A stretch of DNA of 64,000 bases from Streptomyces sp. ML-6 (GTDB lineage Bacteria > Actinomycetota > Actinomycetes > Streptomycetales > Streptomycetaceae): NCBI RefSeq assembly GCF_030116705.1, contig NZ_JAOTIK010000001.1:5112501-5176500 (forward strand). The letters run 5' to 3'. Of this stretch, positions 1 through 64,000 are shown piece after piece. The position numbers and the translations under genes are program-made. Each line of letters begins with the position of its first letter. Position 1 is the stretch's first letter. The notes under the pieces are model-generated. The model worked only from the letters and a program-made list of their open reading frames with translations. It did no database searches and had not been told where the DNA came from.

Positions 1-1
1 C

Positions 2-787
2 CCGGCCGCACTGCGGCAGGGGGAGATCGTCCTGATCCGCAGTACGCAGCCGTACACCGTCGCAGACCGCCCCGCCAGCAGCCCGCAGATCCTCGTGGAC
101 GGCGACGACCACTGCACCACCGCCAGTGACCCCGCGTCCCCGCGCCGTAACTGGCGGATCGCCGGCCGCACCTCCAGCCCGGAAGACGATCGGCCGGGCG
201 ACGACCCCGACCTGCTGGTCACTGCCGGCTACCGCATCGGCGGCGACCTTTCCCTGCCCCTTCTCGACACCCTGCCGCAGGTGGCTGTCGTACCCAGCGA
301 CCCCAGCCTCGCCCCACTCCTCGACCTCATCGCCGACGAGACCACCGACGACAAGCCCGGACAACAGGTCGTCCTGGACCGACTGCTCGACCTGCTCCTG
401 GTCCGCTCCCTGCGCGCCTGGTTCGACCAAGCCGGCTCCGTCCCGCCCCCGGGATATCGGGCACTGTCCGACCCGCTGCTGGGACACGTGCTGCGCAGGC
501 TGCACGAGGAGCCGTCTCACCCCTGGACCGTCGCGTCACTCGCCGCCGAAGCGGGACTGTCACGCACCACATTCGCTCGCCGCTTCACGTCCATGGTCGG
601 CCGCCCGCCACTGGCCTACCTCACCCACTGGCGGATGACTTTGGCCGCAGACCGTCTGCGTCAGTCCGGTGCGACGATTGCGGCGGTGGCCAAGGAAGTC
701 GGCTATCACGACGCGTTCACCTTCAGCTCGGCCTTCAAACGGACCCGAGGCATCAGTCCCTCCGCCCACCGCGCCGCCACCCCGTGA
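2..787 (+). CDS. AraC family transcriptional regulator, 5' end outside window
   Basis: The reading frame is open from the first base, so the N-terminus lies upstream of the window. The visible N-terminal part resembles the cupin-like ligand-binding half of AraC regulators of the AraC_binding_6 type. The C-terminal 100 residues carry two helix-turn-helix units: WTVASLAAEAGLSRTTFARR, then AAVAKEVGYHDAFTFSSAFK, ending with the usual GISPSAHR. It is probably a cytoplasmic DNA-binding regulator of a neighbouring oxidoreductase or hydrolase gene. The convergent gene behind it encodes an alpha/beta hydrolase, but nothing in the sequence fixes the target. The family call is firm; the ligand is unknown. 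Confidence 0.85.
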   Translation, partial: PAALRQGEIVLIRSTQPYTVADRPASSPQILVDGDDHCTTASDPASPRRNWRIAGRTSSPEDDRPGDDPDLLVTAGYRIGGDLSLPLLDTLPQVAVVPSDPSLAPLLDLIADETTDDKPGQQVVLDRLLDLLLVRSLRAWFDQAGSVPPPGYRALSDPLLGHVLRRLHEEPSHPWTVASLAAEAGLSRTTFARRFTSMVGRPPLAYLTHWRMTLAADRLRQSGATIAAVAKEVGYHDAFTFSSAFKRTRGISPSAHRAATP

Positions 788-839
788 CCGGTGAGCCGGG
801 CATGGCGGAGACCGAACGGGAGAGCCCACCCCTGCGCGG

Positions 840-1610
840 CTATGCCAGGAAGCGCCGGATCAGCTCGCCAGTCTCTTCGGGGCGCTCGAGATACAGCATG
901 TGGCCCGCATCCACCTCTGACACCGTGAGGTGCTCGCCCATCGCCGCCCGGCACGCCCGGACGTACTCCGCAGACACGAAGCCTGATCGCCGGGCGATGA
1001 CCAGGAGTGTGGGCACGGTGGCAGGCGGAGTGATGGGCGGTCCCGCCATCTCGGAGCACGCCGTCACGACGGCTGCGGGCTCGATGCGCCACTGCCACCG
1101 CCCGTCGCTGCGTGGTGCGAGATGCTCGGCGACCTCTTGTTCCACGGCTGCGGCGGAGGCGGCCGGCCAGGCCGATCTCCGCTCCGCGCGCGCTTGTTCG
1201 GGGTCCGTGAAGGAGGGGGAGTTCAGGGTCCGGCGGGCCTGGTCGTGCATATCCCCTGCCGGCAGGCCGACCGAGGGGTCGAGCAGGACGATGCGGCCGA
1301 CGCGTTCGGGGGCCGCGTGTGCCAGACGCAGCGCGATCAGGCCGCCGTACGAGTGCCCGAGCAGATCCACACGGTGCATGCGACGGGCGTCCAGCAGAGC
1401 GAGCATGTCCGCCACATGTGCCTCGGTGTTCCACGGCGGGGCGTGGTCGGAGCGCCCATGCCCACGCAGGTCCGGCGCGATGACCGAGAAGTCGTACAAG
1501 GACGTCTCGGCGATGTGCCGCCAGCGAGCGCCGTGCCCCTTGATGCCGTGCAGCGCAAGCAGTGCAGGCCCTTCGGCCGCACCGTAGTGGTGGGCGTACG
1601 GCGCCGTCAC
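840..1610 (-). CDS. alpha/beta hydrolase
   Basis: A 256-residue alpha/beta-hydrolase fold protein. Visible are the oxyanion segment LALHGIKGHG, the nucleophile elbow GHSYGG (Ser), an acidic residue in the C-terminal third, and the catalytic His in DAGHMLYLERP. The GTG start at 1610 overlaps the stop of the upstream flavin-reductase-like fragment (GTGA). A GGAGG ribosome-binding site lies 10 bases before it, so the two were probably translated as a pair. No signal peptide is seen, so it is likely cytoplasmic. Hydrolases of this shape act on esters, lactones or C-C bonds, and the substrate cannot be told from sequence. An upstream in-frame extension is Arg-rich and lies inside the neighbouring gene, so it was not used. 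Confidence 0.85.
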   Translation of the reverse strand: MTAPYAHHYGAAEGPALLALHGIKGHGARWRHIAETSLYDFSVIAPDLRGHGRSDHAPPWNTEAHVADMLALLDARRMHRVDLLGHSYGGLIALRLAHAAPERVGRIVLLDPSVGLPAGDMHDQARRTLNSPSFTDPEQARAERRSAWPAASAAAVEQEVAEHLAPRSDGRWQWRIEPAAVVTACSEMAGPPITPPATVPTLLVIARRSGFVSAEYVRACRAAMGEHLTVSEVDAGHMLYLERPEETGELIRRFLA

Positions 1611-1966
1611 CGGTGCACGCCTCCTTCGGCGCCGGGCGCTGCGGCGATCTGCTCGCGCCGTGTCGCGGAGCGGTAGGAATGGCCGAGTTCGGGGCCGAGG
1701 CCGAAGTGGTGCCGGAAGTCGTGGATGAGCGGACTCCACGCGGCCGGGTCGATGTGATCGGTACCGGCGGTGACTGTGCGGGGGTCGGCGTGCACCTTGA
1801 GTGCGTGGGCCTCGACGATGCGGAACTCACTGCAGGCGTCCGGCCGGACGTGCTCGGCACGTGCCTCCAGGTGGAGAGGCTCTGTGGAGCCACAGGGGTC
1901 GGCGCCGGAGCGGGGCCGGACGAGGGGCTCAACGATCTTCATGATCGAAGCGTAGGGGCGGATCAC
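1607..1966 (-). pseudogene. C-terminal fragment of a flavin-reductase-like protein
   Basis: From about residue 30 this short frame matches the C-terminal half of the full-length flavin-reductase-like protein at 3200-3880. The shared stretches are LEARAE, KVHAD, GTDHIDPAAWSPLI and FGLGPELGHSYR. The N-terminal half, which holds the FMN-binding split barrel of this family, is missing and replaced by about 30 unrelated residues. It is therefore read as a remnant of a duplicated gene. It could still be translated, because its stop codon overlaps the start of the hydrolase gene. No good ribosome-binding site was seen before either ATG (1966 or 1942). Confidence 0.6.
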
Positions 1967-2010
1967 TTCGGCACGCGACGAGCCATTCCCGTCCCAGGGG
2001 CCCGGAGCAT

Positions 2011-2050
2011 AGTTAAGGAACGGTCGTTCTTGACTGGTCGTTCCTTAACT
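2011..2050. promoter_or_regulatory. palindromic operator upstream of TetR gene
   Basis: Perfect 12-bp arms AGTTAAGGAACG (2011-2022) and CGTTCCTTAACT (2039-2050) flank a 16-bp centre. The centre repeats part of the arm (GGTCGTTCTTGACT beside GGTCGTTCCTTAACT), so three half-sites are present. TTGACT at 2030-2035 could be a -35 box. The site ends 15 bases before the ATG of the TetR gene and lies between divergent genes, the usual position for an autoregulatory TetR operator. Confidence 0.75.
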
Positions 2051-2065
2051 ATGTACGGTCAATCC

Positions 2066-2614
2066 ATGGGACGACCGAGAGGATTCGATGAGGCTGAGGT
2101 AGTCCGGTCGGCGGCGAAGCTCTTCGCCATCCGGACCTATGACGGCACATCCGTGGACGACCTGGTGTCACACCTCGGTGTGCACCGAAACAGCCTGTAC
2201 AAGACGTTCGGGAGCAAACGCGGGCTCTACCTGGCCGCGCTGAAGTGGTCCCTGGACCACGAGGTCAGCGGGCTGGCCGAGCGCGTCGCCGAAGCGGGCG
2301 GCCATGCGGAAGGGGCCTACGAGGTCCTCGCCGACGCGGTCACCGGAACAGAAGTCGACCTGGTCCTGCTGGCCGCGGTCGAGCGGGCACCGGTGGACGC
2401 CGAGGTGGCACGACTGGTCGGCGAGGCTTTCACCGCGCTGGACAGGGCAGTAGGCGACGCGAGCCGCGCGGCCGAGAACGGTGACGCCCGCGCCGCTCCC
2501 GCAGCGGCCACCGCACTGCTCATCGGGCTGCGCACACGGGCCAGGTCCGGAACGACCGACGAGGGCACCATCCGAGCCGGCGTCGGCCTGGCACAGCGCC
2601 TCGGCCGACCCTGA
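2066..2614 (+). CDS. TetR family transcriptional regulator
   Basis: A 182-residue TetR-type repressor. The N-terminal 50 residues hold the family helix-turn-helix (TSVDDLVSHLGVHRNSLYKT, then FGSKRGLYL); the rest is the all-alpha ligand and dimer domain, which does not reveal a ligand. ATG 2066 is used because GRPRGFDEAEVV is a common TetR beginning. ATG 2051 directly behind the palindrome is a second option and would give a leaderless message with five extra residues. The operator at 2011-2050 suggests autoregulation and control of the divergent hydrolase and fragment genes. A small gene follows 23 bp downstream and is likely co-transcribed. Confidence 0.88.
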   Translation: MGRPRGFDEAEVVRSAAKLFAIRTYDGTSVDDLVSHLGVHRNSLYKTFGSKRGLYLAALKWSLDHEVSGLAERVAEAGGHAEGAYEVLADAVTGTEVDLVLLAAVERAPVDAEVARLVGEAFTALDRAVGDASRAAENGDARAAPAAATALLIGLRTRARSGTTDEGTIRAGVGLAQRLGRP

Positions 2615-2637
2615 CAATCTCACAGCAAAGGAAGCAC

Positions 2638-2991
2638 ATGGCACACATCAGCATCGACAACGGCAACCTGATCGTGGAGATCGAGGGGCTGGACAAACTC
2701 TGGACGCTCAAGAGCCGTCTGACCATTCCACTGGCGCACGTGCGCGGCGCCACAGTCGACCCCGGGATCGTCAAGGAGCCCAAGGGGCTTCGGGCTCCGG
2801 GCACCCATTTCCCGGGCCTCATCACCGCGGGCACCTTCCACGTCGATGGTGAGCGCGTCTTCTGGGACGTCCGCGATCCTGCGAAGGCGGTGGTCGTCCA
2901 ACTCGCCGACGAGCGCTACGCCCGCCTCGTGGTCCAGGTTTCCGATCCCCACGCGAGTGTGGCACTCGTGGAGAACGCCCTGTCCAACTGA
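2638..2991 (+). CDS. small conserved hypothetical protein, possibly PH-like beta barrel
   Basis: A 117-residue soluble protein starting 23 bp after the TetR gene, behind an AAAGGAAG ribosome-binding site. It is rich in beta-prone segments (ISIDNGNLIVEIEGL, HVRGATVDPGI, GTFHVDGERVFWDV) and has the pattern of small bacterial pleckstrin-homology-like proteins. No catalytic residues, signal peptide or membrane segment are visible. The function is not recognised. Its place behind the TetR gene suggests it belongs to that regulon. Confidence 0.65.
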   Translation: MAHISIDNGNLIVEIEGLDKLWTLKSRLTIPLAHVRGATVDPGIVKEPKGLRAPGTHFPGLITAGTFHVDGERVFWDVRDPAKAVVVQLADERYARLVVQVSDPHASVALVENALSN

Positions 2992-3199
2992 CCCCGCATG
3001 ACCGAGATGCGTCTTCAGGGGCGGCGTGTGAACGTGCGGTGGGCCCGTGGCTTCAGCGCACACAGCCGGTGAGCACTCAAGCCCTGGAACTCGTCCGTCA
3101 CTGGCAGCTGATGCGCTTCATCCTGCGGGAGCACGCCGTTCCTGAGGCCGAGGACACCACCGAGCGATATGAGGTGCTGCATCTGTCCGCGGGCGCAGG

Positions 3200-3880
3200 C
3201 TATGCGGCAGGTCCCTCGTCGACGCGGGGTGTCTGGGTGCGGTAGGAGTGGCCGAGTTCCGGGCCGAGTCCGAAGTAGTGGCGGAAGTTGTAGATGAGGG
3301 GGCTCCAGGCGGCGGGGTCGATGTGGTCGGTGCCCGGAACGACGATGCGGGAGTCGGCGTGCACCTTGCGCACGACGGCCTCGACGATGACGAAGTCCCC
3401 GGAGGTGTCCGGCTGCACCCGCTCGGCACGGGCCTCCAACTGGATCGGGCATTCGGCGACGCGAGGCGGTCGGACCAGATGGGAGGGCTCGCTGGTCAGG
3501 CCGGCGGCGGCGAACTTGTCCGGCTCGAAGCGGCAGCCCTCGGGTTTGCCGGCGGGTACTGGATCGCGGCCGGTCAGTGGCGCCAGCCGCTCTACGGCCG
3601 GCCACTGGGCGGGGGCCGGCAGGTTGATGACCAGGTCGGGTCGGCTGCCGAGGTTGTGCGCTGTCTGCCCCTCACGGCCCAGTCCGATCACAACCGTCTG
3701 CCCGAGGGCCCAGGCGGAGGATATCGGGGCGAGGTTGAACGAGCCGTCCTGGTTTTCTGTCGACAGGAGCACCACCGGCGTCCCGAAGTACAGGATGCTC
3801 GGCTCGATCTCCAGGTGTGTGGTGACCGTCCGTGTGGTGTCCGTCCGTGCGGGCAGGGTGCTGAGAGGTGCCGTGTTCAT
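3200..3880 (-). CDS. flavin reductase-like (FMN-binding split-barrel) family protein
   Basis: A 226-residue protein with the features of flavin-reductase-like split-barrel proteins: SILYFGTPVVLLSTENQDGS, NLAPISSAWALGQ, and GREGQTAHNL followed by DLVINLP. The C-terminal segment GTDHIDPAAWSPLIYNFRHY is shared with the fragment at 1607-1966. Such proteins bind FMN and reduce it or another small molecule using NAD(P)H; the substrate here is unknown. The start at 3880 is the first Met and leaves the palindrome at 3903-3924 in the promoter. It is divergent from an ArsR-type gene, which probably controls it. Confidence 0.82.
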   Translation of the reverse strand: MNTAPLSTLPARTDTTRTVTTHLEIEPSILYFGTPVVLLSTENQDGSFNLAPISSAWALGQTVVIGLGREGQTAHNLGSRPDLVINLPAPAQWPAVERLAPLTGRDPVPAGKPEGCRFEPDKFAAAGLTSEPSHLVRPPRVAECPIQLEARAERVQPDTSGDFVIVEAVVRKVHADSRIVVPGTDHIDPAAWSPLIYNFRHYFGLGPELGHSYRTQTPRVDEGPAA

Positions 3881-3902
3881 GGTGAGCAGGCTAGGGTCCG
3901 GA

Positions 3903-3924
3903 CACTTCGGCTGCGGCCGAAGTG
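3903..3924. promoter_or_regulatory. palindromic operator between flavin-reductase-like and ArsR genes
   Basis: Perfect 9-bp arms CACTTCGGC and GCCGAAGTG are separated by TGCG. The site sits 22 bp before the start of the minus-strand flavin-reductase-like gene and 12 bp before the ArsR start at 3937. That is ideal for one dimeric repressor controlling both. It overlaps a possible GTG start at 3922, which is one reason the ATG at 3937 was chosen. Confidence 0.7.
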
Positions 3925-3936
3925 ACACGGGTGAGA

Positions 3937-4665
3937 ATGGACCGCATGGACATGCAGCGCGCACATGCGGCCGGCCCCGACCTGGCTACCGTGGCGAAGC
4001 TTCTGGCCGATGGCACGCGGGCGGGTTTCTGTCTGGCCCTGCTCGACGGCCGGGCGTGGACGGCGACGGAACTGGCACGCCATGCGGGGGTGGCGCCCTC
4101 GACCGCGACTGAGCACTTGCACGCACTCGTCCGCGGAAACCTGCTCGCCGAGGAACGGCAGGGCCGCCACCGGTACGTGCGTCTGGCCGGTCCGCACGTC
4201 GCCGAGCTGATCGAGAGCCTCGCTGCGATGGCACCCCAGCGCACCCCGGCACCCCGTTCCCTGTCGGCGGCCGGCCGTCGACAGGCCCTCGCCCACGCCC
4301 GTACCTGCTACGACCACCTCGCGGGGACCGTCGGGGTCGCCATCACCGATGCCATGCTCGGGCGAAAGCTGCTGGACCTGGAGCATGGACTCGGGCTCAC
4401 TGGTGCCGGCGCGACCTGGCTCGAAGAGCTCGGCATCACTGTCCCGACCGGCACGCGCCGACCGTCGGTGCGGTCATGCCTGGACTGGACCGAACGCCGC
4501 CCCCACCTGGCCGGCGCCGTCGGTGCCGCCCTGTGCCGTCACGCGTTCGAAACCGGCTGGATCACCCCCGTCGGCACCACGCGCGCCGTCGCAGTCACAC
4601 CCCTCGGCCGACAGGCACTCCGTTGTCACCTCGGCCTGTCCGATGAACTTCTTTCGCAGAAATGA
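3937..4665 (+). CDS. ArsR/winged-helix transcriptional regulator
   Basis: A 242-residue regulator. Residues 10-85 form an ArsR-like winged helix: KLLADGTRAGFCLALLDGRA, then ELARHAGVAPSTATEHLHAL (recognition helix) and the wing EERQGRHRYVRLAG. The C-terminal half is a longer domain seen in many actinobacterial ArsR proteins and may bind an organic ligand. No metal-binding Cys cluster of the classical CxC type is visible, so metal sensing is unlikely. ATG 3937 is preceded by GGGTGAGA. It is divergent from the flavin-reductase-like gene across a palindrome. Confidence 0.82.
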   Translation: MDRMDMQRAHAAGPDLATVAKLLADGTRAGFCLALLDGRAWTATELARHAGVAPSTATEHLHALVRGNLLAEERQGRHRYVRLAGPHVAELIESLAAMAPQRTPAPRSLSAAGRRQALAHARTCYDHLAGTVGVAITDAMLGRKLLDLEHGLGLTGAGATWLEELGITVPTGTRRPSVRSCLDWTERRPHLAGAVGAALCRHAFETGWITPVGTTRAVAVTPLGRQALRCHLGLSDELLSQK

Positions 4666-4770
4666 GGAGCCGCGAGAGGCTGCGGACACTCACTGACACC
4701 CGACCACCGGCACCAAACCGGCACATCGCTCGCGGGATCCGTTGTGCACGTAGCAGTCAGACCCAGGGGG

Positions 4771-4870
4771 CCGCTCGAACGAGATCCGGTTTGCCGCAAC
4801 GCACTGAGGCCCGCTGAGGTGGAGGCCCGCGAGGTAGCTCTCAGAGTCCTGTCATAGCGGGTGGCGATGC
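4771..4870 (-). mobile_element. C-terminal remnant of an IS5-type transposase
   Basis: Read on the minus strand, this stretch encodes GIATRYDRTLRSYLAGLHL. That is the typical end of Streptomyces IS5-family transposases (GIATRYDK...SYLAGLHLR). It then runs into CVAANRISFER. No complete transposase is present. Bases 4771-4805 match 7185-7219 in inverted orientation at 34 of 35 positions, so the same element end occurs on the other side of the MFS/ArsR pair. Confidence 0.65.
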
Positions 4871-4890
4871 CGCGCCTTCAGTCAGGTGCT

Positions 4891-6120
4891 CTATCCCTTG
4901 TTCGTGTCCGTAGCCTCGCGGCCAACCTCAGCTCCGGCTGGCACGGCTCGGGCCGGCGGTCCCATGTGCTGGAGACCAGGTGTGAGGGTGAGGGTGACCA
5001 CAGCAGAAGCGGCGGCCATCACGGTCATGGCAGTGGCGGGTGAGGTGAGTTGCGCGATGCCGCCTGCGACGGCCGCGGCGATGCCCTGCATGGTGAACAT
5101 CCCTGAGGAGTGCAATCCGAAGGCGTGCCCCTTCAGCTCGCTCGGGACCATGGACATAAGGCGTTCCTGGAGCAGCAGGTTGGCGGAGAAGCCGATCGAC
5201 CCCAGGGTTACGGCGGCGAGTGCGACGGGCAGTGCCGGGTGCAGGAAGAAGATCAGGTACGGGGCGGCGAGCAGCAGGAGTAGTGGCGGGGCGCCGAATC
5301 TGTCGCGCCAGCGGGTGGGCAGGAAGCGTCCGGTCAGGGTGTCTCCGGCCAGCATGCCCACAGCGGTGGCGGCGAACAGGAGGCCCGCGTGGCGTGGTGA
5401 GTAGGACACGAAGAGGGACTCGCAGCCGACAACGAGTCCGTTGGGTACCCACAGGGCGAGGTAGACGCGGCGCCGCGTCTTCGGCGCCCACAGGCGGGCG
5501 TTGGTCCGCCAGGTCTCGCTTGCGGACGGACGGCCTTGTGCGCGCGGCGGCCGTCTTGCGAGCCCGATGCGGGCGACGGCTGCGGCGACGACGAAGAGGG
5601 TGGCGCCGGTGAGCAGGGCACCGCGGGGCGTCAGGATGTTGACGAGCAGGGCGCCGGCGGCGTATCCGAAGATTTGCAGGCTTCCCGCGCACATGTTGAG
5701 TACCGAGCGGCCGAGCAGGTAGCCCTCTGTGGGGAGGATCTCGGTGAGCAGTCCGTAGCGCACTCCGCCGCCGACCGAGCCGAGCATGCCCTGTACGGAC
5801 AGGATCGCGAAGATTGCCCCCATGGGCAGGCCGGGCAGCGCCAGCGTGGTGGTGGCTGCGGCGAAGAAGAGTGCCAGGCCGATGGTCGCGACGCGTGGCG
5901 GCAGGCGGTCGGTCGCCGACAGTAGGACACTTGCGCCGATCATCTGCGCCAGCAACGGGCCGAACATGCTGAGGGCTGTCAGGAGCGGTGAGCCGGTCGC
6001 GTCGTAGACGAGAGTGCCCAGTGCCATTCTGCTCACTGTCTGGGCTGCCACGTGTGCGGCGGTGGCCGCGAGCAGAGGTTTGAACTCCGGGGTGCTGAAA
6101 AGCTCCTGGTAGGTGCGCAT
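4891..6120 (-). CDS. MFS transporter, probable drug efflux
   Basis: A 409-residue hydrophobic protein with about 10-12 predicted membrane segments, for example LLTALSMFGPLLAQMIGASV, IGLALFFAAATTTLALP and LLLLLAAPYLIFFLHPALPV. The layout fits the major facilitator superfamily: two six-helix halves joined by an Arg-rich cytoplasmic loop (ARRPPRAQGRPSASETWR). The divergent neighbour is an ArsR-type regulator with a palindrome between them, a common arrangement for inducible exporters in actinomycetes. The substrate is unknown. The pair is flanked by inverted IS remnants and may have moved as a unit. Confidence 0.85.
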   Translation of the reverse strand: MRTYQELFSTPEFKPLLAATAAHVAAQTVSRMALGTLVYDATGSPLLTALSMFGPLLAQMIGASVLLSATDRLPPRVATIGLALFFAAATTTLALPGLPMGAIFAILSVQGMLGSVGGGVRYGLLTEILPTEGYLLGRSVLNMCAGSLQIFGYAAGALLVNILTPRGALLTGATLFVVAAAVARIGLARRPPRAQGRPSASETWRTNARLWAPKTRRRVYLALWVPNGLVVGCESLFVSYSPRHAGLLFAATAVGMLAGDTLTGRFLPTRWRDRFGAPPLLLLLAAPYLIFFLHPALPVALAAVTLGSIGFSANLLLQERLMSMVPSELKGHAFGLHSSGMFTMQGIAAAVAGGIAQLTSPATAMTVMAAASAVVTLTLTPGLQHMGPPARAVPAGAEVGREATDTNKG

Positions 6121-6158
6121 GGCCGCAGTGTCGGCAGGTGTCCGGGCGTGAATGTAAT

Positions 6159-6178
6159 GTTTCGCGGGGAGGTGAAAC
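6159..6178. promoter_or_regulatory. short inverted repeat between MFS and ArsR genes
   Basis: GTTTC (6159-6163) and GAAAC (6174-6178) flank the GGGGAGG ribosome-binding site of the downstream gene. Binding here would block translation or transcription of the regulator and the divergent exporter. The arms are only 5 bp, so this is a weak call based mainly on position. Confidence 0.4.
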
Positions 6179-6180
6179 TA

Positions 6181-7182
6181 TTGGGCTGGTGGGAAGTCAA
6201 CGCGGATACGCTCGCGAGCAGCCGGTTCGTCGTGTCGCCTCTTTGCGAGACAACCGCGAGCCTGATGGTCCTGGCGAAGGGCTCACCCGCGCATCCCGCC
6301 GAGCGCCGCTGGCTGGACAGCCACGGGCCCGCCTACCGGGAGCGGCTGGCCGCCGATCCTGTTACAGCCCTGCTGGTGCGCGTCGCTCTGGGCAGACACC
6401 GGTGGATCGCCGACTTCCTGACACCGGTGCCCTCCCACGAGGGCGAGGCACAGGGCGGTGCGGAGTTCCACGACGAGCTCGCAAGGATCCGCGAGACGCC
6501 GGCCGAGACTGCCCGCTCCGACCTCGAGATCGCTCACCGCGGACCACTGCCCGACCCGTTGCTGCGCACAGATCTGCCGGAGCGCATCGCCGACCTGCTG
6601 GAATGGGTGTGGCGGGAGATTGTCGCGCCCGACTGGCCGCGGCGGCGACGCGTCATCGAGGCCGACGTCGTCGCGCGTACGGGCCAGCTGAGCCGGGCTG
6701 GCTGGGCAGCCGCACTGGACGACATGCATCCGGAGATGCAGTGGCTCGGCGGCAACCGGCTGCAGATCAACACCCGCGACTTCCCACCCCGGCAACTGAC
6801 AGGAGCACAGCTGCTGCTCGCGCCGGTCACACCGCGCAGGGGATGGATCTCCATGGACCGGCCGGATTCCCACGGAACAGTGCACCGCAACGCTGTGGTG
6901 TACCCGTGCTCGGGCACACTCGCGGAGCCGGAGCGCGCAGCCACCCCGGAGGCGCTGGCAAGAATGCTCGGGACCGGGCGGGCGAGCGTGCTGGCGCTCC
7001 TGGACAGCCCCATGAGCACGACACACCTGGTGGCGATGACAGGCCAGGGTCTCGGGTCGGTGGGCCGCCACCTCAAGGTGCTTCTGGACGCCCGGCTGGT
7101 AGGCCGCCGCCGTACGGGGCGGTCCGTGCTCTACTACCGCACGGCTGTCGGCGACGCGCTGGTGCGAGCGCAGGACTCCTAG
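6181..7182 (+). CDS. ArsR family transcriptional regulator with long N-terminal domain (DUF5937-like)
   Basis: A 333-residue protein. The N-terminal 240 residues form an actinobacterial domain starting with GWWEVNADTLASSRFVVSPL, as found in DUF5937-type regulators. The C-terminal 80 residues form a winged helix: ARMLGTGRASVLALLDSP, TTHLVAMTGQGLGSVGRHLK and GRRRTGRSVLYYRT. The start is set at TTG 6181 because a strong GGGGAGG lies 9 bases before it and conserved sequence begins there. An ATG at 6157 would place the ribosome-binding site inside the gene. It is divergent from the MFS transporter and probably represses it. Confidence 0.82.
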   Translation: MGWWEVNADTLASSRFVVSPLCETTASLMVLAKGSPAHPAERRWLDSHGPAYRERLAADPVTALLVRVALGRHRWIADFLTPVPSHEGEAQGGAEFHDELARIRETPAETARSDLEIAHRGPLPDPLLRTDLPERIADLLEWVWREIVAPDWPRRRRVIEADVVARTGQLSRAGWAAALDDMHPEMQWLGGNRLQINTRDFPPRQLTGAQLLLAPVTPRRGWISMDRPDSHGTVHRNAVVYPCSGTLAEPERAATPEALARMLGTGRASVLALLDSPMSTTHLVAMTGQGLGSVGRHLKVLLDARLVGRRRTGRSVLYYRTAVGDALVRAQDS

Positions 7183-7184
7183 TG

Positions 7185-7219
7185 AGTGCGTTGTGGCAAA
7201 CCGGATCTCGTTCGAGCGG
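7185..7219. repeat. 35-bp inverted copy of the IS end at 4771-4805
   Basis: AGTGCGTTGTGGCAAACCGG (7185-7204) and the following 15 bases equal the reverse complement of 4771-4805, with one mismatch. The two copies face each other across 2.4 kb containing only the MFS transporter and its ArsR regulator. Confidence 0.8.
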
Positions 7220-7324
7220 CAGCGGGTGATCATCCGGACGGAGGTTCGGGTGCGGTCGCGGGCATGAGAGAACGGGCCCCTTGGTAGTGACGCGGTTACG
7301 ACACAGCACGACCAAGGAAGCCCG

Positions 7325-7600
7325 TTGCCTGATCAGTTGAGCAGCATCTCTGCGCCTGCGTCCACCGCGGTCACCCCTGGGTGTGACTGCTACGTGCACC
7401 GGTTCGGTTCGCTCGCTCCTGGACGGTGGGCAGGCTGCTATCCGAGTGACATGACGGATGCGGAGTGGGCCGAGGTCCGCGCCGTGATGCCGGTGCCGGC
7501 CTGGCTCCTGAAGCGCGGCGGGCGTGCGGAGGCGTATTGCCACCGGACGATGCTCGACGCGGTGCGCTACCTGGTCGACAACGGCGTGAAGTGGCAAGTT
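7325..7600 (+). pseudogene. N-terminal fragment of IS5-family transposase
   Basis: The frame from TTG 7325 encodes YPSDMTDAEWAEVRAVMPVP, followed by RTML-like DAVRYLVDNGVKW. That is the start of an IS5-family (IS4811-like) transposase from actinomycetes. Similarity stops at about 7600, where the family normally continues into the DDE catalytic domain, so only about 90 of some 270 residues remain. The upstream 70 bp (7250-7324) has the look of the element's left end. The break point abuts the end of the recombinase remnant on the other strand. Confidence 0.8.
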
Positions 7601-7622
7601 ATTGAGAATCGGGGCAGGAGCG

Positions 7623-8210
7623 TTACCTTTCGGTGAGTTGGGTGAGAGGGATGAAGCTCTTGGTGGTGCCGAGCTCTCTCGGGGTGGGTCCAGCTGGGGT
7701 TGGGGTATCGCTGAGCCGTTCTGCGAGGGCGGCGACCGCCTCGCGGTCGCCTTCGAGGGCTTCTCGCTCGTCGTCGGTGAGGTTGAGCTGTTCGAGCATT
7801 CCGTCGATGCCGTCCTTGACGGCCAGGAGTTGGCCGCGGCTTGAGGTCTTGGGGACGTAGAACGGGCAACGTGCGCAGGCGAGCCGGTGGGGGCACTTGG
7901 CGAAGAAGTCGTAGGAGCAGTAGCCCTCGCCCAGGTCGTAGTACTTCCAGGGCTGCTCGCCGCCGGCGGCGGCGCCCGTGAGAATGGATTCCCGGTCGAT
8001 GAGGACCTGGATGGTGCGTACGTTCCTGGCGAAGTAGTCGGCGCGCTTGTAGGCCGCGGATAGCGTCCGCTGAAGGATCTTGGCGTAGTGACGGGTGCTG
8101 GATGGGTCCCTGTGTCCTAGCCATTGCTGCAGGTCAGCCAAGGATAATGGGTCCTTGGCGTTGAGTAGCTGGGTGGCGATCGTGGCGCGAGCCCGGTGGC
8201 GAGCTGCGTA
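7623..8210 (-). pseudogene. C-terminal fragment of a tyrosine recombinase/integrase
   Basis: About 195 residues on the minus strand. They contain the integrase box HRARATIATQLL, then LQQWLGHRDPSSTRHYAKI with the terminal catalytic Tyr. A Cys-rich tail CPHRLACARCPFYVPK follows, as seen in Tn554-type and related actinobacterial recombinases. The N-terminal core-binding domain and the first catalytic Arg are absent: upstream of about 8210 the frame runs into transposase-like sequence. It is therefore a truncated, most likely inactive gene. Confidence 0.75.
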
Positions 8211-8300
8211 GGTGTGGCCGCACCACAGGTGCGCCAACACGAGCAGGGCCTGCCGGTCCGGTGTCAGGCGCCTCCATCGTGTCCCGTAGACAAGCACGTG
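8211..8300 (-). mobile_element. short transposase remnant joined to the recombinase fragment
   Basis: The minus strand encodes VYGTRWRRLTPDRQALLVLA followed by HLWCGHTYA. This resembles the N-terminal region of Streptomyces IS5/IS112-type transposases (RWRRL..RQALLVLAHL..GDTYA). It is fused in frame to the recombinase tail at about 8210, so one mobile element inserted into or recombined with another before decay. Confidence 0.55.
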
Positions 8301-8440
8301 AAGCTCCGGGCAGGCAGGTTGATCTTGGTCGACAACCCATCTACCAGGAACTTCGCTCCTTCCGGAGTCCAGGTCCCGCTCCAAATGGGACACCGGATCC
8401 CGCGGATGGCCTCCCGCACTCGGAGGGCGGCCACGAACCG

Positions 8441-9148
8441 TCAGTTGAGGGTCTCGGTGACCACGGCACCGGCCTCGGGGCCGGCCTGGGCTACCAGTGT
8501 GCCGTCGGGCGCCCACACCCCGGAGCCGCCGGAGGTCTCCCGGAACTCGCCGCTCGATCCCGCCGCGGTCGACAACACAACCCATACGCCGTGCGCTGCT
8601 GCCCGCTCCTGCATGTGCCCGTCCCGGCGAGCCGACTGCTCTGGGCCCGCACCGTAGAGCGTGCTGGCCACATATGCGTCGATGCCCAGTGCCGCTGTTT
8701 CCGCCGCGTGCTGCGGCACCGCCGCATCGCGGCACACGGCGAGCCCCAACCGCCACCCGTCGATCTCCAGCACTGCTGGTTTCTCGCCTGGGGTGAAGCG
8801 GATCCTTTCGTCTCCGTGCAGGAACATCTTCGCGTACGTTGCCGCCGCCCCCTGGCCCGTGACGGCCAGCGTCGCGATGTACTCGCGCCCGTCCTCGCCC
8901 TGCAGTGGAGCGCCGACCAGCGCCATCGCTCCCGTGCGGCGGCACGCATCGACGAGTGGGGCAAGCCGGGGGTCGTCCGCGGCCACCGCCGAGGCGGCGA
9001 GGTCGTAGCCCGTGAGCGAGAGCTCCGGGAAGACGACCAGGCGGGCCTGTGCGCTCAGCACGGCCTCGGCGTGCAGAGCGGCGTTGGCGGCGACGTCCAG
9101 GTCGGCACAGCGGGGCTGGCAGACTGCGACGGTCAGCGGTCCAGGCAT
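8441..9148 (-). CDS. carbon-nitrogen hydrolase (nitrilase superfamily)
   Basis: A 235-residue nitrilase-superfamily protein. The catalytic triad is visible as Glu in VVFPELSLTGYD, Lys in TYAKMFLHGDE and Cys in GLAVCRDAAVPQ. Such enzymes hydrolyse amides or nitriles, often of small metabolites; the sequence does not give the substrate. Length is slightly short for the family (usually 250-280). The ATG at 9148 is preceded by GGAG at a good distance; the frame stays open upstream but shows no family similarity there. It looks intact although it sits next to decayed mobile elements. Confidence 0.85.
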   Translation of the reverse strand: MPGPLTVAVCQPRCADLDVAANAALHAEAVLSAQARLVVFPELSLTGYDLAASAVAADDPRLAPLVDACRRTGAMALVGAPLQGEDGREYIATLAVTGQGAAATYAKMFLHGDERIRFTPGEKPAVLEIDGWRLGLAVCRDAAVPQHAAETAALGIDAYVASTLYGAGPEQSARRDGHMQERAAAHGVWVVLSTAAGSSGEFRETSGGSGVWAPDGTLVAQAGPEAGAVVTETLN

Positions 9149-9642
9149 CCAGCACTCCAGGTCAGGCGGGCGAGGCGAAACGCAGATCAGTTTATGCAGG
9201 TCATGAACTTGCTGGGCGGGAGCACTGCGGGAACGGGTGCGACCACCGTTGATCACCGTGAGGCATGTGGACTGGTTGAGACGGGTGGCAGCAGGTCGCG
9301 GGAACTGCCGGACACCAGGTCCGCAGGCCGGCCCGACTACGCGGAAAGTGACCATGTCTGAGGTTGGAAAACCTCATTGTTTCCCGTCATCGGAATCACC
9401 GCGGAGCAGATCATGCCGCAGTCGCAAGCGCCTTGCTCACGGCTTGACCCGTGACGGGGTGAACGGCGCTCATGACCGGACCAGCGGGGTCGGCCCGCGC
9501 CTGTTGCGGTGCTCGGGCGGGAGAGCCGGGTGCCGCCGCCGAGCTGCTCACTGGCCTCGGCGGGGCTTCACGGTTTCAAGCCGGAGCGTGAGTCGGGGAG
9601 TCGAGTCTGCCCCGCAGGAGGTCACCGCTACACGCGAAGCCC
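9149..9642. other. gene-free stretch with a small hairpin
   Basis: No convincing coding region. A hairpin GAGGTT-GGAA-AACCTC lies at 9360-9375. The short open frames here have no recognisable composition or ribosome-binding site. It separates the nitrilase gene from the toxin-antitoxin-like pair. Confidence 0.5.
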
Positions 9643-10050
9643 TCAGACGTCCTTGATCTGTACGCGGTCGCCGCACAGTTTCGACCAGTCGTCGCGGTCC
9701 GAGGTCAGCACGAGGACGGGTGCCGGGGAGCGGAGCGCCATCGCGGCGACGAGGGCGTCGATGGCGTACTTGTGGCCGTGCAGGCCACCGGCGTCGCTCA
9801 GGAGCTGCACCGCAGTGAGGCTGTCCGCCTGGGTGACGTCTTGGACCCGAAGCCGGGAAAGCAGCCAGCGCAGCCGGGCAGTGTCCGTTTTCCCGTAGAC
9901 GGCCTCCACTACCGTCAGCGCCGACACAAGTACGGGCACGCCCACGCGCCGAGCGGCCTCGATTCGGGTGATCATCTGGCGGTCGTTGCGCAGCAGCAAC
10001 GACAGCGCCTGGGAGTCGAGTACCAGAGACCTGGCGGCGGGCTCCTTCAT
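9643..10050 (-). CDS. PIN-domain toxin, VapC-like
   Basis: A 135-residue PIN-domain protein. The acidic metal-binding residues of the family are visible: Asp in SLVLDSQALSLLL, Glu in VVEAVYG, Asp in YAIDALVAAMA and Asp in LTSDRDDWSKL. VapC proteins are Mg2+-dependent RNases that act on tRNA or rRNA. The ATG overlaps the stop of the upstream antitoxin-like gene by four bases (10047-10050), the classical toxin-antitoxin arrangement. Confidence 0.85.
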   Translation of the reverse strand: MKEPAARSLVLDSQALSLLLRNDRQMITRIEAARRVGVPVLVSALTVVEAVYGKTDTARLRWLLSRLRVQDVTQADSLTAVQLLSDAGGLHGHKYAIDALVAAMALRSPAPVLVLTSDRDDWSKLCGDRVQIKDV

Positions 10051-10322
10051 GCGGCGCTGTCGTTCGACGCGTACGGCGCCGGTGCGTCGCCGAACAGTTC
10101 GCGCTGCGCGGCCTGGACTTCGGCCTCGCTCAGCGGCTCATGCTCGGCTTCGTAGGCGGCCACGATCTCGGCGAGGCCGTCCATCGCCAGCTGGTGCCGG
10201 ACCGCCGCGGTCACGTAGGCGGACACGCCGCGCTTGCCGGTGCGCGTGCGCAGAGCACCGAGGAGTTCCGAGGGCATCGAGACGGAGATGTTCTCCGTGC
10301 CGCCGGGGCGGGGTGACTTCAT
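10047..10322 (-). CDS. VapB-like antitoxin (ribbon-helix-helix type)
   Basis: A 91-residue protein directly before the PIN-domain gene. The N-terminal NISVSMPSELLGALRTRTGK fits a ribbon-helix-helix DNA-binding domain. The acidic C-terminal tail (AAYEAEHEPLSEAEVQAAQR) fits the toxin-binding part. It would neutralise the toxin and repress the pair. The start ATG 10322 is preceded by a purine-poor region, so expression may be leaderless. The role is inferred from position plus fold pattern. Confidence 0.75.
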   Translation of the reverse strand: MKSPRPGGTENISVSMPSELLGALRTRTGKRGVSAYVTAAVRHQLAMDGLAEIVAAYEAEHEPLSEAEVQAAQRELFGDAPAPYASNDSAA

Positions 10323-11001
10323 GGCCGCAAGTCTAGTACAGAAACTATTACAGGGTCTGGAGTGCTGCGCGGCCTGTGTACGGGGCGGCGTTGATGCGTA
10401 GTCTTGGCGCTTCTGGATCTTCTTGTACTTTGCGGTGAATCCCGTGCTGGGATGGTGCTGGGATGCGCCCACATAACCGCAGGTCAGACAGGTTGTGGTG
10501 GAGTTCCGCTTCAACGTGTAGCGGGTGACGCACCGCCCCGCGGCTGATCTGGCAAACATACAGGTCAGAAGGGGTTTGGCTCTTGTGAGTCGGGCCTCTT
10601 GGTTTTCCCGTGCAGGGGTGGCGCTGGGACGACGTGAAGCGCCCGTGCCGGGTCGTCGACCGTGTGAGGTGCTGGGCGAGAGTCGTGGGCACGGTGTCAG
10701 CGGATCTCGGCGTCATGGTGACCGCCGGTGATGACCCTTCCGGTCTTCACGCCCCGTACCTCCACGATGAGATGGGCGACACGGGCGGTGATTTGAGCCC
10801 GGTGGGAACGGGACCAGCGTGGGCAGGTGGGCGGGCGGCACGCGCGTGCAGTCCGCCTACGACAAGGGGCTCTCCGGGGCTCCCGCCATCAACTACGGCG
10901 GGACCAAAATTTTCTGTCTCGCGCGAGGACAGCGGGGCAACCTGGCCGGAGCCGGAACCCCTCTCAGGTCGTACACCCGTCCTGCTGTCGCGCTTCCCGG
11001 G
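10323..11001. other. 680-bp stretch without a recognisable gene
   Basis: No reading frame here shows a known family. A short minus-strand frame near 10370-10559 encodes CLTCGYVG with two cysteines and a Lys-rich segment. It might be a decayed zinc-ribbon protein or transposase tail, but it has no start signal. Nothing else was seen. Confidence 0.4.
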
Positions 11002-11568
11002 TCACCGCCAAGCCGTCGCCTCGGTTGCATGGATGCAGTAGCGCTCGTAGGTGCTCTCACCACCGGCCTTGGGTACCGCACAGGCGGTGACCTGGAACTC
11101 GCCGTCACCCACGCTCACCATGCCGGTGAACTTGTCGTCTCCGTACTCGATCTGGGCAGTGCGTTTGGTTCCCCCTGTGACTTCTGCCGTGACCAGATCC
11201 CCTGGGCTCCCGCGTTCGACGCGGGCCCATACCGCCTGGCAGTCCTCGCTGTAGCGGAGCTGGAGAAGGGCGGGGTTGCCGACGGCGGGCTTATAGGTGC
11301 GCGCATCTTCGCCGCATCCCTGGTTCTGAGGGTTCTTCCCCTCGCAGGCTTCACCCGGACAGGTCGGTTCCTCGAGGAAGCCCTTCATCAGGTGATCGCC
11401 GAGAGGGGTCACAAAGGCAGCCGCCACGGCGCCGACGATCGCCACGGCATAGGCCAGCTTTGTCGCACCGCTGAGCCTGTTGCGCCTGTTCTGTCCACCG
11501 CGTGTGGACGGTTGCGACTCGGGCTCGGGGGGCGTTGCGGAGTTGTCGCTGTTGCTGCTTGTCGTCAC
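11002..11568 (-). CDS. membrane-anchored DUF2690 family protein
   Basis: A 188-residue protein. A polar N-terminal tail of about 35 residues is followed by one membrane segment (LAYAVAIVGAVAAAFVTPLG). An extracytoplasmic domain then carries CPGEACEGKNPQNQGCGEDA, LQLRYSEDCQAVWARV and, near the end, a further Cys pair. That Cys pattern and the YSxxCxAxWAR motif identify DUF2690, common in Streptomyces and often fused to XRE-type regulators. Function is unknown; the cysteines probably form disulfides outside the cell. It stands alone, with 530 bp of gene-free sequence upstream. Confidence 0.8.
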   Translation of the reverse strand: MTTSSNSDNSATPPEPESQPSTRGGQNRRNRLSGATKLAYAVAIVGAVAAAFVTPLGDHLMKGFLEEPTCPGEACEGKNPQNQGCGEDARTYKPAVGNPALLQLRYSEDCQAVWARVERGSPGDLVTAEVTGGTKRTAQIEYGDDKFTGMVSVGDGEFQVTACAVPKAGGESTYERYCIHATEATAWR

Positions 11569-12096
11569 AGGAACCCACCTTGGTAGGCCGACTGGGAGAG
11601 ATAGATTCCACCCCTGTTGCCGCAGAGGAAAGGCTCATGTCCGAGGCACAGGAGGCGTAGGAGGAGCGCAGCCGCCTTCTCATGCGCCCCTCGTCCGGAC
11701 AACGACAGCACCGCAGGTCGAGTAACGGGCGCCCGGTCGGAGGCCCGGCCGCCTGACCCCGCAATGGGGTGTCCGCACCCGGCGCCGGCGCCGGGTGCCG
11801 TCCACGGCTCACTCCTCCTGGCCGTCGTCGTCATCGTCGAGGTCGACGGCATCCGGGTCACGCAGCGGACGCAGCCCGTGGCCCCGGGCCCTGACAGTGA
11901 TCGTGGATCTTCCGTCGAAGATCCACCCCGGGCCGGTCGTGTGTGCTGGGCGACCAAGGTCGAGTGCTTGGCGCCAACGGCCGTATCGATGGTCTCCAAG
12001 GCCGCTGACCTGCGGTGGAGTGGGCGGAGGGCTTGGTGAACATGCAGTTCGGGTGGGGCGGCTCCTCCGGGAGCTGCCACGGCCGGTGGCTCTTGG
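11569..12096. other. gene-free stretch with a terminator-like hairpin
   Basis: No supported coding region. A perfect 10-bp hairpin GTGGATCTTC-CGTC-GAAGATCCAC lies at 11903-11926, about 170 bp past the end of the HEPN-like gene. It may act as its terminator. A CG-rich run (CCGGCGCCGGCGCCGG) lies near 11778. Confidence 0.5.
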
Positions 12097-13551
12097 TCAG
12101 CAGCACAGCTCCTTGATCAGATACTGAAGCTGGGAGCTGTCGAGAGGGGCACGGTGGGCGAGGCGGTTGCGGGCCTCGCGCAGGATACGCAGGCGGCGGC
12201 GTTCGGTGGGGGTGAGCCTGATGACGTCATCGCAGTGGGCGCTCCACATTGCGCCGAGCTCCATCATGTCGATGGCGGAGCCGGCGGGTTCGGGGGGCGC
12301 GCCGGGTTCGCGTCGCGGGCCGTAGGTCTGTGCGAGCCGGGTCAGTGGGACGCGTGCACGGCGACGGACGGTGGCGGTGAACCGGTCCCGGGCATCGTCC
12401 AGTAGCGGCAACAACACATGATTCTGCGCCAGCCACACCCGGGTGGCCACGGTCTGTTCGTGCGTGAGGTCTTTACCGGGGCGGCCCCGGAGACGACCGT
12501 CCCAACTGTCGACAGTGCCTGCGTTCCAGGCCACGAGCAGTGTTTCGTCGGGGCGGCTGCCGGGGCGCCGGGCACCCTCGATGCTCTGGGACGGGACCAC
12601 CGCCGGGCCAGGAAGATCTGCGAGTACGTCGTGGAGCGCCGGCAACAGCGTCTCCGGACGGCCGTCCTCCCAGCGGCCGGCCAGGGCGTCGGCGATATCG
12701 AGAAAGGGCCCGCACACTTCGGTGATCGTGGCCTGGGCCACCGCTTCGTGCAGATGCCGACGCTCCGTGGCAGAAGGCAGGAGGGGGCGTGCCAGTGCGA
12801 CGACCGTGGCGGTGTCCAGTCGGCCCGTGGTTCCCCACCACCAGTGCACCGCGATGTCCTCCCGGGCCAGCTGGTCGGGCAGTCCCGCGGGCAAGGTCCC
12901 GGTGGAGGCCATGACGAGGACTCTGGGGCGGCGGTTCGGGGGGAGACCCGACTCCTTGGCCGTGGCCACCAGCCGTCGCAGCAGGTGAGTGGCGGCGGAC
13001 GGCACCGGTTCACGCCAGGCCCGGACGACCACCGGGCGGGTCTCGACGATGCCGGTGCCGCCACCGGTGAGCCGGGCCAGGACGTCGTCGGTGGGGTTCG
13101 GGCCGACCCCGTCCCGGCCGGCGGTGAAGCCCAATTCCTTGGCGAGCCGCTCCAGCAGGCCGGACAGTGCTTCTGCCGGGGTGGGCAGGGGCGGCGGCTC
13201 CCGCTCGACGGGCACGGGAATCCTGGCTGTGGGCAGATCTGGCAAGCCGTCGTCGAAGTCGGGCACGGGGGCGAGGCCGGACCATTGGCCGACGGCCCGG
13301 GGCCGGCCGGCCGTCGTGGAGCGGGCGGAGGCCGGGGCGAGGGTTTCGGCAGAGGGCAGCAGTACGAAATCGGCGAGTTCGTGCAGCACGTGGTCGAGCA
13401 GCCGGTCGGCTTGGTGACCGGTGTCGTCCAACACCTTCTGGGGCAGGAGCCACAGACAGCTGCGGCCCCGGCCCAGGTCGGCCAACAGGCGGCCGAGCCA
13501 CACCCTGATTCCCGGCAGGGAGAACCCATCGGCCGCAGCCATGCCGGTCAC
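12097..13551 (-). CDS. HEPN-like protein paired with giant ATPase
   Basis: A 484-residue soluble protein whose function is not recognised overall. The last 50 residues read RRRLRILREARNRLAHRAPL and contain RNRLAH, an RX4H motif as found at the active site of HEPN ribonucleases. The middle part (RPRVLVMASTGTLPAG, VHWWWGTTGRLDTA) may be a Rossmann-like segment. The GTG at 13551 overlaps the stop of the upstream ATPase gene (GTGA) behind GGAAGG; an ATG at 13542 is the alternative start. Tight coupling implies a joint function. In such pairs an ATPase commonly senses or regulates and the HEPN protein is the RNA-cutting effector, but here that is inference. Confidence 0.6.
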   Translation of the reverse strand: MTGMAAADGFSLPGIRVWLGRLLADLGRGRSCLWLLPQKVLDDTGHQADRLLDHVLHELADFVLLPSAETLAPASARSTTAGRPRAVGQWSGLAPVPDFDDGLPDLPTARIPVPVEREPPPLPTPAEALSGLLERLAKELGFTAGRDGVGPNPTDDVLARLTGGGTGIVETRPVVVRAWREPVPSAATHLLRRLVATAKESGLPPNRRPRVLVMASTGTLPAGLPDQLAREDIAVHWWWGTTGRLDTATVVALARPLLPSATERRHLHEAVAQATITEVCGPFLDIADALAGRWEDGRPETLLPALHDVLADLPGPAVVPSQSIEGARRPGSRPDETLLVAWNAGTVDSWDGRLRGRPGKDLTHEQTVATRVWLAQNHVLLPLLDDARDRFTATVRRRARVPLTRLAQTYGPRREPGAPPEPAGSAIDMMELGAMWSAHCDDVIRLTPTERRRLRILREARNRLAHRAPLDSSQLQYLIKELCC

Positions 13552-16500
13552 GATTCCTTCCCCACCGTGGTGAGCGCGCGGAAGGTGACGAGGTCCAGCG
13601 CGTATCCGTCCTCGCCGTCGTCGAGCACACCGTGGTCGGCGAGGCGGTCGGTGAACGCGCGGGTCTCCGCCAGGTCGAGGCCGATCACGGCGGCGATGTC
13701 GCCATGGTTGCACCCCTCACCGGGCTCGACGTACTGCACCCATTCGGACAGCAGGTTCCGCATGTCCGGGGTGAGTTCGACCCGGTCGAGATGAGTGCGG
13801 GCGACCCCTTCCTGGGCGTACTGGCCCTGGATCGCCTCCAGGGCCCCCTCCAGGGTGAACCCGCCCCGGGTGGCGTAGTCGACGGTGCGTTCCACAAGGC
13901 TGGGCCAGCCACCGGTGGCCTCCATCAGCCGGCGCCGCTTGTCCGGGGTGTCGAAGGGGCACTCGGGCCAGGCACGCAGACTGTCGGCGTTCCACCGCTC
14001 GGACCGCAGTACCTGGGTGACCCGCTCGTCCTTGAGCACGTCCTGCGCCCGCGGGTCGACCAGAATGATCCCCGTGCGTGACGGCTCCGCCTTGCCGCGC
14101 ACCGTGTGCTGGTGCAGACGGTCCAGAGTCTGATCGAGCGTTTCCAGGCCGCAGTAGCGAAGGTCGGCGAAGACGACGCTGGGGTCCTTGCCGCGCGTGT
14201 CCTGCGTGAGGGTGTCCACCAGAGTGTCCGGAGTGGTGGTGTGCACGTCCAGCCCCCGCGCGCCGGCGTAGGAGCGGATCGCCGACTCCATCAGCTCCGG
14301 CCCGTGGGCCTTCGTCAGACAGACCAGACTCAGGCCGGGACTTGTCGCCTCGTACAACTGCTGTTCGGTGAGCGGGCTGTACCGATGCGCACCGGACTGT
14401 TGGCTCGACCCCAGCAGCCGCCGGGAGAACCGCGGGTTGTAGTCGTAGGGCAGGCTGAACTCCGTCTGGCGCAGCTCCAGTTCGAGATCCTCGCGGGTGC
14501 CGAGCATGTGCACCACATTGGGGCTGCGCACCGCGTAGTGCCGACGATCGGCCTGCTGGATCAGCAGGCCGAGCCCGACCATCTCCTCCAGGTAGATCTT
14601 CACGTCGCTGGCGGTCAGCCGGCTGAAGCCCTCCGGCCAGTTCTGCTTGGCCTCGTTGAGCAGTTCGTCGGCGTCGTAGCCACGCTGGAAACCGTCGGCC
14701 TGGCTGCGCAGAGCGATGACCAGGGCGAGTACCCGGTACCGGTCCTCGAGGTTGATGGTCAGCCGCAACCGTTCGGCGATGTTTCTGTGCACCTCCGGCG
14801 AGCCCGTTACCGCCCGCACGTCGTCCTCGGTGACCGTGACCGGCCACTGTGCCGAGCCGAGCGGTTTCTCCCGCAACGTGGTGACGAGGCGTTCGCAGAA
14901 GATCTGTACCAGGCATGCCTGGTAGTTGGTCGCGGCCAGGACGCGCCAAACCAGCTCCGGGCGTTCGAAGCGGTAACCGAAAGCTGCCATCGGCTCGACC
15001 ACCAGGCGCTGCGCCTCGGCCGGCTTGAGCGGGCCTATCAGCTCCTCGCCGCCGTGGGCCAGGGGCACGTTGGACAGCCGGCTGAACCGCTGCACTTGAT
15101 GCAGACCGGCGAAGACCACCTTGAAGCGTCGGTCGGTGCTGTCCATCAGCCCCTTGAGCCGGGCCACATTGGCGAAAGTGCCCTCGCCGCCGCTGCCACG
15201 CACGGACTTGGAGTCCGCGGTCAGGAAGGCGTCCGCTTCGTCGGCGAGGACCAGGACCCGCCGCTCACGGTTGTCCTCCAGCCAACGGCGCACCTGCTCC
15301 AGCAGTACATCGGGGGAGACGGCCGTGGACACTTTCGGCCCCAGCACCCCGACGCGCTTGAGCTCCGTGGCCAGCACCGGCCAGATCCGGTCCGCAGGTT
15401 CCGCCTCGCCCACCCCGCGCGCCTTCAGATCCAGATAGATGGCCTTGTGGTCGGGGGTCGAGGAGAAGTCGGCCTCCACCTTCCGCAGCAGCGCCGACTT
15501 GCCCAACTGGCGCCCTCCGTAAAGGAAGAGGGCGCCCAACGGTTCCTTGACCGCGGCGATCTCCCGGGTCCGTCCGTAGAACACCTCCGGCGGCACGAGC
15601 CCGGCCACGAACGGCGTGTACGGATTGAAACCGGTCCAGGGAAGTGTCACGCGCTGCAGGGCCCGGAACGACCGGGGCGAGCGTGCCGTGACCCAGCCGA
15701 AGACGGCCGGGTCCACCACCAGAGCCTGCTGGGCCGAGGTACGTGTCCGCAGTGCCATCGCCCGGCGACCGGTCAGGCCCAGCGGGTACAAGTAGAGGAT
15801 GATGCAGGCGCCCGAGTCACTGTGGTCGAGCAACTCCAGGGGACTGCGTCCACGCTGTTCGTCCGATACCAACAGGATCGTGTAGGTGGTGGCCGCGGAA
15901 CCGAGTTCGGCGACGTATCCCGGCGCGCTTCCGCTCGCCCGGAGTTTCGCGGTCAACCGGAGGGTACCGCGGAGCTGACGATTGTCGTCGCGGGCCGGGG
16001 GCCTGCCTTCGAGGCCGAGCAGACGCAGGACGGTGGGCACGTGCTTCTGCCACTCACTGCCGCGGGTGGAGGGTTTGCTGAGCGCGTTCCAGGACTCGAG
16101 GCCGGCCAGTGCGGCCTCGGTCAACGGCTGGTCGTCGGCGTAGTACTCGGCCCACGGCATCGCCGAGAAGCCCTGCTGGCCCGCCTTGACCGGGGTGACG
16201 GACTCCAGCCCTGCCACGAACTGCTTCAGGTCCTCACTGCGGTCCGTTCCGCTCCACTGGGGCAGGGAGTCGCCCTTGCGCAGCAGCGCCAGGCACTCCT
16301 CCGCCGTGATCGTGTCGCCCGCCTCCAACAGTGCGGAGATCCGCCCGCGGTCCGTCTCGGTGAGCGTCAGCTCCTCCAACTGCTCGCTCAGCTGCCTCAC
16401 GTACGTGTGGATCTGGTCCCGTACCTCCTCCTCCAGCCGCCGGATGGCTTCCACCGTGTACCGGTACGCGCCGTCCGGCGACGGGCGCTCCAACTGTTCC

Positions 16501-19331
16501 AGCCGTCCGACCAGTTCCCGTTCGGTCACGAGGTTGAGGCTCTGGGCGCGCAGTTCCGCGAGCAGCCCGGTGGCGACCCGGTGGGCTTCGGCCCGTATGT
16601 TCGCCCAGCGGGCCCATTGCGCGTCCCGGCGGACCCGCCAGTCGGACGGCAGGGCCTCGGGACCGGCATCCGCCGCAGGCACCAGTCCCTGTTCCAGCGC
16701 CTCCACCAAGGAGTCCGCCAGGTGGAGGTCCCCCCGCTCGGCGTAGGTGACCGCCAAGGCGGCCACGTCCACCGGCTTCAGCAGCGACAACACCGCCCGG
16801 GCGAAGCCCGGAGCCTGGGGATCGGGTGCGTCCTCGGCCGTACGGGGCAGGTCCGCAGCGGCCAGCAGAGCCTCTGCGGCGGGCACGAAACCGGCGTCCG
16901 GGGCCGACCGTGTCCTGTCGTGAGCGACGTCGGGCACTCGCCGGGACACCGGTGAGCGGCCACCCCCGGTCAGCCAACGCCGTAGGCACAACAGTGCCGC
17001 GCCCTCGAGTCCCGGCAGCGGCGGCAGGTCTTGCACCTTCGTGAGCGCATGGCGCAGAGCGGTGACGGTGCCGTTGCGCTCCTCGATGTCGGGTGCGGCG
17101 AGTGCGCGGGCTTGGGAAAGGAGGGTGACGACCTGCTCGATCCGGCTGAGCAGAGAGCGCTTGGCCTTGGCTTCGATGGGCTCCTTGGCCTGTTTGGGCG
17201 TGCGGATTGCCGCGTCGGCCTCCTCGATGATGCGTTCGGAGGAGTCCCGCTTGCGAAAGGTCTCCCACGCATCATCCAGTACGGAGGCGTCGGCCTTGCC
17301 GGAAGCCCACTCCCGGACCGCTTCCAACGCGTGTCCCAACGGCTGCTCCGCACGCATCAGCAGGTTTTGCACCTGGGTCGCGCGCGCATAGCCGATCTTG
17401 AGCTTCGGCAGGTCGACTTGGAGCCGCTCGGCCTCCTTGGCCAGCCCGGAACGTGTCAGGGTCGGGCTCGTCTCCATGCCCGGCTGCAGTGTGGCGGGGT
17501 CCACCCGCTGGTAGCGCCGCAAAATGTCAATGGCAGATTGCAGCAGTCCGCCCCAGGCGCCGGAAAGGGAGGCGCAGGGGTCCGTCTGCAACAGCAGGTC
17601 GTTGGGCCATCCCACGATGAACCCCGCGCGGACAGAGGCGACGGCTGCCATGACCAGCGCCGGCCGGTCACCTTGCACGCTCTCCAGGTGCGGGACGAAC
17701 CGTGTCATCACCGGGGTCGCGTCCTCGGGCGTGTCGCAGGAGAAGGCGGCGTCCGCGAACGCCAGACACTCCGCACGGTGACCGGGCTCGGCAGACGCGA
17801 CGGTCAGCCAGTAGGCCTCCTGGAAACGGCCGGCGCTCACCAACTGCTCGACGGGGGAGGCAGCGGTGTCGGTGCTGCTTTCGGCCTCGGTGAGGGGGGC
17901 GTGCCAGGGCAGCACGGGCTCCTCGGGCCGGGTGGGTTCGGCGGCCTCCGCCATGGGCGACGGGACAGGCTCGACGCCGGGGGCTTCAGGTTCTGCAGTG
18001 ACTGGCCGGCCCGGGGCGGGCTCGTGTTCCGCGGGCTTTTCCTTCTCCGCGGGCTCCCCGGCCTGCGGGGGGTTCGCAGGCTCAATGGCACAGGCCGCCT
18101 CGGTGGACTCCTTCGTCTCCGCGGAACGGTGAGTTTCCACGTTCTGCGCGGAACGGTGAGTTTCCACGTTCTGCGCGGTGTCGGTGGAGTGCGCCGGTTC
18201 CCCGGTGTCCGCAGCCTCCGGCCTCACTCCGGTCTCGGCCGCAGCGGGCTCGTCGGTCGTCGTATCCGGGCGCCCACTGCCGCCCGGGGTCAGTTCGGCT
18301 ATCTCCGCTTCGAGGGTCTGCAGCGTCTCACGCAGGGAGTCCAAGTAGGCGCCACCGCTGCTCTGCTCGGCCAGGTCCAGGACCGGCAGCAGGGTCTGCC
18401 GTTGCTGGACCAGCACGGCAAGCCTTTCGTTGCGGGCGGCTTCCCGTTCCTGTTCTTCCCGAAGGCTGTCCACGAGGGTCTGGAGTTCGTCGAAACCATC
18501 CTCGGTGGCCCAGTCGCGCCCCGTGCTACGGAAGAAGTCGGCCACGGCCTCACGCTCCCGCGTCCAGGCAACGGCTTCTTCCTTCAACGTGGGGGGCAGG
18601 GTAAAACCACCGGCCACTCGTTCCGCAGCCAGCCGCAGCGCCTCGCTGAATTCCGTGGCCCGGACCCGCAATGCGTTCACGGACGCGGCGGCATCGGCCA
18701 CGTCTCCGATCACGTTCACTACCGTGTCGGGCGACGCACGCACCGCGGTCTCCGTGTCCTGAGTCTCCTCGTCCTTCACCGTGCCTCCTGCACCGTCGGC
18801 CCGCTGCTGCGACACGGTGTCCGGCTCACCGTTTTGCTCCGCAACGTCCGAGTCGGAGATCTGGTCGTGGTCCTCGGATTCCACCTCTGCGCCGGTGACC
18901 GGCCGGTCCGCCGCGTCGAGCAGTCGGTCCCGGTGCAACTCGACCAGTTCCCGCCGTGGGGTGCCGTCTTCCAACAACATGGAGTGCAGGGTCAGCCGGG
19001 CCAGTACCGGGGGCAGGGTCTCGACCATCGCTTCCAGGGCGTCGAGGTCCGTCTCGGCGGACTCGACGGAATGTCCCTCTGCGTGATGGGACCACAGAGT
19101 GCGGGCCAAGTCGGCTGCCGCATCGGCGATTTGCTTCAAGTCGCGGGCATGAGCCCTGTTCAGACATGCCCGGCCCGAAAGCAGTTCGCGACGGCCGATA
19201 CGCGGTTGCGGGCCACGAAGTGGGATCTTCGCCCAGAAGGGCAACGGTCCTGGTAACAGGATCAATTCACGAAGCTGTACGTCGTCGAGCCCGATCAGCC
19301 AGGCCCTCAGGTCCCCACCCGCTCTTGCCAT
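13548..19331 (-). CDS. giant P-loop (AAA/STAND-like) ATPase
   Basis: A 1927-residue protein. The N-terminal third is helical and acidic, with coiled-coil-like parts and a Pro/Glu-rich linker at about 380-520. The middle is helical and repeat-like. A P-loop ATPase begins near 1240: Walker A GGRQLGKSALLR at about 1270, Walker B RVLVLADEADAFL at about 1362, and a HQVQRFSRLSNVPLAHGGEE sensor-like segment. The C-terminus contains winged-helix-like parts (NHGDIAAVIGLDLAETRAFT). The sequence NPYTPFVAGLVPPEVFYGRT before the P-loop is typical of Orc/STAND-type NTPases. No membrane segment is seen. It overlaps the HEPN-like gene by four bases. A defence or conflict role is suspected, not shown. Confidence 0.75.
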   Translation of the reverse strand: MARAGGDLRAWLIGLDDVQLRELILLPGPLPFWAKIPLRGPQPRIGRRELLSGRACLNRAHARDLKQIADAAADLARTLWSHHAEGHSVESAETDLDALEAMVETLPPVLARLTLHSMLLEDGTPRRELVELHRDRLLDAADRPVTGAEVESEDHDQISDSDVAEQNGEPDTVSQQRADGAGGTVKDEETQDTETAVRASPDTVVNVIGDVADAAASVNALRVRATEFSEALRLAAERVAGGFTLPPTLKEEAVAWTREREAVADFFRSTGRDWATEDGFDELQTLVDSLREEQEREAARNERLAVLVQQRQTLLPVLDLAEQSSGGAYLDSLRETLQTLEAEIAELTPGGSGRPDTTTDEPAAAETGVRPEAADTGEPAHSTDTAQNVETHRSAQNVETHRSAETKESTEAACAIEPANPPQAGEPAEKEKPAEHEPAPGRPVTAEPEAPGVEPVPSPMAEAAEPTRPEEPVLPWHAPLTEAESSTDTAASPVEQLVSAGRFQEAYWLTVASAEPGHRAECLAFADAAFSCDTPEDATPVMTRFVPHLESVQGDRPALVMAAVASVRAGFIVGWPNDLLLQTDPCASLSGAWGGLLQSAIDILRRYQRVDPATLQPGMETSPTLTRSGLAKEAERLQVDLPKLKIGYARATQVQNLLMRAEQPLGHALEAVREWASGKADASVLDDAWETFRKRDSSERIIEEADAAIRTPKQAKEPIEAKAKRSLLSRIEQVVTLLSQARALAAPDIEERNGTVTALRHALTKVQDLPPLPGLEGAALLCLRRWLTGGGRSPVSRRVPDVAHDRTRSAPDAGFVPAAEALLAAADLPRTAEDAPDPQAPGFARAVLSLLKPVDVAALAVTYAERGDLHLADSLVEALEQGLVPAADAGPEALPSDWRVRRDAQWARWANIRAEAHRVATGLLAELRAQSLNLVTERELVGRLEQLERPSPDGAYRYTVEAIRRLEEEVRDQIHTYVRQLSEQLEELTLTETDRGRISALLEAGDTITAEECLALLRKGDSLPQWSGTDRSEDLKQFVAGLESVTPVKAGQQGFSAMPWAEYYADDQPLTEAALAGLESWNALSKPSTRGSEWQKHVPTVLRLLGLEGRPPARDDNRQLRGTLRLTAKLRASGSAPGYVAELGSAATTYTILLVSDEQRGRSPLELLDHSDSGACIILYLYPLGLTGRRAMALRTRTSAQQALVVDPAVFGWVTARSPRSFRALQRVTLPWTGFNPYTPFVAGLVPPEVFYGRTREIAAVKEPLGALFLYGGRQLGKSALLRKVEADFSSTPDHKAIYLDLKARGVGEAEPADRIWPVLATELKRVGVLGPKVSTAVSPDVLLEQVRRWLEDNRERRVLVLADEADAFLTADSKSVRGSGGEGTFANVARLKGLMDSTDRRFKVVFAGLHQVQRFSRLSNVPLAHGGEELIGPLKPAEAQRLVVEPMAAFGYRFERPELVWRVLAATNYQACLVQIFCERLVTTLREKPLGSAQWPVTVTEDDVRAVTGSPEVHRNIAERLRLTINLEDRYRVLALVIALRSQADGFQRGYDADELLNEAKQNWPEGFSRLTASDVKIYLEEMVGLGLLIQQADRRHYAVRSPNVVHMLGTREDLELELRQTEFSLPYDYNPRFSRRLLGSSQQSGAHRYSPLTEQQLYEATSPGLSLVCLTKAHGPELMESAIRSYAGARGLDVHTTTPDTLVDTLTQDTRGKDPSVVFADLRYCGLETLDQTLDRLHQHTVRGKAEPSRTGIILVDPRAQDVLKDERVTQVLRSERWNADSLRAWPECPFDTPDKRRRLMEATGGWPSLVERTVDYATRGGFTLEGALEAIQGQYAQEGVARTHLDRVELTPDMRNLLSEWVQYVEPGEGCNHGDIAAVIGLDLAETRAFTDRLADHGVLDDGEDGYALDLVTFRALTTVGKES
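18121..18174. repeat. perfect 27-bp tandem duplication in the ATPase gene
   Basis: Two identical 27-bp units (18121-18147 and 18148-18174) encode SAQNVETHR twice within the Pro/Glu-rich linker. The length keeps the frame, so the protein is only lengthened by nine residues. Confidence 0.9.
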
Positions 19332-19473
19332 GACGAGATCCTGTCAGACTGGACTTGGAGGGCCAAGTCCCATGACGGTCACTGGTGTCGGGGCATGCTC
19401 CGTTCGGCAGAAGCGGGGTGAGGGGTAAGGCGATTGTGGGGCGTTGCGGGTGACGGCCCCGGGCGGAGATCAA

Positions 19474-19512
19474 GGGCGGGGCGGGCGGGGAAACGTCCGG
19501 CCCGCCCCGCCC
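19474..19512 (-). terminator. GC-rich hairpin after the peptidase gene
   Basis: A perfect 13-bp stem GGGCGGGGCGGGC (19474-19486) pairs with GCCCGCCCCGCCC (19500-19512). It lies 20 bp beyond the stop of the minus-strand peptidase gene, without a clear T-run, as is usual for Streptomyces terminators. Confidence 0.65.
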
Positions 19513-19531
19513 CCCGTGCTCCTCCGGATGG

Positions 19532-21067
19532 TCAGCCCTTCGGGTCGGTGAGGTAGGTGTCGATCACCCGCATCGCCTGCTCCGTACCGCCCCTGCGGTA
19601 CATCCAGTGGCCCACGACATCCATGGTGAACAGGGTCGCCCTCGGGAAGGAGTGCGCCATGCGGCGGGCGCCGGGCAGCGGGGTCGCCAGGTCGTGGGTG
19701 GCGTTCACCACGAGGACGGGCGGCAGGGGGCCCTTCGCCCGGGCGGGGCGGGACTTGGGCGGCATGGTCCAGCCCTGGCAGCCGAGGACGGTGTCCAGGG
19801 CCTGGGAGTTGTAGCGGACGTGCGGGGCGGCCTCGGCGACCCGCTTGAGGATGGCCCGGTACTGGGCGTGGTCGCGGATCCGGAAGTCGTAGTCCCGGCA
19901 CAGCACGAGCCGCGCGGAGATGTCGGTGCCGGGGGGTATCCAGTGGACCTCGCCCCTGCCGGTGTACAGGGCGGCCAGTTGCTTCGCCGCCTCCTCCTGG
20001 CTGCCCTTGCCGAGGGCGAAGGTCAGGAAGTCGGACAGCTGGTCGGCGTCGACCTCGGTGCTCGTCGGGCCGTCCGGACCCGGCTCGCGGAGCGTGCCGG
20101 CGTCGGCGCGGGCGAACAGTTCGTCGGTGACGGCGACCAGGTCCTTGCCCTTGAGCGCGCAGGCCGTGTCCTTCTCGCACCAGGCCGCGAGCCGCTTCAG
20201 GGTGTTGTCGGTGGTGACGCTGCCGTCGATGAGGTAGCGCTCGGCGTCCGGCCGGGCCGGGTCCATCGCGCTGTCCAGGGCCAACGCGCGGAGCCTGCCG
20301 GGGAACAGGCGTGCGTAACGCTCACCGAGGAAGGTGCCGTAGGAGTGGCCGATGAAGCTGATCCGGCTCTCGCCGAGGGCGGCGCGGATCGCGTCCATGT
20401 CCCGGGCCACGCTCTCGCCGTCCATGTGGGCGGCGAGCGGCCCCGTACGCTCCAGGCAGCTGTCGGCCAGTCGGCCGTTCAGGGTGCGCAGCCGCTCGAA
20501 CTCGGCCGCGTCGCGCGGGCGGGCCGGGATCGACTCGATGATCGTCTCGTCGCACTCGGCGCTCCGGCTGCGGCCGATGCCGCGCGGGTCGAAGCCGATC
20601 ATGTCGAAGCGCCGGAGCATGTCCGGGGTGTAGCCGCTGACGGGATCGTCCGCGTACAGCGCGTCGTCGGCCCCGGGCGCCCCGGGGCCGCCCGGGTTCG
20701 ACATCAGGACGCCGATCCGCCGTGCGGGGTCGGTGGCCCGGTGGCGGGCGACGAAGAGGCCGATCTTCGGGCCCTTCGGCTTCGACCAGTCCAGCGGCAC
20801 CCGTACCGTCGCGCACTGCGCCCGCGGGCTGGGGTCGGGGTAGGGCGGCTCGGAGGCGGGGCAGGCGCCCCAACTGATCGGCGCCACGCGGAAGGCGGCG
20901 TCGGACGACTCCCGGGCGACCGCCTCGCCGGGGGCGGTCAGGGCGGTCGCGGCGAGGGAGGAGGCGGCCAGGGCCAGGAGGAGCAGTGCGGAGAGGGGCC
21001 GCCGCCTCGGGGATGAGGGGGACGGGGACCGGGGTGGGGAGAGTGGGGTGTGCGGACTCGTGGTCAT
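19532..21067 (-). CDS. secreted alpha/beta hydrolase, tripeptidyl-aminopeptidase (TAP)-like
   Basis: A 511-residue protein. It starts with a signal peptide: a basic PRRRPLS segment, then a hydrophobic LLLLALAASSLAATALT. The hydrolase core has the oxyanion motif SNPGGPGAPGADD, the nucleophile in GHSYGTFLGERYA and the C-terminal TAP-like domain with NATHDLATPL and DVVGHWMYRRGG (catalytic Asp and His). This matches the Streptomyces SlpD/SlpE and tripeptidyl aminopeptidase family, which cleaves tripeptides from secreted proteins. The start at 21067 was chosen for the signal peptide; no strong ribosome-binding site is seen. It is monocistronic, with a hairpin behind it. Confidence 0.87.
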   Translation of the reverse strand: MTTSPHTPLSPPRSPSPSSPRRRPLSALLLLALAASSLAATALTAPGEAVARESSDAAFRVAPISWGACPASEPPYPDPSPRAQCATVRVPLDWSKPKGPKIGLFVARHRATDPARRIGVLMSNPGGPGAPGADDALYADDPVSGYTPDMLRRFDMIGFDPRGIGRSRSAECDETIIESIPARPRDAAEFERLRTLNGRLADSCLERTGPLAAHMDGESVARDMDAIRAALGESRISFIGHSYGTFLGERYARLFPGRLRALALDSAMDPARPDAERYLIDGSVTTDNTLKRLAAWCEKDTACALKGKDLVAVTDELFARADAGTLREPGPDGPTSTEVDADQLSDFLTFALGKGSQEEAAKQLAALYTGRGEVHWIPPGTDISARLVLCRDYDFRIRDHAQYRAILKRVAEAAPHVRYNSQALDTVLGCQGWTMPPKSRPARAKGPLPPVLVVNATHDLATPLPGARRMAHSFPRATLFTMDVVGHWMYRRGGTEQAMRVIDTYLTDPKG

Positions 21068-21160
21068 GCGGGTGACTGTTCCGGTCCCGTATGACGGGGC
21101 CTGCATGAGCACATGGTGGGAACGTAACAAGGGTTCCGATCACCCGGATGGCGTCGGCTC

Positions 21161-21300
21161 CGTGCCCCGGCACCGCCTCCGTGTCCCGGCACCGCCTCCG
21201 TGTCCCGGCGTCGGCTGCGTGCCTCGGCGTCGGCTGCGTGCCTCGGCCCCGGCTGCGTGTCCCTGCTCCTGCCCCTGCCCCTGCCCCTGCCCCTGCCCCG
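21161..21300. repeat. low-complexity tandem repeats (19-bp units, then CTGCCC units)
   Basis: Five degenerate 19-bp units of the type CGTGTCCCGGCACCGCCTC are followed by about six CTGCCC hexamers. The array lies between the peptidase promoter and the amidase gene. In this gene-free 580-bp stretch (21068-21646) a short frame beginning at ATG 21303 (MFGRQDPAMDEKAVETLLR) could be a small gene, but support is thin. Confidence 0.75.
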
Positions 21301-21646
21301 GCATGTTCGGCCGGCAGGATCCGGCCATGGACGAGAAGGCCGTCGAGACCCTGCTGAGGGAGTCCGACGCCCAGGAAGGCAGCTTCCTTCTCCGGGCCGG
21401 TCGGCCTCCCGGGCCGGGCGGGGCTTCCTCCGGACTGGTCGGCCCCCGAGCCGGGCGGGCTCCCGGGCCGGGTGTGGGGCCTTCGGGGCATGCCCTCGCC
21501 CGCCTGCACTAACCCGGCGCGCGCGGCGACCCCCGCGCCGCGAGGCTGTGGGCGTAAGCGCCTGTCGGTGGCCCTTGCCCGAGGACCGCCCGGCAGGCCC
21601 TCGGTGCTCCCGCCGCCCTCCCGGCGAAGACGAAGAAGGTTCCCCT

Positions 21647-22531
21647 GTGCGTTTGCATCGAATAGCTCTGTGGGTCACGGGCCCCATGGCCATTCCCCTC
21701 ATAGCGGCGCCGACCGGAGTGACGGCGTCGGGTGCCATCGGTGAGACGGCCCCGGGGGCGGCCCGTCCGGTGCGGGCGGTCGTCGCCACCGAACCGGCCG
21801 TCGGCTTCTCGCCCACGTTCCCGGCCCTCGGGGCGGCGTCGGTGTCCCTCGCCCACGGCGCGCCCCGCCCCGCGATCGTCTCGCGCGGCCGGTGGCGGGC
21901 CGACGAGACCAGGCGCGACCCCCACGCCCGTTACGCGGGAGGGGTCACGGCGGTCTTCGTCCACCACACCGACACCCCCAACGGCTACGACTGCGCGGAC
22001 GTCCCCCGCACCCTGCGCAATCTGTACACGGGCCAGACCAGGGACCGCAGTTGGGGGGACCTCGGCTACAACTTCCTCGTCGACCGGTGCGGAACCGTCT
22101 ACGAGGGCCGGGCGGGCGGTGCCGGGCGGGCCGTCGTCGGCTCCCACACCGTCGGGTTCAACCAGGGCACCACCGGCATCGCGGCGATCGGCACCTTCGG
22201 GGCGGGAACGCCGGTGCCGGCGGCCATGGAACGGGCGCTCGCGGCCCTCGCCGCCTGGAAGCTCGGCCTCGGCGGCATCGACCCGGCGGGCAAGGTGCGG
22301 CTCACCTCGACGAACGACAAGAGCCGCTACTCCAAGGGGACTTCGGTGGTCTTCGACGCCATTTCCGGCCACCGGGACGGCTTCGCCACCGACTGCCCGG
22401 GAGAGGCGCTGTTCGCACGGCTCCCCGCGATCCGCAAGGCCGCCGCCGAACTCCAGGGCCGGTCCCGGCGCACCACGGCCGGGGCGCACCTCCCGGTGAG
22501 CCTGGGAAGCCTGTATCGCACCGCGAATTGA
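21647..22531 (+). CDS. N-acetylmuramoyl-L-alanine amidase (PGRP type), secreted
   Basis: A 294-residue protein with a short signal-like N-terminus (RIALWVTGPMAIPLIAAPTG). The PGRP/amidase_2 fold is clear: VFVHHTDTPNGYDC (first zinc His), GTVYEGRAGG, GSHTVGFNQGTTGIAAIGTF, and SGHRDGFATDCPGEAL with the second His and Cys ligands. It hydrolyses the bond between N-acetylmuramate and L-Ala in peptidoglycan outside the membrane. The GTG at 21647 is preceded by AAGAAGG at 7 bases. It is convergent with the glycosidase gene. Confidence 0.9.
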   Translation: MRLHRIALWVTGPMAIPLIAAPTGVTASGAIGETAPGAARPVRAVVATEPAVGFSPTFPALGAASVSLAHGAPRPAIVSRGRWRADETRRDPHARYAGGVTAVFVHHTDTPNGYDCADVPRTLRNLYTGQTRDRSWGDLGYNFLVDRCGTVYEGRAGGAGRAVVGSHTVGFNQGTTGIAAIGTFGAGTPVPAAMERALAALAAWKLGLGGIDPAGKVRLTSTNDKSRYSKGTSVVFDAISGHRDGFATDCPGEALFARLPAIRKAAAELQGRSRRTTAGAHLPVSLGSLYRTAN

Positions 22532-22604
22532 CGGCGCGTCGAGCGATTTGACTTGGGCCTTTCCGGTGACCTGCTCGCCGCCGACGCCCGGTACGTCCTC
22601 GAGG

Positions 22605-25256
22605 TCATGGTTGTCCGACCGTCAACTCGCTCACCCCCGGCGGTTTTTGGGCGTCGTCGGAGGTGACCGTCAGCCGCACCAGCCGGGCCACCGGATCGGC
22701 TCCCGAGCGGTACGGCCGCCAGCGGGCGCCGTCCCTCGAGACCTCCAGGCGGTACGAGGAGGGGGGCACGTCCGCCCACCGCGGCGCGATCGAGGTCACC
22801 GGGGCCGCCCGCCCCAGGTCCACCGTCAGGGCGCCCGTCGCGCCGTCCGGGGACCAGGGCGTGGCCGGGCTGCCGTCCACCGCGGCCACCGCGTACAGAC
22901 CCGGTGTCTCCGACGTGGCCGTCGCCGGGCGGCAGCGGGCCGCGTCGGAGGTCCGGGCGAGGTCGGGGCGGCGGGTGGGGAGGGCGAGCGTGCGCTCTAG
23001 GGTGCGCGGGCCCGCGGGGGTGTGGACGGTGAAGGGGGCGCCGGAGGTCAGCCGCACCGTCGTCGTCCGGGGCCCGATCACGATGTCGTACGTACTGCCC
23101 CGGTGACGCAGGCCCCTCAGGGTGACGCCCCGGTCCAGCTGCGGCGGCAGCATCGGATCGAGACGCACCCCGTCCTCCCGCAGCCGCAGCCCCGTCAGGC
23201 CGTGCGTGAAGACCTGGAGGAAGCCGCCCTTCCCGGTCAGGAAGTCGTCGGCGGGAAAGCCCGCCAGCGGGTCCTGGGCCCCCGCCTTCGCCCCCCGGGC
23301 CTCGCTGAACAGGGCGTACGGGCCGCGGGTGAACGGGCGGACGGCCCGCTGGAGATAGGTGTACGTCGCGCAGCCCGGCTCCCCGATCGCGGCCGCGTCG
23401 ATCGCGTGCACCGAGTCGGTCATCGCCGGGCCGTCCGGGTCGGTGAGCGCCGCGTAGTGGTCGAGCGTGGCCGCGGCGGCGCCCGGCTCCATCGGCCACT
23501 CCAGCGGATAGACCAGCAGTACGGTGTCCGCCTGCTTGATCGTCGAGTCGTTGTAGCCGACGTACTGGAGGAAGATCTTCCGCTCGGGGTCGTACGGGAT
23601 GCGCAGCCCGTCCGCGACCTGCCGCCACTCGGCCGGCGCGGGGTGTCCGAGCACCTGCGCCGCCCGGGTGGCGTGGCGCAGGGCGGTGGCCGCGACGGCG
23701 TTGGTGAAGACGCCGTCGGTGACGCCGTTGCTGTACTCGTCGGGGCCCGCGACGTTCCTCACCGAGTAGCTGCCGTCGCCGTTCGCGGTGGCCCGGGAGG
23801 CCCAGAAGTCGGCGATCCCGCTGAGCAGCGGCCAGCCGCGCCCGGCCAGCCAGGCCCGGTCCCCGGTCGCCAGGTAGTACTGCCAGACGGCGAGCGAGAC
23901 GTCGCCCTGGAGGTGGTTCTGGGTGAGGCAGTGCGGCGGGTCCCAGCTCTGGCACTCGGAGTGCAGATCGCCCCGGCTCGCGCTCGTCCACGGGTAGAAC
24001 AGCCCCTCGAAGCCCAGCTCCCGGGCGTTGGCGCGGGCCGCCCCGCGGGTGCGGTAGCGGTACTCGACGACCGTGCGGGCCAGTTCGGGGCGGGTGACGA
24101 GCAGCCCCGGGTACATCCAGGTCTCGGCGTCCCAGAACACCATGCCCGCGTAGTTGTCGCTGGTGTGGCCGGCCGGTGCGATGCTGTCGCGGGCACCGGC
24201 ACGGGTGGCGGCGGCCAGCCCGTACTGCGCGGACCGCAGCCACTTCTGCAGTTCGGGCCTGCCCGGCACCAGGACGTCGGCCGCCCAGACGCGCCGCCAG
24301 GCGGCGGCGTTCGCGGCGAGGACCCCGGACCAGCCGCGCCGGGCCGCGCGCCGGGACGCGTCGCGGGCGGTGGTGCGCGGGGCGGACGAGGTGAGGGCGG
24401 TGTCGACCCCGACGTACTTCTCGAAGGTGTACGTGTGCCCCGCGCACATCCGGTGCGTGCTGCGCGCCGCGACCGGGGTGCGGGCGCCGGGGGCGCCGGT
24501 GCGCAGGGTCTGGACGATCGCGCCCGCCGTCCCGGTGCCCAGGGTGCGGAACGTGCCGTCGTCGGCCAGGGCGATCCGGCGGGCGCCCCGCGGGTCGAGG
24601 CGGCCGGTGACGGTCGCGGTGCCGTTCCAGTGCGGTGTCATGCGCAGCCGTACCGCGCCCGTGTGCGGGTCGGAGCGGTCGGCGAGCACCTCGTACACCA
24701 GGTCCGTCGCGCGGCCGTCGGCCGTGGTCCAGCGCAGCGACGTGCGCACCAGGCCGCAGCGCAGGAAGAGGGTCTGGCGGTAGTGCGAGATCCGGCCGGG
24801 GGGAGTGCCGGTGCCGTAGGTTTCGTCGCCGACGCGCACGTCGAGGGTCGTCCAGCTCGGCAGCGCGGCGATCACCTCGCGACCCCCGGCCAGGTCCGCC
24901 TCGCGTCCGAACAGGCCGGAGACGAAGGCGCCGTCGTAGCGCGGGGTGAACAGCGGCCAGCCGGTCCGCTCGCCGGAGGAGGCGTAGCCGGCGCCCGTGG
25001 CGGGGACCCGGTGGCCCAGGTAGCCGTTGCCGACGTAGGGGTCGTAACCGGCCGCCTCCCCGAACCGGGTGGAGGCCGGCGCCCAGGCGGGGTCGGTGTC
25101 CCGCCCGCAGGCCGGGGCGGCGGGGGGCGTGGCGGCGGCCGGACGTGGCGAGGTGTGCGCCGCGGGGGCCGACGGCGCGGCCAGGGCCCCGGTGACCAGG
25201 GCGCACGCGGCCAGGGCGGAGAAGGACGTGAGGAGACGGATGCGCGAAGGGCTCAC
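22605..25256 (-). CDS. secreted glycoside hydrolase family 65-like enzyme
   Basis: An 883-residue protein with a signal peptide (LLTSFSALAACALVTGALAA). It has the GH65 beta-sandwich and (alpha/alpha)6 barrel arrangement. Markers include HTSDNYAGMVFWDAETWMYP at about 350-375 and RNVAGPDEYSNGVTDGVF, where the Glu of GPDEY is the general acid of the family. Relatives are acid trehalases and kojibiose or maltose phosphorylases; secretion favours a trehalase or other alpha-glucosidase. The C-terminal 110 residues (VTSIAPRWADVPPSSYRLEV) look like an F5/8 (discoidin) carbohydrate-binding domain. The GTG start at 25256 is set by the signal peptide; the upstream extension is low-complexity. Confidence 0.82.
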   Translation of the reverse strand: MSPSRIRLLTSFSALAACALVTGALAAPSAPAAHTSPRPAAATPPAAPACGRDTDPAWAPASTRFGEAAGYDPYVGNGYLGHRVPATGAGYASSGERTGWPLFTPRYDGAFVSGLFGREADLAGGREVIAALPSWTTLDVRVGDETYGTGTPPGRISHYRQTLFLRCGLVRTSLRWTTADGRATDLVYEVLADRSDPHTGAVRLRMTPHWNGTATVTGRLDPRGARRIALADDGTFRTLGTGTAGAIVQTLRTGAPGARTPVAARSTHRMCAGHTYTFEKYVGVDTALTSSAPRTTARDASRRAARRGWSGVLAANAAAWRRVWAADVLVPGRPELQKWLRSAQYGLAAATRAGARDSIAPAGHTSDNYAGMVFWDAETWMYPGLLVTRPELARTVVEYRYRTRGAARANARELGFEGLFYPWTSASRGDLHSECQSWDPPHCLTQNHLQGDVSLAVWQYYLATGDRAWLAGRGWPLLSGIADFWASRATANGDGSYSVRNVAGPDEYSNGVTDGVFTNAVAATALRHATRAAQVLGHPAPAEWRQVADGLRIPYDPERKIFLQYVGYNDSTIKQADTVLLVYPLEWPMEPGAAAATLDHYAALTDPDGPAMTDSVHAIDAAAIGEPGCATYTYLQRAVRPFTRGPYALFSEARGAKAGAQDPLAGFPADDFLTGKGGFLQVFTHGLTGLRLREDGVRLDPMLPPQLDRGVTLRGLRHRGSTYDIVIGPRTTTVRLTSGAPFTVHTPAGPRTLERTLALPTRRPDLARTSDAARCRPATATSETPGLYAVAAVDGSPATPWSPDGATGALTVDLGRAAPVTSIAPRWADVPPSSYRLEVSRDGARWRPYRSGADPVARLVRLTVTSDDAQKPPGVSELTVGQP

Positions 25257-25505
25257 CGTACGACGGTAGGAAACGGGCCCCGCGCGGTGGTGCGCGGCGC
25301 GCGGGGCGCGCGGGGCGAACGACGGACGGGCCGGGGCGGGACGGTGCGGAGAGGGGCGTGCGGCGGGGGCCGTGATGCCCCGGAGCACACCCCGCCCCGC
25401 CTGGTCCGGTCCGTCCCGCACGCCCTGCCCCGCCTGGTCCGCCCCGCCCGGTCCGTCCCGCACACCTGCCCGGTCCGTCCCGGAACGCCGGGGTGGTTCA
25501 CCGGG

Positions 25506-26603
25506 TCAGTTCGCGAGGCCCGTCTTGAGGCCCGCGCCGCACAGCGGCACGACGACGCTCCGGTCCGTCCAGCCGCCGACCGCGGCCCAGCAGGCGACGC
25601 CCGTCGTCTCCACGTAGAAGCCGCGCGCGGCCAGGTCCAGCTGCGCCGCGCGGATCTGCTCCTCGGTCACCGTGAGGAAGGTGCCGCCCGATTCGCGCAC
25701 CGCGGCCAGGATGGCGCGGGCGCGCGGCGGCCGGGGGATGGCGATGCCCTCCGCGAGGGTGGGGGAGAGGGGGCCGGCCGGCTCGTCGAGCAGCTCCGCC
25801 GCGTCCGCGCGGAACGCGGCGGCCAGCGGCGACACGGCCTCGGCCTGCACGGCGATCAGCGCCGGGCGCTCCTCGATCAGCCCCAAGGCGTGGAGTTCGG
25901 CGGTGGCCAGGGCCGCGCCGAGGAGAAGGGTGCCGTTGCCGACCGGTACGGCGAGGGCGTCCGGCAGCCGGCCGCCGAGGTCCTCCCACAGCTCGTACAC
26001 GTAGGTCTTCGTGCCGTGCAGGAAGTACGGGTTGAAGACGTGCGAGGCGTAGAAGGTGCCGGGGGCGTCGGCGGCGGCCCGGGCCGCCAGGGCGGTGGCC
26101 TCGCGGTCGCCGGGGACGATTTCCAGCCGGGCGCCGTGGGCCCGGATCTGCTCGGTCTTCTTCGGGGACGTGCCCTCGGGGACGTACACCGTGCAGGGGA
26201 GCGAGGCGCGGGCGCAGTACGCGGCGACGGAGGTGCCCGCGTTGCCGCTGCTGTCCGCGACCACGCGCTCGGGCGAGAGGCGGCGGGCCAGTTCGGCGAG
26301 CATCACCGCGCCGCGGTCCTTGAAGGACAGCGTCGGCATCAGGAAGTCGAGCTTGGCCGAGACGGTACCGGTGAGCGGGACGAGCGGGGTGCGGCCCTCG
26401 CCGAGCGTGGTCACGGGCGAGTCGAGCGGCAGCACCTCCTCGTAACGCCACAGTGAATTGACGCGTTTCCTCAGGGAGTTGGGCGAGAGAGCGGCGGAAG
26501 GTCCGAAGTCGAGGTCCCAGGGGCCGCGGCAGACGGGACAACACCAGGTGAGAGCGGTGGTGTCGGCCCGGGTGCCGTCCTGCGGGCAGAAGTAGGTGGG
26601 CAT
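25506..26603 (-). CDS. threonine synthase-like PLP-dependent enzyme
   Basis: A 365-residue fold-type II PLP enzyme. The N-terminus has a zinc-ribbon-like segment (YFCPQDG and CCPVCRGPW) as in some threonine synthases. The PLP lysine is in PTLSFKDRGAVML, and the phosphate-binding loop is ADSSGNAGTSVAAY. Threonine synthase converts O-phosphohomoserine to threonine; relatives include cysteate or diaminopropionate synthases, so the exact reaction is not certain. Starts at 26603 and 26615 are both possible; the former begins directly at the zinc-ribbon. It is divergent from the subtilase gene. Confidence 0.83.
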   Translation of the reverse strand: MPTYFCPQDGTRADTTALTWCCPVCRGPWDLDFGPSAALSPNSLRKRVNSLWRYEEVLPLDSPVTTLGEGRTPLVPLTGTVSAKLDFLMPTLSFKDRGAVMLAELARRLSPERVVADSSGNAGTSVAAYCARASLPCTVYVPEGTSPKKTEQIRAHGARLEIVPGDREATALAARAAADAPGTFYASHVFNPYFLHGTKTYVYELWEDLGGRLPDALAVPVGNGTLLLGAALATAELHALGLIEERPALIAVQAEAVSPLAAAFRADAAELLDEPAGPLSPTLAEGIAIPRPPRARAILAAVRESGGTFLTVTEEQIRAAQLDLAARGFYVETTGVACWAAVGGWTDRSVVVPLCGAGLKTGLAN

Positions 26604-26671
26604 GCCCGACAGCATGTCAGGCGTGTGGCGACGGCATGACGAAGGCGTGGCGCACCTGTTGGACCCTTGTG

Positions 26672-26687
26672 CGATTCCCAAGAATCG
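26672..26687. promoter_or_regulatory. inverted repeat in the promoter region of the subtilase gene
   Basis: CGATTC-CCAA-GAATCG lies in the 233-bp space between the divergent threonine-synthase-like and subtilase genes. Position suggests an operator; the protein that would bind is unknown. Confidence 0.4.
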
Positions 26688-26836
26688 GTCAATCTTTCGC
26701 TGTCGGTCAGGACCGTGGGCAAGCACGGAACTTTCAACAGCTGATTGTCATGCCCATGTTTAACGGTGCCTGTTCCGTTCTGAGTAGCACGTGCAACCCC
26801 CCACCCATGCATCGTGATCGAGGAGGATCCCCCCAC

Positions 26837-28423
<1,587 letters not shown>

Positions 28424-28452
28424 TGACTTTCCGTCGGTGATCCACCGACCGT

Positions 28453-28482
28453 GCGGGGCGGCTGCTCGGGCAGCCGCCCCGC
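28453..28482 (+). terminator. strong hairpin terminator after the subtilase gene
   Basis: A perfect 13-bp stem GCGGGGCGGCTGC / GCAGCCGCCCCGC with a 4-base loop TCGG starts 30 bp after the stop codon and is followed by a short T-run (GTTTC). Confidence 0.85.
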
Positions 28483-28542
28483 CGCGTTTCCCGCTCCGGG
28501 GCTCCGGCGGTGGCCGCCCGCCAGGGATGCCGGAGTCGTGCG

Positions 28543-28654
28543 GTGAACCGTGCGCTGCGAACTGCGGGCTGCGAACCGTGTGAGGGGAACTGCGTGCCGC
28601 GCACCAGGGGCCGCGAATTGTGTGCTGCGAACCGTGTGCCGCGAATCGCGTGCC
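28543..28654. repeat. array of eight degenerate 14-bp tandem units
   Basis: Eight consecutive 14-bp units with the consensus GCGAACCGTGTGCC, for example 28557-28570, 28571-28584, 28613-28626 and 28627-28640. Units differ at 2-6 positions. They fill most of the gap between the subtilase terminator and the GntR promoter. Uninterrupted spacing and lack of unique spacers rule out CRISPR. Role unknown. Confidence 0.8.
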
Positions 28655-28846
28655 GGGGAGAGGCAGTTATTGGTCTGGACCAAAAGGGGCTCGGAGGGGG
28701 CGGGGATTGCGGTAAAGGGGGAGAGGGAAGGAAGGGGCGGGAGGATCGGGAAGGGCTGAGATCCTTCTGGCGGTCGACGGCCGGATATGCATGGATGGGC
28801 TGCGAATCATCACATCAGGTGAATCTTTGGCCTGCACTTGCGGTCC

Positions 28847-28861
28847 ACAACCGACGGTTGT
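28847..28861. promoter_or_regulatory. candidate GntR operator
   Basis: ACAACC-GAC-GGTTGT is a perfect inverted repeat 39 bp before the GntR start. Short palindromes with a small centre are usual for GntR-type autoregulation. Confidence 0.5.
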
Positions 28862-28899
28862 CAGGCTGTCGCAGACTGTCAACCTGTTGGGAGTGGCCT

Positions 28900-29652
28900 G
28901 TGACTTTCGGTGAGCAGCCCGCGTATCTGCGCGTTGCAAGCGATCTGAGGGAGAAGATCGTCAACGGTTTGCTGCCGCCGCATACGCGCCTGCCTTCGCA
29001 GGCCCGTATCCGCGAGGAGTATGGAGTCTCGGACACCGTCGCGCTGGAGGCGCGCAAGGTGCTGATGGCCGAGGGGTTGGTGGAGGGGCGCTCGGGCTCC
29101 GGCACGTATGTGCGCGAGCGCCCCGTGCCGCGGCGGATCGCCCGCTCCGGCTACCGGTCGGCCACCGGCGCCAGTCCGTTCCGTCAGGAGCAGACGGCGG
29201 AAGGGGTGCGCGGGACGTGGGAGTCCCGCAGCGAGCAGGAGGAGGCGAGTGCGGAGGTCGCCGAACGGCTCGGCATCGAGCCGGGAGACCGGGTGATGCG
29301 GACGAGGTACACCTTCCGGGAGGCGGGGGAGCCGATGATGCTCTCGACCTCCTGGGAGCCGCTCGCCGTGACGGGGCGCACGCCGGTGATGCTGCCGGAG
29401 GAGGGGCCCCTGGGCGGCTGCGGGGTGGTCGAGCGGATGGCCGCGATCGACGTCGTCGTGGACAACGTGGCCGAGCAGGTCGGCGCGCGCCCGGGGCTGG
29501 CGGAGGAGCTCCTGGCGCTCGGCGGTGTACCGGGGCACGTGGTGATGGTGATCGAGCGGACGTACTACGCGTCGGGCCAGCCGGTCGAGACGGCGGACGT
29601 GGTGGTGCCCGCCGACCGCTTCCGGATCGCCTACCACCTCCCGGTCAGGTGA
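28900..29652 (+). CDS. GntR family transcriptional regulator (HutC/UTRA type)
   Basis: A 250-residue regulator. Residues 5-75 form the GntR winged helix (YLRVASDLREKIVNGLLPPH, ARIREEYGVSDTVALEARKV, SGSGTYVRERP). The C-terminal 160 residues form a UTRA ligand-binding domain (ASAEVAERLGIEPGDRVMRT, TYYASGQPVETADVVVPADR). Streptomyces has several such proteins (WhiH/DevA-like group), some of them developmental; assignment here stops at family. The GTG at 28900 follows GGGAG, and the upstream frame is repeat sequence. A hairpin terminator lies behind it. Confidence 0.88.
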   Translation: MTFGEQPAYLRVASDLREKIVNGLLPPHTRLPSQARIREEYGVSDTVALEARKVLMAEGLVEGRSGSGTYVRERPVPRRIARSGYRSATGASPFRQEQTAEGVRGTWESRSEQEEASAEVAERLGIEPGDRVMRTRYTFREAGEPMMLSTSWEPLAVTGRTPVMLPEEGPLGGCGVVERMAAIDVVVDNVAEQVGARPGLAEELLALGGVPGHVVMVIERTYYASGQPVETADVVVPADRFRIAYHLPVR

Positions 29653-29834
29653 CCGTGCGCGGCGCGGGCGGTGCGGCGCGGGTGGTTCCGGTGAGGGGGC
29701 GGTCGGTGCCAGTGGCGGCGCGGACCGTTCCGGTGGGGGTGGTGCCCTCGCCCTTCGCTCCGGCTTGTCATGTCCAGCTCTTCCCCTCGAGAGGGGCGGG
29801 GCGGGTGGGGTAGGGAGGGGCGTTTCGACCCCCC

Positions 29835-29864
29835 AAGGGGCGCATCCGGTCGGGTGCGCCCCTT
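29835..29864 (+). terminator. hairpin terminator after the GntR gene
   Basis: The stem AAGGGGCGCA (29835-29844) pairs with TGCGCCCCTT (29855-29864), followed by CTT. It lies in a 366-bp gene-free stretch (29653-30018) that also holds an AT-rich GTGTAATTACGTA near 29890, a likely promoter for the small gene downstream. Confidence 0.8.
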
Positions 29865-30018
29865 CTTGCTGGCCGATTCGGTACCTCTTTGTGTAATTAC
29901 GTATCCGTTGCGTGAAGGTCAGGCGTAGGGTCAGGCATATGCGTACTGCGGATTCCTGGGGATCTTTGGAGACGTGCATGCCGTTCGAGGAAGGGGCGCA
30001 ATGCTCGGGAGGGGAGCG

Positions 30019-30201
30019 ATGAGCGACAGCGGTGCCGTGCTCCCATGGCTGGTGATACGGCAGGACGACAACGGCAATCGCTATCGCGTCGGCAGATATG
30101 CCACACGGGGCGAAGCCCAGAAGATGGCCGACAAGCTCGATGAACACGGACACAAACAGCTCTACTGGGTGGAACGCGTCGGGCAGGGCAGCCGGCCGTA
30201 A
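30019..30201 (+). CDS. small SPOR-like protein
   Basis: A 60-residue protein: LPWLVIRQDDNGNRYRVGRY, then ATRGEAQKMADKLDEHGHKQ and LYWVER. This fits a single small SPOR-like alpha/beta unit, which is conserved as a stand-alone gene in Streptomyces. Function is unknown; SPOR folds often bind denuded glycan strands, but this one has no signal peptide. The ATG at 30019 has an ideal GGGAGGGGAGCG in front; the ATG at 30001 would place that site inside the gene. Confidence 0.75.
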   Translation: MSDSGAVLPWLVIRQDDNGNRYRVGRYATRGEAQKMADKLDEHGHKQLYWVERVGQGSRP

Positions 30202-30544
30202 CCCCGGCACGGGGAGCGGGGCGGGGGTGGCGCGCTCCGGCGCGCGGTGGAGCGCGTGACGGCGGGGGCCGTTCGCGTACCGGGCCGCCCGTCGGCCGCA
30301 TCCCGCCGTGCTCCCGCCCGTACCGCGCCGCCGCCGGCTTCCCATGCCCGCCCGCGCACCGCGCCCCGATCCGTGTGCCGCCGCGACCCCGCTCGCGCAC
30401 TGTGGTCCGGCCGACTGCCCGTGCCGTCCGCGCACTGCCCCCGGTACCCCACCTCGTCCGCGCACTGCGGCCCCGTTCGTGCGGTGGGTTCCCGTCCCGT
30501 TAGGGTCCTGTCCGGCCGGGTGGCGCACGAACGGAGGCGGAGTG
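30202..30544. other. gene-free stretch
   Basis: 343 bp of very GC-rich sequence between the SPOR-like and Nudix genes. No supported gene, hairpin or repeat was seen. The Nudix promoter probably lies at its right end. Confidence 0.45.
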
Positions 30545-30946
30545 ATGTCGGGCCTGATCGACACGGTGGCATGGGTGCGGGTGGAGAACGGCAGGATCCT
30601 CTGCGCGCGTTCGCGGGGGAAGGACGTCTTCTACATCCCGGGCGGGAAGCGGGAGGGGCAGGAGACCGATCTGGAGACCCTGCTCCGTGAGGTCGAGGAG
30701 GAACTGGCCGTGGCCATCCTCCCCGCCACGGTGTCGCACATGGGGACGTACGAGGCGCAGGCGCACGGCCACCCGGACGGGGTGGTGGTGCGGATGAGCT
30801 GTTACGCCGGGGACTACCGCGGGACGCTGACCGTCAGCAACGAGATCGAGGAGATGGCCTGGTTCTCCTATGCCGACCGGCCGCTCGTCCCGCCGGTCGA
30901 CCAGCTGCTCTTCGACGACCTCAAGGCGTCCGGCACCCTGGTCTGA
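30545..30946 (+). CDS. Nudix hydrolase
   Basis: A 133-residue protein with the Nudix box at about residues 36-58 (GGKREGQETDLETLLREVEE). It matches GX5EX7REUXEEXGU except for Ala at the last Gly. It would hydrolyse a nucleoside diphosphate linked to another group, with Mg2+; the substrate is not predictable. The ATG at 30545 is preceded by GGAGG. Stand-alone gene. Confidence 0.88.
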   Translation: MSGLIDTVAWVRVENGRILCARSRGKDVFYIPGGKREGQETDLETLLREVEEELAVAILPATVSHMGTYEAQAHGHPDGVVVRMSCYAGDYRGTLTVSNEIEEMAWFSYADRPLVPPVDQLLFDDLKASGTLV

Positions 30947-30955
30947 GGGGCTCGC

Positions 30956-31003
30956 GGAACTGCGGGAGCGCGGAACCGTGGGAGCGCGGAACTGCGGGAG
31001 CGC
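30956..31003. repeat. three 16-bp tandem units
   Basis: GGAACTGCGGGAGCGC at 30956-30971 and 30988-31003, with the variant GGAACCGTGGGAGCGC between. A second pair, CGGTCCGTGACCGGTC, occurs at 31103-31118 and 31131-31146. The surrounding 600 bp (30947-31552) hold no supported gene; 31290-31400 is unusually AT-rich for this genome. Confidence 0.75.
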
Positions 31004-31552
31004 GGGGCGCCCCGGCCGTCCGGGGCTCCCGCCCTCGTCACCGGCCGCGGACCGGACCCGGTCCGCGGCCGCTCCGCATCCGGCCCCGAGGAGACCTCGA
31101 CACGGTCCGTGACCGGTCTCGCGGCGACCCCGGTCCGTGACCGGTCATGCCCTGGCCCCGGTCCGGGTCCGCGGCCAGTCCGTTTTCGGCCCCGATCCGG
31201 CCCGACTCGCGGCCGGTCCCCAGCCGGAACGCGTCCTTCATGCCGGTTCGCGCCTGCCGATCCGCGTCGTCCGGTGGCCGGACGGAGAATTAATTGCGTA
31301 ACCCGTATCGATCTTCAATTCCCCACGGAAAAAAGGTCGGTTGAATTGATTGTGCGCCGGTCCATTGTCTCTCGGGCAAGGAACGGAGAAGTTCCGCATC
31401 AATCCTTCCCGTGAATGATGACTGTGGTCGTCGGCGGGATGATTTTCTGTCGTACGTCCGAGGAACGCGACATTACGGAACCCGGTATGCGGGTCGCGCG
31501 CCGCATGCCGGGCCATGTTGTTGGTCGGGACCGGGGAGCGCCCGGCTCTGTT

Positions 31553-32314
31553 TCATTGGTCGGAAATCGAAGAAATTGAAATCGGAACCGCCGGTGGCCG
31601 ATGGAGTCTCACGGTCACAGGGACGTGCGAGGGCAGCGCCGCGGTTGCAACCCACTTCCCGGGCGTGTCGAGGTCGGTCACGGTCCAGCTCCCGGGGGTG
31701 CCGGGGACGCCCGCCGTCACCGTCGCGGAGTCGGGGGAGCCGGGGTGGGTCTCGATGGCGGACAGGTCCCCCGCGATGCCGGTGCCGACGGCCTTCAGCA
31801 CCGCCTCCTTCCGGGTCCAGCAGCGCAGGAAGGCCCGGTGGCGCGCCGGTCCGGGCGGCAGGGCGCGAATGTGACGCCGTTCGGCCGGGGTGAGGGCGAC
31901 ATGTCCCAGTTCTTCGGTGTCCATCTCCCGTACGCCCTCCACGTCGACCCCGACCGGGAACCGGGCGACCGCGAGCAGGCAGCAGCCCCCGGAGTGCGAA
32001 AGGCTGATCCGGAAGGGGGTCGCGGGGTGCGCGATGATCGGCGGACCGTGGTGCGAACTGCCGCATTCCGGGCAGGAGTCACGTCCAAACCTGATTTCGC
32101 GGGGACTGACCTGAAGTAGTCGGGCCAGTACGTGCCGGGCCCCCGCGCGGCTGCCGGCGAACTGGGTCGCCTGGCCGGGATGGCTGATGCGGTCCAGGCG
32201 CTCGCGCTCGCCGGCGTCGAGCAGTTCGAGAGCGGCTGGATCGGGTCGACCGCTCGGGATGTGCCACCAGTGGACGAGTGCTTCGGACGCGGTGGGGGCG
32301 AGGGGCTCGGTCAC
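31553..32314 (-). CDS. 4'-phosphopantetheinyl transferase, Sfp type
   Basis: A 253-residue protein with the Sfp-family signatures: RISLSHSGGCCLLAVA, VGVDVEGVRE (Mg2+-binding Asp) and CWTRKEAVLKAVGTGI (WxxKEA). It transfers the phosphopantetheine arm of coenzyme A to a Ser of carrier proteins. The window encodes two free ACPs and at least two PCP domains to the right, so this is the obvious activating enzyme. It marks the left border of the biosynthetic cluster, and the upstream space is shared with the first LuxR-type gene. Confidence 0.92.
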   Translation of the reverse strand: MTEPLAPTASEALVHWWHIPSGRPDPAALELLDAGERERLDRISHPGQATQFAGSRAGARHVLARLLQVSPREIRFGRDSCPECGSSHHGPPIIAHPATPFRISLSHSGGCCLLAVARFPVGVDVEGVREMDTEELGHVALTPAERRHIRALPPGPARHRAFLRCWTRKEAVLKAVGTGIAGDLSAIETHPGSPDSATVTAGVPGTPGSWTVTDLDTPGKWVATAALPSHVPVTVRLHRPPAVPISISSISDQ

Positions 32315-32734
32315 GGGGCGAGCCTAGGTCGCGCCCCCATTCCAGGTGGAACGGTGACCGCTATGGGACAGCGGCGACTGCGCTCCGGAGTTGAACGATT
32401 TCATACCGCAGCGTAAGTGGAGCGTTGGCCGTGCGATTTCGGGCCCGGGGTGCAGCTTGCTGACATTTTCCCGAGGAGGGGCCCTCGGCAGGGTGGAGAA
32501 GAGGGATGGTGCGGACCCTTCCGGTCCGCTTGGACTGGACCGCCGTTGACTGGTTCACACCTGGCGATCTAATGTCGAGTCAAGTTGATCGTGGCGTATA
32601 TGTGTTGCTCGGGTTTGTGTTAATTGGCTTCCGATTCAACCTTATCCGGGTTGAGGGTCTTCCATGAGGCGGATGAAATCTGACGAGGTCAACTGGCATC
32701 CCGGGACAGCGCAGTAGGGGACGGGTGGCCGAAA
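32315..32734. promoter_or_regulatory. 420-bp divergent promoter region at the left edge of the cluster
   Basis: There is no gene between the phosphopantetheinyl transferase (minus) and the first LuxR-type regulator (plus). The part 32570-32650 is AT-rich (GTGGCGTATATGTGTTGC, TTGTGTTAATTGGC) and likely holds the regulator promoter. No clear palindrome was found. Confidence 0.5.
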
Positions 32735-33532
32735 ATGAGTATGGTGGCGGATGCTCCGGAAGACCTGGAACACACGGATTACGTGGAGCGGGCGCTCCTG
32801 CAGGCCCGTGCCCTGATCGAATCCTCGGTGTCCTTGCACCGGCAGAGACCCGGGGGTGCCTCGCTGGTGGTACGGGCCGACGACCGGTCGATCGGCGAGG
32901 CGATCAGGCAGCTGATGGCGGGCGCGCGCTACTCGGCCCACGTCGCGGTGACGGGGGACCGGGCGCACTCGGCCGCGGTCTGCTCCGCCCTCGCGGCGTC
33001 CGTCGCGGACATGCCGCCGGCCCCGGCGGACCGCGGCGACCGGGGGCGGCTCGCCGTGCGGCTGCTGGCCGCCGGCGGCGCACTCCACCTGCCGTCGAAC
33101 TTCGGGGACTCGTTCGGCGCGGCGAACCTGGAGATCCGCATCACGAAGGGCGAGTTGCGCGAGGCGCTGATCGTCGACGGCCGGACCGCCCTCGTGCAGT
33201 CGGGCGCCGAGACGGGCGCCAGGCATGCCGCGATCATCACCGATCCGGCCGCCGTCGGCGCGCTCGACCTGCTCTTCGCCGGGACGTGGACGAGTGCCCG
33301 CCCCCTCGCCGACGAACTCCGCCTGGACCGCAGCCTGCGCACCGCTCTCGCGCGCCGGATCCTGGAGAAGCTGCGGGAGGGGCACACCGACGATGTCGCC
33401 GCCCGCGAGATAGATGTGTCCCTGCGTACGTACCGACGGCACGTCGCGGAGATCATGCGTGAACTCGGGGCGAACTCCCGCTTCCAGGCGGGTGTGCGCG
33501 CTGTGGAACTGGGGTTGCTGGAACGGTGCTGA
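32735..33532 (+). CDS. LuxR-type regulator with PLD/TrmB-like sensor domain (copy 1)
   Basis: A 265-residue regulator. The C-terminal 65 residues are a LuxR/GerE-like helix-turn-helix: LEKLREGHTDDVAAREIDVS, LRTYRRHVAEIM, NSRFQAGVRAVELGLL. Residues 15-195 resemble the phospholipase-D-like sensor part of TrmB/LuxR-type cluster regulators, without catalytic HKD motifs. It is a paralogue of the next gene and of the protein at 39970-40983; all three end in SRFQAGVRA..xGLL. It is probably a pathway-specific regulator. Confidence 0.83.
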   Translation: MSMVADAPEDLEHTDYVERALLQARALIESSVSLHRQRPGGASLVVRADDRSIGEAIRQLMAGARYSAHVAVTGDRAHSAAVCSALAASVADMPPAPADRGDRGRLAVRLLAAGGALHLPSNFGDSFGAANLEIRITKGELREALIVDGRTALVQSGAETGARHAAIITDPAAVGALDLLFAGTWTSARPLADELRLDRSLRTALARRILEKLREGHTDDVAAREIDVSLRTYRRHVAEIMRELGANSRFQAGVRAVELGLLERC

Positions 33533-33587
33533 ACAACCGCATGACGCAGTAACTCCGAAGTGTGGAAAAACATCGGGGGCAACGGGG

Positions 33588-34490
33588 ATGAGCAGGACAT
33601 CAGAGACGTGGTCGATACCGGCCGGGGACGGAACGAAGGAGTGGGACCGGGAACACGCCGGGGCGACAGGAGAGCCGTCCGTGCCGGGGCCGAGGACCCC
33701 TGGGGCGCGACCGGGCAGGATCCCGGGGAGCGAGCCGCACGCCGACGCCATAGAGCGGGCCCTGCTGGAGGTCCGGGCGATGATCGAGATGACGGTGGAG
33801 CAGCACCGGGACCGTGTCTCGTGGGATCAGCTGATCACCGCCGTGGACGACAGCAAGGAAACGATCGTCGCCGAGGCGCGCAAACTGGTGCGCCAGGCGC
33901 GGACGAACATCGACGTCGTGCTGGCCGCGGGGCCGAGCTGCGGCGCCGAGTCCAAACGCGCGCTGCACGAACTGCTCCGCGCGGTGCCGGACACGATCCA
34001 CATCCGGCTGCTGTGCACGCCGGTCATGATCGACGAGGATTTCGTCCGGGCCCAACGCGCCCGGGAGCAGCCGGCCGAGGTCCGGGTGGCGCGGGTACCA
34101 CCCCTCCAGGGGCTCATCGTCGACGGCACGGTCGGGCTGGTCTCGGCCGAGTCGCCCACCGGCCGCAGGGCCTCGCTCATCCGTGTCCCCGATGTCATCC
34201 GTACGCTCAACACCCTCTATGAGGGGGTCTGGCGCAACGCCGTTCCCGCCGACGGGCACATAGCCTTCGGGGACCACTCGCGCGCCGAGCTCGCGCGGCA
34301 GATCCTGGGGGCGCTGCGGGCCGGTGTGACCGACGAGGTGGCCGCACGCGAACTCACGGTCTCCGTGCGCACCTACCGCAGGTACGTCGCCGAGATCATG
34401 ACGCTGCTCGGTGCCACCTCCCGTTTCCAGGCCGGGGTACGGGCGGCGGAACTGGGGTTACTCGGATCCATCGACACACCGGGAGCCTGA
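33588..34490 (+). CDS. LuxR-type regulator with PLD/TrmB-like sensor domain (copy 2)
   Basis: A 300-residue paralogue of the preceding regulator, 55 bp downstream. A disordered N-terminus of about 45 residues (Gly, Pro and Arg-rich) precedes the sensor domain (ALLEVRAMIEMTVEQHRDRV to about 230). The DNA-binding end is LGALRAGVTDEVAARELTVS, VRTYRRYVAEIM, TSRFQAGVRAAELGLL. The start ATG 33588 follows ACGGGG. The two genes in tandem suggest duplication followed by divergence. Confidence 0.82.
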   Translation: MSRTSETWSIPAGDGTKEWDREHAGATGEPSVPGPRTPGARPGRIPGSEPHADAIERALLEVRAMIEMTVEQHRDRVSWDQLITAVDDSKETIVAEARKLVRQARTNIDVVLAAGPSCGAESKRALHELLRAVPDTIHIRLLCTPVMIDEDFVRAQRAREQPAEVRVARVPPLQGLIVDGTVGLVSAESPTGRRASLIRVPDVIRTLNTLYEGVWRNAVPADGHIAFGDHSRAELARQILGALRAGVTDEVAARELTVSVRTYRRYVAEIMTLLGATSRFQAGVRAAELGLLGSIDTPGA

Positions 34491-34608
34491 GGGACGGCAT
34501 CCCGCCGCCTTCCCGCGGGCGCGCGCCGACGTGGCGCGGCCGCCCCTTCGCGGACACCGTCCGGCGCCGTGCACACGTGCCGCCGGACGGCGTCCGTGCG
34601 TCCGGTGC

Positions 34609-34624
34609 TGGCAGCTTCCTGTAG
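34609..34624. promoter_or_regulatory. conserved 16-bp cluster element, copy 1
   Basis: TGGCAGCTTCCTGTAG lies in the 287-bp gap before the type II thioesterase gene. Exact copies lie at 38722-38737 and 39705-39720, each upstream of another regulatory-block gene. Likely a binding site for one of the cluster regulators. Confidence 0.7.
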
Positions 34625-34777
34625 TTCCGGTTGTCGGGTGCGGAACCCGGGTATTAGAACAGGTTTGTTGACTCGGATCCGTCCCGAGGGCCGTCCCGTG
34701 CGCCCACTGGGGACCACGGGACGGCCATCGGGCCGCGGACCGTTTGATGTACCGCCGACGCGAGGTGCGAAGTAGGG

Positions 34778-35527
34778 ATGAAGTCCGGCATCGACAGCGG
34801 ATGGTTCCGCAGATACGAAGCGGTGGCCCCGCGCGGGCGGGTGCTGATCCTGCCGCACGCGGGCGGTTCCGCCGCGTACTTCCACCGCTGGGGAAGGGCG
34901 TTCGGCGAGGACACCGAGGTGCTGGTGGCCCGCTACCCCGGACGCCACGTCCGGATCGACGAACCCTTCGTGCTCCGGATGGACGAGCTGGCGGACGCGG
35001 TCACCGGGGCCCTGCTGCCGTTCCTGGACCTGCCGCTGTCGCTCTTCGGCCACAGCATGGGCGCCTCGCTGGCCTACGAGGTGGCGCTCCGGCTGGAGGC
35101 GCGGCACTCGGTGCGCCCCGCCGGGCTCCACGTGTCGAGCCGGAAGGCACCGCACCGCCTCACCCCCACCTCGCTGTACCGGGAGGACGACGACGCGCTG
35201 GTCGCCGAGGTCCACCGGCTCGGCGGCACGGAGGGGGTCCCGCTGGACGATCCCGCGCTGCGCGCCATGGTGCTGCCCGCGATCCGCGCCGACTTCACGA
35301 TCGTGGGCACCTACGGGCCGCGCCCCGCCGTCCCGGTGGGCTGCCCGGTGCACGGCTACGTCGGCGACAAGGACCCCTCGATCACCGAGACCGAGATGAC
35401 GGCCTGGGCCGACGTCGCACCCCACGGATACACCCAGCAGGTCTTCCCCGGCGGGCACTTCTACCTCGCGGACCGGCGCGACGCGCTGATCGGGGCCATC
35501 GGCGGATCCCTGGCCGGTGCCCGATGA
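34778..35527 (+). CDS. type II thioesterase (editing)
   Basis: A 249-residue alpha/beta hydrolase of the GrsT/TE-II type: LPHAGGSAAYFHRW near the N-terminus, GHSMGASLAYEVAL (nucleophile Ser), a C-terminal Asp in GYVGDKDPS and His in FPGGHFYLADR. Such enzymes remove wrong or stalled acyl groups from carrier proteins. A second copy is encoded at 53620-54381. The stop overlaps the start of the IclR-type gene (ATGA), so both are in one operon with the SARP gene behind. Confidence 0.92.
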   Translation: MKSGIDSGWFRRYEAVAPRGRVLILPHAGGSAAYFHRWGRAFGEDTEVLVARYPGRHVRIDEPFVLRMDELADAVTGALLPFLDLPLSLFGHSMGASLAYEVALRLEARHSVRPAGLHVSSRKAPHRLTPTSLYREDDDALVAEVHRLGGTEGVPLDDPALRAMVLPAIRADFTIVGTYGPRPAVPVGCPVHGYVGDKDPSITETEMTAWADVAPHGYTQQVFPGGHFYLADRRDALIGAIGGSLAGAR

Positions 35528-36285
35528 CCATGTCGCTCTCCCCGTCCTCCCCGTCCCCCGCCCCGTCGCCGGTCCTCGACCACGACAGCGGGGTCGCCGT
35601 ACTGGACAAGGCGTCGTTGCTGCTGAGCGTGCTGGAGGACGGCCCGGCCTCGGTGTCGCGGATCGTGCGCGTCACGGGGCTGACCCGTCCCACCGCGCAC
35701 CGGCTGGCCCTGGCGCTGCAACGGCTGCGGCTGGTCACCCGCGACGCGCGGGGCCGTTTCCTGCTGGGGCCCAGGCTGAGCGAGATGGCGGTCGTCGAGC
35801 ACGGCGACCGCATGCTCGCCCTGGCCGGCCCCGTGCTGACGGGGCTGCGCGACCGGACCGGGGCCAGCGCCCGGCTCTACCGCCGGTGCGACGACCGGGT
35901 GCTGTGCGTGGCCGCCGCGGAGACCTCGTCGGACATCGCCGCCACGGTGCCGGTGGGCACGGCCTTCCCGATGCGCTCCGGTTCGGTCGCCCAGGTGCTG
36001 CTGGCCTGGGAGGACCCGGACGTGCTGTACCGGGGACTGGTGGGCGCCCGCTTCACCGCCACCGTGCTCGCCGGGGTGCGCCGCCGGGGCTGGGCGCAGA
36101 GCTTCGGGGAACGGGGCCGGGGCTCCGCCGAACTGACCGCCCCGGTGCGCGGACCGGGCGGCCGGGTCGTCGCCGCGCTCTGCCTGTCCGGCCCGGTCGG
36201 GCTGATCACCGACGAGCCGGCCCGGGAGTACGGCAGCGCGGTCATCGACGCGGCGCTGCGCCTCGGGGAGGCGTCGGACACGTGA
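35524..36285 (+). CDS. IclR-type transcriptional regulator (copy 1)
   Basis: A 253-residue regulator. The N-terminal winged helix (KASLLLSVLEDGPASVSRIV, TGLTRPTAHRLALALQRLRL) is followed by an IclR effector domain (MLALAGPVLTGLRDRTGASA, RRGWAQSFGERGRGSAELTA). It shares long stretches with the protein at 38961-39692 (LVTRDxRGRFxLGPRL, LRDRTGASARLYRR). Ligand unknown. ATG overlaps the thioesterase stop by four bases; the SARP gene follows 32 bp later. Confidence 0.88.
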   Translation: MTMSLSPSSPSPAPSPVLDHDSGVAVLDKASLLLSVLEDGPASVSRIVRVTGLTRPTAHRLALALQRLRLVTRDARGRFLLGPRLSEMAVVEHGDRMLALAGPVLTGLRDRTGASARLYRRCDDRVLCVAAAETSSDIAATVPVGTAFPMRSGSVAQVLLAWEDPDVLYRGLVGARFTATVLAGVRRRGWAQSFGERGRGSAELTAPVRGPGGRVVAALCLSGPVGLITDEPAREYGSAVIDAALRLGEASDT

Positions 36286-36317
36286 CCCCTGCCTCCTGCG
36301 GGCGGGTGGTCTGCTGA

Positions 36318-38138
36318 ATGACACTCGGACAAGGCACCGGATCCGAGCTGGAGTTCAGGATTCTCGGGCCCACCGAGATGTGGGCGTCCGGGGTGCGCAT
36401 CCCGCTGACCGCCGCCAAACAACGCACGGTCCTCGCGGCCCTCCTCATCTCTCCCGGCCGGTTCGTCTCCGACCTGTGGCTCAGCGAACTGCTGTGGGAC
36501 GCCGCACCCCCCGCCACCCGGTCGGCCCAGCTCTACACGTACATCTCGCGGCTGCGCCGGATCTGCGGGCCCGACCTGCGGCTGGCGCGCAAGCACCGGG
36601 GCTACCACCTGGCGCTGGGCGACGCCTGGTTCGACTGGGACGTGTTCCGGCAACTCGCCGAGCAGGGCCGCGACGACCTGCTGAACAGCCGTTACGCGGA
36701 GGCGTCCGCCTGCCTGGGCACGGCACTGGAGCTGTGGAGCGGGCCCGCCCTGTCGGACGTGACCGAGTTCCTGGCCCGCGCCGAGCTCCCCGCCCTGGAG
36801 GAGTCCCGGCTGACCGTGGTCGAGAACCGCATGGAGGCCGAGCTCGAACTGGGGCGGCACAGCCGGGCCCTGCCCGAACTGACCCGGCTGGTCGCGGAGC
36901 ACCCCACCCGGGAGTCGCTGCGCGGCCACCTGATGACCGCCCTGTACCGCTGCGGCCGGCAGATGGACGCGCTGCGGGTGTACGAGCAGGGCCGCCAGGT
37001 CCTCCAGCAGGAACTGGGGGTGGACCCGGGGCCCGTGCTGCGCGAACTGCACCGGTCGGTGCTGCTGGAGGAGCTGGCCGCGCCCGCCGCCGCCGAGGCG
37101 CTCACGGTCGCCAGCAACGGGGCGCCGAGCCCCTGGACCGGACTGGTGCCGGCCATGCTGCCGATGGACACCACCGACTTCGTCGGGCACGGCGCCGAAC
37201 TGGCCGAGGTGCTGGAGGGGTTGCGCGGCTCCGGCGGCTCCCACCGCGGTGTCGTGCTGGTCGGCGCGGCCGGGGCCGGGAAGTCCGTCCTGGCCGTGCG
37301 CGCCGGGCACGTCTGCCGGGACGACTTCCGCCAGGGGCAGCTCTACATCGACCTGCGCCGGGAGGACGGCAGCCCCAAGAACCCGCTGGACGTGCTTGGT
37401 TCGTTCCTGCGGGCGCTGATCCCGGTACGGGGCGACCTGCCCGAGACCCTGGACGAGCGGGCCCAGCTGTACCGCAGCGTGCTGGCGCGGCGCCGGGTCC
37501 TGGTCGTGCTCGACAACGCGGTGGACGACCGTCAGGTGCGCCCGCTGCTGGCCAGCGGCGAGAGCTGCCGGATGCTGATCACCAGCCGCAGCGCGATGGC
37601 CTCGCTGGAGGGGGTGCGGGCGGTGCCGGTCGGCCGGCTCGACGACGCGGCGGCCCGGCAGCTGATCGAGTCGGTCCTCGGCGCGGCCCGGCTCGACGCC
37701 GAACCCGTGGCGGCCGGACGCCTGGTGGAGCTGTGCGACGGGCTGCCCCTGGCCCTGCGGATCTGCGCGGCCCGGCTCGCGGCCCGGCCCCAGTGGCCCG
37801 TGGCCCGGCTGGTGGACCGGCTGGACCCGGGGGAGGGGCAGGCGCGCCACGAGGAGTGGTCCGAGGGCAGTCTCGACCTGCGTGCCGCGCTGCGCACGAG
37901 CGTCCTCCAGCTCGAACCGGGCCTGCGCCCGGTGCTGCGGGTGCTGGCCCGCGCGGACCCCGGTCCCTTCACCGCGGCGGAGGCGGCAAAACACCTGGGG
38001 TGGTCCGAGGAGCGGACCCAGACGGCGCTGGACGCACTGGCGGAGGTGTGGCTGCTGGAGGTCGACGCCGGGTACGGCCCGGACGCGGGGCCCTGCACGT
38101 ACCGGTGCTCCCCCCTGGTCAGACTGCTCGCCCGCTGA
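36318..38138 (+). CDS. SARP family regulator with NB-ARC domain (AfsR-like)
   Basis: A 606-residue activator. Residues 10-100 are an OmpR-type winged helix (FRILGPTEMWASGVRIPLTA, QLYTYISRLRRICGPDLRLA). Residues 105-250 are the bacterial transcriptional activation domain (RYAEASACLGTALELWSGPA, ALRVYEQGRQVLQQELGVDP). Residues 275-520 are an NB-ARC ATPase with Walker A VGAAGAGKSVLAV and Walker B RVLVVLDNAVDD. The TPR region of AfsR is missing. SARPs activate secondary-metabolite operons through direct repeats near the -35 region, so this is the most likely activator of the PKS and NRPS operons. Confidence 0.92.
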   Translation: MTLGQGTGSELEFRILGPTEMWASGVRIPLTAAKQRTVLAALLISPGRFVSDLWLSELLWDAAPPATRSAQLYTYISRLRRICGPDLRLARKHRGYHLALGDAWFDWDVFRQLAEQGRDDLLNSRYAEASACLGTALELWSGPALSDVTEFLARAELPALEESRLTVVENRMEAELELGRHSRALPELTRLVAEHPTRESLRGHLMTALYRCGRQMDALRVYEQGRQVLQQELGVDPGPVLRELHRSVLLEELAAPAAAEALTVASNGAPSPWTGLVPAMLPMDTTDFVGHGAELAEVLEGLRGSGGSHRGVVLVGAAGAGKSVLAVRAGHVCRDDFRQGQLYIDLRREDGSPKNPLDVLGSFLRALIPVRGDLPETLDERAQLYRSVLARRRVLVVLDNAVDDRQVRPLLASGESCRMLITSRSAMASLEGVRAVPVGRLDDAAARQLIESVLGAARLDAEPVAAGRLVELCDGLPLALRICAARLAARPQWPVARLVDRLDPGEGQARHEEWSEGSLDLRAALRTSVLQLEPGLRPVLRVLARADPGPFTAAEAAKHLGWSEERTQTALDALAEVWLLEVDAGYGPDAGPCTYRCSPLVRLLAR

Positions 38139-38267
38139 GGGCCTGCCGGGCGGACCCCGCCGGGGCGCGGCCGGCGGGTCGGGGGCAGCCCGGCGGGATC
38201 CGGGCGGCCCCGGGCCCGTCCGGTGCGCGGTGTCCACCGGGCGGGCGCCGGGTCCGTGGTCGTCGTT

Positions 38268-38322
38268 GTGTCCATGAGTGCCGGACGACCCGGCCCCCGG
38301 GCTCTCCGGCACTCATGGACAC
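38268..38322. terminator. bidirectional terminator between SARP and small gene
   Basis: A perfect 18-bp inverted repeat: GTGTCCATGAGTGCCGGA (38268-38285) and TCCGGCACTCATGGACAC (38305-38322), with a further GC-rich centre. It lies between two convergent genes. Confidence 0.85.
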
Positions 38323-38330
38323 AGCGCTGA

Positions 38331-38600
38331 TCAGTTCTCGCGTTCGGGCGGCAGCGAGGTGCTGTTCATGCCGTCGATGAAGGCCGCCAGCAGACTGGCC
38401 CACCGCATGCCCTGGTCGTCGGCGACGGAGAGGTCGCCCAGGCTGGTGGCGCGTTCCGCGAGCCACGGTTCCAGACAGGACGTGTTCACCGCCCGCGCGT
38501 ACATCTGCGCGTCCGTCCAGTCCGGTTCCTCCCGCCGCGGCCGGGTCTGGAACTCCCCCTCCGACACCATCGCCAGATCGGGCGCAGTGTCATGACTCAT
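38331..38600 (-). CDS. small hypothetical protein of the cluster
   Basis: An 89-residue acidic protein beginning MSHDTAPDLAMVSEGEFQTR and ending AFIDGMNSTSLPPEREN. The start is clear: AAAAGGAGGAGACC directly precedes ATG 38600. It has one Cys (NTSCLEPWLAERATSLGDLS), no signal peptide and no membrane segment. It does not resemble a ribosomal-peptide precursor known to me, and no function is offered. It is the only minus-strand gene inside the regulatory block and stands alone. Confidence 0.65.
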   Translation of the reverse strand: MSHDTAPDLAMVSEGEFQTRPRREEPDWTDAQMYARAVNTSCLEPWLAERATSLGDLSVADDQGMRWASLLAAFIDGMNSTSLPPEREN

Positions 38601-38721
38601 GGTCTCCTCCTTTTCGAGCCGGTTCCCCCGCGGGTCGTAGCACACAGGATTGGAGAGATATCTATCCCTCCTCTATATTCCTGGCCCGGGAAGCACAGCG
38701 AGTGATCATTTGCCGGTCGTC

Positions 38722-38737
38722 TGGCAGCTTCCTGTAG
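38722..38737. promoter_or_regulatory. conserved 16-bp cluster element, copy 2
   Basis: TGGCAGCTTCCTGTAG followed by GAGCCATTGCC. It lies in the 360-bp gap between the small minus-strand gene and the second IclR-type gene, about 225 bp before the latter. The gap shows no gene. Confidence 0.75.
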
Positions 38738-38960
38738 GAGCCATTGCCGTGTGCTGTCCCGGGGGATTGCATGGTCGCCAGGTGCAGTGCTTTCCCTCTC
38801 GAAGCGAAGCCTCACTGACCGGCGGCCACCCCCCCCCGAATGCCGCCGGGGCACGAGGGTCCGGAGCCCTTTCGGCGGCCCCGGACCCTCCGGTCGAACT
38901 CTTCCTTCCGACGAGCTCTTCCGAAGAGCTCCTCCATGCCCGGAGAAAGGGGTTTCGGGA

Positions 38961-39692
38961 ATGACCGCCTCAGCTCCCGAACGGACGCGACTGGTGAGCG
39001 GCGTCGGGGTCCTGGACAAGGCTTCCCTGTTGCTGGAGGTGATGGAGGTGGGGCCCGCCTCCCTCACGGAGCTGGTGGAGCGCACGGGACTGAAGCGCCC
39101 CACGGTGCACCGCCTGGCGACCGCCCTGGAGCGGCTGCGGCTGGTCACCCGGGACCGGCGCGGCAGGTTCGTGCTGGGGCCGCGGCTCGGCGACATGGCG
39201 GAGGAGGCCGGCCGGGACCGGCTCGTCGCCTCGGCCGGACCCGTACTGACCTCGCTGCGCGACCGGACCGGGGCCAGCGCCCGGCTCTACCGCCGCCACG
39301 GTGACCTGCGGGTCTGTGTGGCCGCCGTGGAGGGGAGCGGCCCGCCCGAGGACGTGCCGCTCGGGGCCGCCCTGCCGATGAAGTCCGGGGCCGCCGCCCA
39401 GGTGCTGGTGGCCTGGGAGACCCCGGAGAACCTCTACCTGAGCCTGCGCGGGGCGCGCTTCACGGCGGCCACCCTCACCTGTGTGCGCCGGCAGGGCTGG
39501 GCGCAGACCGTCGGCACGCGCGACTGGGAGACCGCCTCGGTGGCCGTTCCCGTGCGGGGCCCCGGCGGCCGGGTGGTGGCCGCGGTGTGCGTCTCGGGCC
39601 CCGTGGCCCGGCTCGGCAGGACCCCCGGACGGCGGCATGGTGCTGCCGTCGTCGACGCGGCGGTGCAGCTAGGTGCGGGACTCGTGCGTTGA
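38961..39692 (+). CDS. IclR-type transcriptional regulator (copy 2)
   Basis: A 243-residue paralogue of the regulator at 35524-36285. The winged helix is GVGVLDKASLLLEVMEVGPA, then TGLKRPTVHRLATALERLRL; the effector domain contains LRDRTGASARLYRRHGDLRV and CVRRQGWAQTVGTRDWETAS. ATG 38961 follows GGAGAAAGGGG. Elements of the TGGCAGCTTCCTGTAG type lie both upstream and just after its stop, so it could control itself and the next gene. Confidence 0.88.
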   Translation: MTASAPERTRLVSGVGVLDKASLLLEVMEVGPASLTELVERTGLKRPTVHRLATALERLRLVTRDRRGRFVLGPRLGDMAEEAGRDRLVASAGPVLTSLRDRTGASARLYRRHGDLRVCVAAVEGSGPPEDVPLGAALPMKSGAAAQVLVAWETPENLYLSLRGARFTAATLTCVRRQGWAQTVGTRDWETASVAVPVRGPGGRVVAAVCVSGPVARLGRTPGRRHGAAVVDAAVQLGAGLVR

Positions 39693-39704
39693 AACCTCCT
39701 CCCG

Positions 39705-39720
39705 TGGCAGCTTCCTGTAG
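39705..39720. promoter_or_regulatory. conserved 16-bp cluster element, copy 3
   Basis: TGGCAGCTTCCTGTAG followed by CCGCCATTGCC. It lies 12 bp after the IclR-type stop and 250 bp before the third LuxR-type gene. The downstream GCCATTGCC half is shared with copy 2, so the full element is about 27 bp. Confidence 0.75.
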
Positions 39721-39969
39721 CCGCCATTGCCTCTCCCGGCCCGCACCGGATAGACATGGGGCATGAATTCGCACCGGCAGGCCATTGTCGGCGAATAACG
39801 TTGCGACCCACCCACTGCGGAACGATCCGGAAATGGGTGAGGTCCCGTCTCCCGCATTCTCGGGCCACTCGGGGATGCGGCGTGTCTCGAATCAGCGATT
39901 ACGTGTTCTCCATTCGCTGACGAGGTCCTGTGCAGGGCGTGTTCGTGCACCTTCGGGGAGGCTCCATTC

Positions 39970-40983
39970 ATGTACGGCTACGCGCCTTTGCAGTTTGATG
40001 ATTTTTCACGGGGGCAGGCAGGAATGGAACGAGAGCGGGCCATAGGACTTGACCGGCAGACCGAGTTCGTCTACCGAATGCTGCTGCGCCGCCGCCGGTG
40101 GCGCATGTCGGAACTGTGCGGTGTCCTCGACGTGAGCGAGGAGTCGCTGGGCCGCATCATCGAGGGACTGCGCGAGGAAGGGCTCGTGGCGGCCTCGGCC
40201 GACGACGACCAGGCCATCCGGGCCGTCGAACCGTCCCTCGCCCTGCCGGCGCTCGCCACCCGCAGGTTCCAGGACGCCCAGGGCAGCGGGCTGCCCGGAG
40301 CGGTCGCGGTGGAGCGGCTGATCGCCCTGCACGAACGGGCCGCGGACCGGATCGCCGAACCGGTCGAGACCGGCAGTGTGGACGAGGCCTCGGCCCTCGT
40401 GGAGCGGCTGGCCACCACGGTGCGCCACGAGGTGGTCATGCTGGTGCCCGAACACTGCCCGGGCTCCTTCGAGTTCTCCCGGCACGTGGCCGACGCGGTA
40501 CTGCGCCGCGACGCCGCGCTCCGCCAGGTGTGGGGCGCCTCCTTCCTCCACCTGCCCGCCGTCGTCGAGCACGCACGGTGGCTCGGCGGCCAGGGAGCGG
40601 CCCCCTGCACCCTCCCGCACGTCCCCACCCGCGCGGTCGTCATCGACGGCGCGGTGGGCGTCCTGTTCGACGAGAGCGGCGGCGCCCGGGTGCTGCGCGG
40701 CGGCACCGCGCTCGACTCCCTGAAGAAGCTCGCCCGCCGGCTGTGGGACAGCAGCATGGAGGTCCGCCAGGCGCTGTCCTCCGTCCCCGCCCAGCCGACC
40801 CGGCCGCGCCGCGAACAGATCCTGCGGCTGCTCGCCGACGGCCTCACCGACGACGCGATCGCCCGCCGCATCGGGGTCAGCGTGCGCACCGTGCGCAACG
40901 ACGTCGCCTCCACCATGCTCGGACTCGACGCGCGCAGCCGCTTCCAGGCCGGCGTCCGCGCCGCCCAGATGGGACTGCTCTGA
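39970..40983 (+). CDS. LuxR-type regulator with TrmB/PLD-like sensor (copy 3)
   Basis: A 337-residue regulator. After about 20 residues it has a TrmB-like winged helix (RRRRWRMSELCGVLDVSEES, LGRIIEGLREEGLV), then a PLD-like sensor region (RHEVVMLVPEHCPGSFEFSR). The C-terminal LuxR helix-turn-helix is RLLADGLTDDAIARRIGVSV, then RTVRNDVASTMLGLDARSRF. It is longer than its two paralogues because it keeps the N-terminal helix-turn-helix. ATG 39970 follows GGGGAGG at 8 bases; ATG 40024 is an alternative. Confidence 0.83.
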   Translation: MYGYAPLQFDDFSRGQAGMERERAIGLDRQTEFVYRMLLRRRRWRMSELCGVLDVSEESLGRIIEGLREEGLVAASADDDQAIRAVEPSLALPALATRRFQDAQGSGLPGAVAVERLIALHERAADRIAEPVETGSVDEASALVERLATTVRHEVVMLVPEHCPGSFEFSRHVADAVLRRDAALRQVWGASFLHLPAVVEHARWLGGQGAAPCTLPHVPTRAVVIDGAVGVLFDESGGARVLRGGTALDSLKKLARRLWDSSMEVRQALSSVPAQPTRPRREQILRLLADGLTDDAIARRIGVSVRTVRNDVASTMLGLDARSRFQAGVRAAQMGLL

Positions 40984-41202
40984 ACGCCTGCCGGACCCTC
41001 CGGCCGAAGGCCCCCGACGGGCCCTGAGCGCAGGCCACCGGCCGCGCGCCCCCGTTCCCTCCCGACCCCCTTTCGAATCTTGCCAGTTGCTGCAACGCGA
41101 GCCCCACGGCGCCCACCGCTTGTCAGGCTGATGACGGCGCCGGACGGCTCGCCGGCAGCGCGGCCCCATTTCCCGAGCCACCTCCCGGAGACGAGGAGTT
41201 TC

Positions 41203-42198
41203 ATGTCTGTCGACGTCGGAAACGTGCTGGACCGCAAGACCGGCATCGTGCTCACAGAGGAAGAGAAGACCGAGCTGGAGATAGTCGCCTCCCACGTCAG
41301 CGGAATCCAGCCGCGCGCGGTGGACGACCGGTTCTGGATCGATTCGGCCAGGGACCTCTCGGCACTCCTCCCGGTCAGGCTGCGGCAGACGCTGCGCCGG
41401 TTCGTGCGCGACCCCGGAGCCGACGCGATGCTGCTCCTGCGCAACCTCCCGGTGGCCCCCGAGTCCCTCCCGGACACGCCCGGCAAGGCCGGCTCCGTGC
41501 AGCGCACGAGCACCCTGCCCGCCTCCGTGCTCGCCCTCATCTCCCTCCAGCTCGGCGAGCTGATGGCCTTCCGGGAGGAGAAGGGCGGCGCCCTGGTGCA
41601 GGACGTGGTGCCGGTCCCGGGCATGGAGGACTTCCAGGGCAACGCGGGCGCGACCCAGCTGACCATGCACGTGGAGAACGCCTTCCACCCCCTGCGCCCC
41701 GACCTCGTCGGCCTGATGTGCCTGCGCAACGACCACGACAACGTCGCCGGCCTGCGGATCGCCTCCATCCGCAACGCCCTGCCGCTGCTCTCCGAGGAGA
41801 CCCGCCGGGTGCTCCACGAGCCGCGCTTCGTCACCGCGCCCCCCGCCTCGTTCGGCGGCCTCCAGTCGCTGCCCGAGCCGCACGGAATCCTCAGCGGCGA
41901 CCCGGAGGACCCCGACGTGAAGGTCGACTTCACCAGCACCGAGGCGCTGGACCCGGAGGCGGAGCGGGCGATGGCGGAGCTCGGCGAGGTGTTCGTCGAG
42001 GTGCGCAAGACCCTCATCCTGGAGCCCGGGGACCTCGCCTACGTCGACAACCGGCTGGCCCTGCACGGCCGTACCGCGTTCCGCCCCCGCTACGACGGCC
42101 GCGACCGCTGGCTCCAGCGCGCCTTCGTCCAGCTCGACCTGCGCCGCTCCCGGCCGCGCCGGGCGGGCGACGGGCACGTGCAGTCCAGCGCCGCCTGA
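41203..42198 (+). CDS. Fe(II)/2-oxoglutarate-dependent amino-acid beta-hydroxylase-like oxygenase
   Basis: A 331-residue protein of the clavaminate synthase/TauD group, closest in style to AsnO/VioC-type hydroxylases. Iron ligands are His and Glu in QLTMHVENAFH (about residue 155) and a distal His in VDNRLALHGRTAFRPRYDGR. The following Arg-containing segment (RDRWLQRAFV) would bind 2-oxoglutarate. HxE instead of HxD is typical of the amino-acid beta-hydroxylases of this clade. It probably hydroxylates a free or carrier-bound amino acid for the peptide; which one is unknown. ATG 41203 follows GAGGAG. Confidence 0.85.
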   Translation: MSVDVGNVLDRKTGIVLTEEEKTELEIVASHVSGIQPRAVDDRFWIDSARDLSALLPVRLRQTLRRFVRDPGADAMLLLRNLPVAPESLPDTPGKAGSVQRTSTLPASVLALISLQLGELMAFREEKGGALVQDVVPVPGMEDFQGNAGATQLTMHVENAFHPLRPDLVGLMCLRNDHDNVAGLRIASIRNALPLLSEETRRVLHEPRFVTAPPASFGGLQSLPEPHGILSGDPEDPDVKVDFTSTEALDPEAERAMAELGEVFVEVRKTLILEPGDLAYVDNRLALHGRTAFRPRYDGRDRWLQRAFVQLDLRRSRPRRAGDGHVQSSAA

Positions 42199-42323
42199 GA
42201 GCCCCCGAAACGGCCGCCGGGAGCCCGCCGGGCCGCCCCGACCGGTTGCCCGGCAGGCTCCGGCCCCCGCCGGGCGGTCTCCGGCCCCCCGGCCTGCCGG
42301 GAGGTGCCGGTTTTCCAGGGCAT

Positions 42324-42338
42324 TGCAACAAGGTGCAC
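42324..42338. promoter_or_regulatory. 15-bp element shared with the NRPS promoter
   Basis: TGCAACAAGGTGCAC lies 86 bp before the first ACP gene of the PKS operon. TGCAACAACGTGCAC (one mismatch) lies at 54462-54476 between the NRPS and the divergent thioesterase. Candidate common activator site for the PKS and NRPS operons. Confidence 0.55.
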
Positions 42339-42424
42339 CGGATCTGCCCAAGTGCCATGGGATGCGCCAGTGTTGGCGCCGCCGGAGTTTTGGCAAGACA
42401 TCACATCCGAACGAGGAGAACCAA

Positions 42425-42676
42425 GTGAGCACTGTCGTCGCCGAGCGCCAGGAAAAGATCAAGGACATCGTCTGCGACATCCTGGAGATCGAGCCCGAGG
42501 ACGTCACGGAGACCAGCCTCTTCAAGGAGGACCACGACGCCGACTCGCTGCGCGCCATCGAGATCCTCGCGTCGCTGGAGAAGGAGTTCCACATCGAGAT
42601 CGACCAGGCCGAGCTGGGCCGGATGGTCAACCTCAAGAGCGTCTACCAGGTCGTCTCCGACATAGCCGGCTGGTAA
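42425..42676 (+). CDS. acyl carrier protein (first)
   Basis: An 83-residue ACP. The phosphopantetheine attachment Ser is in HDADSLRAIEILASLE, at about residue 40. It starts with GTG 42425 behind GAGGAGAACCAA. It heads the PKS operon, 47 bp before the first ketosynthase. It is a stand-alone ACP as in type II systems and would carry the growing polyketide chain. A second ACP is encoded at 50409-50669, so the two may serve different steps (initiation and elongation, or different branches). Confidence 0.92.
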   Translation: MSTVVAERQEKIKDIVCDILEIEPEDVTETSLFKEDHDADSLRAIEILASLEKEFHIEIDQAELGRMVNLKSVYQVVSDIAGW

Positions 42677-42723
42677 TCCGAACCACCACACGACGGACCA
42701 TCGAGACGGGTTGGGGAGATTTC

Positions 42724-43971
42724 ATGACGTCGTTCTCCACGGACGAGCCGGACAGTGCGCAGAGAGTGGTCCTGAGCGGGTTCGGGGTGTTCTCCAGCAT
42801 CGGTATCGGCGCGGACGCATTCGCCGAGGGGCTGCGGGCCGGGCGCAGTGGCGCCAAGCCCATCACCAGCTTCGACACCACCGGCTTCGCCTACGCCAAC
42901 GGCTGCGAGGTCAGCGACTTCGACCCCGGCCGGTGGATCCGTAACCAGGAGCTCGAGCAGCTGGGCCGTGCCGCCCGGTTCTCGGTGGCCGCCGCCAGGA
43001 TGGCCACCGAGGACGCCGGCCTGGCACCCGAGGAACTGCGCACCAGGCGCGGACTCATCTCGATCGGCACCACCGACGGGGAGTCCCGCGACCTCGACGG
43101 CCTGGTGGAGACCGAGATCCGCACCGGACCCCAGGACATGGACCCCACGGTCGCCCGGCGGGTCAGGGCCGGCCGGCTCTCCACGGCCATCGCCCACGAA
43201 CTCGGCCTGACCGACGTGGAGGCCGTCACCATCCCCACCGCCTGCGCGGCGGGCAACTACGCCATCGGCTACGGCTACGACGCGGTGCGCGCCGGCGAGG
43301 TGGACTTCGCCCTGTGCGGCGGCGCCGACGCCCTGTGCCGCAAGACGTTCGCCGGCTTCTACCGGCTGGGCACCATCGCCCCCGAGCGCTGCCAGCCCTT
43401 CGACGCCGACCGCAAGGGCATCCTCACCGGTGAGGGCGCGGGCGTCCTGGTGCTGGAGAGCCTGGCCTCCGCACGGGCCCGCGGCGCCCGCATCTACGCC
43501 GAGGTCCTCGGCTACGGACTCAACTGCGACGCCCACCACCAGGTGGCGCCCAACGGGGCGAGCGTCGGCCGGGCCATGCGGCTCGCCCTCGACAACGCCG
43601 GCGTCAAGCCGGAGGAGGTCGACCTCATCTCGGCGCACGGCACCGGGACGAAGGCCAACGACGTCACCGAGGCCCAGGCCATCCGCGAGGTGTTCGGCGA
43701 GGCGCCCCGCACCGTCTCGATCAAGTCGATGATCGGGCACACCATGGGCGCCGCCAGCGCCCTGTCCGCGATCGCCTGCTCCCTGGCGATCGTCCACGGT
43801 TTCATTCCCCCGACCATCAACCACGTGCGCACCGACCCCGAGTGCGACGTGGACTGCGTACCCAACGAGGCGGTCGAGGCCGACCTCCGTGTCGTGCTCA
43901 ACAACGGCTTGGCGTTCGGCGGGAACAACGCCGTCGTCGCCCTCGGGAAATACGAGGAGCAGGTGCGATGA
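42724..43971 (+). CDS. beta-ketoacyl synthase, type II PKS KS-alpha
   Basis: A 415-residue FabF-like ketosynthase with an intact catalytic triad: Cys in TIPTACAAGNYAI, His in SAHGTGTKANDVTE and His in IKSMIGHTMGAASA. It catalyses decarboxylative Claisen condensation of malonyl-ACP. Its stop overlaps the start of the next ketosynthase by four bases (ATGA), the normal alpha/beta pairing of type II systems. By sequence style it belongs with the highly reducing polyene and cinnamoyl-lipid KSs rather than aromatic ones, because the KR and dehydratases lie in the same operon. Confidence 0.92.
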   Translation: MTSFSTDEPDSAQRVVLSGFGVFSSIGIGADAFAEGLRAGRSGAKPITSFDTTGFAYANGCEVSDFDPGRWIRNQELEQLGRAARFSVAAARMATEDAGLAPEELRTRRGLISIGTTDGESRDLDGLVETEIRTGPQDMDPTVARRVRAGRLSTAIAHELGLTDVEAVTIPTACAAGNYAIGYGYDAVRAGEVDFALCGGADALCRKTFAGFYRLGTIAPERCQPFDADRKGILTGEGAGVLVLESLASARARGARIYAEVLGYGLNCDAHHQVAPNGASVGRAMRLALDNAGVKPEEVDLISAHGTGTKANDVTEAQAIREVFGEAPRTVSIKSMIGHTMGAASALSAIACSLAIVHGFIPPTINHVRTDPECDVDCVPNEAVEADLRVVLNNGLAFGGNNAVVALGKYEEQVR

Positions 43972-45107
43972 GCTGGCTGGTCGGTGGAGTGGGCGCGGTC
44001 GCCGGAGTCGGCCGCGACCCCCGGGAACTCTTCGACGGTCTCTGCGCGGGCCGCAGCGCCCACGCCGAGCTGCGCGGCTTCGACCGTTCGCGGTACGCCG
44101 CCCGGTACGCGTACGAGATCGACGACCGGCCGGTGCCGGGCGCCGACGTGCCCGGCCGGGCCACCAAGTGGCTGCTGGAGGCGGTCGGGCAGGCCGCCCG
44201 GGACGCGGGCCTGGGCGAGGACCTCTCGGACGTGCCCGTCCTGATCGGCACGGGGCTGCGCGAGCTGCGTTCCGTGGAGCTGTGGTGGCGCGACGGCACC
44301 CCCATGGAGGCGGACCGGCTGCACTTCGACCGCGCCCTGCGGGAACGGTTCGACACGACGGCGACGTACACCTTCGCCAACGCCTGCTCGGCCTCCCTGT
44401 ACGCGCTCGCGATGGGCACCGACCTGCTCGAACTCGGCGAGGCCGACACGGTGATCGCCGCCGGGGTGGACGTGCTCACCGAGAGCATGTACGGCCTGGT
44501 GGAACGGGTCCACCCGGTGCCGCCGGACCGGGTCAGGCCCTTCGACCGCGACCGCACGGGCGCGGTCATGGGGGACGGTGCCGCGGCCGTCGTGCTGCGG
44601 CGCGACGACGGGAACCGGCGCGGCAGGGCGCACGGACGGCTGCGCGCGGTCGGCCTGAACTGCGACGCGCACCACGCCACCGCGCCCGACGACGCCGGCA
44701 TCGCCTCGGCGATCAGGCAGGCACACGACCTGGCCGGCATGAAGCCCAAGGACATCGACCTGGTGATGCTGCACGGCACCGGGACGCTCCTCAACGACGA
44801 GGCCGAGGCCACCGCCGTCGCCGAGGTCTTCGGACCGCACGTCGGCAGGCCGCTGATGACCGCGATCAAGTCGATGACCGGCCACACCTCGGGCGCGTCC
44901 GGACTGATCGGCATGATCACGGCGATGCGGGCGCTGGAGGAGGGGCGGGTACCGCCCACCCTCGGGCTCTCCCACCCGGTCGAGGAGGCCGCGGGATTCC
45001 GGTTCGTCACCGGTGAGGAAGCCGTCGGCGAGATGTCGGTGGCCCAGATCAATGCGTTCGGCTTCGGCGGCATCAACGCCGTCGCGGTCGTGGAGGCGGT
45101 CCGTTGA
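43968..45107 (+). CDS. second beta-ketoacyl synthase with intact active site
   Basis: A 379-residue FabF-like protein in the place where a chain-length factor is expected. The active-site residues are all present: Cys in TFANACSASLYAL, His in MLHGTGTLLNDE, His in IKSMTGHTSGASGL. A classical chain-length factor would have Gln or another residue instead of Cys. It may therefore be a second active KS that pairs with the degenerate KS-like protein encoded next. Four-base overlap upstream and TTGA overlap downstream. Confidence 0.9.
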   Translation: MSWLVGGVGAVAGVGRDPRELFDGLCAGRSAHAELRGFDRSRYAARYAYEIDDRPVPGADVPGRATKWLLEAVGQAARDAGLGEDLSDVPVLIGTGLRELRSVELWWRDGTPMEADRLHFDRALRERFDTTATYTFANACSASLYALAMGTDLLELGEADTVIAAGVDVLTESMYGLVERVHPVPPDRVRPFDRDRTGAVMGDGAAAVVLRRDDGNRRGRAHGRLRAVGLNCDAHHATAPDDAGIASAIRQAHDLAGMKPKDIDLVMLHGTGTLLNDEAEATAVAEVFGPHVGRPLMTAIKSMTGHTSGASGLIGMITAMRALEEGRVPPTLGLSHPVEEAAGFRFVTGEEAVGEMSVAQINAFGFGGINAVAVVEAVR

Positions 45108-46051
45108 GCACGCTGGTTACCGGGATCGGCATCGCAGTCGCAGGTGTCGAGACCCCCGACGATCTGCTGCGGCCGAAGCCGGAGGGGAGCACCCCCGTCG
45201 AGCCGAGGGAACGGCTCGGCCGCAAGGGACTGCGCTACAAGGACCGGGCCACCCAGCTCGGTTACTGCGCGGCCCGCGACGCACTGCGCGAGGCCCGGCT
45301 CCTGGACGACGAGGACCGCGCCCCGCGGGGCGACCGGATCGCCGTCGTGGCCAGCTCCAACTACGGGAACCTGGACACGATCTGCCGGACCGTGGAGACC
45401 ATCGCGGCCGACACCGCGTCCGCCGCGAGCCCGATGGACCTGCCCAACGCCTCCAGCAACGTGCTGGCCTCCTCGGTGGCGATCCGCTTCGGCCTGACCG
45501 GGCCCAACCTGATGCTGTGCAACGGGGAGACCTCGGGCACCGACGCGGTGCGCTGGGCGCTCGCCCTGCTCGGCTCGGGCCGCGCGGACCAGGTGCTCGT
45601 CCTGGGGGCCGAACCGGACACCGAACCGGCCCGCAGGCTGTCCGGGCTGGACACCGCCTTCGACGGCGCGGCGGCGCTGGTCCTGGAGACGCAGCGCACC
45701 GCGGCGTCCCGCGGGGCCCGGGCGCGGGCCGGCATCGACGGGCACGCCCGGGGCACGGACCTGTCGTCCTGCCTGGCCGCGCTCGGCGGTGAGGACGCCC
45801 GCGTCCCGGCGGCCTGGCAGGCACCGGACACCGCGCCCGCCGGCGCGGCCGGCCTCCTCGAAGGCGTACGGGACCTGGGACTGGCACAGCAGTGGCGCGG
45901 GGCGTCGGGCGCGCTGGGCGTGCTCCAGTGCGCGGCGTCGGCCGGCTGGTTCGCCGCGGGCGGCGCCGGTCCGGTGTACGCCGTGACCGGGGGCGGCGAC
46001 ACGGGCCCCGCCGCGGGCCTGGTCCTGGTGAGCCCCGGAGAGACGGGGTGA
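45104..46051 (+). CDS. degenerate ketosynthase-like protein (chain-length-factor-like)
   Basis: A 315-residue thiolase-fold protein related to ketosynthases but about 80 residues short. The active-site Cys position reads MLCNGETSGTDAVRWAL, where the Cys of the usual ACSSG is replaced by Glu or Thr. No HGTGT motif is present. It is therefore probably non-catalytic and a dimer partner of a neighbouring KS. It starts at TTG 45104, overlapping the previous stop (TTGA), and ends overlapping the next start (GTGA). Confidence 0.8.
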   Translation: MSTLVTGIGIAVAGVETPDDLLRPKPEGSTPVEPRERLGRKGLRYKDRATQLGYCAARDALREARLLDDEDRAPRGDRIAVVASSNYGNLDTICRTVETIAADTASAASPMDLPNASSNVLASSVAIRFGLTGPNLMLCNGETSGTDAVRWALALLGSGRADQVLVLGAEPDTEPARRLSGLDTAFDGAAALVLETQRTAASRGARARAGIDGHARGTDLSSCLAALGGEDARVPAAWQAPDTAPAGAAGLLEGVRDLGLAQQWRGASGALGVLQCAASAGWFAAGGAGPVYAVTGGGDTGPAAGLVLVSPGETG

Positions 46052-46971
46052 GCGGCGGCGAGGCCACGGCCACGCTGCCCGCCCACACCCCCGGCGCCCC
46101 GGCGCCCGCCCGGCCCGCCCCGGCCGGCGGCGCCGGGCGGCCGGTGATCCTGCACCGCCACCCGGCCCGGGGCCCCGTGCGCGGCCGGATGCTGCTCCTG
46201 CACGGCCTCGGCAACAGCGCGACCGTGTGGGACGGCTTCCTGGCCCACCGCCCGCAGGGCTACGAGGTGTGGTCGGCCGACCTGCCGTGGCGCGGTGCGG
46301 GGGTGGACGGCTGGCACCACGTGCCGGACGCCTCCCCGTGGCTGGCCGAAGCGCTGGCCGGGGTGGTGGGCGGCGCGGACGTGGTCGTCGCCCACTCCTT
46401 CTCCGCGATGCAGCTGATGTCCCTGATCGACCGCGAACTCGACGCGGGCGGCGACCCGTTCGCCCGCTACGGCATCCGCGGCATGGCGCTCGTCGCCCCG
46501 TTCTACCGGCGCAGCCCCGAGGACTTCACCTGGGAGGCCATGACGCGTTACCTGGACGACTTCGAGCGGATCATGGAAGAGGGCATCCGGGTCCACTCCG
46601 GTGGAAGGCTGGACCCGGACATCCAGCTGTCGATGGCCCGCCGCGTGTGCGACCGGGTCGGCCCGTACGGCTGGATGCGGTTCGTGGACAGCTATCTGCG
46701 CACCCCCTGGCTGCGGGCCGAACGGATCGACGTACCCGTCGTGGTCATCGGCGGTGAACACGATTTCGCGGTGGAGCCGGCCGAGGGACTGAACCTGGCG
46801 GCCGAACTCCCCGACGCACAGACCCACATCCTCGCCGACTGCGGGCACTTCCTCATGGCCGAGAGGCCCGAGGAGTTCTCCGCGGTGGTCGGCGACTTCG
46901 TCAGCACACTGTCCGCCAGGGCCGGCCGGTGCCGGCCCGGCGACCGAGCCTTTGGAGAGCCGGGCCGATGA
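46048..46971 (+). CDS. alpha/beta hydrolase in the PKS operon
   Basis: A 307-residue alpha/beta hydrolase with an N-terminal Ala/Pro-rich tail of about 30 residues. Core motifs are MLLLHGLGNSATVWDGF, the nucleophile elbow VVAHSFSAMQL (AHSFS instead of GHSxG), Asp in IGGEHDF and His in DCGHFLMAERPEEF. It could act as a thioesterase or acyltransferase releasing or transferring the polyketide chain. The altered elbow makes the activity uncertain. Translation is coupled on both sides by overlapping stop and start codons. Confidence 0.82.
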   Translation: MSGGEATATLPAHTPGAPAPARPAPAGGAGRPVILHRHPARGPVRGRMLLLHGLGNSATVWDGFLAHRPQGYEVWSADLPWRGAGVDGWHHVPDASPWLAEALAGVVGGADVVVAHSFSAMQLMSLIDRELDAGGDPFARYGIRGMALVAPFYRRSPEDFTWEAMTRYLDDFERIMEEGIRVHSGGRLDPDIQLSMARRVCDRVGPYGWMRFVDSYLRTPWLRAERIDVPVVVIGGEHDFAVEPAEGLNLAAELPDAQTHILADCGHFLMAERPEEFSAVVGDFVSTLSARAGRCRPGDRAFGEPGR

Positions 46972-47972
46972 GCGACGTGACCGAGACCCAGGTCAAGACC
47001 CTTCTGCAGACCCCGACCCGGGTGCAGCTGCGCCCGAGGTTCGAGGGTTCCAACATCTGCACCTGGATCGGCTTCAAGCACGACAACTACCTGGTCGAGG
47101 AAGCGATCCTGGAGCACTTCAGGTCCGCGGGCCTGTCCACGCGCAAGCTGTACGAGGAACTCGGCCTCGGGCTGGACTTCGTGGAGATGGACGTCCGCAT
47201 CCTGAGCTCGCTGCACCTGGACGACCTGGTCACCGCCGACGTGGTGCCGGTCTTCAAGGAGGGCACGGACGGGCTGGCCTTCCGGGTCACGCTGAGCGTC
47301 GACCGCGACGGCGCGTCGGTGAAGGCGGTGACCGGCAAGGCGAAGGTGGCGCTGCGGATCGACACCACGTTCCCGCCCGAGCCGGTGCCGGCCCCGCTGG
47401 CCCCGCTCGCGGTCGAGCGCCTGGGCACCTCCGAGCCCGGCGCCGCGGCGGCCGTCGCCACGACCACGGACCTCTCCGAGGGCCACGGCACCAACGGGCC
47501 CGACCCGGTGCTGGAGCAGCTGACCGCGGGCAGGAACGCGTTCGGCTGGAAGTGGCGGATCCCGTACCCGTACTGCCACTTCACCGAGCGGCTCCAGATG
47601 TCCGGCTACCTGCGGCAGATGGAGGAGGTCGTGGACCTCTTCCTGGCCGACCGCGGGCTGTCGATCAAGACGCTCCTCGACGACCGCAAGTGGATCCCGG
47701 CCTGCTCGCACTCCCACATCAGGATCCTCGACGAGGCCCTCATGGAGGAGGACCTGTACGTGATCTACACGGTCGAGGAGGTCTTCAAGGACTTCCTCTA
47801 CCGGTCCCGGTTCGACACGTACGTGGTGCGCGACGGCCACCTGGTGCAGACCGCCACGGGGCACGTCACGCACGGCTACGCCGTCATCGACAGCCGCACC
47901 GACTGGCACCTGGTGAACTTCGACGAGCCCGTGCTGCGGGCCCTGCGCGGCGAGTCGGCACCGGACGCATGA
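46968..47972 (+). CDS. double-hotdog thioesterase/dehydratase-like protein
   Basis: A 334-residue protein made of two hotdog-like halves. The N-terminal half contains GFKHDNYLVEEAILEHFRSA and LDFVEMDVRILSSLHLDDLV. After an Ala/Pro-rich linker the C-terminal half contains YPYCHFTERLQMSGYLRQME and DFLYRSRFDTYVVRDGHLVQ. Internal duplication of this kind occurs in acyl-ACP thioesterases of the FatA/4HBT group and in AfsA-like proteins. It may hydrolyse or dehydrate the chain on ACP. The four-base overlap upstream and the ATGA overlap with the DsrE-like gene downstream show tight coupling. Confidence 0.75.
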   Translation: MSDVTETQVKTLLQTPTRVQLRPRFEGSNICTWIGFKHDNYLVEEAILEHFRSAGLSTRKLYEELGLGLDFVEMDVRILSSLHLDDLVTADVVPVFKEGTDGLAFRVTLSVDRDGASVKAVTGKAKVALRIDTTFPPEPVPAPLAPLAVERLGTSEPGAAAAVATTTDLSEGHGTNGPDPVLEQLTAGRNAFGWKWRIPYPYCHFTERLQMSGYLRQMEEVVDLFLADRGLSIKTLLDDRKWIPACSHSHIRILDEALMEEDLYVIYTVEEVFKDFLYRSRFDTYVVRDGHLVQTATGHVTHGYAVIDSRTDWHLVNFDEPVLRALRGESAPDA

Positions 47973-48295
47973 ACCAGCACCTCCTCATCGAGACGCAGGG
48001 GCCCTGGGCCGGCCGGGAGTGCGCGTCCTTCGTGCGCGACGCCACGACCCTGGCCGGCGGCGGCCACCGCACCCGGCTCCTCCTCCTCCAGGAGGGGGTC
48101 CTGGGCGCGGTCCCCGGGGAGCTGCCGGAGCTGGAGGGCTACCTGGCGGCGGACGGGGAGCTGCTGGTCGACAGGTACTCGGTCGTACAACGCGGCCTGA
48201 AGAAGGAGCAGTTGGTGCCCGAGGCCCGGCTGGTGGACATGGACGAGATCGCCGGGAGCGTACTCGACCCGGTGGTGAAGGTGGTGTGGCACTGA
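47969..48295 (+). CDS. DsrH/TusB-like protein
   Basis: A 108-residue protein. The pattern HLLIETQGPWAGRECASFVR, RTRLLLLQEGVLGAVPG and VDRYSVVQRGLKKEQLVPEA fits the DsrH/TusB fold: a small Rossmann-like alpha/beta protein with an LLQxGV loop. Its only Cys (residue 18) is not at the usual catalytic place. It is the first of three consecutive DsrE-superfamily genes. In TusBCD and DsrEFH such proteins form heterohexamers that relay sulfur as a Cys persulfide. No such partner is known to me in type II PKS operons. Confidence 0.7.
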   Translation: MNQHLLIETQGPWAGRECASFVRDATTLAGGGHRTRLLLLQEGVLGAVPGELPELEGYLAADGELLVDRYSVVQRGLKKEQLVPEARLVDMDEIAGSVLDPVVKVVWH

Positions 48296-48296
48296 C

Positions 48297-48713
48297 ATGG
48301 CCAGGGGCAGGAGGGGCATCCCGCACACCGACGTACTGGTCACCCTGATGGGTTCGCCGCACGGTTCCGACATGGTCACCAGCGTGCTGCGGCTCGTGGA
48401 GGAGATGCTGCGGCAGGACGCCGCCGTACAGGTCTGGGCGTGCGGTTACGCGACGATGCTCACCCAGGAGGGCCTGGGCGAGTCCAAGCCGCGCAACCTC
48501 GCGAACTGGTCCGGCGACTACCCGTCGACCCTCACCGTGATCCGCGGAATGCTCGCGGCGCACCCGGGCCGGCTGCACTGGTACGGCTGCCGGTTCTGCA
48601 GCGACGAGCGCGGCGCCGTGGCCCACATCCCCGAAGTCAGGCTGCGGGCGCCCTCCGCCTTCGCGGAGAACGTCGCAGCGGCGGACAAGACCCTGTTCGT
48701 GGGGGTGCTCTGA
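48297..48713 (+). CDS. DsrE/TusD-like protein
   Basis: A 138-residue DsrE-superfamily protein: VLVTLMGSPHGSDMVTSVLR, LRLVEEMLRQDAAVQVWACG, then HWYGCRFCSDERGA. It has Cys in WACGYAT and a CRFC pair, so residues for persulfide or disulfide chemistry are present. The middle SGDYPSTLTVIRGMLAAHPG is typical of the family helix before the active loop. It starts one base after the preceding stop, and the next gene starts two bases after its own stop. Function inferred from fold only. Confidence 0.72.
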   Translation: MARGRRGIPHTDVLVTLMGSPHGSDMVTSVLRLVEEMLRQDAAVQVWACGYATMLTQEGLGESKPRNLANWSGDYPSTLTVIRGMLAAHPGRLHWYGCRFCSDERGAVAHIPEVRLRAPSAFAENVAAADKTLFVGVL

Positions 48714-48715
48714 CC

Positions 48716-49147
48716 ATGACGACAACCCACACCACCGGCCCCGCGGCCGGTGCCACCGACAACGGCCGGGTCCTCGGCATCGTCGAACGCGCCCACCGCG
48801 GCGCGGTGGAGAAGCAGTTCTTCGACGTGCTGTACATGGCGGTCGAGCTCCACCGGCAGCTGGGCGGCATGGACATCCTGCTGCGCGGACCGGCCGTGAC
48901 CTGCGCGGTGGGGGCGGCCGAGACCGGCCCCCTGCGGTTCGGCGACCGGGTGCTGGACACCCTGACCGACCCGCGCCACGACCTGCGGGTGCTGCTGGAC
49001 GCCGGGGTGCGGATCTTCGTGCAGGAGGAGGACCTGACGGCCCTCGGATTCACCCCCGGCGACCTGTTCGACGAAGCCGTCCGCCCGGTGCCCGCCGCGG
49101 AGATGGCCGGGCGGTGGCCGGAGTACCGGATGGTGAGCTACCTGTGA
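48716..49147 (+). CDS. DsrF/TusC-like protein
   Basis: A 143-residue protein with an N-terminal Thr-rich tail. The core is VEKQFFDVLYMAVELHRQLG, GMDILLRGPAVTCAVGAAET and LRVLLDAGVRIFVQEEDLTA, which fits the DsrE/F superfamily. One Cys (VTCAVG) lies at the end of strand 2. Together with the two preceding genes it gives a B, D, C-like set. Behind it a 115-bp gap interrupts the otherwise overlapping operon before the next KS-like gene. Confidence 0.7.
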   Translation: MTTTHTTGPAAGATDNGRVLGIVERAHRGAVEKQFFDVLYMAVELHRQLGGMDILLRGPAVTCAVGAAETGPLRFGDRVLDTLTDPRHDLRVLLDAGVRIFVQEEDLTALGFTPGDLFDEAVRPVPAAEMAGRWPEYRMVSYL

Positions 49148-49262
49148 CCGCAGGGCACGCCCGGCCGTTCCCCGGCCGCCCCGTCCCCGGACCTCCCGCC
49201 GCCCAGGGCCCCCGCCCAGCCCCCGTAGTCGCCAGTCGCTCCAGCCAAGGAATGGACCTCTC

Positions 49263-50336
49263 ATGACCAAGACTGTGATCTCCGCGTGGTCGGCCGTCTC
49301 GCCGTTCGGCATGGGCCGGGACGCCTTCGTGGGCGGATTCCACGACGGCCGGTCCACGGTCGCCCCGGTCGACCGCGAGCAGTGGCAGACGCCCGACGAC
49401 GAGGTCTGCCTCGTCCCCGGCTTCAGCCCGGCCGCCGCCCTGGGCAAGAAGGGCACGCGCGCCATGGACCGGGCCACCGGCCTCGCGGTCTCGGCGGTGG
49501 GCCGGCTGATCGAGGAGTCGCCCTCCGACCCCGCCACCGTCACCGGTGAGGAGGTCGCGCTGGTCCTGGGCACCACCTCGGGCAGCGTGCAGAGCATGAT
49601 GGACTTCACCCGCGGCGGCCTCGTCTCGGAGAAGCCCTACTTCGTCGACCCGGCGCGCTTCCCCAACGCGGTGATGAACTGCGCCGCCGGACAGTGCGCC
49701 ATCTGGCACCAGCTCAAGGGCCCCAACACCACCATCGCCGGGGGCCGGGTCTCCGGGCTGCACGCCCTGAAGTACGCCCAGCGGCTGCTGAACGCGGACC
49801 GTGCCCGCACCGTGCTGTGCGGCGCCGTCGAGGAGTACGCCGACGCCCGTGCCTGGCTGGACCGGCACGCGCGCGGCGAGGACGAGCACGGCACCATCCA
49901 CGGCGAGGGCTGCGTGATGCTCCAGATCGAGTCCGAGGGCTCGGCGCAGGGCACCCCGCTGGCGACCGTCCAGGCCGTCGAGGTGGGGGTCTTCGCGGGC
50001 GGCGGCGAGAACGCCGCCCCCGTGCTCGACACCTGCGTGCGCCGGGCGCTGGAGCGGTCCGGCACCGACCCGGCCGACGTGTGGATGGTCGCCCCGAGCG
50101 GCGCGCGCGGAGCCCTCGGCGACGCCGAACAGTCCGTCCTGGAGTCCCGGTTCGCCCCCACGGCGGTGAACCGCGTGTCGCAGCTGATCGGCGACACCGC
50201 CGGGGCGGCGGCCATGTTCCAGATGGCCGCGGTGCTGGCCGTCGCCGAGCGGGCCGAGGCCGCGGGCCGGACCGCGGTCGTCACCGCGGTGGACCGGGAC
50301 GGCGAGGCGGGCTGCGCGGTGCTGCGACTGGGCTGA
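49263..50336 (+). CDS. second degenerate ketosynthase-like protein
   Basis: A 357-residue KS-fold protein. The active-site region reads NTTIAGGRVSGLHALKYAQR, so the Cys of TACSSG is lost. The first His motif is replaced by VAPSGARGALGD, and the second reads LIGDTAGAAAMFQ. All three catalytic residues are absent, as in chain-length factors. It may pair with one of the two active KSs. ATG 49263 follows AAGGAATGG; the ACP gene follows 72 bp downstream. Confidence 0.85.
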   Translation: MTKTVISAWSAVSPFGMGRDAFVGGFHDGRSTVAPVDREQWQTPDDEVCLVPGFSPAAALGKKGTRAMDRATGLAVSAVGRLIEESPSDPATVTGEEVALVLGTTSGSVQSMMDFTRGGLVSEKPYFVDPARFPNAVMNCAAGQCAIWHQLKGPNTTIAGGRVSGLHALKYAQRLLNADRARTVLCGAVEEYADARAWLDRHARGEDEHGTIHGEGCVMLQIESEGSAQGTPLATVQAVEVGVFAGGGENAAPVLDTCVRRALERSGTDPADVWMVAPSGARGALGDAEQSVLESRFAPTAVNRVSQLIGDTAGAAAMFQMAAVLAVAERAEAAGRTAVVTAVDRDGEAGCAVLRLG

Positions 50337-50408
50337 CCGGTCTTGCGTACCGGTCTTCCGCACCGACAAGAACGTACGGCCAGAACAGCAACGAGAGAGG
50401 ACACTCCC

Positions 50409-50669
50409 ATGACATCCGCAGTGCAGGCACTGGACCTCGAGCAGCTCCGCGCGCTCATCGCCGAGGTGCTCGACGTCGAGGTCTCGGACATCGCCGACGA
50501 CACGAACTTCGCCGACGACCTGGAGATCGACTCCCTGATGGCCCTGGAGGTCGTCGTGGTGCTGGAGAAGCGCTACCAGGTCAAGCTCCGCGAGGAGGAG
50601 CTCAAGCAGGTCACCTGCCTGAAGGCGGCTTACGACCTGCTGGAGCAGAAGCTGCGGACCTCGCAGTGA
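50409..50669 (+). CDS. acyl carrier protein (second)
   Basis: An 86-residue ACP with attachment Ser in FADDLEIDSLMALEVVVVLE (about residue 41). ATG 50409 is preceded by GAGAGAGGACA. The stop overlaps the start of a hotdog protein (GTGA). The sequence differs clearly from the first ACP (42425-42676). Confidence 0.93.
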   Translation: MTSAVQALDLEQLRALIAEVLDVEVSDIADDTNFADDLEIDSLMALEVVVVLEKRYQVKLREEELKQVTCLKAAYDLLEQKLRTSQ

Positions 50670-51097
50670 CCGTCGCCGGACCCGTCGCCGGGTCCGTGAC
50701 CGGGGTCTCCCCGGTCACGGCCGGCATCCGCGTCGTGCGCCCGGCGACGGCGGAGGAAGGGGGACGCCTGACGGCGGCCACCGTCTGCCGCGTCGACCCC
50801 GCCGAACAGATCTTCGCGGGCCACTACCCCGGCTTCCCCATCTTCCCCGGGGTCTGCGTCATCGAATGCGTACGCCGCAGCGCCCTGGCCACCGCGCCCG
50901 GCCCGGTCACGCTGGCCGCGGTGGAGTCCGCGCGCTTCCGCGGACCGGTGCTGCCCGGCGACGAACTGTCCATGGAACTCGTCTGGAAGCCCGACGGCCC
51001 CGAAGGACGGGACTGGCGGGTCACGGCGACCGCCCGCACCGACCGGGGCGACGCCGCGTCGATCCGGCTGGGCTTCAGAACGGGAGGCCGGCCGTGA
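50666..51097 (+). CDS. FabZ/FabA-like beta-hydroxyacyl-ACP dehydratase
   Basis: A 143-residue hotdog protein. The active-site segment is FAGHYPGFPIFPGVCVIECV, with His in GHYPG and Glu in VIEC, the residues used by FabZ for dehydration. The rest (VESARFRGPVLPGDELSMEL) fits the FabZ/FabA family. It would remove water from the beta-hydroxyacyl-ACP made by the KR. GTG 50666 overlaps the ACP stop and its own stop overlaps the next hotdog gene, so the two are probably a heterodimer. Confidence 0.85.
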   Translation: MTVAGPVAGSVTGVSPVTAGIRVVRPATAEEGGRLTAATVCRVDPAEQIFAGHYPGFPIFPGVCVIECVRRSALATAPGPVTLAAVESARFRGPVLPGDELSMELVWKPDGPEGRDWRVTATARTDRGDAASIRLGFRTGGRP

Positions 51098-51576
51098 TCG
51101 GTACCGTCGAACTGCGCCGGCTGCTGCCGCACCGCTTCCCGATGCTGCTGGTGGACCGGGTCGACGAACTGGTGCCCGGCGAGCGACTGGTCGCCCGCAA
51201 GGCCGTCACCTGCAACGAACCCTGGTACGCCGCGCTCCCGCAGGACGCCGGGCCGCAGGACCACCACTACCCCGAGGTGCTGCTCGTGGAGTCGTGGTGC
51301 CAGGCGGCGGGCGTCCTGGCCACCTGGGACGACCCCAACCCGGACGTGCTGAACGGGCAGGTGATGCTGTTCGGCGGCGTCAGCGACGCCCGGTTCGAAC
51401 GGCCCGTGTTCCCCGGTGACGTGGTGGAGCACCGGGTCCGGGTCTACCGGGTGCTGAGCGACACGATGATCTTCGAGGGCGAGTCGCTCGTGGACGGCGA
51501 AACGGTCATGACCGTCGCGAGGGCCACGATGGCGTTCCGCCCGGCGGAGCAGCTCCGCGCGGCCACCGGGACCTAG
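51094..51576 (+). CDS. FabZ-like hotdog protein, partner dehydratase subunit
   Basis: A 160-residue hotdog protein with the FabZ opening LLPHRFPMLLVDRVDEL. In place of the usual HFPGxPxxPG loop it has DHHYPEVLLVESWCQAAG, so the Pro/Gly-rich part of the active-site loop is missing. The later ARFERPVFPGDVVEHRVRVY is normal. Such unequal pairs form heterodimeric dehydratases in polyene pathways. GTG 51094 overlaps the stop of the first dehydratase. Confidence 0.82.
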   Translation: MIGTVELRRLLPHRFPMLLVDRVDELVPGERLVARKAVTCNEPWYAALPQDAGPQDHHYPEVLLVESWCQAAGVLATWDDPNPDVLNGQVMLFGGVSDARFERPVFPGDVVEHRVRVYRVLSDTMIFEGESLVDGETVMTVARATMAFRPAEQLRAATGT

Positions 51577-51639
51577 GGTCCTTCGTCCGCCGGTCACGAC
51601 ACCAGCGCCGGTCACGGTTATTCACAGAAGGAGAAACGG

Positions 51640-52386
51640 GTGGGAGACAAGCCGTCCCGCGTCGCGCTCGTCAGCGGCGGATCACGGGGCATCGGAAGAG
51701 CAGCGGTGCTGCGCCTGGCCCAGGACGGCCACGACGTGGCCTTCTGCTACCGGTCCGACGCCGAGGCCGCGCAGGCGCTGGAGAAGGAGGTGTCCGAACT
51801 GGGCGTGCGGGCCCTCGCGGTCCGTACCGACGTCACCGACGCCCAGGCGGTGCGCGACCTGACCGAGCGCACCGAGGACGAACTCGGACCGATCGACGTC
51901 CTCGTCACCTCGGCCGGCATCACCAGCGACAACCCGCTGCTGCTGATGACCGACGAGCAGTGGCACAACGTGCTGGACACCAACCTGGACGGCGTCTACC
52001 ACGTCTGCCGGGCCGCCATCTTCGCGATGATGAAGCGGAAGTCCGGCTGCGTCGTCAACGTCTCGTCGGTCGCCGGGGTCTACGGCAACGCACGGCAGAC
52101 CAACTACTCGGCGTCCAAGGCCGGCATCATCGGCTTCACCAAGGCCCTCGCCAAGGAGACCGGGCCGTACGGCATCCGCGCCAACGTCGTGGCGCCCGGC
52201 TTCATCGACACGGACATGACCTCCGCGCTCCAGGGCGGGGTCAAGGACCGGGCGCTGAAGTCGATCCCGCTGGGCCGGATGGGCCGGGCCGAGGAAGTCG
52301 CCGACCTCATCGCCTACCTGGCCTCCGACCGCGCCGCGTACATCACCGGTTCCGTCTTCCAGATCGACGGCGGAATCACCATCTAG
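51640..52386 (+). CDS. beta-ketoacyl-ACP reductase, FabG-like SDR
   Basis: A 248-residue short-chain dehydrogenase. NADPH-binding motif VALVSGGSRGIGRAAVL; catalytic Ser in NVSSVAG; YxxxK in QTNYSASKAGI; C-terminal ITGSVFQIDGGITI. It would reduce the beta-ketoacyl-ACP made by the KS pair. It starts at GTG 51640 behind AGAAGGAG. The reducing and dehydrating genes side by side show that the chain is fully processed to alkenes at each round or most rounds. Confidence 0.93.
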   Translation: MGDKPSRVALVSGGSRGIGRAAVLRLAQDGHDVAFCYRSDAEAAQALEKEVSELGVRALAVRTDVTDAQAVRDLTERTEDELGPIDVLVTSAGITSDNPLLLMTDEQWHNVLDTNLDGVYHVCRAAIFAMMKRKSGCVVNVSSVAGVYGNARQTNYSASKAGIIGFTKALAKETGPYGIRANVVAPGFIDTDMTSALQGGVKDRALKSIPLGRMGRAEEVADLIAYLASDRAAYITGSVFQIDGGITI

Positions 52387-52459
52387 TGCCATGACCGGCA
52401 ACGCCCGCCCCAGGGGCCGGGCCTGCCGGGAGGGGTACCCAGCCACCGGAAGGACGGCC

Positions 52460-53167
52460 ATGGCCAAGCGCGGCCCACGCTGGTACTTCAATTTCCGCAG
52501 CCCGTACTCCTGGCTGGCCCACCGGGACCTGGTGGACCGGCACGGCGACGTCGCCGACGCCGTCGAGTGGATCCCGTACTGGGACCCGGACCCGCGCAGC
52601 GAGAAGGCGCTGGCCGGGGCGGGCGGCTCGTTCCTCTACACCCCGATGTCGCGGGAGAAGCACTTCTACGTGCTGACCGACGTGCGCAGGCTCGCGGCCG
52701 ACCGGGGCCTGACCGTGTCCTGGCCCGTCGACCGCGAACCCGTGTGGGAGGTCTCGCACCTCGCGTACTACCTGGCTGCGGACCGGGGCCTCGGGCCCCG
52801 GTACGTCGACCTCGTCTACCGCGCGCGCTTCCAGGACGGCAGGAACATCTCGGACCCCGAGGTGATCGCCGACGTGGCCGGGCGGATCGGCCTCGACCCG
52901 GCAGCGGCGGCTGCCGCGGCCGAGGACCCGGAGCTGCGGTCCCGGTCCACCGAGGCGCTCATGTCGGCCTACAAGGACGGGGTGTTCGGCCCGCCCTTCC
53001 TCATCGCGGGGCGCGAGAAGTTCTGGGGCCTGGACCGGCTCGACCGGTTCGCCGACGCCGTACGCGCCACCGCGCCGGCCCGGCCCGGAACGGTCGCGCC
53101 GGTGCCCGAAGAAGCCCTGTCGACCACCGCCTCGGGAGACCTGGGGCACGCCGGAGGCTGCGGCTGA
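52460..53167 (+). CDS. DsbA-fold isomerase (HCCA-isomerase-like)
   Basis: A 235-residue thioredoxin-fold protein of the 2-hydroxychromene-2-carboxylate isomerase group: WYFNFRSPYSWLAHRDLVDR at the N-terminus, helical insert, and C-terminal AYKDGVFGPPFLIAGREKFW, the usual VFGxPxF segment. There is no CxxC motif, so it is not a disulfide oxidoreductase. In polyene-type type II systems a DsbA-like isomerase changes double-bond geometry so that a benzene ring or a cis double bond can form; the same role is likely here. ATG 52460 follows GGAAGG. Confidence 0.82.
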   Translation: MAKRGPRWYFNFRSPYSWLAHRDLVDRHGDVADAVEWIPYWDPDPRSEKALAGAGGSFLYTPMSREKHFYVLTDVRRLAADRGLTVSWPVDREPVWEVSHLAYYLAADRGLGPRYVDLVYRARFQDGRNISDPEVIADVAGRIGLDPAAAAAAAEDPELRSRSTEALMSAYKDGVFGPPFLIAGREKFWGLDRLDRFADAVRATAPARPGTVAPVPEEALSTTASGDLGHAGGCG

Positions 53168-53226
53168 CGGTCCGCCGTCGAGCCGCGTACGAAACCACGA
53201 AGCACACGATCCGAGGAGAACACACG

Positions 53227-53448
53227 ATGTCGACCAACCCGTTCGAGGACAAGGACGCCACCTACCTGGTGCTCGTCAACGACGAGGGCCAGCACTCGCT
53301 GTGGCCGGTCTTCGCCGAGGTGCCGGCCGGATGGACCGTCGCCCTCAAGGAGTCCAGCCACGACGACGCGCTCGCGTACATCGAGGAGAACTGGACCGAC
53401 ATGCGGCCCAAGAGCCTCGTCGCGGCGATGGAGAGCCCCGCCGCGTGA
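53227..53448 (+). CDS. MbtH-like protein
   Basis: A 73-residue MbtH protein: NPFEDKDATYLVLVNDEGQH, SLWPVFAEVPAGW and ENWTDMRPKSLV. These proteins bind adenylation domains of NRPSs and are often needed for their solubility and activity. It ends the PKS operon, 60 bp after the isomerase, and is convergent with the thioesterase gene. ATG 53227 follows GAGGAG. Confidence 0.95.
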   Translation: MSTNPFEDKDATYLVLVNDEGQHSLWPVFAEVPAGWTVALKESSHDDALAYIEENWTDMRPKSLVAAMESPAA

Positions 53449-53471
53449 CGGACCGTCCGCGCGGCGCCGTA

Positions 53472-53503
53472 CCGGTGTGACGGAACCACGGCCGTCACAC
53501 CGG
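53472..53503. terminator. terminator after MbtH
   Basis: A perfect 12-bp stem CCGGTGTGACGG / CCGTCACACCGG with an 8-base loop, 24 bp after the MbtH stop codon. Confidence 0.8.
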
Positions 53504-53527
53504 CACGGCGCACGAGGACAGGGGAAC

Positions 53528-53557
53528 GGCCCCGGAACCCAGCAGGGTTCCGGGGCC
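53528..53557. terminator. second hairpin between MbtH and thioesterase genes
   Basis: A perfect 13-bp stem GGCCCCGGAACCC / GGGTTCCGGGGCC with loop AGCA. With the hairpin at 53472-53503 it separates the convergent PKS operon and thioesterase transcripts. A 20-bp near repeat (GGCCGCGCTCAGTGCRTGC) follows at 53588-53630. Confidence 0.8.
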
Positions 53558-53619
53558 GCCGTCGTCGCGGAGGGTCCGCGCAGCGCGTGCCGGCCGCGCT
53601 CAGTGCATGCAGGCCGCGC

Positions 53620-54381
53620 TCAGTGCGTGCCGACCGCCGTCAGGGACAGCCGCTCGTCGACCCGGCGTCCGAACTCCTCGGTGTCGGCCGTCAGATAGAA
53701 GTGGTCGCCGGAGAAGACCCGGAGGTTGAAGGAGCCCGACGTGGTGTCGGACCACGCCCGGGTCTCCTCGACCGTGACGTCGCAGTCCGCGTCGCCGACC
53801 CAGGCCTCCACCGGGGCGGTGATCCGCAGGGAGGGGTCGGGCCGGTAGCTCCCCATGAGGGCGAAGTCGCCCCGGATCGCGGGCATCAGCAGCTCCCGCA
53901 TCTCGGGGCTGTCCAGGAACTTCGTGCCGTCGCCGCCCAGCCGCTCCACCTCCGCCAGGAGTCCCGCGTCCCCGCCCAGGTGCGCCCGGTTGCTGCGGTA
54001 ACGGGCCGGCGGCTGCTGGCCCGAGACGAACACCACGGCCGGCACGACACCGTGCCGGTGCTCCAGCCGGTGCGCCACCTCGAACGCCACCGACGCCCCC
54101 ATGCTGTGCCCGAACAGCGCCAGCGGCTGCTCCGTCACCGGCAGCAGCGCCTCGGTGAGCGCGTCGGCGAGCTCGCCCATCCGCGTCACGCACGGATCGC
54201 CCAGCCGGTCCTGCCGCCCGGGGTAGCAGGCGCCCAGCAGCTCCACGTCGTCCGGCAGCCACTGCGGCCAGTTGCGGAACATGCTGGCGGCCCCGCCCGC
54301 GTGCGGCAGGCCCACCAGCCGCAGCCGCGGCCGCGGCACCCGCTTGAAGCGGCGGAACCACACATCGGTCTGCTCGGACAT
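53620..54381 (-). CDS. type II thioesterase (second)
   Basis: A 253-residue [44 protein letters not shown] (nucleophile Ser), [14 protein letters not shown] (Asp) and [13 protein letters not shown] (His). It should remove blocking acyl groups from the PCP or ACP domains of the pathway. It is divergent from the NRPS gene and shares its promoter region. ATG 54381 follows GGAGGTAGAGGG. It is distinct from the TE-II at 34778-35527; the two may serve the PKS and NRPS halves. Confidence 0.93.
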
Positions 54382-54414
54382 CCCTCTACCTCCGTCGTAC
54401 GTCATCACTGGCTC

Positions 54415-54492
54415 GACAACTCTCCCAGTGCACCCGGCACGGCGTGGCTCTTCGTCCGGTCTGCAACAACGTGCACTCCTGCGAGAGTTGTC
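54415..54492. promoter_or_regulatory. inverted repeat in the divergent NRPS/thioesterase promoter
   Basis: GACAACTCTCCCAGTGCAC (54415-54433) and GTGCACTCCTGCGAGAGTTGTC (54471-54492) face each other with similar ends: GACAACTCTC, and a GTGCAC core. The 15-bp element TGCAACAACGTGCAC (54462-54476) overlaps the right arm and recurs before the PKS operon. Likely the target of a cluster regulator. Confidence 0.6.
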
Positions 54493-54618
54493 CGTTGCGC
54501 GAGTCAGGATGAGTACTCGCGCGCCTCCCGCGCGCTTCGCCGTGACGACCGACGGCGGCAGGGCCCCGCCCCGCCGCCGCATGCCGGTGTCCCAGAACAC
54601 GACCGAGGGTGGTTCCCG

Positions 54619-57600
54619 TTGTCCGACGTCCAGGACCTTCTTCTGCCTCTGACCGCTGCCCAGTCCGGCATCTGGTTCGCGCAGGAGCTCGACCCTGCCA
54701 ACGTCATCTACAACGCGGGTGAGTACCTGGAGATCCACGGCCAGGTCGACGTCCCGCTGTTCGAGACGGCGCTGCGGCAGGTGCTGGCCGAGGCGGAGTG
54801 CCTCCGGGTGCGTTTCGTGGACACGCCCGACGGGCCCCGCCAGCGGATCGAGCCGACCCTCGACTGGTCGCTGCCCGTCACCGACGTGTCCGCCGCACCG
54901 GACCCGCGCGCGGCGGCCGAACTGCGGATGCGGGACCTGCTCGCCACCCCCAAGGACATCAGGCACGACCACCTCTTCGACTTCGAACTGTTCCGGATCG
55001 CCGACGACCGCTACCTGTGGCTGCACGCCTACCACCACAGCGCCGTCGACGGCTTCACCGTGGCGCTCGTGGCCCAGCGCGTCGCCGAGGTCTACACCGC
55101 GCTGGCCGAGGGCATCGAGGCGGGCGCCTGCCCCTTCGCCCCGCTGAGCGACCTCGTCGAGGCCGACCTGGCCTATCGCGCCTCCGAGCGGTTCGCCAAG
55201 GACCGCGCCTACTGGACGGACCGGCTCGCCAGCGCACCCGGCCCGGTCGGCCCGTCCGGAGGCCGGCCCGGCACGGCCCGGCGCCTGGTGCGCCGCACCG
55301 CCCACCTCGACCGGACCACGGCCGGGGCGCTGCGGGAACTCGCGCGGGCGGCCGAGGTGTCCTGGCCGCCGGTGCTGGCCGCCGCCTTCGCCGCCTACCT
55401 CCAGCGCTGCACCGGCACCGACGAGGTGATGCTCGGGCTCCCCGTCACCACCCGGCTCGGCCGCGCGGCCCGCTCCGTGCCCGGCATGGTCTCCAACGTC
55501 CTGCCGCTGCGCCTGGCCCCGGCCCGCGACATGACCGTCGGCGAACTGCTGCGCCACACCTCCGCCGCGATGCGGGCCGACCTCCGCCACCAGCGCTACC
55601 GCTACGAGGACCTGCGCCGCGACCTGAACCTGCTCGCCGACGACCAGAAGCTGGTCGGACCGCAGGTCAACATCATGATGTTCGACTACGACCTGCGGTT
55701 CGCCGGGCACCGGGCCGTCGTCCACAACCTCTCCGTCGGGCCCGCCGACGACATGGCCGTCGTCGTCTACGACCGCGGGGACGGCAAGGGGCTGCAGATC
55801 GACCTCGACGCCAACCCGGAGCTGTACACCCCCGACGAGATCGACGCCCACCTGAACCGCTTCCTGCGGTTCCTGGCGGAGCTCGCGGACGGCGGACCGG
55901 ACCGGGCCGTCGGGGAGATCGACCTGCTGGACGACGCGGAGCGCCACCAGGTGCTGGAGGCGTGGAACGACACCGCCCACCCGGTGCCGTCGACCACCCT
56001 GACCGCGCTGCTGGACGCCCAGGCCCTGCGCACCCCGGACGCCACCGCCCTGGTCTTCGAGGGCACCGGTCTGTCCTACGCGGAGCTGGACGAGCGGGCC
56101 GGTCGGCTGGCCCGGCTGCTCGTGGCCCAGGGCGTCGGCCCCGAGCGCTTCGTCGCCGTCGCCGTACCGCGCTCGGCCGACCTGCTCGTCGCCGTCCTCG
56201 CGGTGCTCAAGTCGGGGGCCGCGTACCTGCCGGTGGACCCGGGTTATCCGGCGGAGCGGATCGAGTTCCTGCTCCGGGACGCCGCCCCGGTGCTGGTCCT
56301 GACCACTGCCGAGGTGGCCGAGGGGCTGCCCGGCACCGAGACGCCGCAGCTGCTCCTGGACACGCCCGGCACGGCGGAACTGCTGGCCGGCCACGGACCG
56401 GACAGCGGCATCGCCCTGCCCGTCGCCGCCCCCGCCAACCCGGCGTACGTCATCTACACCTCGGGCTCCACCGGCCGCCCCAAGGGCGCGATCGTCCCCC
56501 ACGCGGGCATCGTCAACCGGCTGCTGTGGATGCAGGACCACTACCGGCTCACCGCCGACGACCGCGTCCTGCAGAAGACCCCCTCCGGCTTCGACGTCTC
56601 CGTGTGGGAGTTCTTCTGGCCGCTCATCACCGGCGCGACCCTGGTCGTCGCCCGCCCCGAGGGCCACAAGGACCCCGTCTACCTGGCCGGGCTCATCCGT
56701 GAACAGGCCGTCACCACCACGCACTTCGTACCCTCCATGCTCCAGGCGTTCCTGGCCGAGCCCGCCGCGGCCGAGTGCACCGGACTGCGCCGGGTGATCT
56801 GCAGCGGCGAGGCGCTGCCCGCCACCCTGCGCGACCGTTTCCACGCCGTCTTCGCCGGACCGTCGGAGATCGGACTGCACAACCTGTACGGGCCGACCGA
56901 GGCCTCCGTCGACGTCACCTGGTGGGCGTGCGGCCCGGAGGACAAGAGCCCGTCGGTGCCGATCGGCCGGCCCGTGTGGAACACCCGGGTGTACGTCCTG
57001 GACGCCGGGCTGCGGCCGGTCCCCACGGGTGCGCCGGGAGAGCTCTATCTCGCGGGCGTCCAGCTCGCCCGGGGTTATCTGGGGCGTGCGGGGTTGTCGG
57101 CGGGTCGGTTCGTGGCGGATCCGTTCGGTGTCGCGGGTGGGCGGATGTACCGGACGGGTGATGTGGTGCGTTGGTCGGCGGGGGGTGAGCTGGAGTATCT
57201 GGGGCGTGCGGATGACCAGGTGAAGGTGCGTGGTTTCCGTATCGAGCTGGGTGAGATCGAGTCGGTGGTGGGGGCGTGTCCGGGTGTGGGCCGGGTGGCC
57301 GTGGTGGTGCGTGAGGATCAGCCGGGGTCGCGGCAGATCGTTGCGTATGTGGTGCCGGTGGACGGGGTGCCGGTGGATGGTGGGGTGTTGCGTGGTTTCG
57401 TGGCGGAGCGGTTGCCGGAGTACATGGTTCCGGTGGCGTTCGTGTCGTTGGATTCCCTGCCCCTGAACCCGAACGGGAAGCTGGACCGGCGGGCGTTGCC
57501 GGCGCCCGATTTCGGTGGTGTGGTGCGGGGGAGGGCTCCGCGCACGGAGCGCGAGGCGGTGCTGTGCGGGCTGTTCGCCGAGGTGCTGGGTCTGGAGGAG

Positions 57601-60600
57601 GTCGGCGCGGACGACAGCTTCTTCGACCTGGGCGGCGACAGCATCATGTCGATTCAGCTGGTCAGCCGCGCCCGCACCGCCGGTCTCGTCCTGACCACGC
57701 GCGACGTCTTCCGGCTGAAGACCGTCGAGGCACTGGCCGAGGCCGCCGAGGAGGACAGCCGGGACCGGACCGTCTGGGGCGCCGAACCCGGTGGTGGTGT
57801 GGGTGGTGTGGTGTCGGTTCCGATCGTGCATTGGTTGCGTGAGTTGGGGTCGGGTGTGGGTGGTTTTCATCAGTCGGTGCTGGTGTCGGTGCCGGCGGGT
57901 GTGGGTGTGGGTGCGTTGGTGGGTGCGGTGCAGGCGGTGGTGGATCGTCATGATGCGTTGCGGATGAGGCTTGAGGTTGCGGGTGATGGTGGCTGGGGTC
58001 TTGTGGTGGGGGAGGTGGGGTGTGTTTCTGCTGGTGGGTGTGTGCGTCGGGTGGATGTGTCGGGTGGTGATGGTGGTGTGTTGTCGGAGTTGGTGCGGGT
58101 GGAGGCGGATGCGGCTCGGGAGCGGTTGGATCCTGAGGGTGGGGTGATGGTGCAGGTGGTGTGGTTCGACGCGGGGGCTGGGCGTTCGGGCCGGTTGTTG
58201 GTGGTGGTGCATCACTTGGTGGTGGACGGGGTTTCGTGGCGGGTGATTCTGCCGGATCTCGAGGTTGCGTGGCGTGCGGTGGTGGCGGGTGAGGTGCCGG
58301 TGCTGGAGCCGGTGGGGACGTCGTATCGGGCGTGGGCGGGTCTTCTGCCGGGGTTGGCGGAGGGTCGTGTGGGTGAGTTGGGGTTGTGGGAGGGGGTGTT
58401 GTCGGGTGGTGATGTGTTGTTGTCGTCGCGTGCGCTGGATCCGGTGGTGGATGTGGCGGGTTCGTCGTGTTCGGTGTCGGTGGAGGTGCCGGCGGGTGTG
58501 ACGTCGGCGTTGTTGACGTGGGTTCCGGGTGTGTTCCGGGCGGGTGTGGAGGAGGTGTTGCTGGCGGCGTTGGGTGTGGCGGTGTCGCGGTGGCGTGCGG
58601 GGCGTGGTGCGGGTGGTGGGGGTCTGTTGGTGGATCTGGAGGGGCATGGGCGTGAGCAGGTGGTGGAGGGGCTGGATCTGTCGCGGACGGTGGGGTGGTT
58701 CACGAGCCGGTATCCGGTGCGGCTGGATGTGGACGGGGTGGGTGTGGTGGGTGCGGTGAAGCGGGTGAAGGAGGTGCTGCGGGGGTTGCCGGACCGGGGT
58801 ATGGGGTTTGGTTTGCTGCGGTATCTGCATCCGGTGGCGGGTGGGGTTCTGGCGTCGTTGCCGGAGCCGCAGGTGGGGTTCAACTATCTGGGTCGTTTTG
58901 CTGCTCAGGGTGGTGACTGGTCGCCGGTGGGTGAGGCCGGTGGTGTGGGTGGGGGTGTGGATCCGTCGATGCGGATGCCGCATGCGCTGGAGGTGAATGC
59001 GCTGACGCTGGACGGTGCGGAGGGTTCGGTGCTGTCGGCGGTGTGGGCGTGGCCGGGCGGGTTGTTCGGTGAGGGTGAGGTGGAGGGGCTTGCCCGTGCG
59101 TGGGTGGAGGTCCTGGAGTCGTTGGTGGTGGCGGCGGGTGAGCCGGGTGCGGGTGGTCTGACGCCGTCGGACGTTCCGTTGGTGGAGGTGACGCAGGACG
59201 AGATCGAGACGCTGGAGACCGCGTATCCGGGCCTGGTCGACGTCCTCCCGCTCTCCCCCCTCCAGGAAGGACTCCACTTCCACGCCCTCGACGAGGACGC
59301 GAGCTCGGACGCGTACACCGTCCAGATCGTCCTCGACCTCGAGGGCGACTTCGACGCCACGGCCATGCGCCGGGCCGCCGGGACGCTGCTGGGCCGGCAC
59401 GCCGGGCTGCGCGCGGGCTTCGTCCACGAAGGACTCGACGCACCGGTCCAGGTGATCACCGCAGCGGTTCCGCTGCCCTGGTCCGAGCAGGACCTCGCGG
59501 ACCTGGCCCCCGGCGCGCGCGACGCCGCCGTCGCCCGGATCCTCGACGAGGACCGGGCCCGCCGCTTCGACCCGGCCGCCCCGCCGCTCCTGCGCTTCAC
59601 CGCCATCCGGCTCGACGACCGCCGCCACCGGCTCGTCCTCACCTACGACCACCTGCTGCTCGACGGCTGGTCGACGGCCGTCCTGGTCCGCGAGCTCTTC
59701 GCGCTGTACGCCTCCGGCTCCGACACCGCGGCCCTGCCGCGCGTCACCCCCTTCCGCGACCACCTGGAATGGCTCTCCCGCCAGGACCGCGCCGCGGCCG
59801 GCACGGCATGGCGCGAGGCCCTGGCCGGACTCGACGAACCCACCCTGCTCGCCTCCTCCCACGACACCGCCGACGCCGCCGCGCCCGAGCAGATCCGGAC
59901 CGAACTCACGGCGGAGCTGACCGAGGCCGTGAGCGCGCGGGCCCGCGCCCTGGGCATCACGCTCAACACCGTGGTGCAGGGCTGCTGGGGCCTGGTCCTC
60001 GCCCGGCTCACCGGCCGCGACGACGTCGTCTTCGGCGCCACCGTCTCCGGCCGCCCCGCCGACCTGCCCGGCATCGAGGACATGGTGGGGCTGTTCATCA
60101 ACACCCTGCCCGTCCGGGTGCGGGTGCGCCCCGGCGACAGCCTGTCCGGCCTCTTCGGGGCCGTGCAGGACGAGCAGGCCCGGCTCATGCCGCACCAGCA
60201 CGTCCGCCTCGCCGATGTGCAGCGGCTGACCGGACACGGCGAACTCTTCGACTCCATCGCGGTGTTCGAGAACTACCCGATCGACGCGCTCGACCTCGGC
60301 AGCGCGGACGGCCGGCTGCGGGTCACCGGCGTCGACGGCGGCGACACCACCCACTACCCGCTCACCCTGATCGCCGTCCCCGGCGACCGGCTGCAACTGC
60401 GCCTCGGGTACCGCCCCGGCGTCGTCGACCGGGACCGCGCCGAGCGGATCCTGGCCGCCCTCCTCTCCGTGCTCGACACCGTCGTCGCCGACCCGGACCG
60501 GCCGGTCGGCCGCATCGACCTGCTGCCGGCGGCGGAGCTGGACCGCGTCCTCGTCGACTGGAACGACACCGCCGCCCCGGTGCCCGCGGGCACCCTGGCC

Positions 60601-63600
60601 GACGCGTTCCGGCAGCAGGCCGCCCGCACCCCCGACTCCGTCGCGGTCACGTTCCGGGGGACCGGTCTGTCCTACGCCGAGCTGGACGAGCGCTCCAACC
60701 GACTGGCCCGGCTGCTCATCGGCCGCGGCGCCGCCCCCGAGCAGTTCGTCGCCGTCGCCCTGCCGCGCTCGGCCGACCTGCTCGTCGCCGTCCTCGCGGT
60801 GCTCAAGTCGGGGGCCGCGTACCTGCCGGTGGACCCGGGTTATCCGGCGGAGCGGATCGAGTTCCTGCTCCGGGACGCCGCCCCGGTGCTGGTCCTGACC
60901 ACCGCCGAGGTGGCCGGGGGCCTGCCCGGCACCGGCACGCCGCGCCTCCTCCTGGACGGCGAGGACATCACCGCCGAACTGGACTCCCTGCCCGCGCACG
61001 CCCCGACGGACGCCGACCGGGTCGCACCGCTGCGGCCCGCCAACCCGGCGTACGTCATCTACACCTCGGGCTCCACCGGCCGCCCCAAGGGCGTCGTCGT
61101 CAGCCACGAGAGCGTGGTCGCCCTCGCCGCCTGGGCGGCGACCGAGATCGGCCCCGAGCGGCTGTCCCGGGTCCTGTTCGCGACCTCGCTCAACTTCGAC
61201 GTGTCGGTCTTCGAGGTCTTCGGCCCCCTCCTGTCGGGCGGCTCCGTCGAGGTCGTGCGCGATGTGCTCGCGCTCACCGAGGCGCCGTACGACACCTGGT
61301 CCGGCACGCTCATCAGCGCCGTGCCGTCCGCCCTCGACCAGCTCCTGGCCCACGGCGGCCTCGGCGTGCGCGCGGACCTGGTCGTCCTGGCCGGCGAGGC
61401 CCTGCCCGCCCGGCTGATGGACGACATCCGGCGGACCATGCCGGGCACCCGGGTCGCCAACATCTACGGGCCGACCGAGGCCACGGTCTACTCGACCGCC
61501 TGGTTCTCCGGCGACGGCTCCGCGGACGGCATCCCGCCGATCGGCCGGCCGATCACCAACCGCCGGGTCTACGTCCTGGACGCCGGCCTGCGCCCCGTGC
61601 CCCCCGGGGTCACGGGAGAGCTCTACATCGCCGGGCCCGGACTGGCCCGGGGTTATCTGGGGCGTGCGGGGTTGTCGGCGGGTCGGTTCGTGGCGGATCC
61701 GTTCGGTGTCGCGGGTGGGCGGATGTACCGGACGGGTGATGTGGTGCGTTGGTCGGCGGGGGGTGAGCTGGAGTATCTGGGGCGTGCGGATGACCAGGTG
61801 AAGGTGCGTGGTTTCCGTATCGAGCTGGGTGAGATCGAGTCGGTGGTGGGGGCGTGTCCGGGTGTGGGCCGGGTGGCCGTGGTGGTGCGTGAGGATCAGC
61901 CGGGGTCGCGGCAGATCGTTGCGTATGTGGTGCCGGTGGACGGGGTGCCGGTGGATGGTGGGGTGTTGCGTGGTTTCGTGGCGGAGCGGTTGCCGGAGTA
62001 CATGGTTCCGGTGGCGTTCGTGTCGTTGGATTCCCTGCCCCTGAACCCGAACGGGAAGCTGGACCGGCGGGCGTTGCCGGCGCCCGATTTCGGTGGTGTG
62101 GTGCGGGGGAGGGCTCCGCGCACGGAGCGCGAGGCGGTGCTGTGCGGGCTGTTCGCCGAGGTGCTGGGTCTGGAGGAGGTCGGCGCGGACGACAGCTTCT
62201 TCGACCTGGGCGGCGACAGCATCATGTCCATCCAGGTGGCCGGCCGGGCCCGGCGGGCCGGACTGTCGGTGCGTCCCCGCGACGTCTTCCGGCTCAGGAC
62301 CGTGGAGGCCATCGCCGCCGCCCTCGACGAGCAGGGCGACACCCCGGCCGCCGCGGTGATCGAGCCCCCCGGTGGTGGTGTGGGTGGTGTGGTGTCGGCT
62401 CCGATCGTGCATTGGTTGCGTGAGTTGGGGTCGGGTGTGGGTGGTTTTCATCAGTCGGTGCTGGTGTCGGTGCCGGCGGGTGTGGGTGTGGGTGCGTTGG
62501 TGGGTGCGGTGCAGGCGGTGGTGGATCGTCATGATGCGTTGCGGATGAGGCTTGAGGTTGCGGGTGATGGTGGCTGGGGTCTTGTGGTGGGGGAGGTGGG
62601 GTCTGTTTCTGCTGGTGGGTGTGTGCGTCGGGTGGATGTGTCGGGTGGTGATGGTGGTGTGTTGTCGGAGTTGGTGCGGGTGGAGGCGGATGCGGCTCGG
62701 GAGCGGTTGGATCCTGAGGGTGGGGTGATGGTGCAGGTGGTGTGGTTCGACGCGGGGGCTGGGCGTTCGGGCCGGTTGTTGGTGGTGGTGCATCACTTGG
62801 TGGTGGACGGGGTTTCGTGGCGGGTGATTCTGCCGGATCTCGAGGTTGCGTGGCGTGCGGTGGTGGCGGGTGAGGTGCCGGTGCTGGAGCCGGTGGGGAC
62901 GTCGTATCGGGCGTGGGCGGGTCTTCTGCCGGGGTTGGCGGAGGGTCGTGTGGGTGAGTTGGGGTTGTGGGAGGGGGTGTTGTCGGGTGGTGATGTGTTG
63001 TTGTCGTCGCGTGCGCTGGATCCGGTGGTGGATGTGGCGGGTTCGTCGTGTTCGGTGTCGGTGGAGGTGCCGGCGGGTGTGACGTCGGCGTTGTTGACGT
63101 GGGTTCCGGGTGTGTTCCGGGCGGGTGTGGAGGAGGTGTTGCTGGCGGCGTTGGGTGTGGCGGTGTCGCGGTGGCGTGCGGGGCGTGGTGCGGGTGGTGG
63201 GGGTCTGTTGGTGGATCTGGAGGGGCATGGGCGTGAGCAGGTGGTGGAGGGGCTGGATCTGTCGCGGACGGTGGGGTGGTTCACGAGCCGGTATCCGGTG
63301 CGGCTGGATGTGGACGGGGTGGGTGTGGTGGGTGCGGTGAAGCGGGTGAAGGAGGTGCTGCGGGGTTGCCGGACCGGGGTATGGGGTTTGGTTTGCTGCG
63401 GTATCTGCATCCGGTGGCGGGTGGGGTTCTGGCGTCGTTGCCGGAGCCGCAGGTGGGGTTCAACTATCTGGGTCGTTTTGCTGCTCAGGGTGGTGACTGG
63501 TCGCCGGTGGGTGAGGCCGGTGGTGTGGGTGGGGGTGTGGATCCGTCGATGCGGATGCCGCATGCGCTGGAGGTGAATGCGCTGACGCTGGACGGTGCGG

Positions 63601-64000
63601 AGGGTTCGGTGCTGTCGGCGGTGTGGGCGTGGCCGGGCGGGTTGTTCGGTGAGGGTGAGGTGGAGGGGCTTGCCCGTGCGTGGGTGGAGGTCCTGGAGTC
63701 GTTGGTGGTGGCGGCGGGTGAGCCGGGTGCGGGTGGTCTGACGCCGTCGGACGTTCCGTTGGTGGAGGTGACGCAGGACGAGATCGAGACGCTGGAGACC
63801 GCGTATCCGGGCCTGGTCGACGTCCTCCCGCTCTCCCCCCTCCAGGAAGGACTCCACTTCCACACCGTCTACGGCGGTGAGTCCGACGCCCCCGACCTCT
63901 ACGCCATCCAGCTCGTCTTCGACCTCGAGGGCGACTTCGACGCCACGGCCATGCGCGCCGCGGCCCGGACCCTGCTGGAGCGCCGGCCCAACCTGCGGGC
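54619..64000 (+). CDS. non-ribosomal peptide synthetase, C-A-PCP-E-C-A-PCP-E-C..., 3' end outside window, with apparent frameshift
   Basis: Domains by approximate residue: C1 1-450 (HHSAVDG at 138), A1 455-960, PCP1 (GGDS at 1004), E1 1060-1520 (HHLVVDG at 1197, FNYLG), C2 1535-1990 (DHLLLDG at 1676), A2 2000-2500, PCP2 (GGDS at 2530), E2, C3 start. C1 at the very N-terminus should accept an acyl chain. A1 code reads DVWHISLVDK, a serine type; A2 reads DVFSVAIVYK, not assigned with confidence (small residue possible). Both modules epimerise. The start is TTG 54619 behind GAGGGTGG. Within E2 a G is missing at 63362-63365 relative to the duplicate at 58781-58785; the frame ends at 63576 and domain sequence continues in another frame to the window end. 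Confidence 0.93.
57067..57650 (+). repeat. 584-bp exact repeat in NRPS (A-domain C-terminus to PCP), copy 1
   Basis: Appears identical to 61645-62228. It covers A-domain motifs A8-A10 and the first half of the PCP. Codon use changes abruptly at its left border to GGT, GTG, TTG and CGT codons, unlike the C-ending codons before it. Confidence 0.85.
57787..59283 (+). repeat. 1.5-kb near-exact repeat in NRPS (E domain to start of next C), copy 1
   Basis: Matches 62368-63863 with two substitutions noticed (Val/Ala and Cys/Ser codons) and a 1-bp deletion in the second copy. It covers the whole E domain and the first 40 bases or so of the C domain. The codon bias toward G/T endings ends inside the repeat, near 59225. 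Confidence 0.85.
61645..62228 (+). repeat. 584-bp exact repeat in NRPS, copy 2
   Basis: Second copy of 57067-57650, offset 4578 bp. It joins the A2 core to PCP2. Confidence 0.85.
62368..63863 (+). repeat. 1.5-kb near-exact repeat in NRPS, copy 2 with 1-bp deletion
   Basis: Second copy of 57787-59283. It is shorter by one base: the G-run is GGGG at 63362-63365 and GGGGG at 58781-58785. Sequence on both sides of the deletion is otherwise the same as in copy 1. Confidence 0.85.

Follow-up and report, generated by a model that had tools for sequence, protein, structure and literature searches.

Several described systems lie close to the locus analysed here. Kcn17-19 reportedly form a three-protein complex that carries out an electrocyclisation followed by a dehydrogenation, and their homologues are said to be spread over about 200 such clusters. 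TusBCD of Escherichia coli and DsrEFH of Allochromatium vinosum are each encoded by three small adjacent genes whose products share one fold. According to PMC3397948, TusD Cys78 is critical for sulfurtransferase activity in E. coli, its counterpart DsrE-Cys78 binds sulfur in vitro, and DsrEFH is hexameric. YchN and MTH1491-like proteins of the DsrE family have solved structures of unknown role. For kitacinnamycin, PMC9321520 states that Kcn17-Kcn18-Kcn19 catalyse the 6-pi ring closure that gives the benzene ring, and PMC6510318 assigns kcn4-kcn15 and kcn33 to the PKS, with kcn14 as the ketoreductase (KR) and kcn7 as a ketosynthase (KS).

An earlier note on the DNA studied here, a stretch of 64,000 nucleotides from Streptomyces sp. 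ML-6 (the window), had described three small genes at 47969..49147, and all three are present, on the + strand. They are listed here, as T1, T2 and T3, with their neighbours and the basis of each label.

42425..42676, + strand: ACP1 (counterparts at the equivalent position in relatives)
42724..43971, + strand: KS1, active-site Cys present, TACAAG (Pfam and motif)
43968..45107, + strand: KS2, Cys present, NACSAS (Pfam and motif)
45104..46051, + strand: CLF2, KS-like without the Cys (Pfam and motif)
46048..46971, + strand: alpha/beta hydrolase (Pfam)
46968..47972, + strand: double-hotdog protein HD2, 4HBT_2 on its second half (Pfam)
47969..48295, + strand: T1, putative TusB/DsrH-like subunit, 108 aa (profile evidence)
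48297..48713, + strand: T2, putative TusD/DsrE/YchN-like subunit, 138 aa (profile and predicted structure)
48716..49147, + strand: T3, putative subunit of the DsrE superfamily, no conserved Cys, 143 aa (profile and predicted structure)
49263..50336, + strand: CLF1, KS-like without the Cys (Pfam and motif)
50409..50669, + strand: ACP2 (Pfam)
50666..51097, + strand: DH1, presumably dehydratase-like (position and motif)
51094..51576, + strand: DH2, presumably dehydratase-like (position and motif)
51640..52386, + strand: ketoreductase, KR (computed match)
52463..53167, + strand: DSBA-fold protein, likely a cis-trans isomerase of the GlaV/YsfG/EpcL type (fold computed)
53228..53449, + strand: putative MbtH-like protein, before the NRPS

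Ahead of T1, the KS1, KS2, CLF2, hydrolase and double-hotdog genes form a run with four-base overlaps, which T1 continues with a 4-base overlap of its own onto the double-hotdog gene; the spacers that follow measure 1 base (T1-T2), 2 bases (T2-T3) and 115 bases (T3 to CLF1). Because of this overlap and the long gap after T3, the trio is tightly coupled upstream and not downstream, so that its supposed translational embedding between a double-hotdog and a KS-like gene stands on the upstream side only. The presence of two KS genes with the active-site Cys and two KS-like genes without it makes two KS-CLF pairs likely, and by analogy with GlaE-GlaQ and GlaF-GlaG (PMC9381841) these are likely to be KS1-CLF1 (42724, 49263) and KS2-CLF2 (43968, 45104). 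The likely assignment of the DSBA-fold protein as an isomerase is drawn from its place after the KR (PMC9381841, PMC9321520). The cluster extends beyond the right end of the window. Just ahead of ACP1, a TauD-family dioxygenase gene (window 41080-42198) may encode a hydroxylase that acts on an amino acid of the peptide part. The tRNA-Ser (cga) that ARAGORN places antisense in the isomerase gene (window 52740-52825, - strand) is probably spurious. A second isomerase copy, 47% identical, lies on another contig of the source genome (G000:C4:101417-102118), and the only double-hotdog match of that genome is the window gene.

The DsrE-superfamily pattern ascribed to the trio was recovered from predicted structures for T2 and T3 and from profiles for T1. 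Checked against Pfam, as the earlier note had suggested, the window proteins themselves fell short, with T1 below the cut-offs (DsrH 14.6 bits against 24.4; DsrE 14.2 bits against 22.7) and T2 and T3 without any match, whereas their relatives, counted at E up to 1, matched better: in the T1 family DsrE in 22/28 (best E 4.3e-7) and DsrH in 13/28, in the T2 family DsrE in 16/30 (best E 2.4e-4), and in the T3 family only 1/25 (E 0.041). T1 likewise scored 13.7 bits against the curated TusB model TIGR03011 (cut-off 49.2). Among seven E. coli proteins compared with hhalign, TusB was the best for T1 (82%), and in one T1 alignment searched against the PDB only DsrH, TusB, YchN and DsrF appeared at E<=10 (E 0.082-0.18); the first, small T1 alignment gave no DsrE-type chain among its PDB matches. 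The best sequence match of T2 was YchN (PDB 1jx7; E 5.5e-4, or 0.0041 with a broader T2 alignment), the best single T2-YchN stretch having an E of 0.079. T3 matched MTH1491 best, weakly, and the chains nearest to its predicted structure are of DsrH/TusB type. A strict TusC assignment of T3 is doubtful: TusC was top of the seven in hhalign but at 2%, and the predicted structure prefers a DsrH/TusB chain. Structure prediction of the single proteins, also suggested earlier, thus gives T2 and T3 the DsrE fold, to which T1 is assigned by its sequence profile.

In its subunits the trio parallels the sulfur-relay complexes DsrEFH/TusBCD: T2 resembles their E/D subunit and T1 resembles their H/B subunit, whereas the best chain for T3 is H/B and not F/C. 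The H/B-type gene also comes first in the trio, where E. coli has the order tusD, tusC, tusB. Further differences are the PKS genes as neighbours, the lack of a detected DsrC/TusE acceptor, and the addition of Cys49 and a CxxC to T2. YchN shares with T2 a CxxC...RG motif, but a cysteine is lacking where T2 has Cys49. When the window was aligned with 79 other loci, Cys49, Cys98 and Cys101 of T2 occurred in all 80 rows, and other residues, charged or aromatic, are also strongly kept. The DsrH-type cysteine of T1, Cys18, is present in 31/80 rows, and no cysteine column of T3 exceeds 20 of its 76 rows. The earlier view that the cysteines are only partly conserved is therefore right for T1 and T3 and wrong for T2. 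The E. coli residue opposite T2 Cys98 is TusD Cys78, so that T2 carries the equivalent of the persulfide cysteine that characterises the E/D subunit of TusBCD/DsrEFH.

We scanned named genomes with T2 and kept the best 80 of 81 relatives as loci. T3 was present in 80/80 of these, T1 in 79/80 and all three genes in 79/80, which argues that the trio is a fixed unit and more than a chance arrangement; the stretch of locus L024 starts 134 bases ahead of T2. A protein search, limited to relatives with common short exact words, returned 60 T2 relatives, 42 T3 relatives and 6 T1 relatives, and the sources name some of these as DsrE-family. At least one KS-family gene accompanies the trio in 76 of the same best 80 of 81 loci and is absent from the stretches of L012, L021, L027 and L038, L021 and L038 being short contigs; across loci the trio often stands immediately ahead of CLF1. 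DsrE-like trios adjoining KS/CLF genes, which the earlier note had proposed to look for, are thus found in many clusters. Against its remark that no polyene or cinnamoyl-type PKS was known to need such a relay, cinnamoyl-type PKSs with the trio do exist: it occurs in many clusters of this kind, and S. griseus BIG105 has it in a cluster of WS9326 type.

Among 392 Streptomyces genomes, T2 was found in 32 and the double-hotdog protein in 61, and all 32 fall within the 61 (Fisher P 2e-30, not corrected for the relatedness of the genomes). At 33 of the 39 T2 places in these genomes, HD2 or a strong isomerase match lies within 60 kb. The others comprise G164 and G338, whose contigs measure 32 and 22 kb; G150:C1148, with a weaker, uncounted isomerase piece at the contig end; G214, where a different contig carries the double-hotdog gene and the isomerase; and G055:C3:3282183 and G372:C22:76980, which show no clear contig break. 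In L102 (G055:C3:3270000-3289999) the trio adjoins NRPS-size genes, and the G055 and G372 genomes each also hold a trio-less double-hotdog locus; the pathway may be split there. With these two places and with L012 and L027, the trio does not in every case adjoin its PKS. Conversely, T2 lies within 60 kb at 32 of 75 double-hotdog places and at none of the other 43, some of which are in broken assemblies. Since every T2 genome has the double-hotdog protein, yet 43 of 75 places lack T2, the trio is an accessory that highly reducing type II PKS clusters may or may not carry. We also compared 20 trio-less loci, chosen for HD2 without T2 while trio loci were found with T2, which makes the comparison partly circular: KS, CLF, KR, DH and isomerase queries matched in 19 or 20 of the 20 and the ACP2 query in 15, while no trio match was obtained in any (0/20). 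A T3 search in 61 relatives gave four matches, three in trio genomes and one in G395, of another family, where a divergent trio is likewise surrounded by PKS genes. Homologues of T2 (65-70% identity) occur in six Streptomyces plasmid records of 256-737 kb that are predicted to be non-mobilizable. The T2 tree places the window beside L001 and L002. Mirror-tree Pearson values were 0.85 (T2-T3), 0.76 (T1-T3) and 0.65 (T1-T2); as the trio also correlates with the KR (0.81 to 0.88), these values indicate co-inheritance and not a specific complex.

Gene counts, gene order and elimination together point to the trio as a likely homologue of Kcn17-19. Kcn17-19 are likewise named as a set of three proteins, from a highly reducing type II PKS/NRPS cluster of cinnamoyl type, and three genes co-occur in clusters of this class (79/80 loci; 33/39 T2 places). 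Besides the trio, the window holds twelve PKS-related genes from ACP1 to the isomerase, a count equal to that of kcn, where kcn17-19 are numbered outside the PKS set kcn4-kcn15 and kcn33. There are differences: the window trio lies inside the PKS operon, whereas kcn17-19 by number follow the PKS genes and precede the NRPS genes kcn21-23, and kcn7 is called a KS, whereas in the window it is the second and third genes of the run that encode KSs. In gla, the lettering leaves five genes (L to P) between CLF3 and CLF1, and L040 has five genes in the same place (SDR, hydrolase, T1, T2, T3), a comparison that uses the gla lettering alone and a weak 40-bit match for the third CLF of L040. PMC9381841 counts a dehydrogenase and a hydrolase among the gla enzymes still to be studied. 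The trio is also present in S. griseus BIG105 (L076/G274), which has a cluster of known cinnamoyl-peptide type. It lies there about 35 kb from the only double-hotdog gene and from the strong isomerase match, and large ORFs of NRPS size fill the interval; PMC6510318 describes the BIG105 cluster as cal-like and over 90% identical to cal. Searches covering open-access papers turned up no statement of a DsrE/TusBCD fold for a cinnamoyl cyclase or the Kcn proteins; 'Kcn17' and 'DsrE' are absent from the text of PMC13311259, and the available portions of PMC10054270, PMC10817512 and PMC9381841 say nothing on the trio. Taken together, we consider it quite likely that T1-T2-T3 form one heteromeric complex of TusBCD/DsrEFH fold that is homologous to the three-protein cyclase Kcn17-Kcn18-Kcn19. 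What the earlier note called the least explained part of the cluster is then probably explained, since it fits this ring-closing complex (PMC9321520).

If this identity is correct, we would expect KS1-CLF1 and KS2-CLF2, with the KR and the DHs, to build an ACP-bound polyene, of which the DSBA-fold isomerase would turn one double bond cis. The trio, which by analogy would assemble as a hexamer, would bind the ACP-bound polyene for a 6-pi-electrocyclisation that closes the ring, and may then assist in the loss of two hydrogens that yields benzene; the resulting cinnamoyl-type acid would start the downstream NRPS. We propose that the T2 cysteines provide thiol chemistry for catalysis and not for cargo, and, speculatively, Cys98 and Cys101 may form a redox pair to which Cys49 would lie close. 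A tentative, more specific version is that a sulfur-relay complex was turned into a pericyclase, in which the persulfide cysteine Cys98, Cys101 and the added Cys49 might form a thiol/disulfide site acting on the ACP-bound polyene and taking two electrons for the benzene ring, the cargo role being lost.

The called genes of the window, past which the cluster runs, include no counterpart of the FAD dehydrogenase of L005; this fits, without proving, that the trio performs both steps. A phytoene-desaturase-like FAD enzyme was rejected as an obligate cyclase partner: it occurs in only 8 of the best 80 of 81 trio loci (L004-L008, L010, L011 and L020; stretches of at most about 20 kb, with weak 21-28 bit matches in L027 and L067 uncounted), as well as in the BIG105 cluster (L111) and in the trio-less L094 and L098 (2/20). 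In L004-L008, L010, L011, L020, L114 and L115 the trio is followed by a CLF-like (KS4-like) gene and a large FAD amine-oxidase-type enzyme, and L005 has P450- and glycosyltransferase-like ORFs by eye. A cispentacin-type system was also set aside, NCBIfam AmcF/AmcG matching the KS-like genes below the cut-offs and the word 'DsrE' being absent from the available part of the cispentacin paper.

Against this catalytic reading stands the one suggested by the fold, a relay in which a persulfide on T2 Cys98 is handed on and the product or a pathway cofactor gains sulfur. In its favour is Cys98 itself, aligned with TusD Cys78, the counterpart of the sulfur-binding DsrE-Cys78 (PMC3397948); two TusA-family matches in the source genome could supply a donor, but both lie more than 500 kb from the window. 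The most divergent trio, in the PKS cluster of L113, has a ThiS-family gene inside the same cluster (L113:16675-16950, - strand), encoding a sulfur carrier ending in GG, but no other fetched locus contains one, nor does the window. DsrC/TusE, normally the next carrier, was found in 0/24 trio genomes (24 of the 32); since E. coli was the sole positive of 14 controls, genomes commonly lack it, and some other acceptor is possible. The DsrH-type Cys, moreover, is kept in just those 31/80 T1 rows. WS9326A, from a cluster type with the trio, is not known to contain sulfur. With DsrC/TusE not found in those 24 genomes, the T1 Cys poorly kept and ThiS seen only in L113 among the fetched loci, sulfur delivery to the product was rejected as the main reading and a relay is very unlikely; of the two options left open earlier, a gain of sulfur is disfavoured despite the persulfide-type Cys kept in T2.

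The other option, recruitment for a role other than sulfur transfer, is favoured in its catalytic form and less so as the chain-holding scaffold first imagined. A non-catalytic trio that only holds the ACP-bound chain or docks the KS-CLF pairs would suit its frequent position directly upstream of CLF1 and the hexamer expected from homology to DsrEFH (PMC3397948), but the three invariant cysteines of T2 and the other conserved charged or aromatic residues suggest a working site, 43 of 75 HD2 places manage without a trio within 60 kb, loci without the trio retain KS/CLF genes of the same kinds, and Kcn17-19 are described as ring-closure catalysts (PMC9321520); we regard a scaffold as unlikely. 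That the trio thiols serve the DSBA-fold isomerase, or themselves make the cis-trans change, is a most improbable reading: isomerase and trio could both use thiol chemistry, and the isomerase relative YsfG is called glutathione-dependent in PMC9381841, but the isomerase query matches in 20/20 trio-less loci and so seems independent of the trio.

Under the preferred reading as a Kcn17-19-type cyclase, the least explained part of the cluster becomes a known step, the making of a benzene ring from a polyene. To this the analysis adds that the cyclase is linked to the fold of TusBCD/DsrEFH and that one of its subunits has three invariant cysteines. The trio, found at 32 of 75 double-hotdog places, would serve as a simple marker for clusters that likely make aryl and not linear polyene acyl chains. 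What the trio does is very probably largely explained, and the link to the cyclase together with the invariant cysteines makes the way in which a sulfur-relay fold would carry out ring-closing chemistry directly testable.
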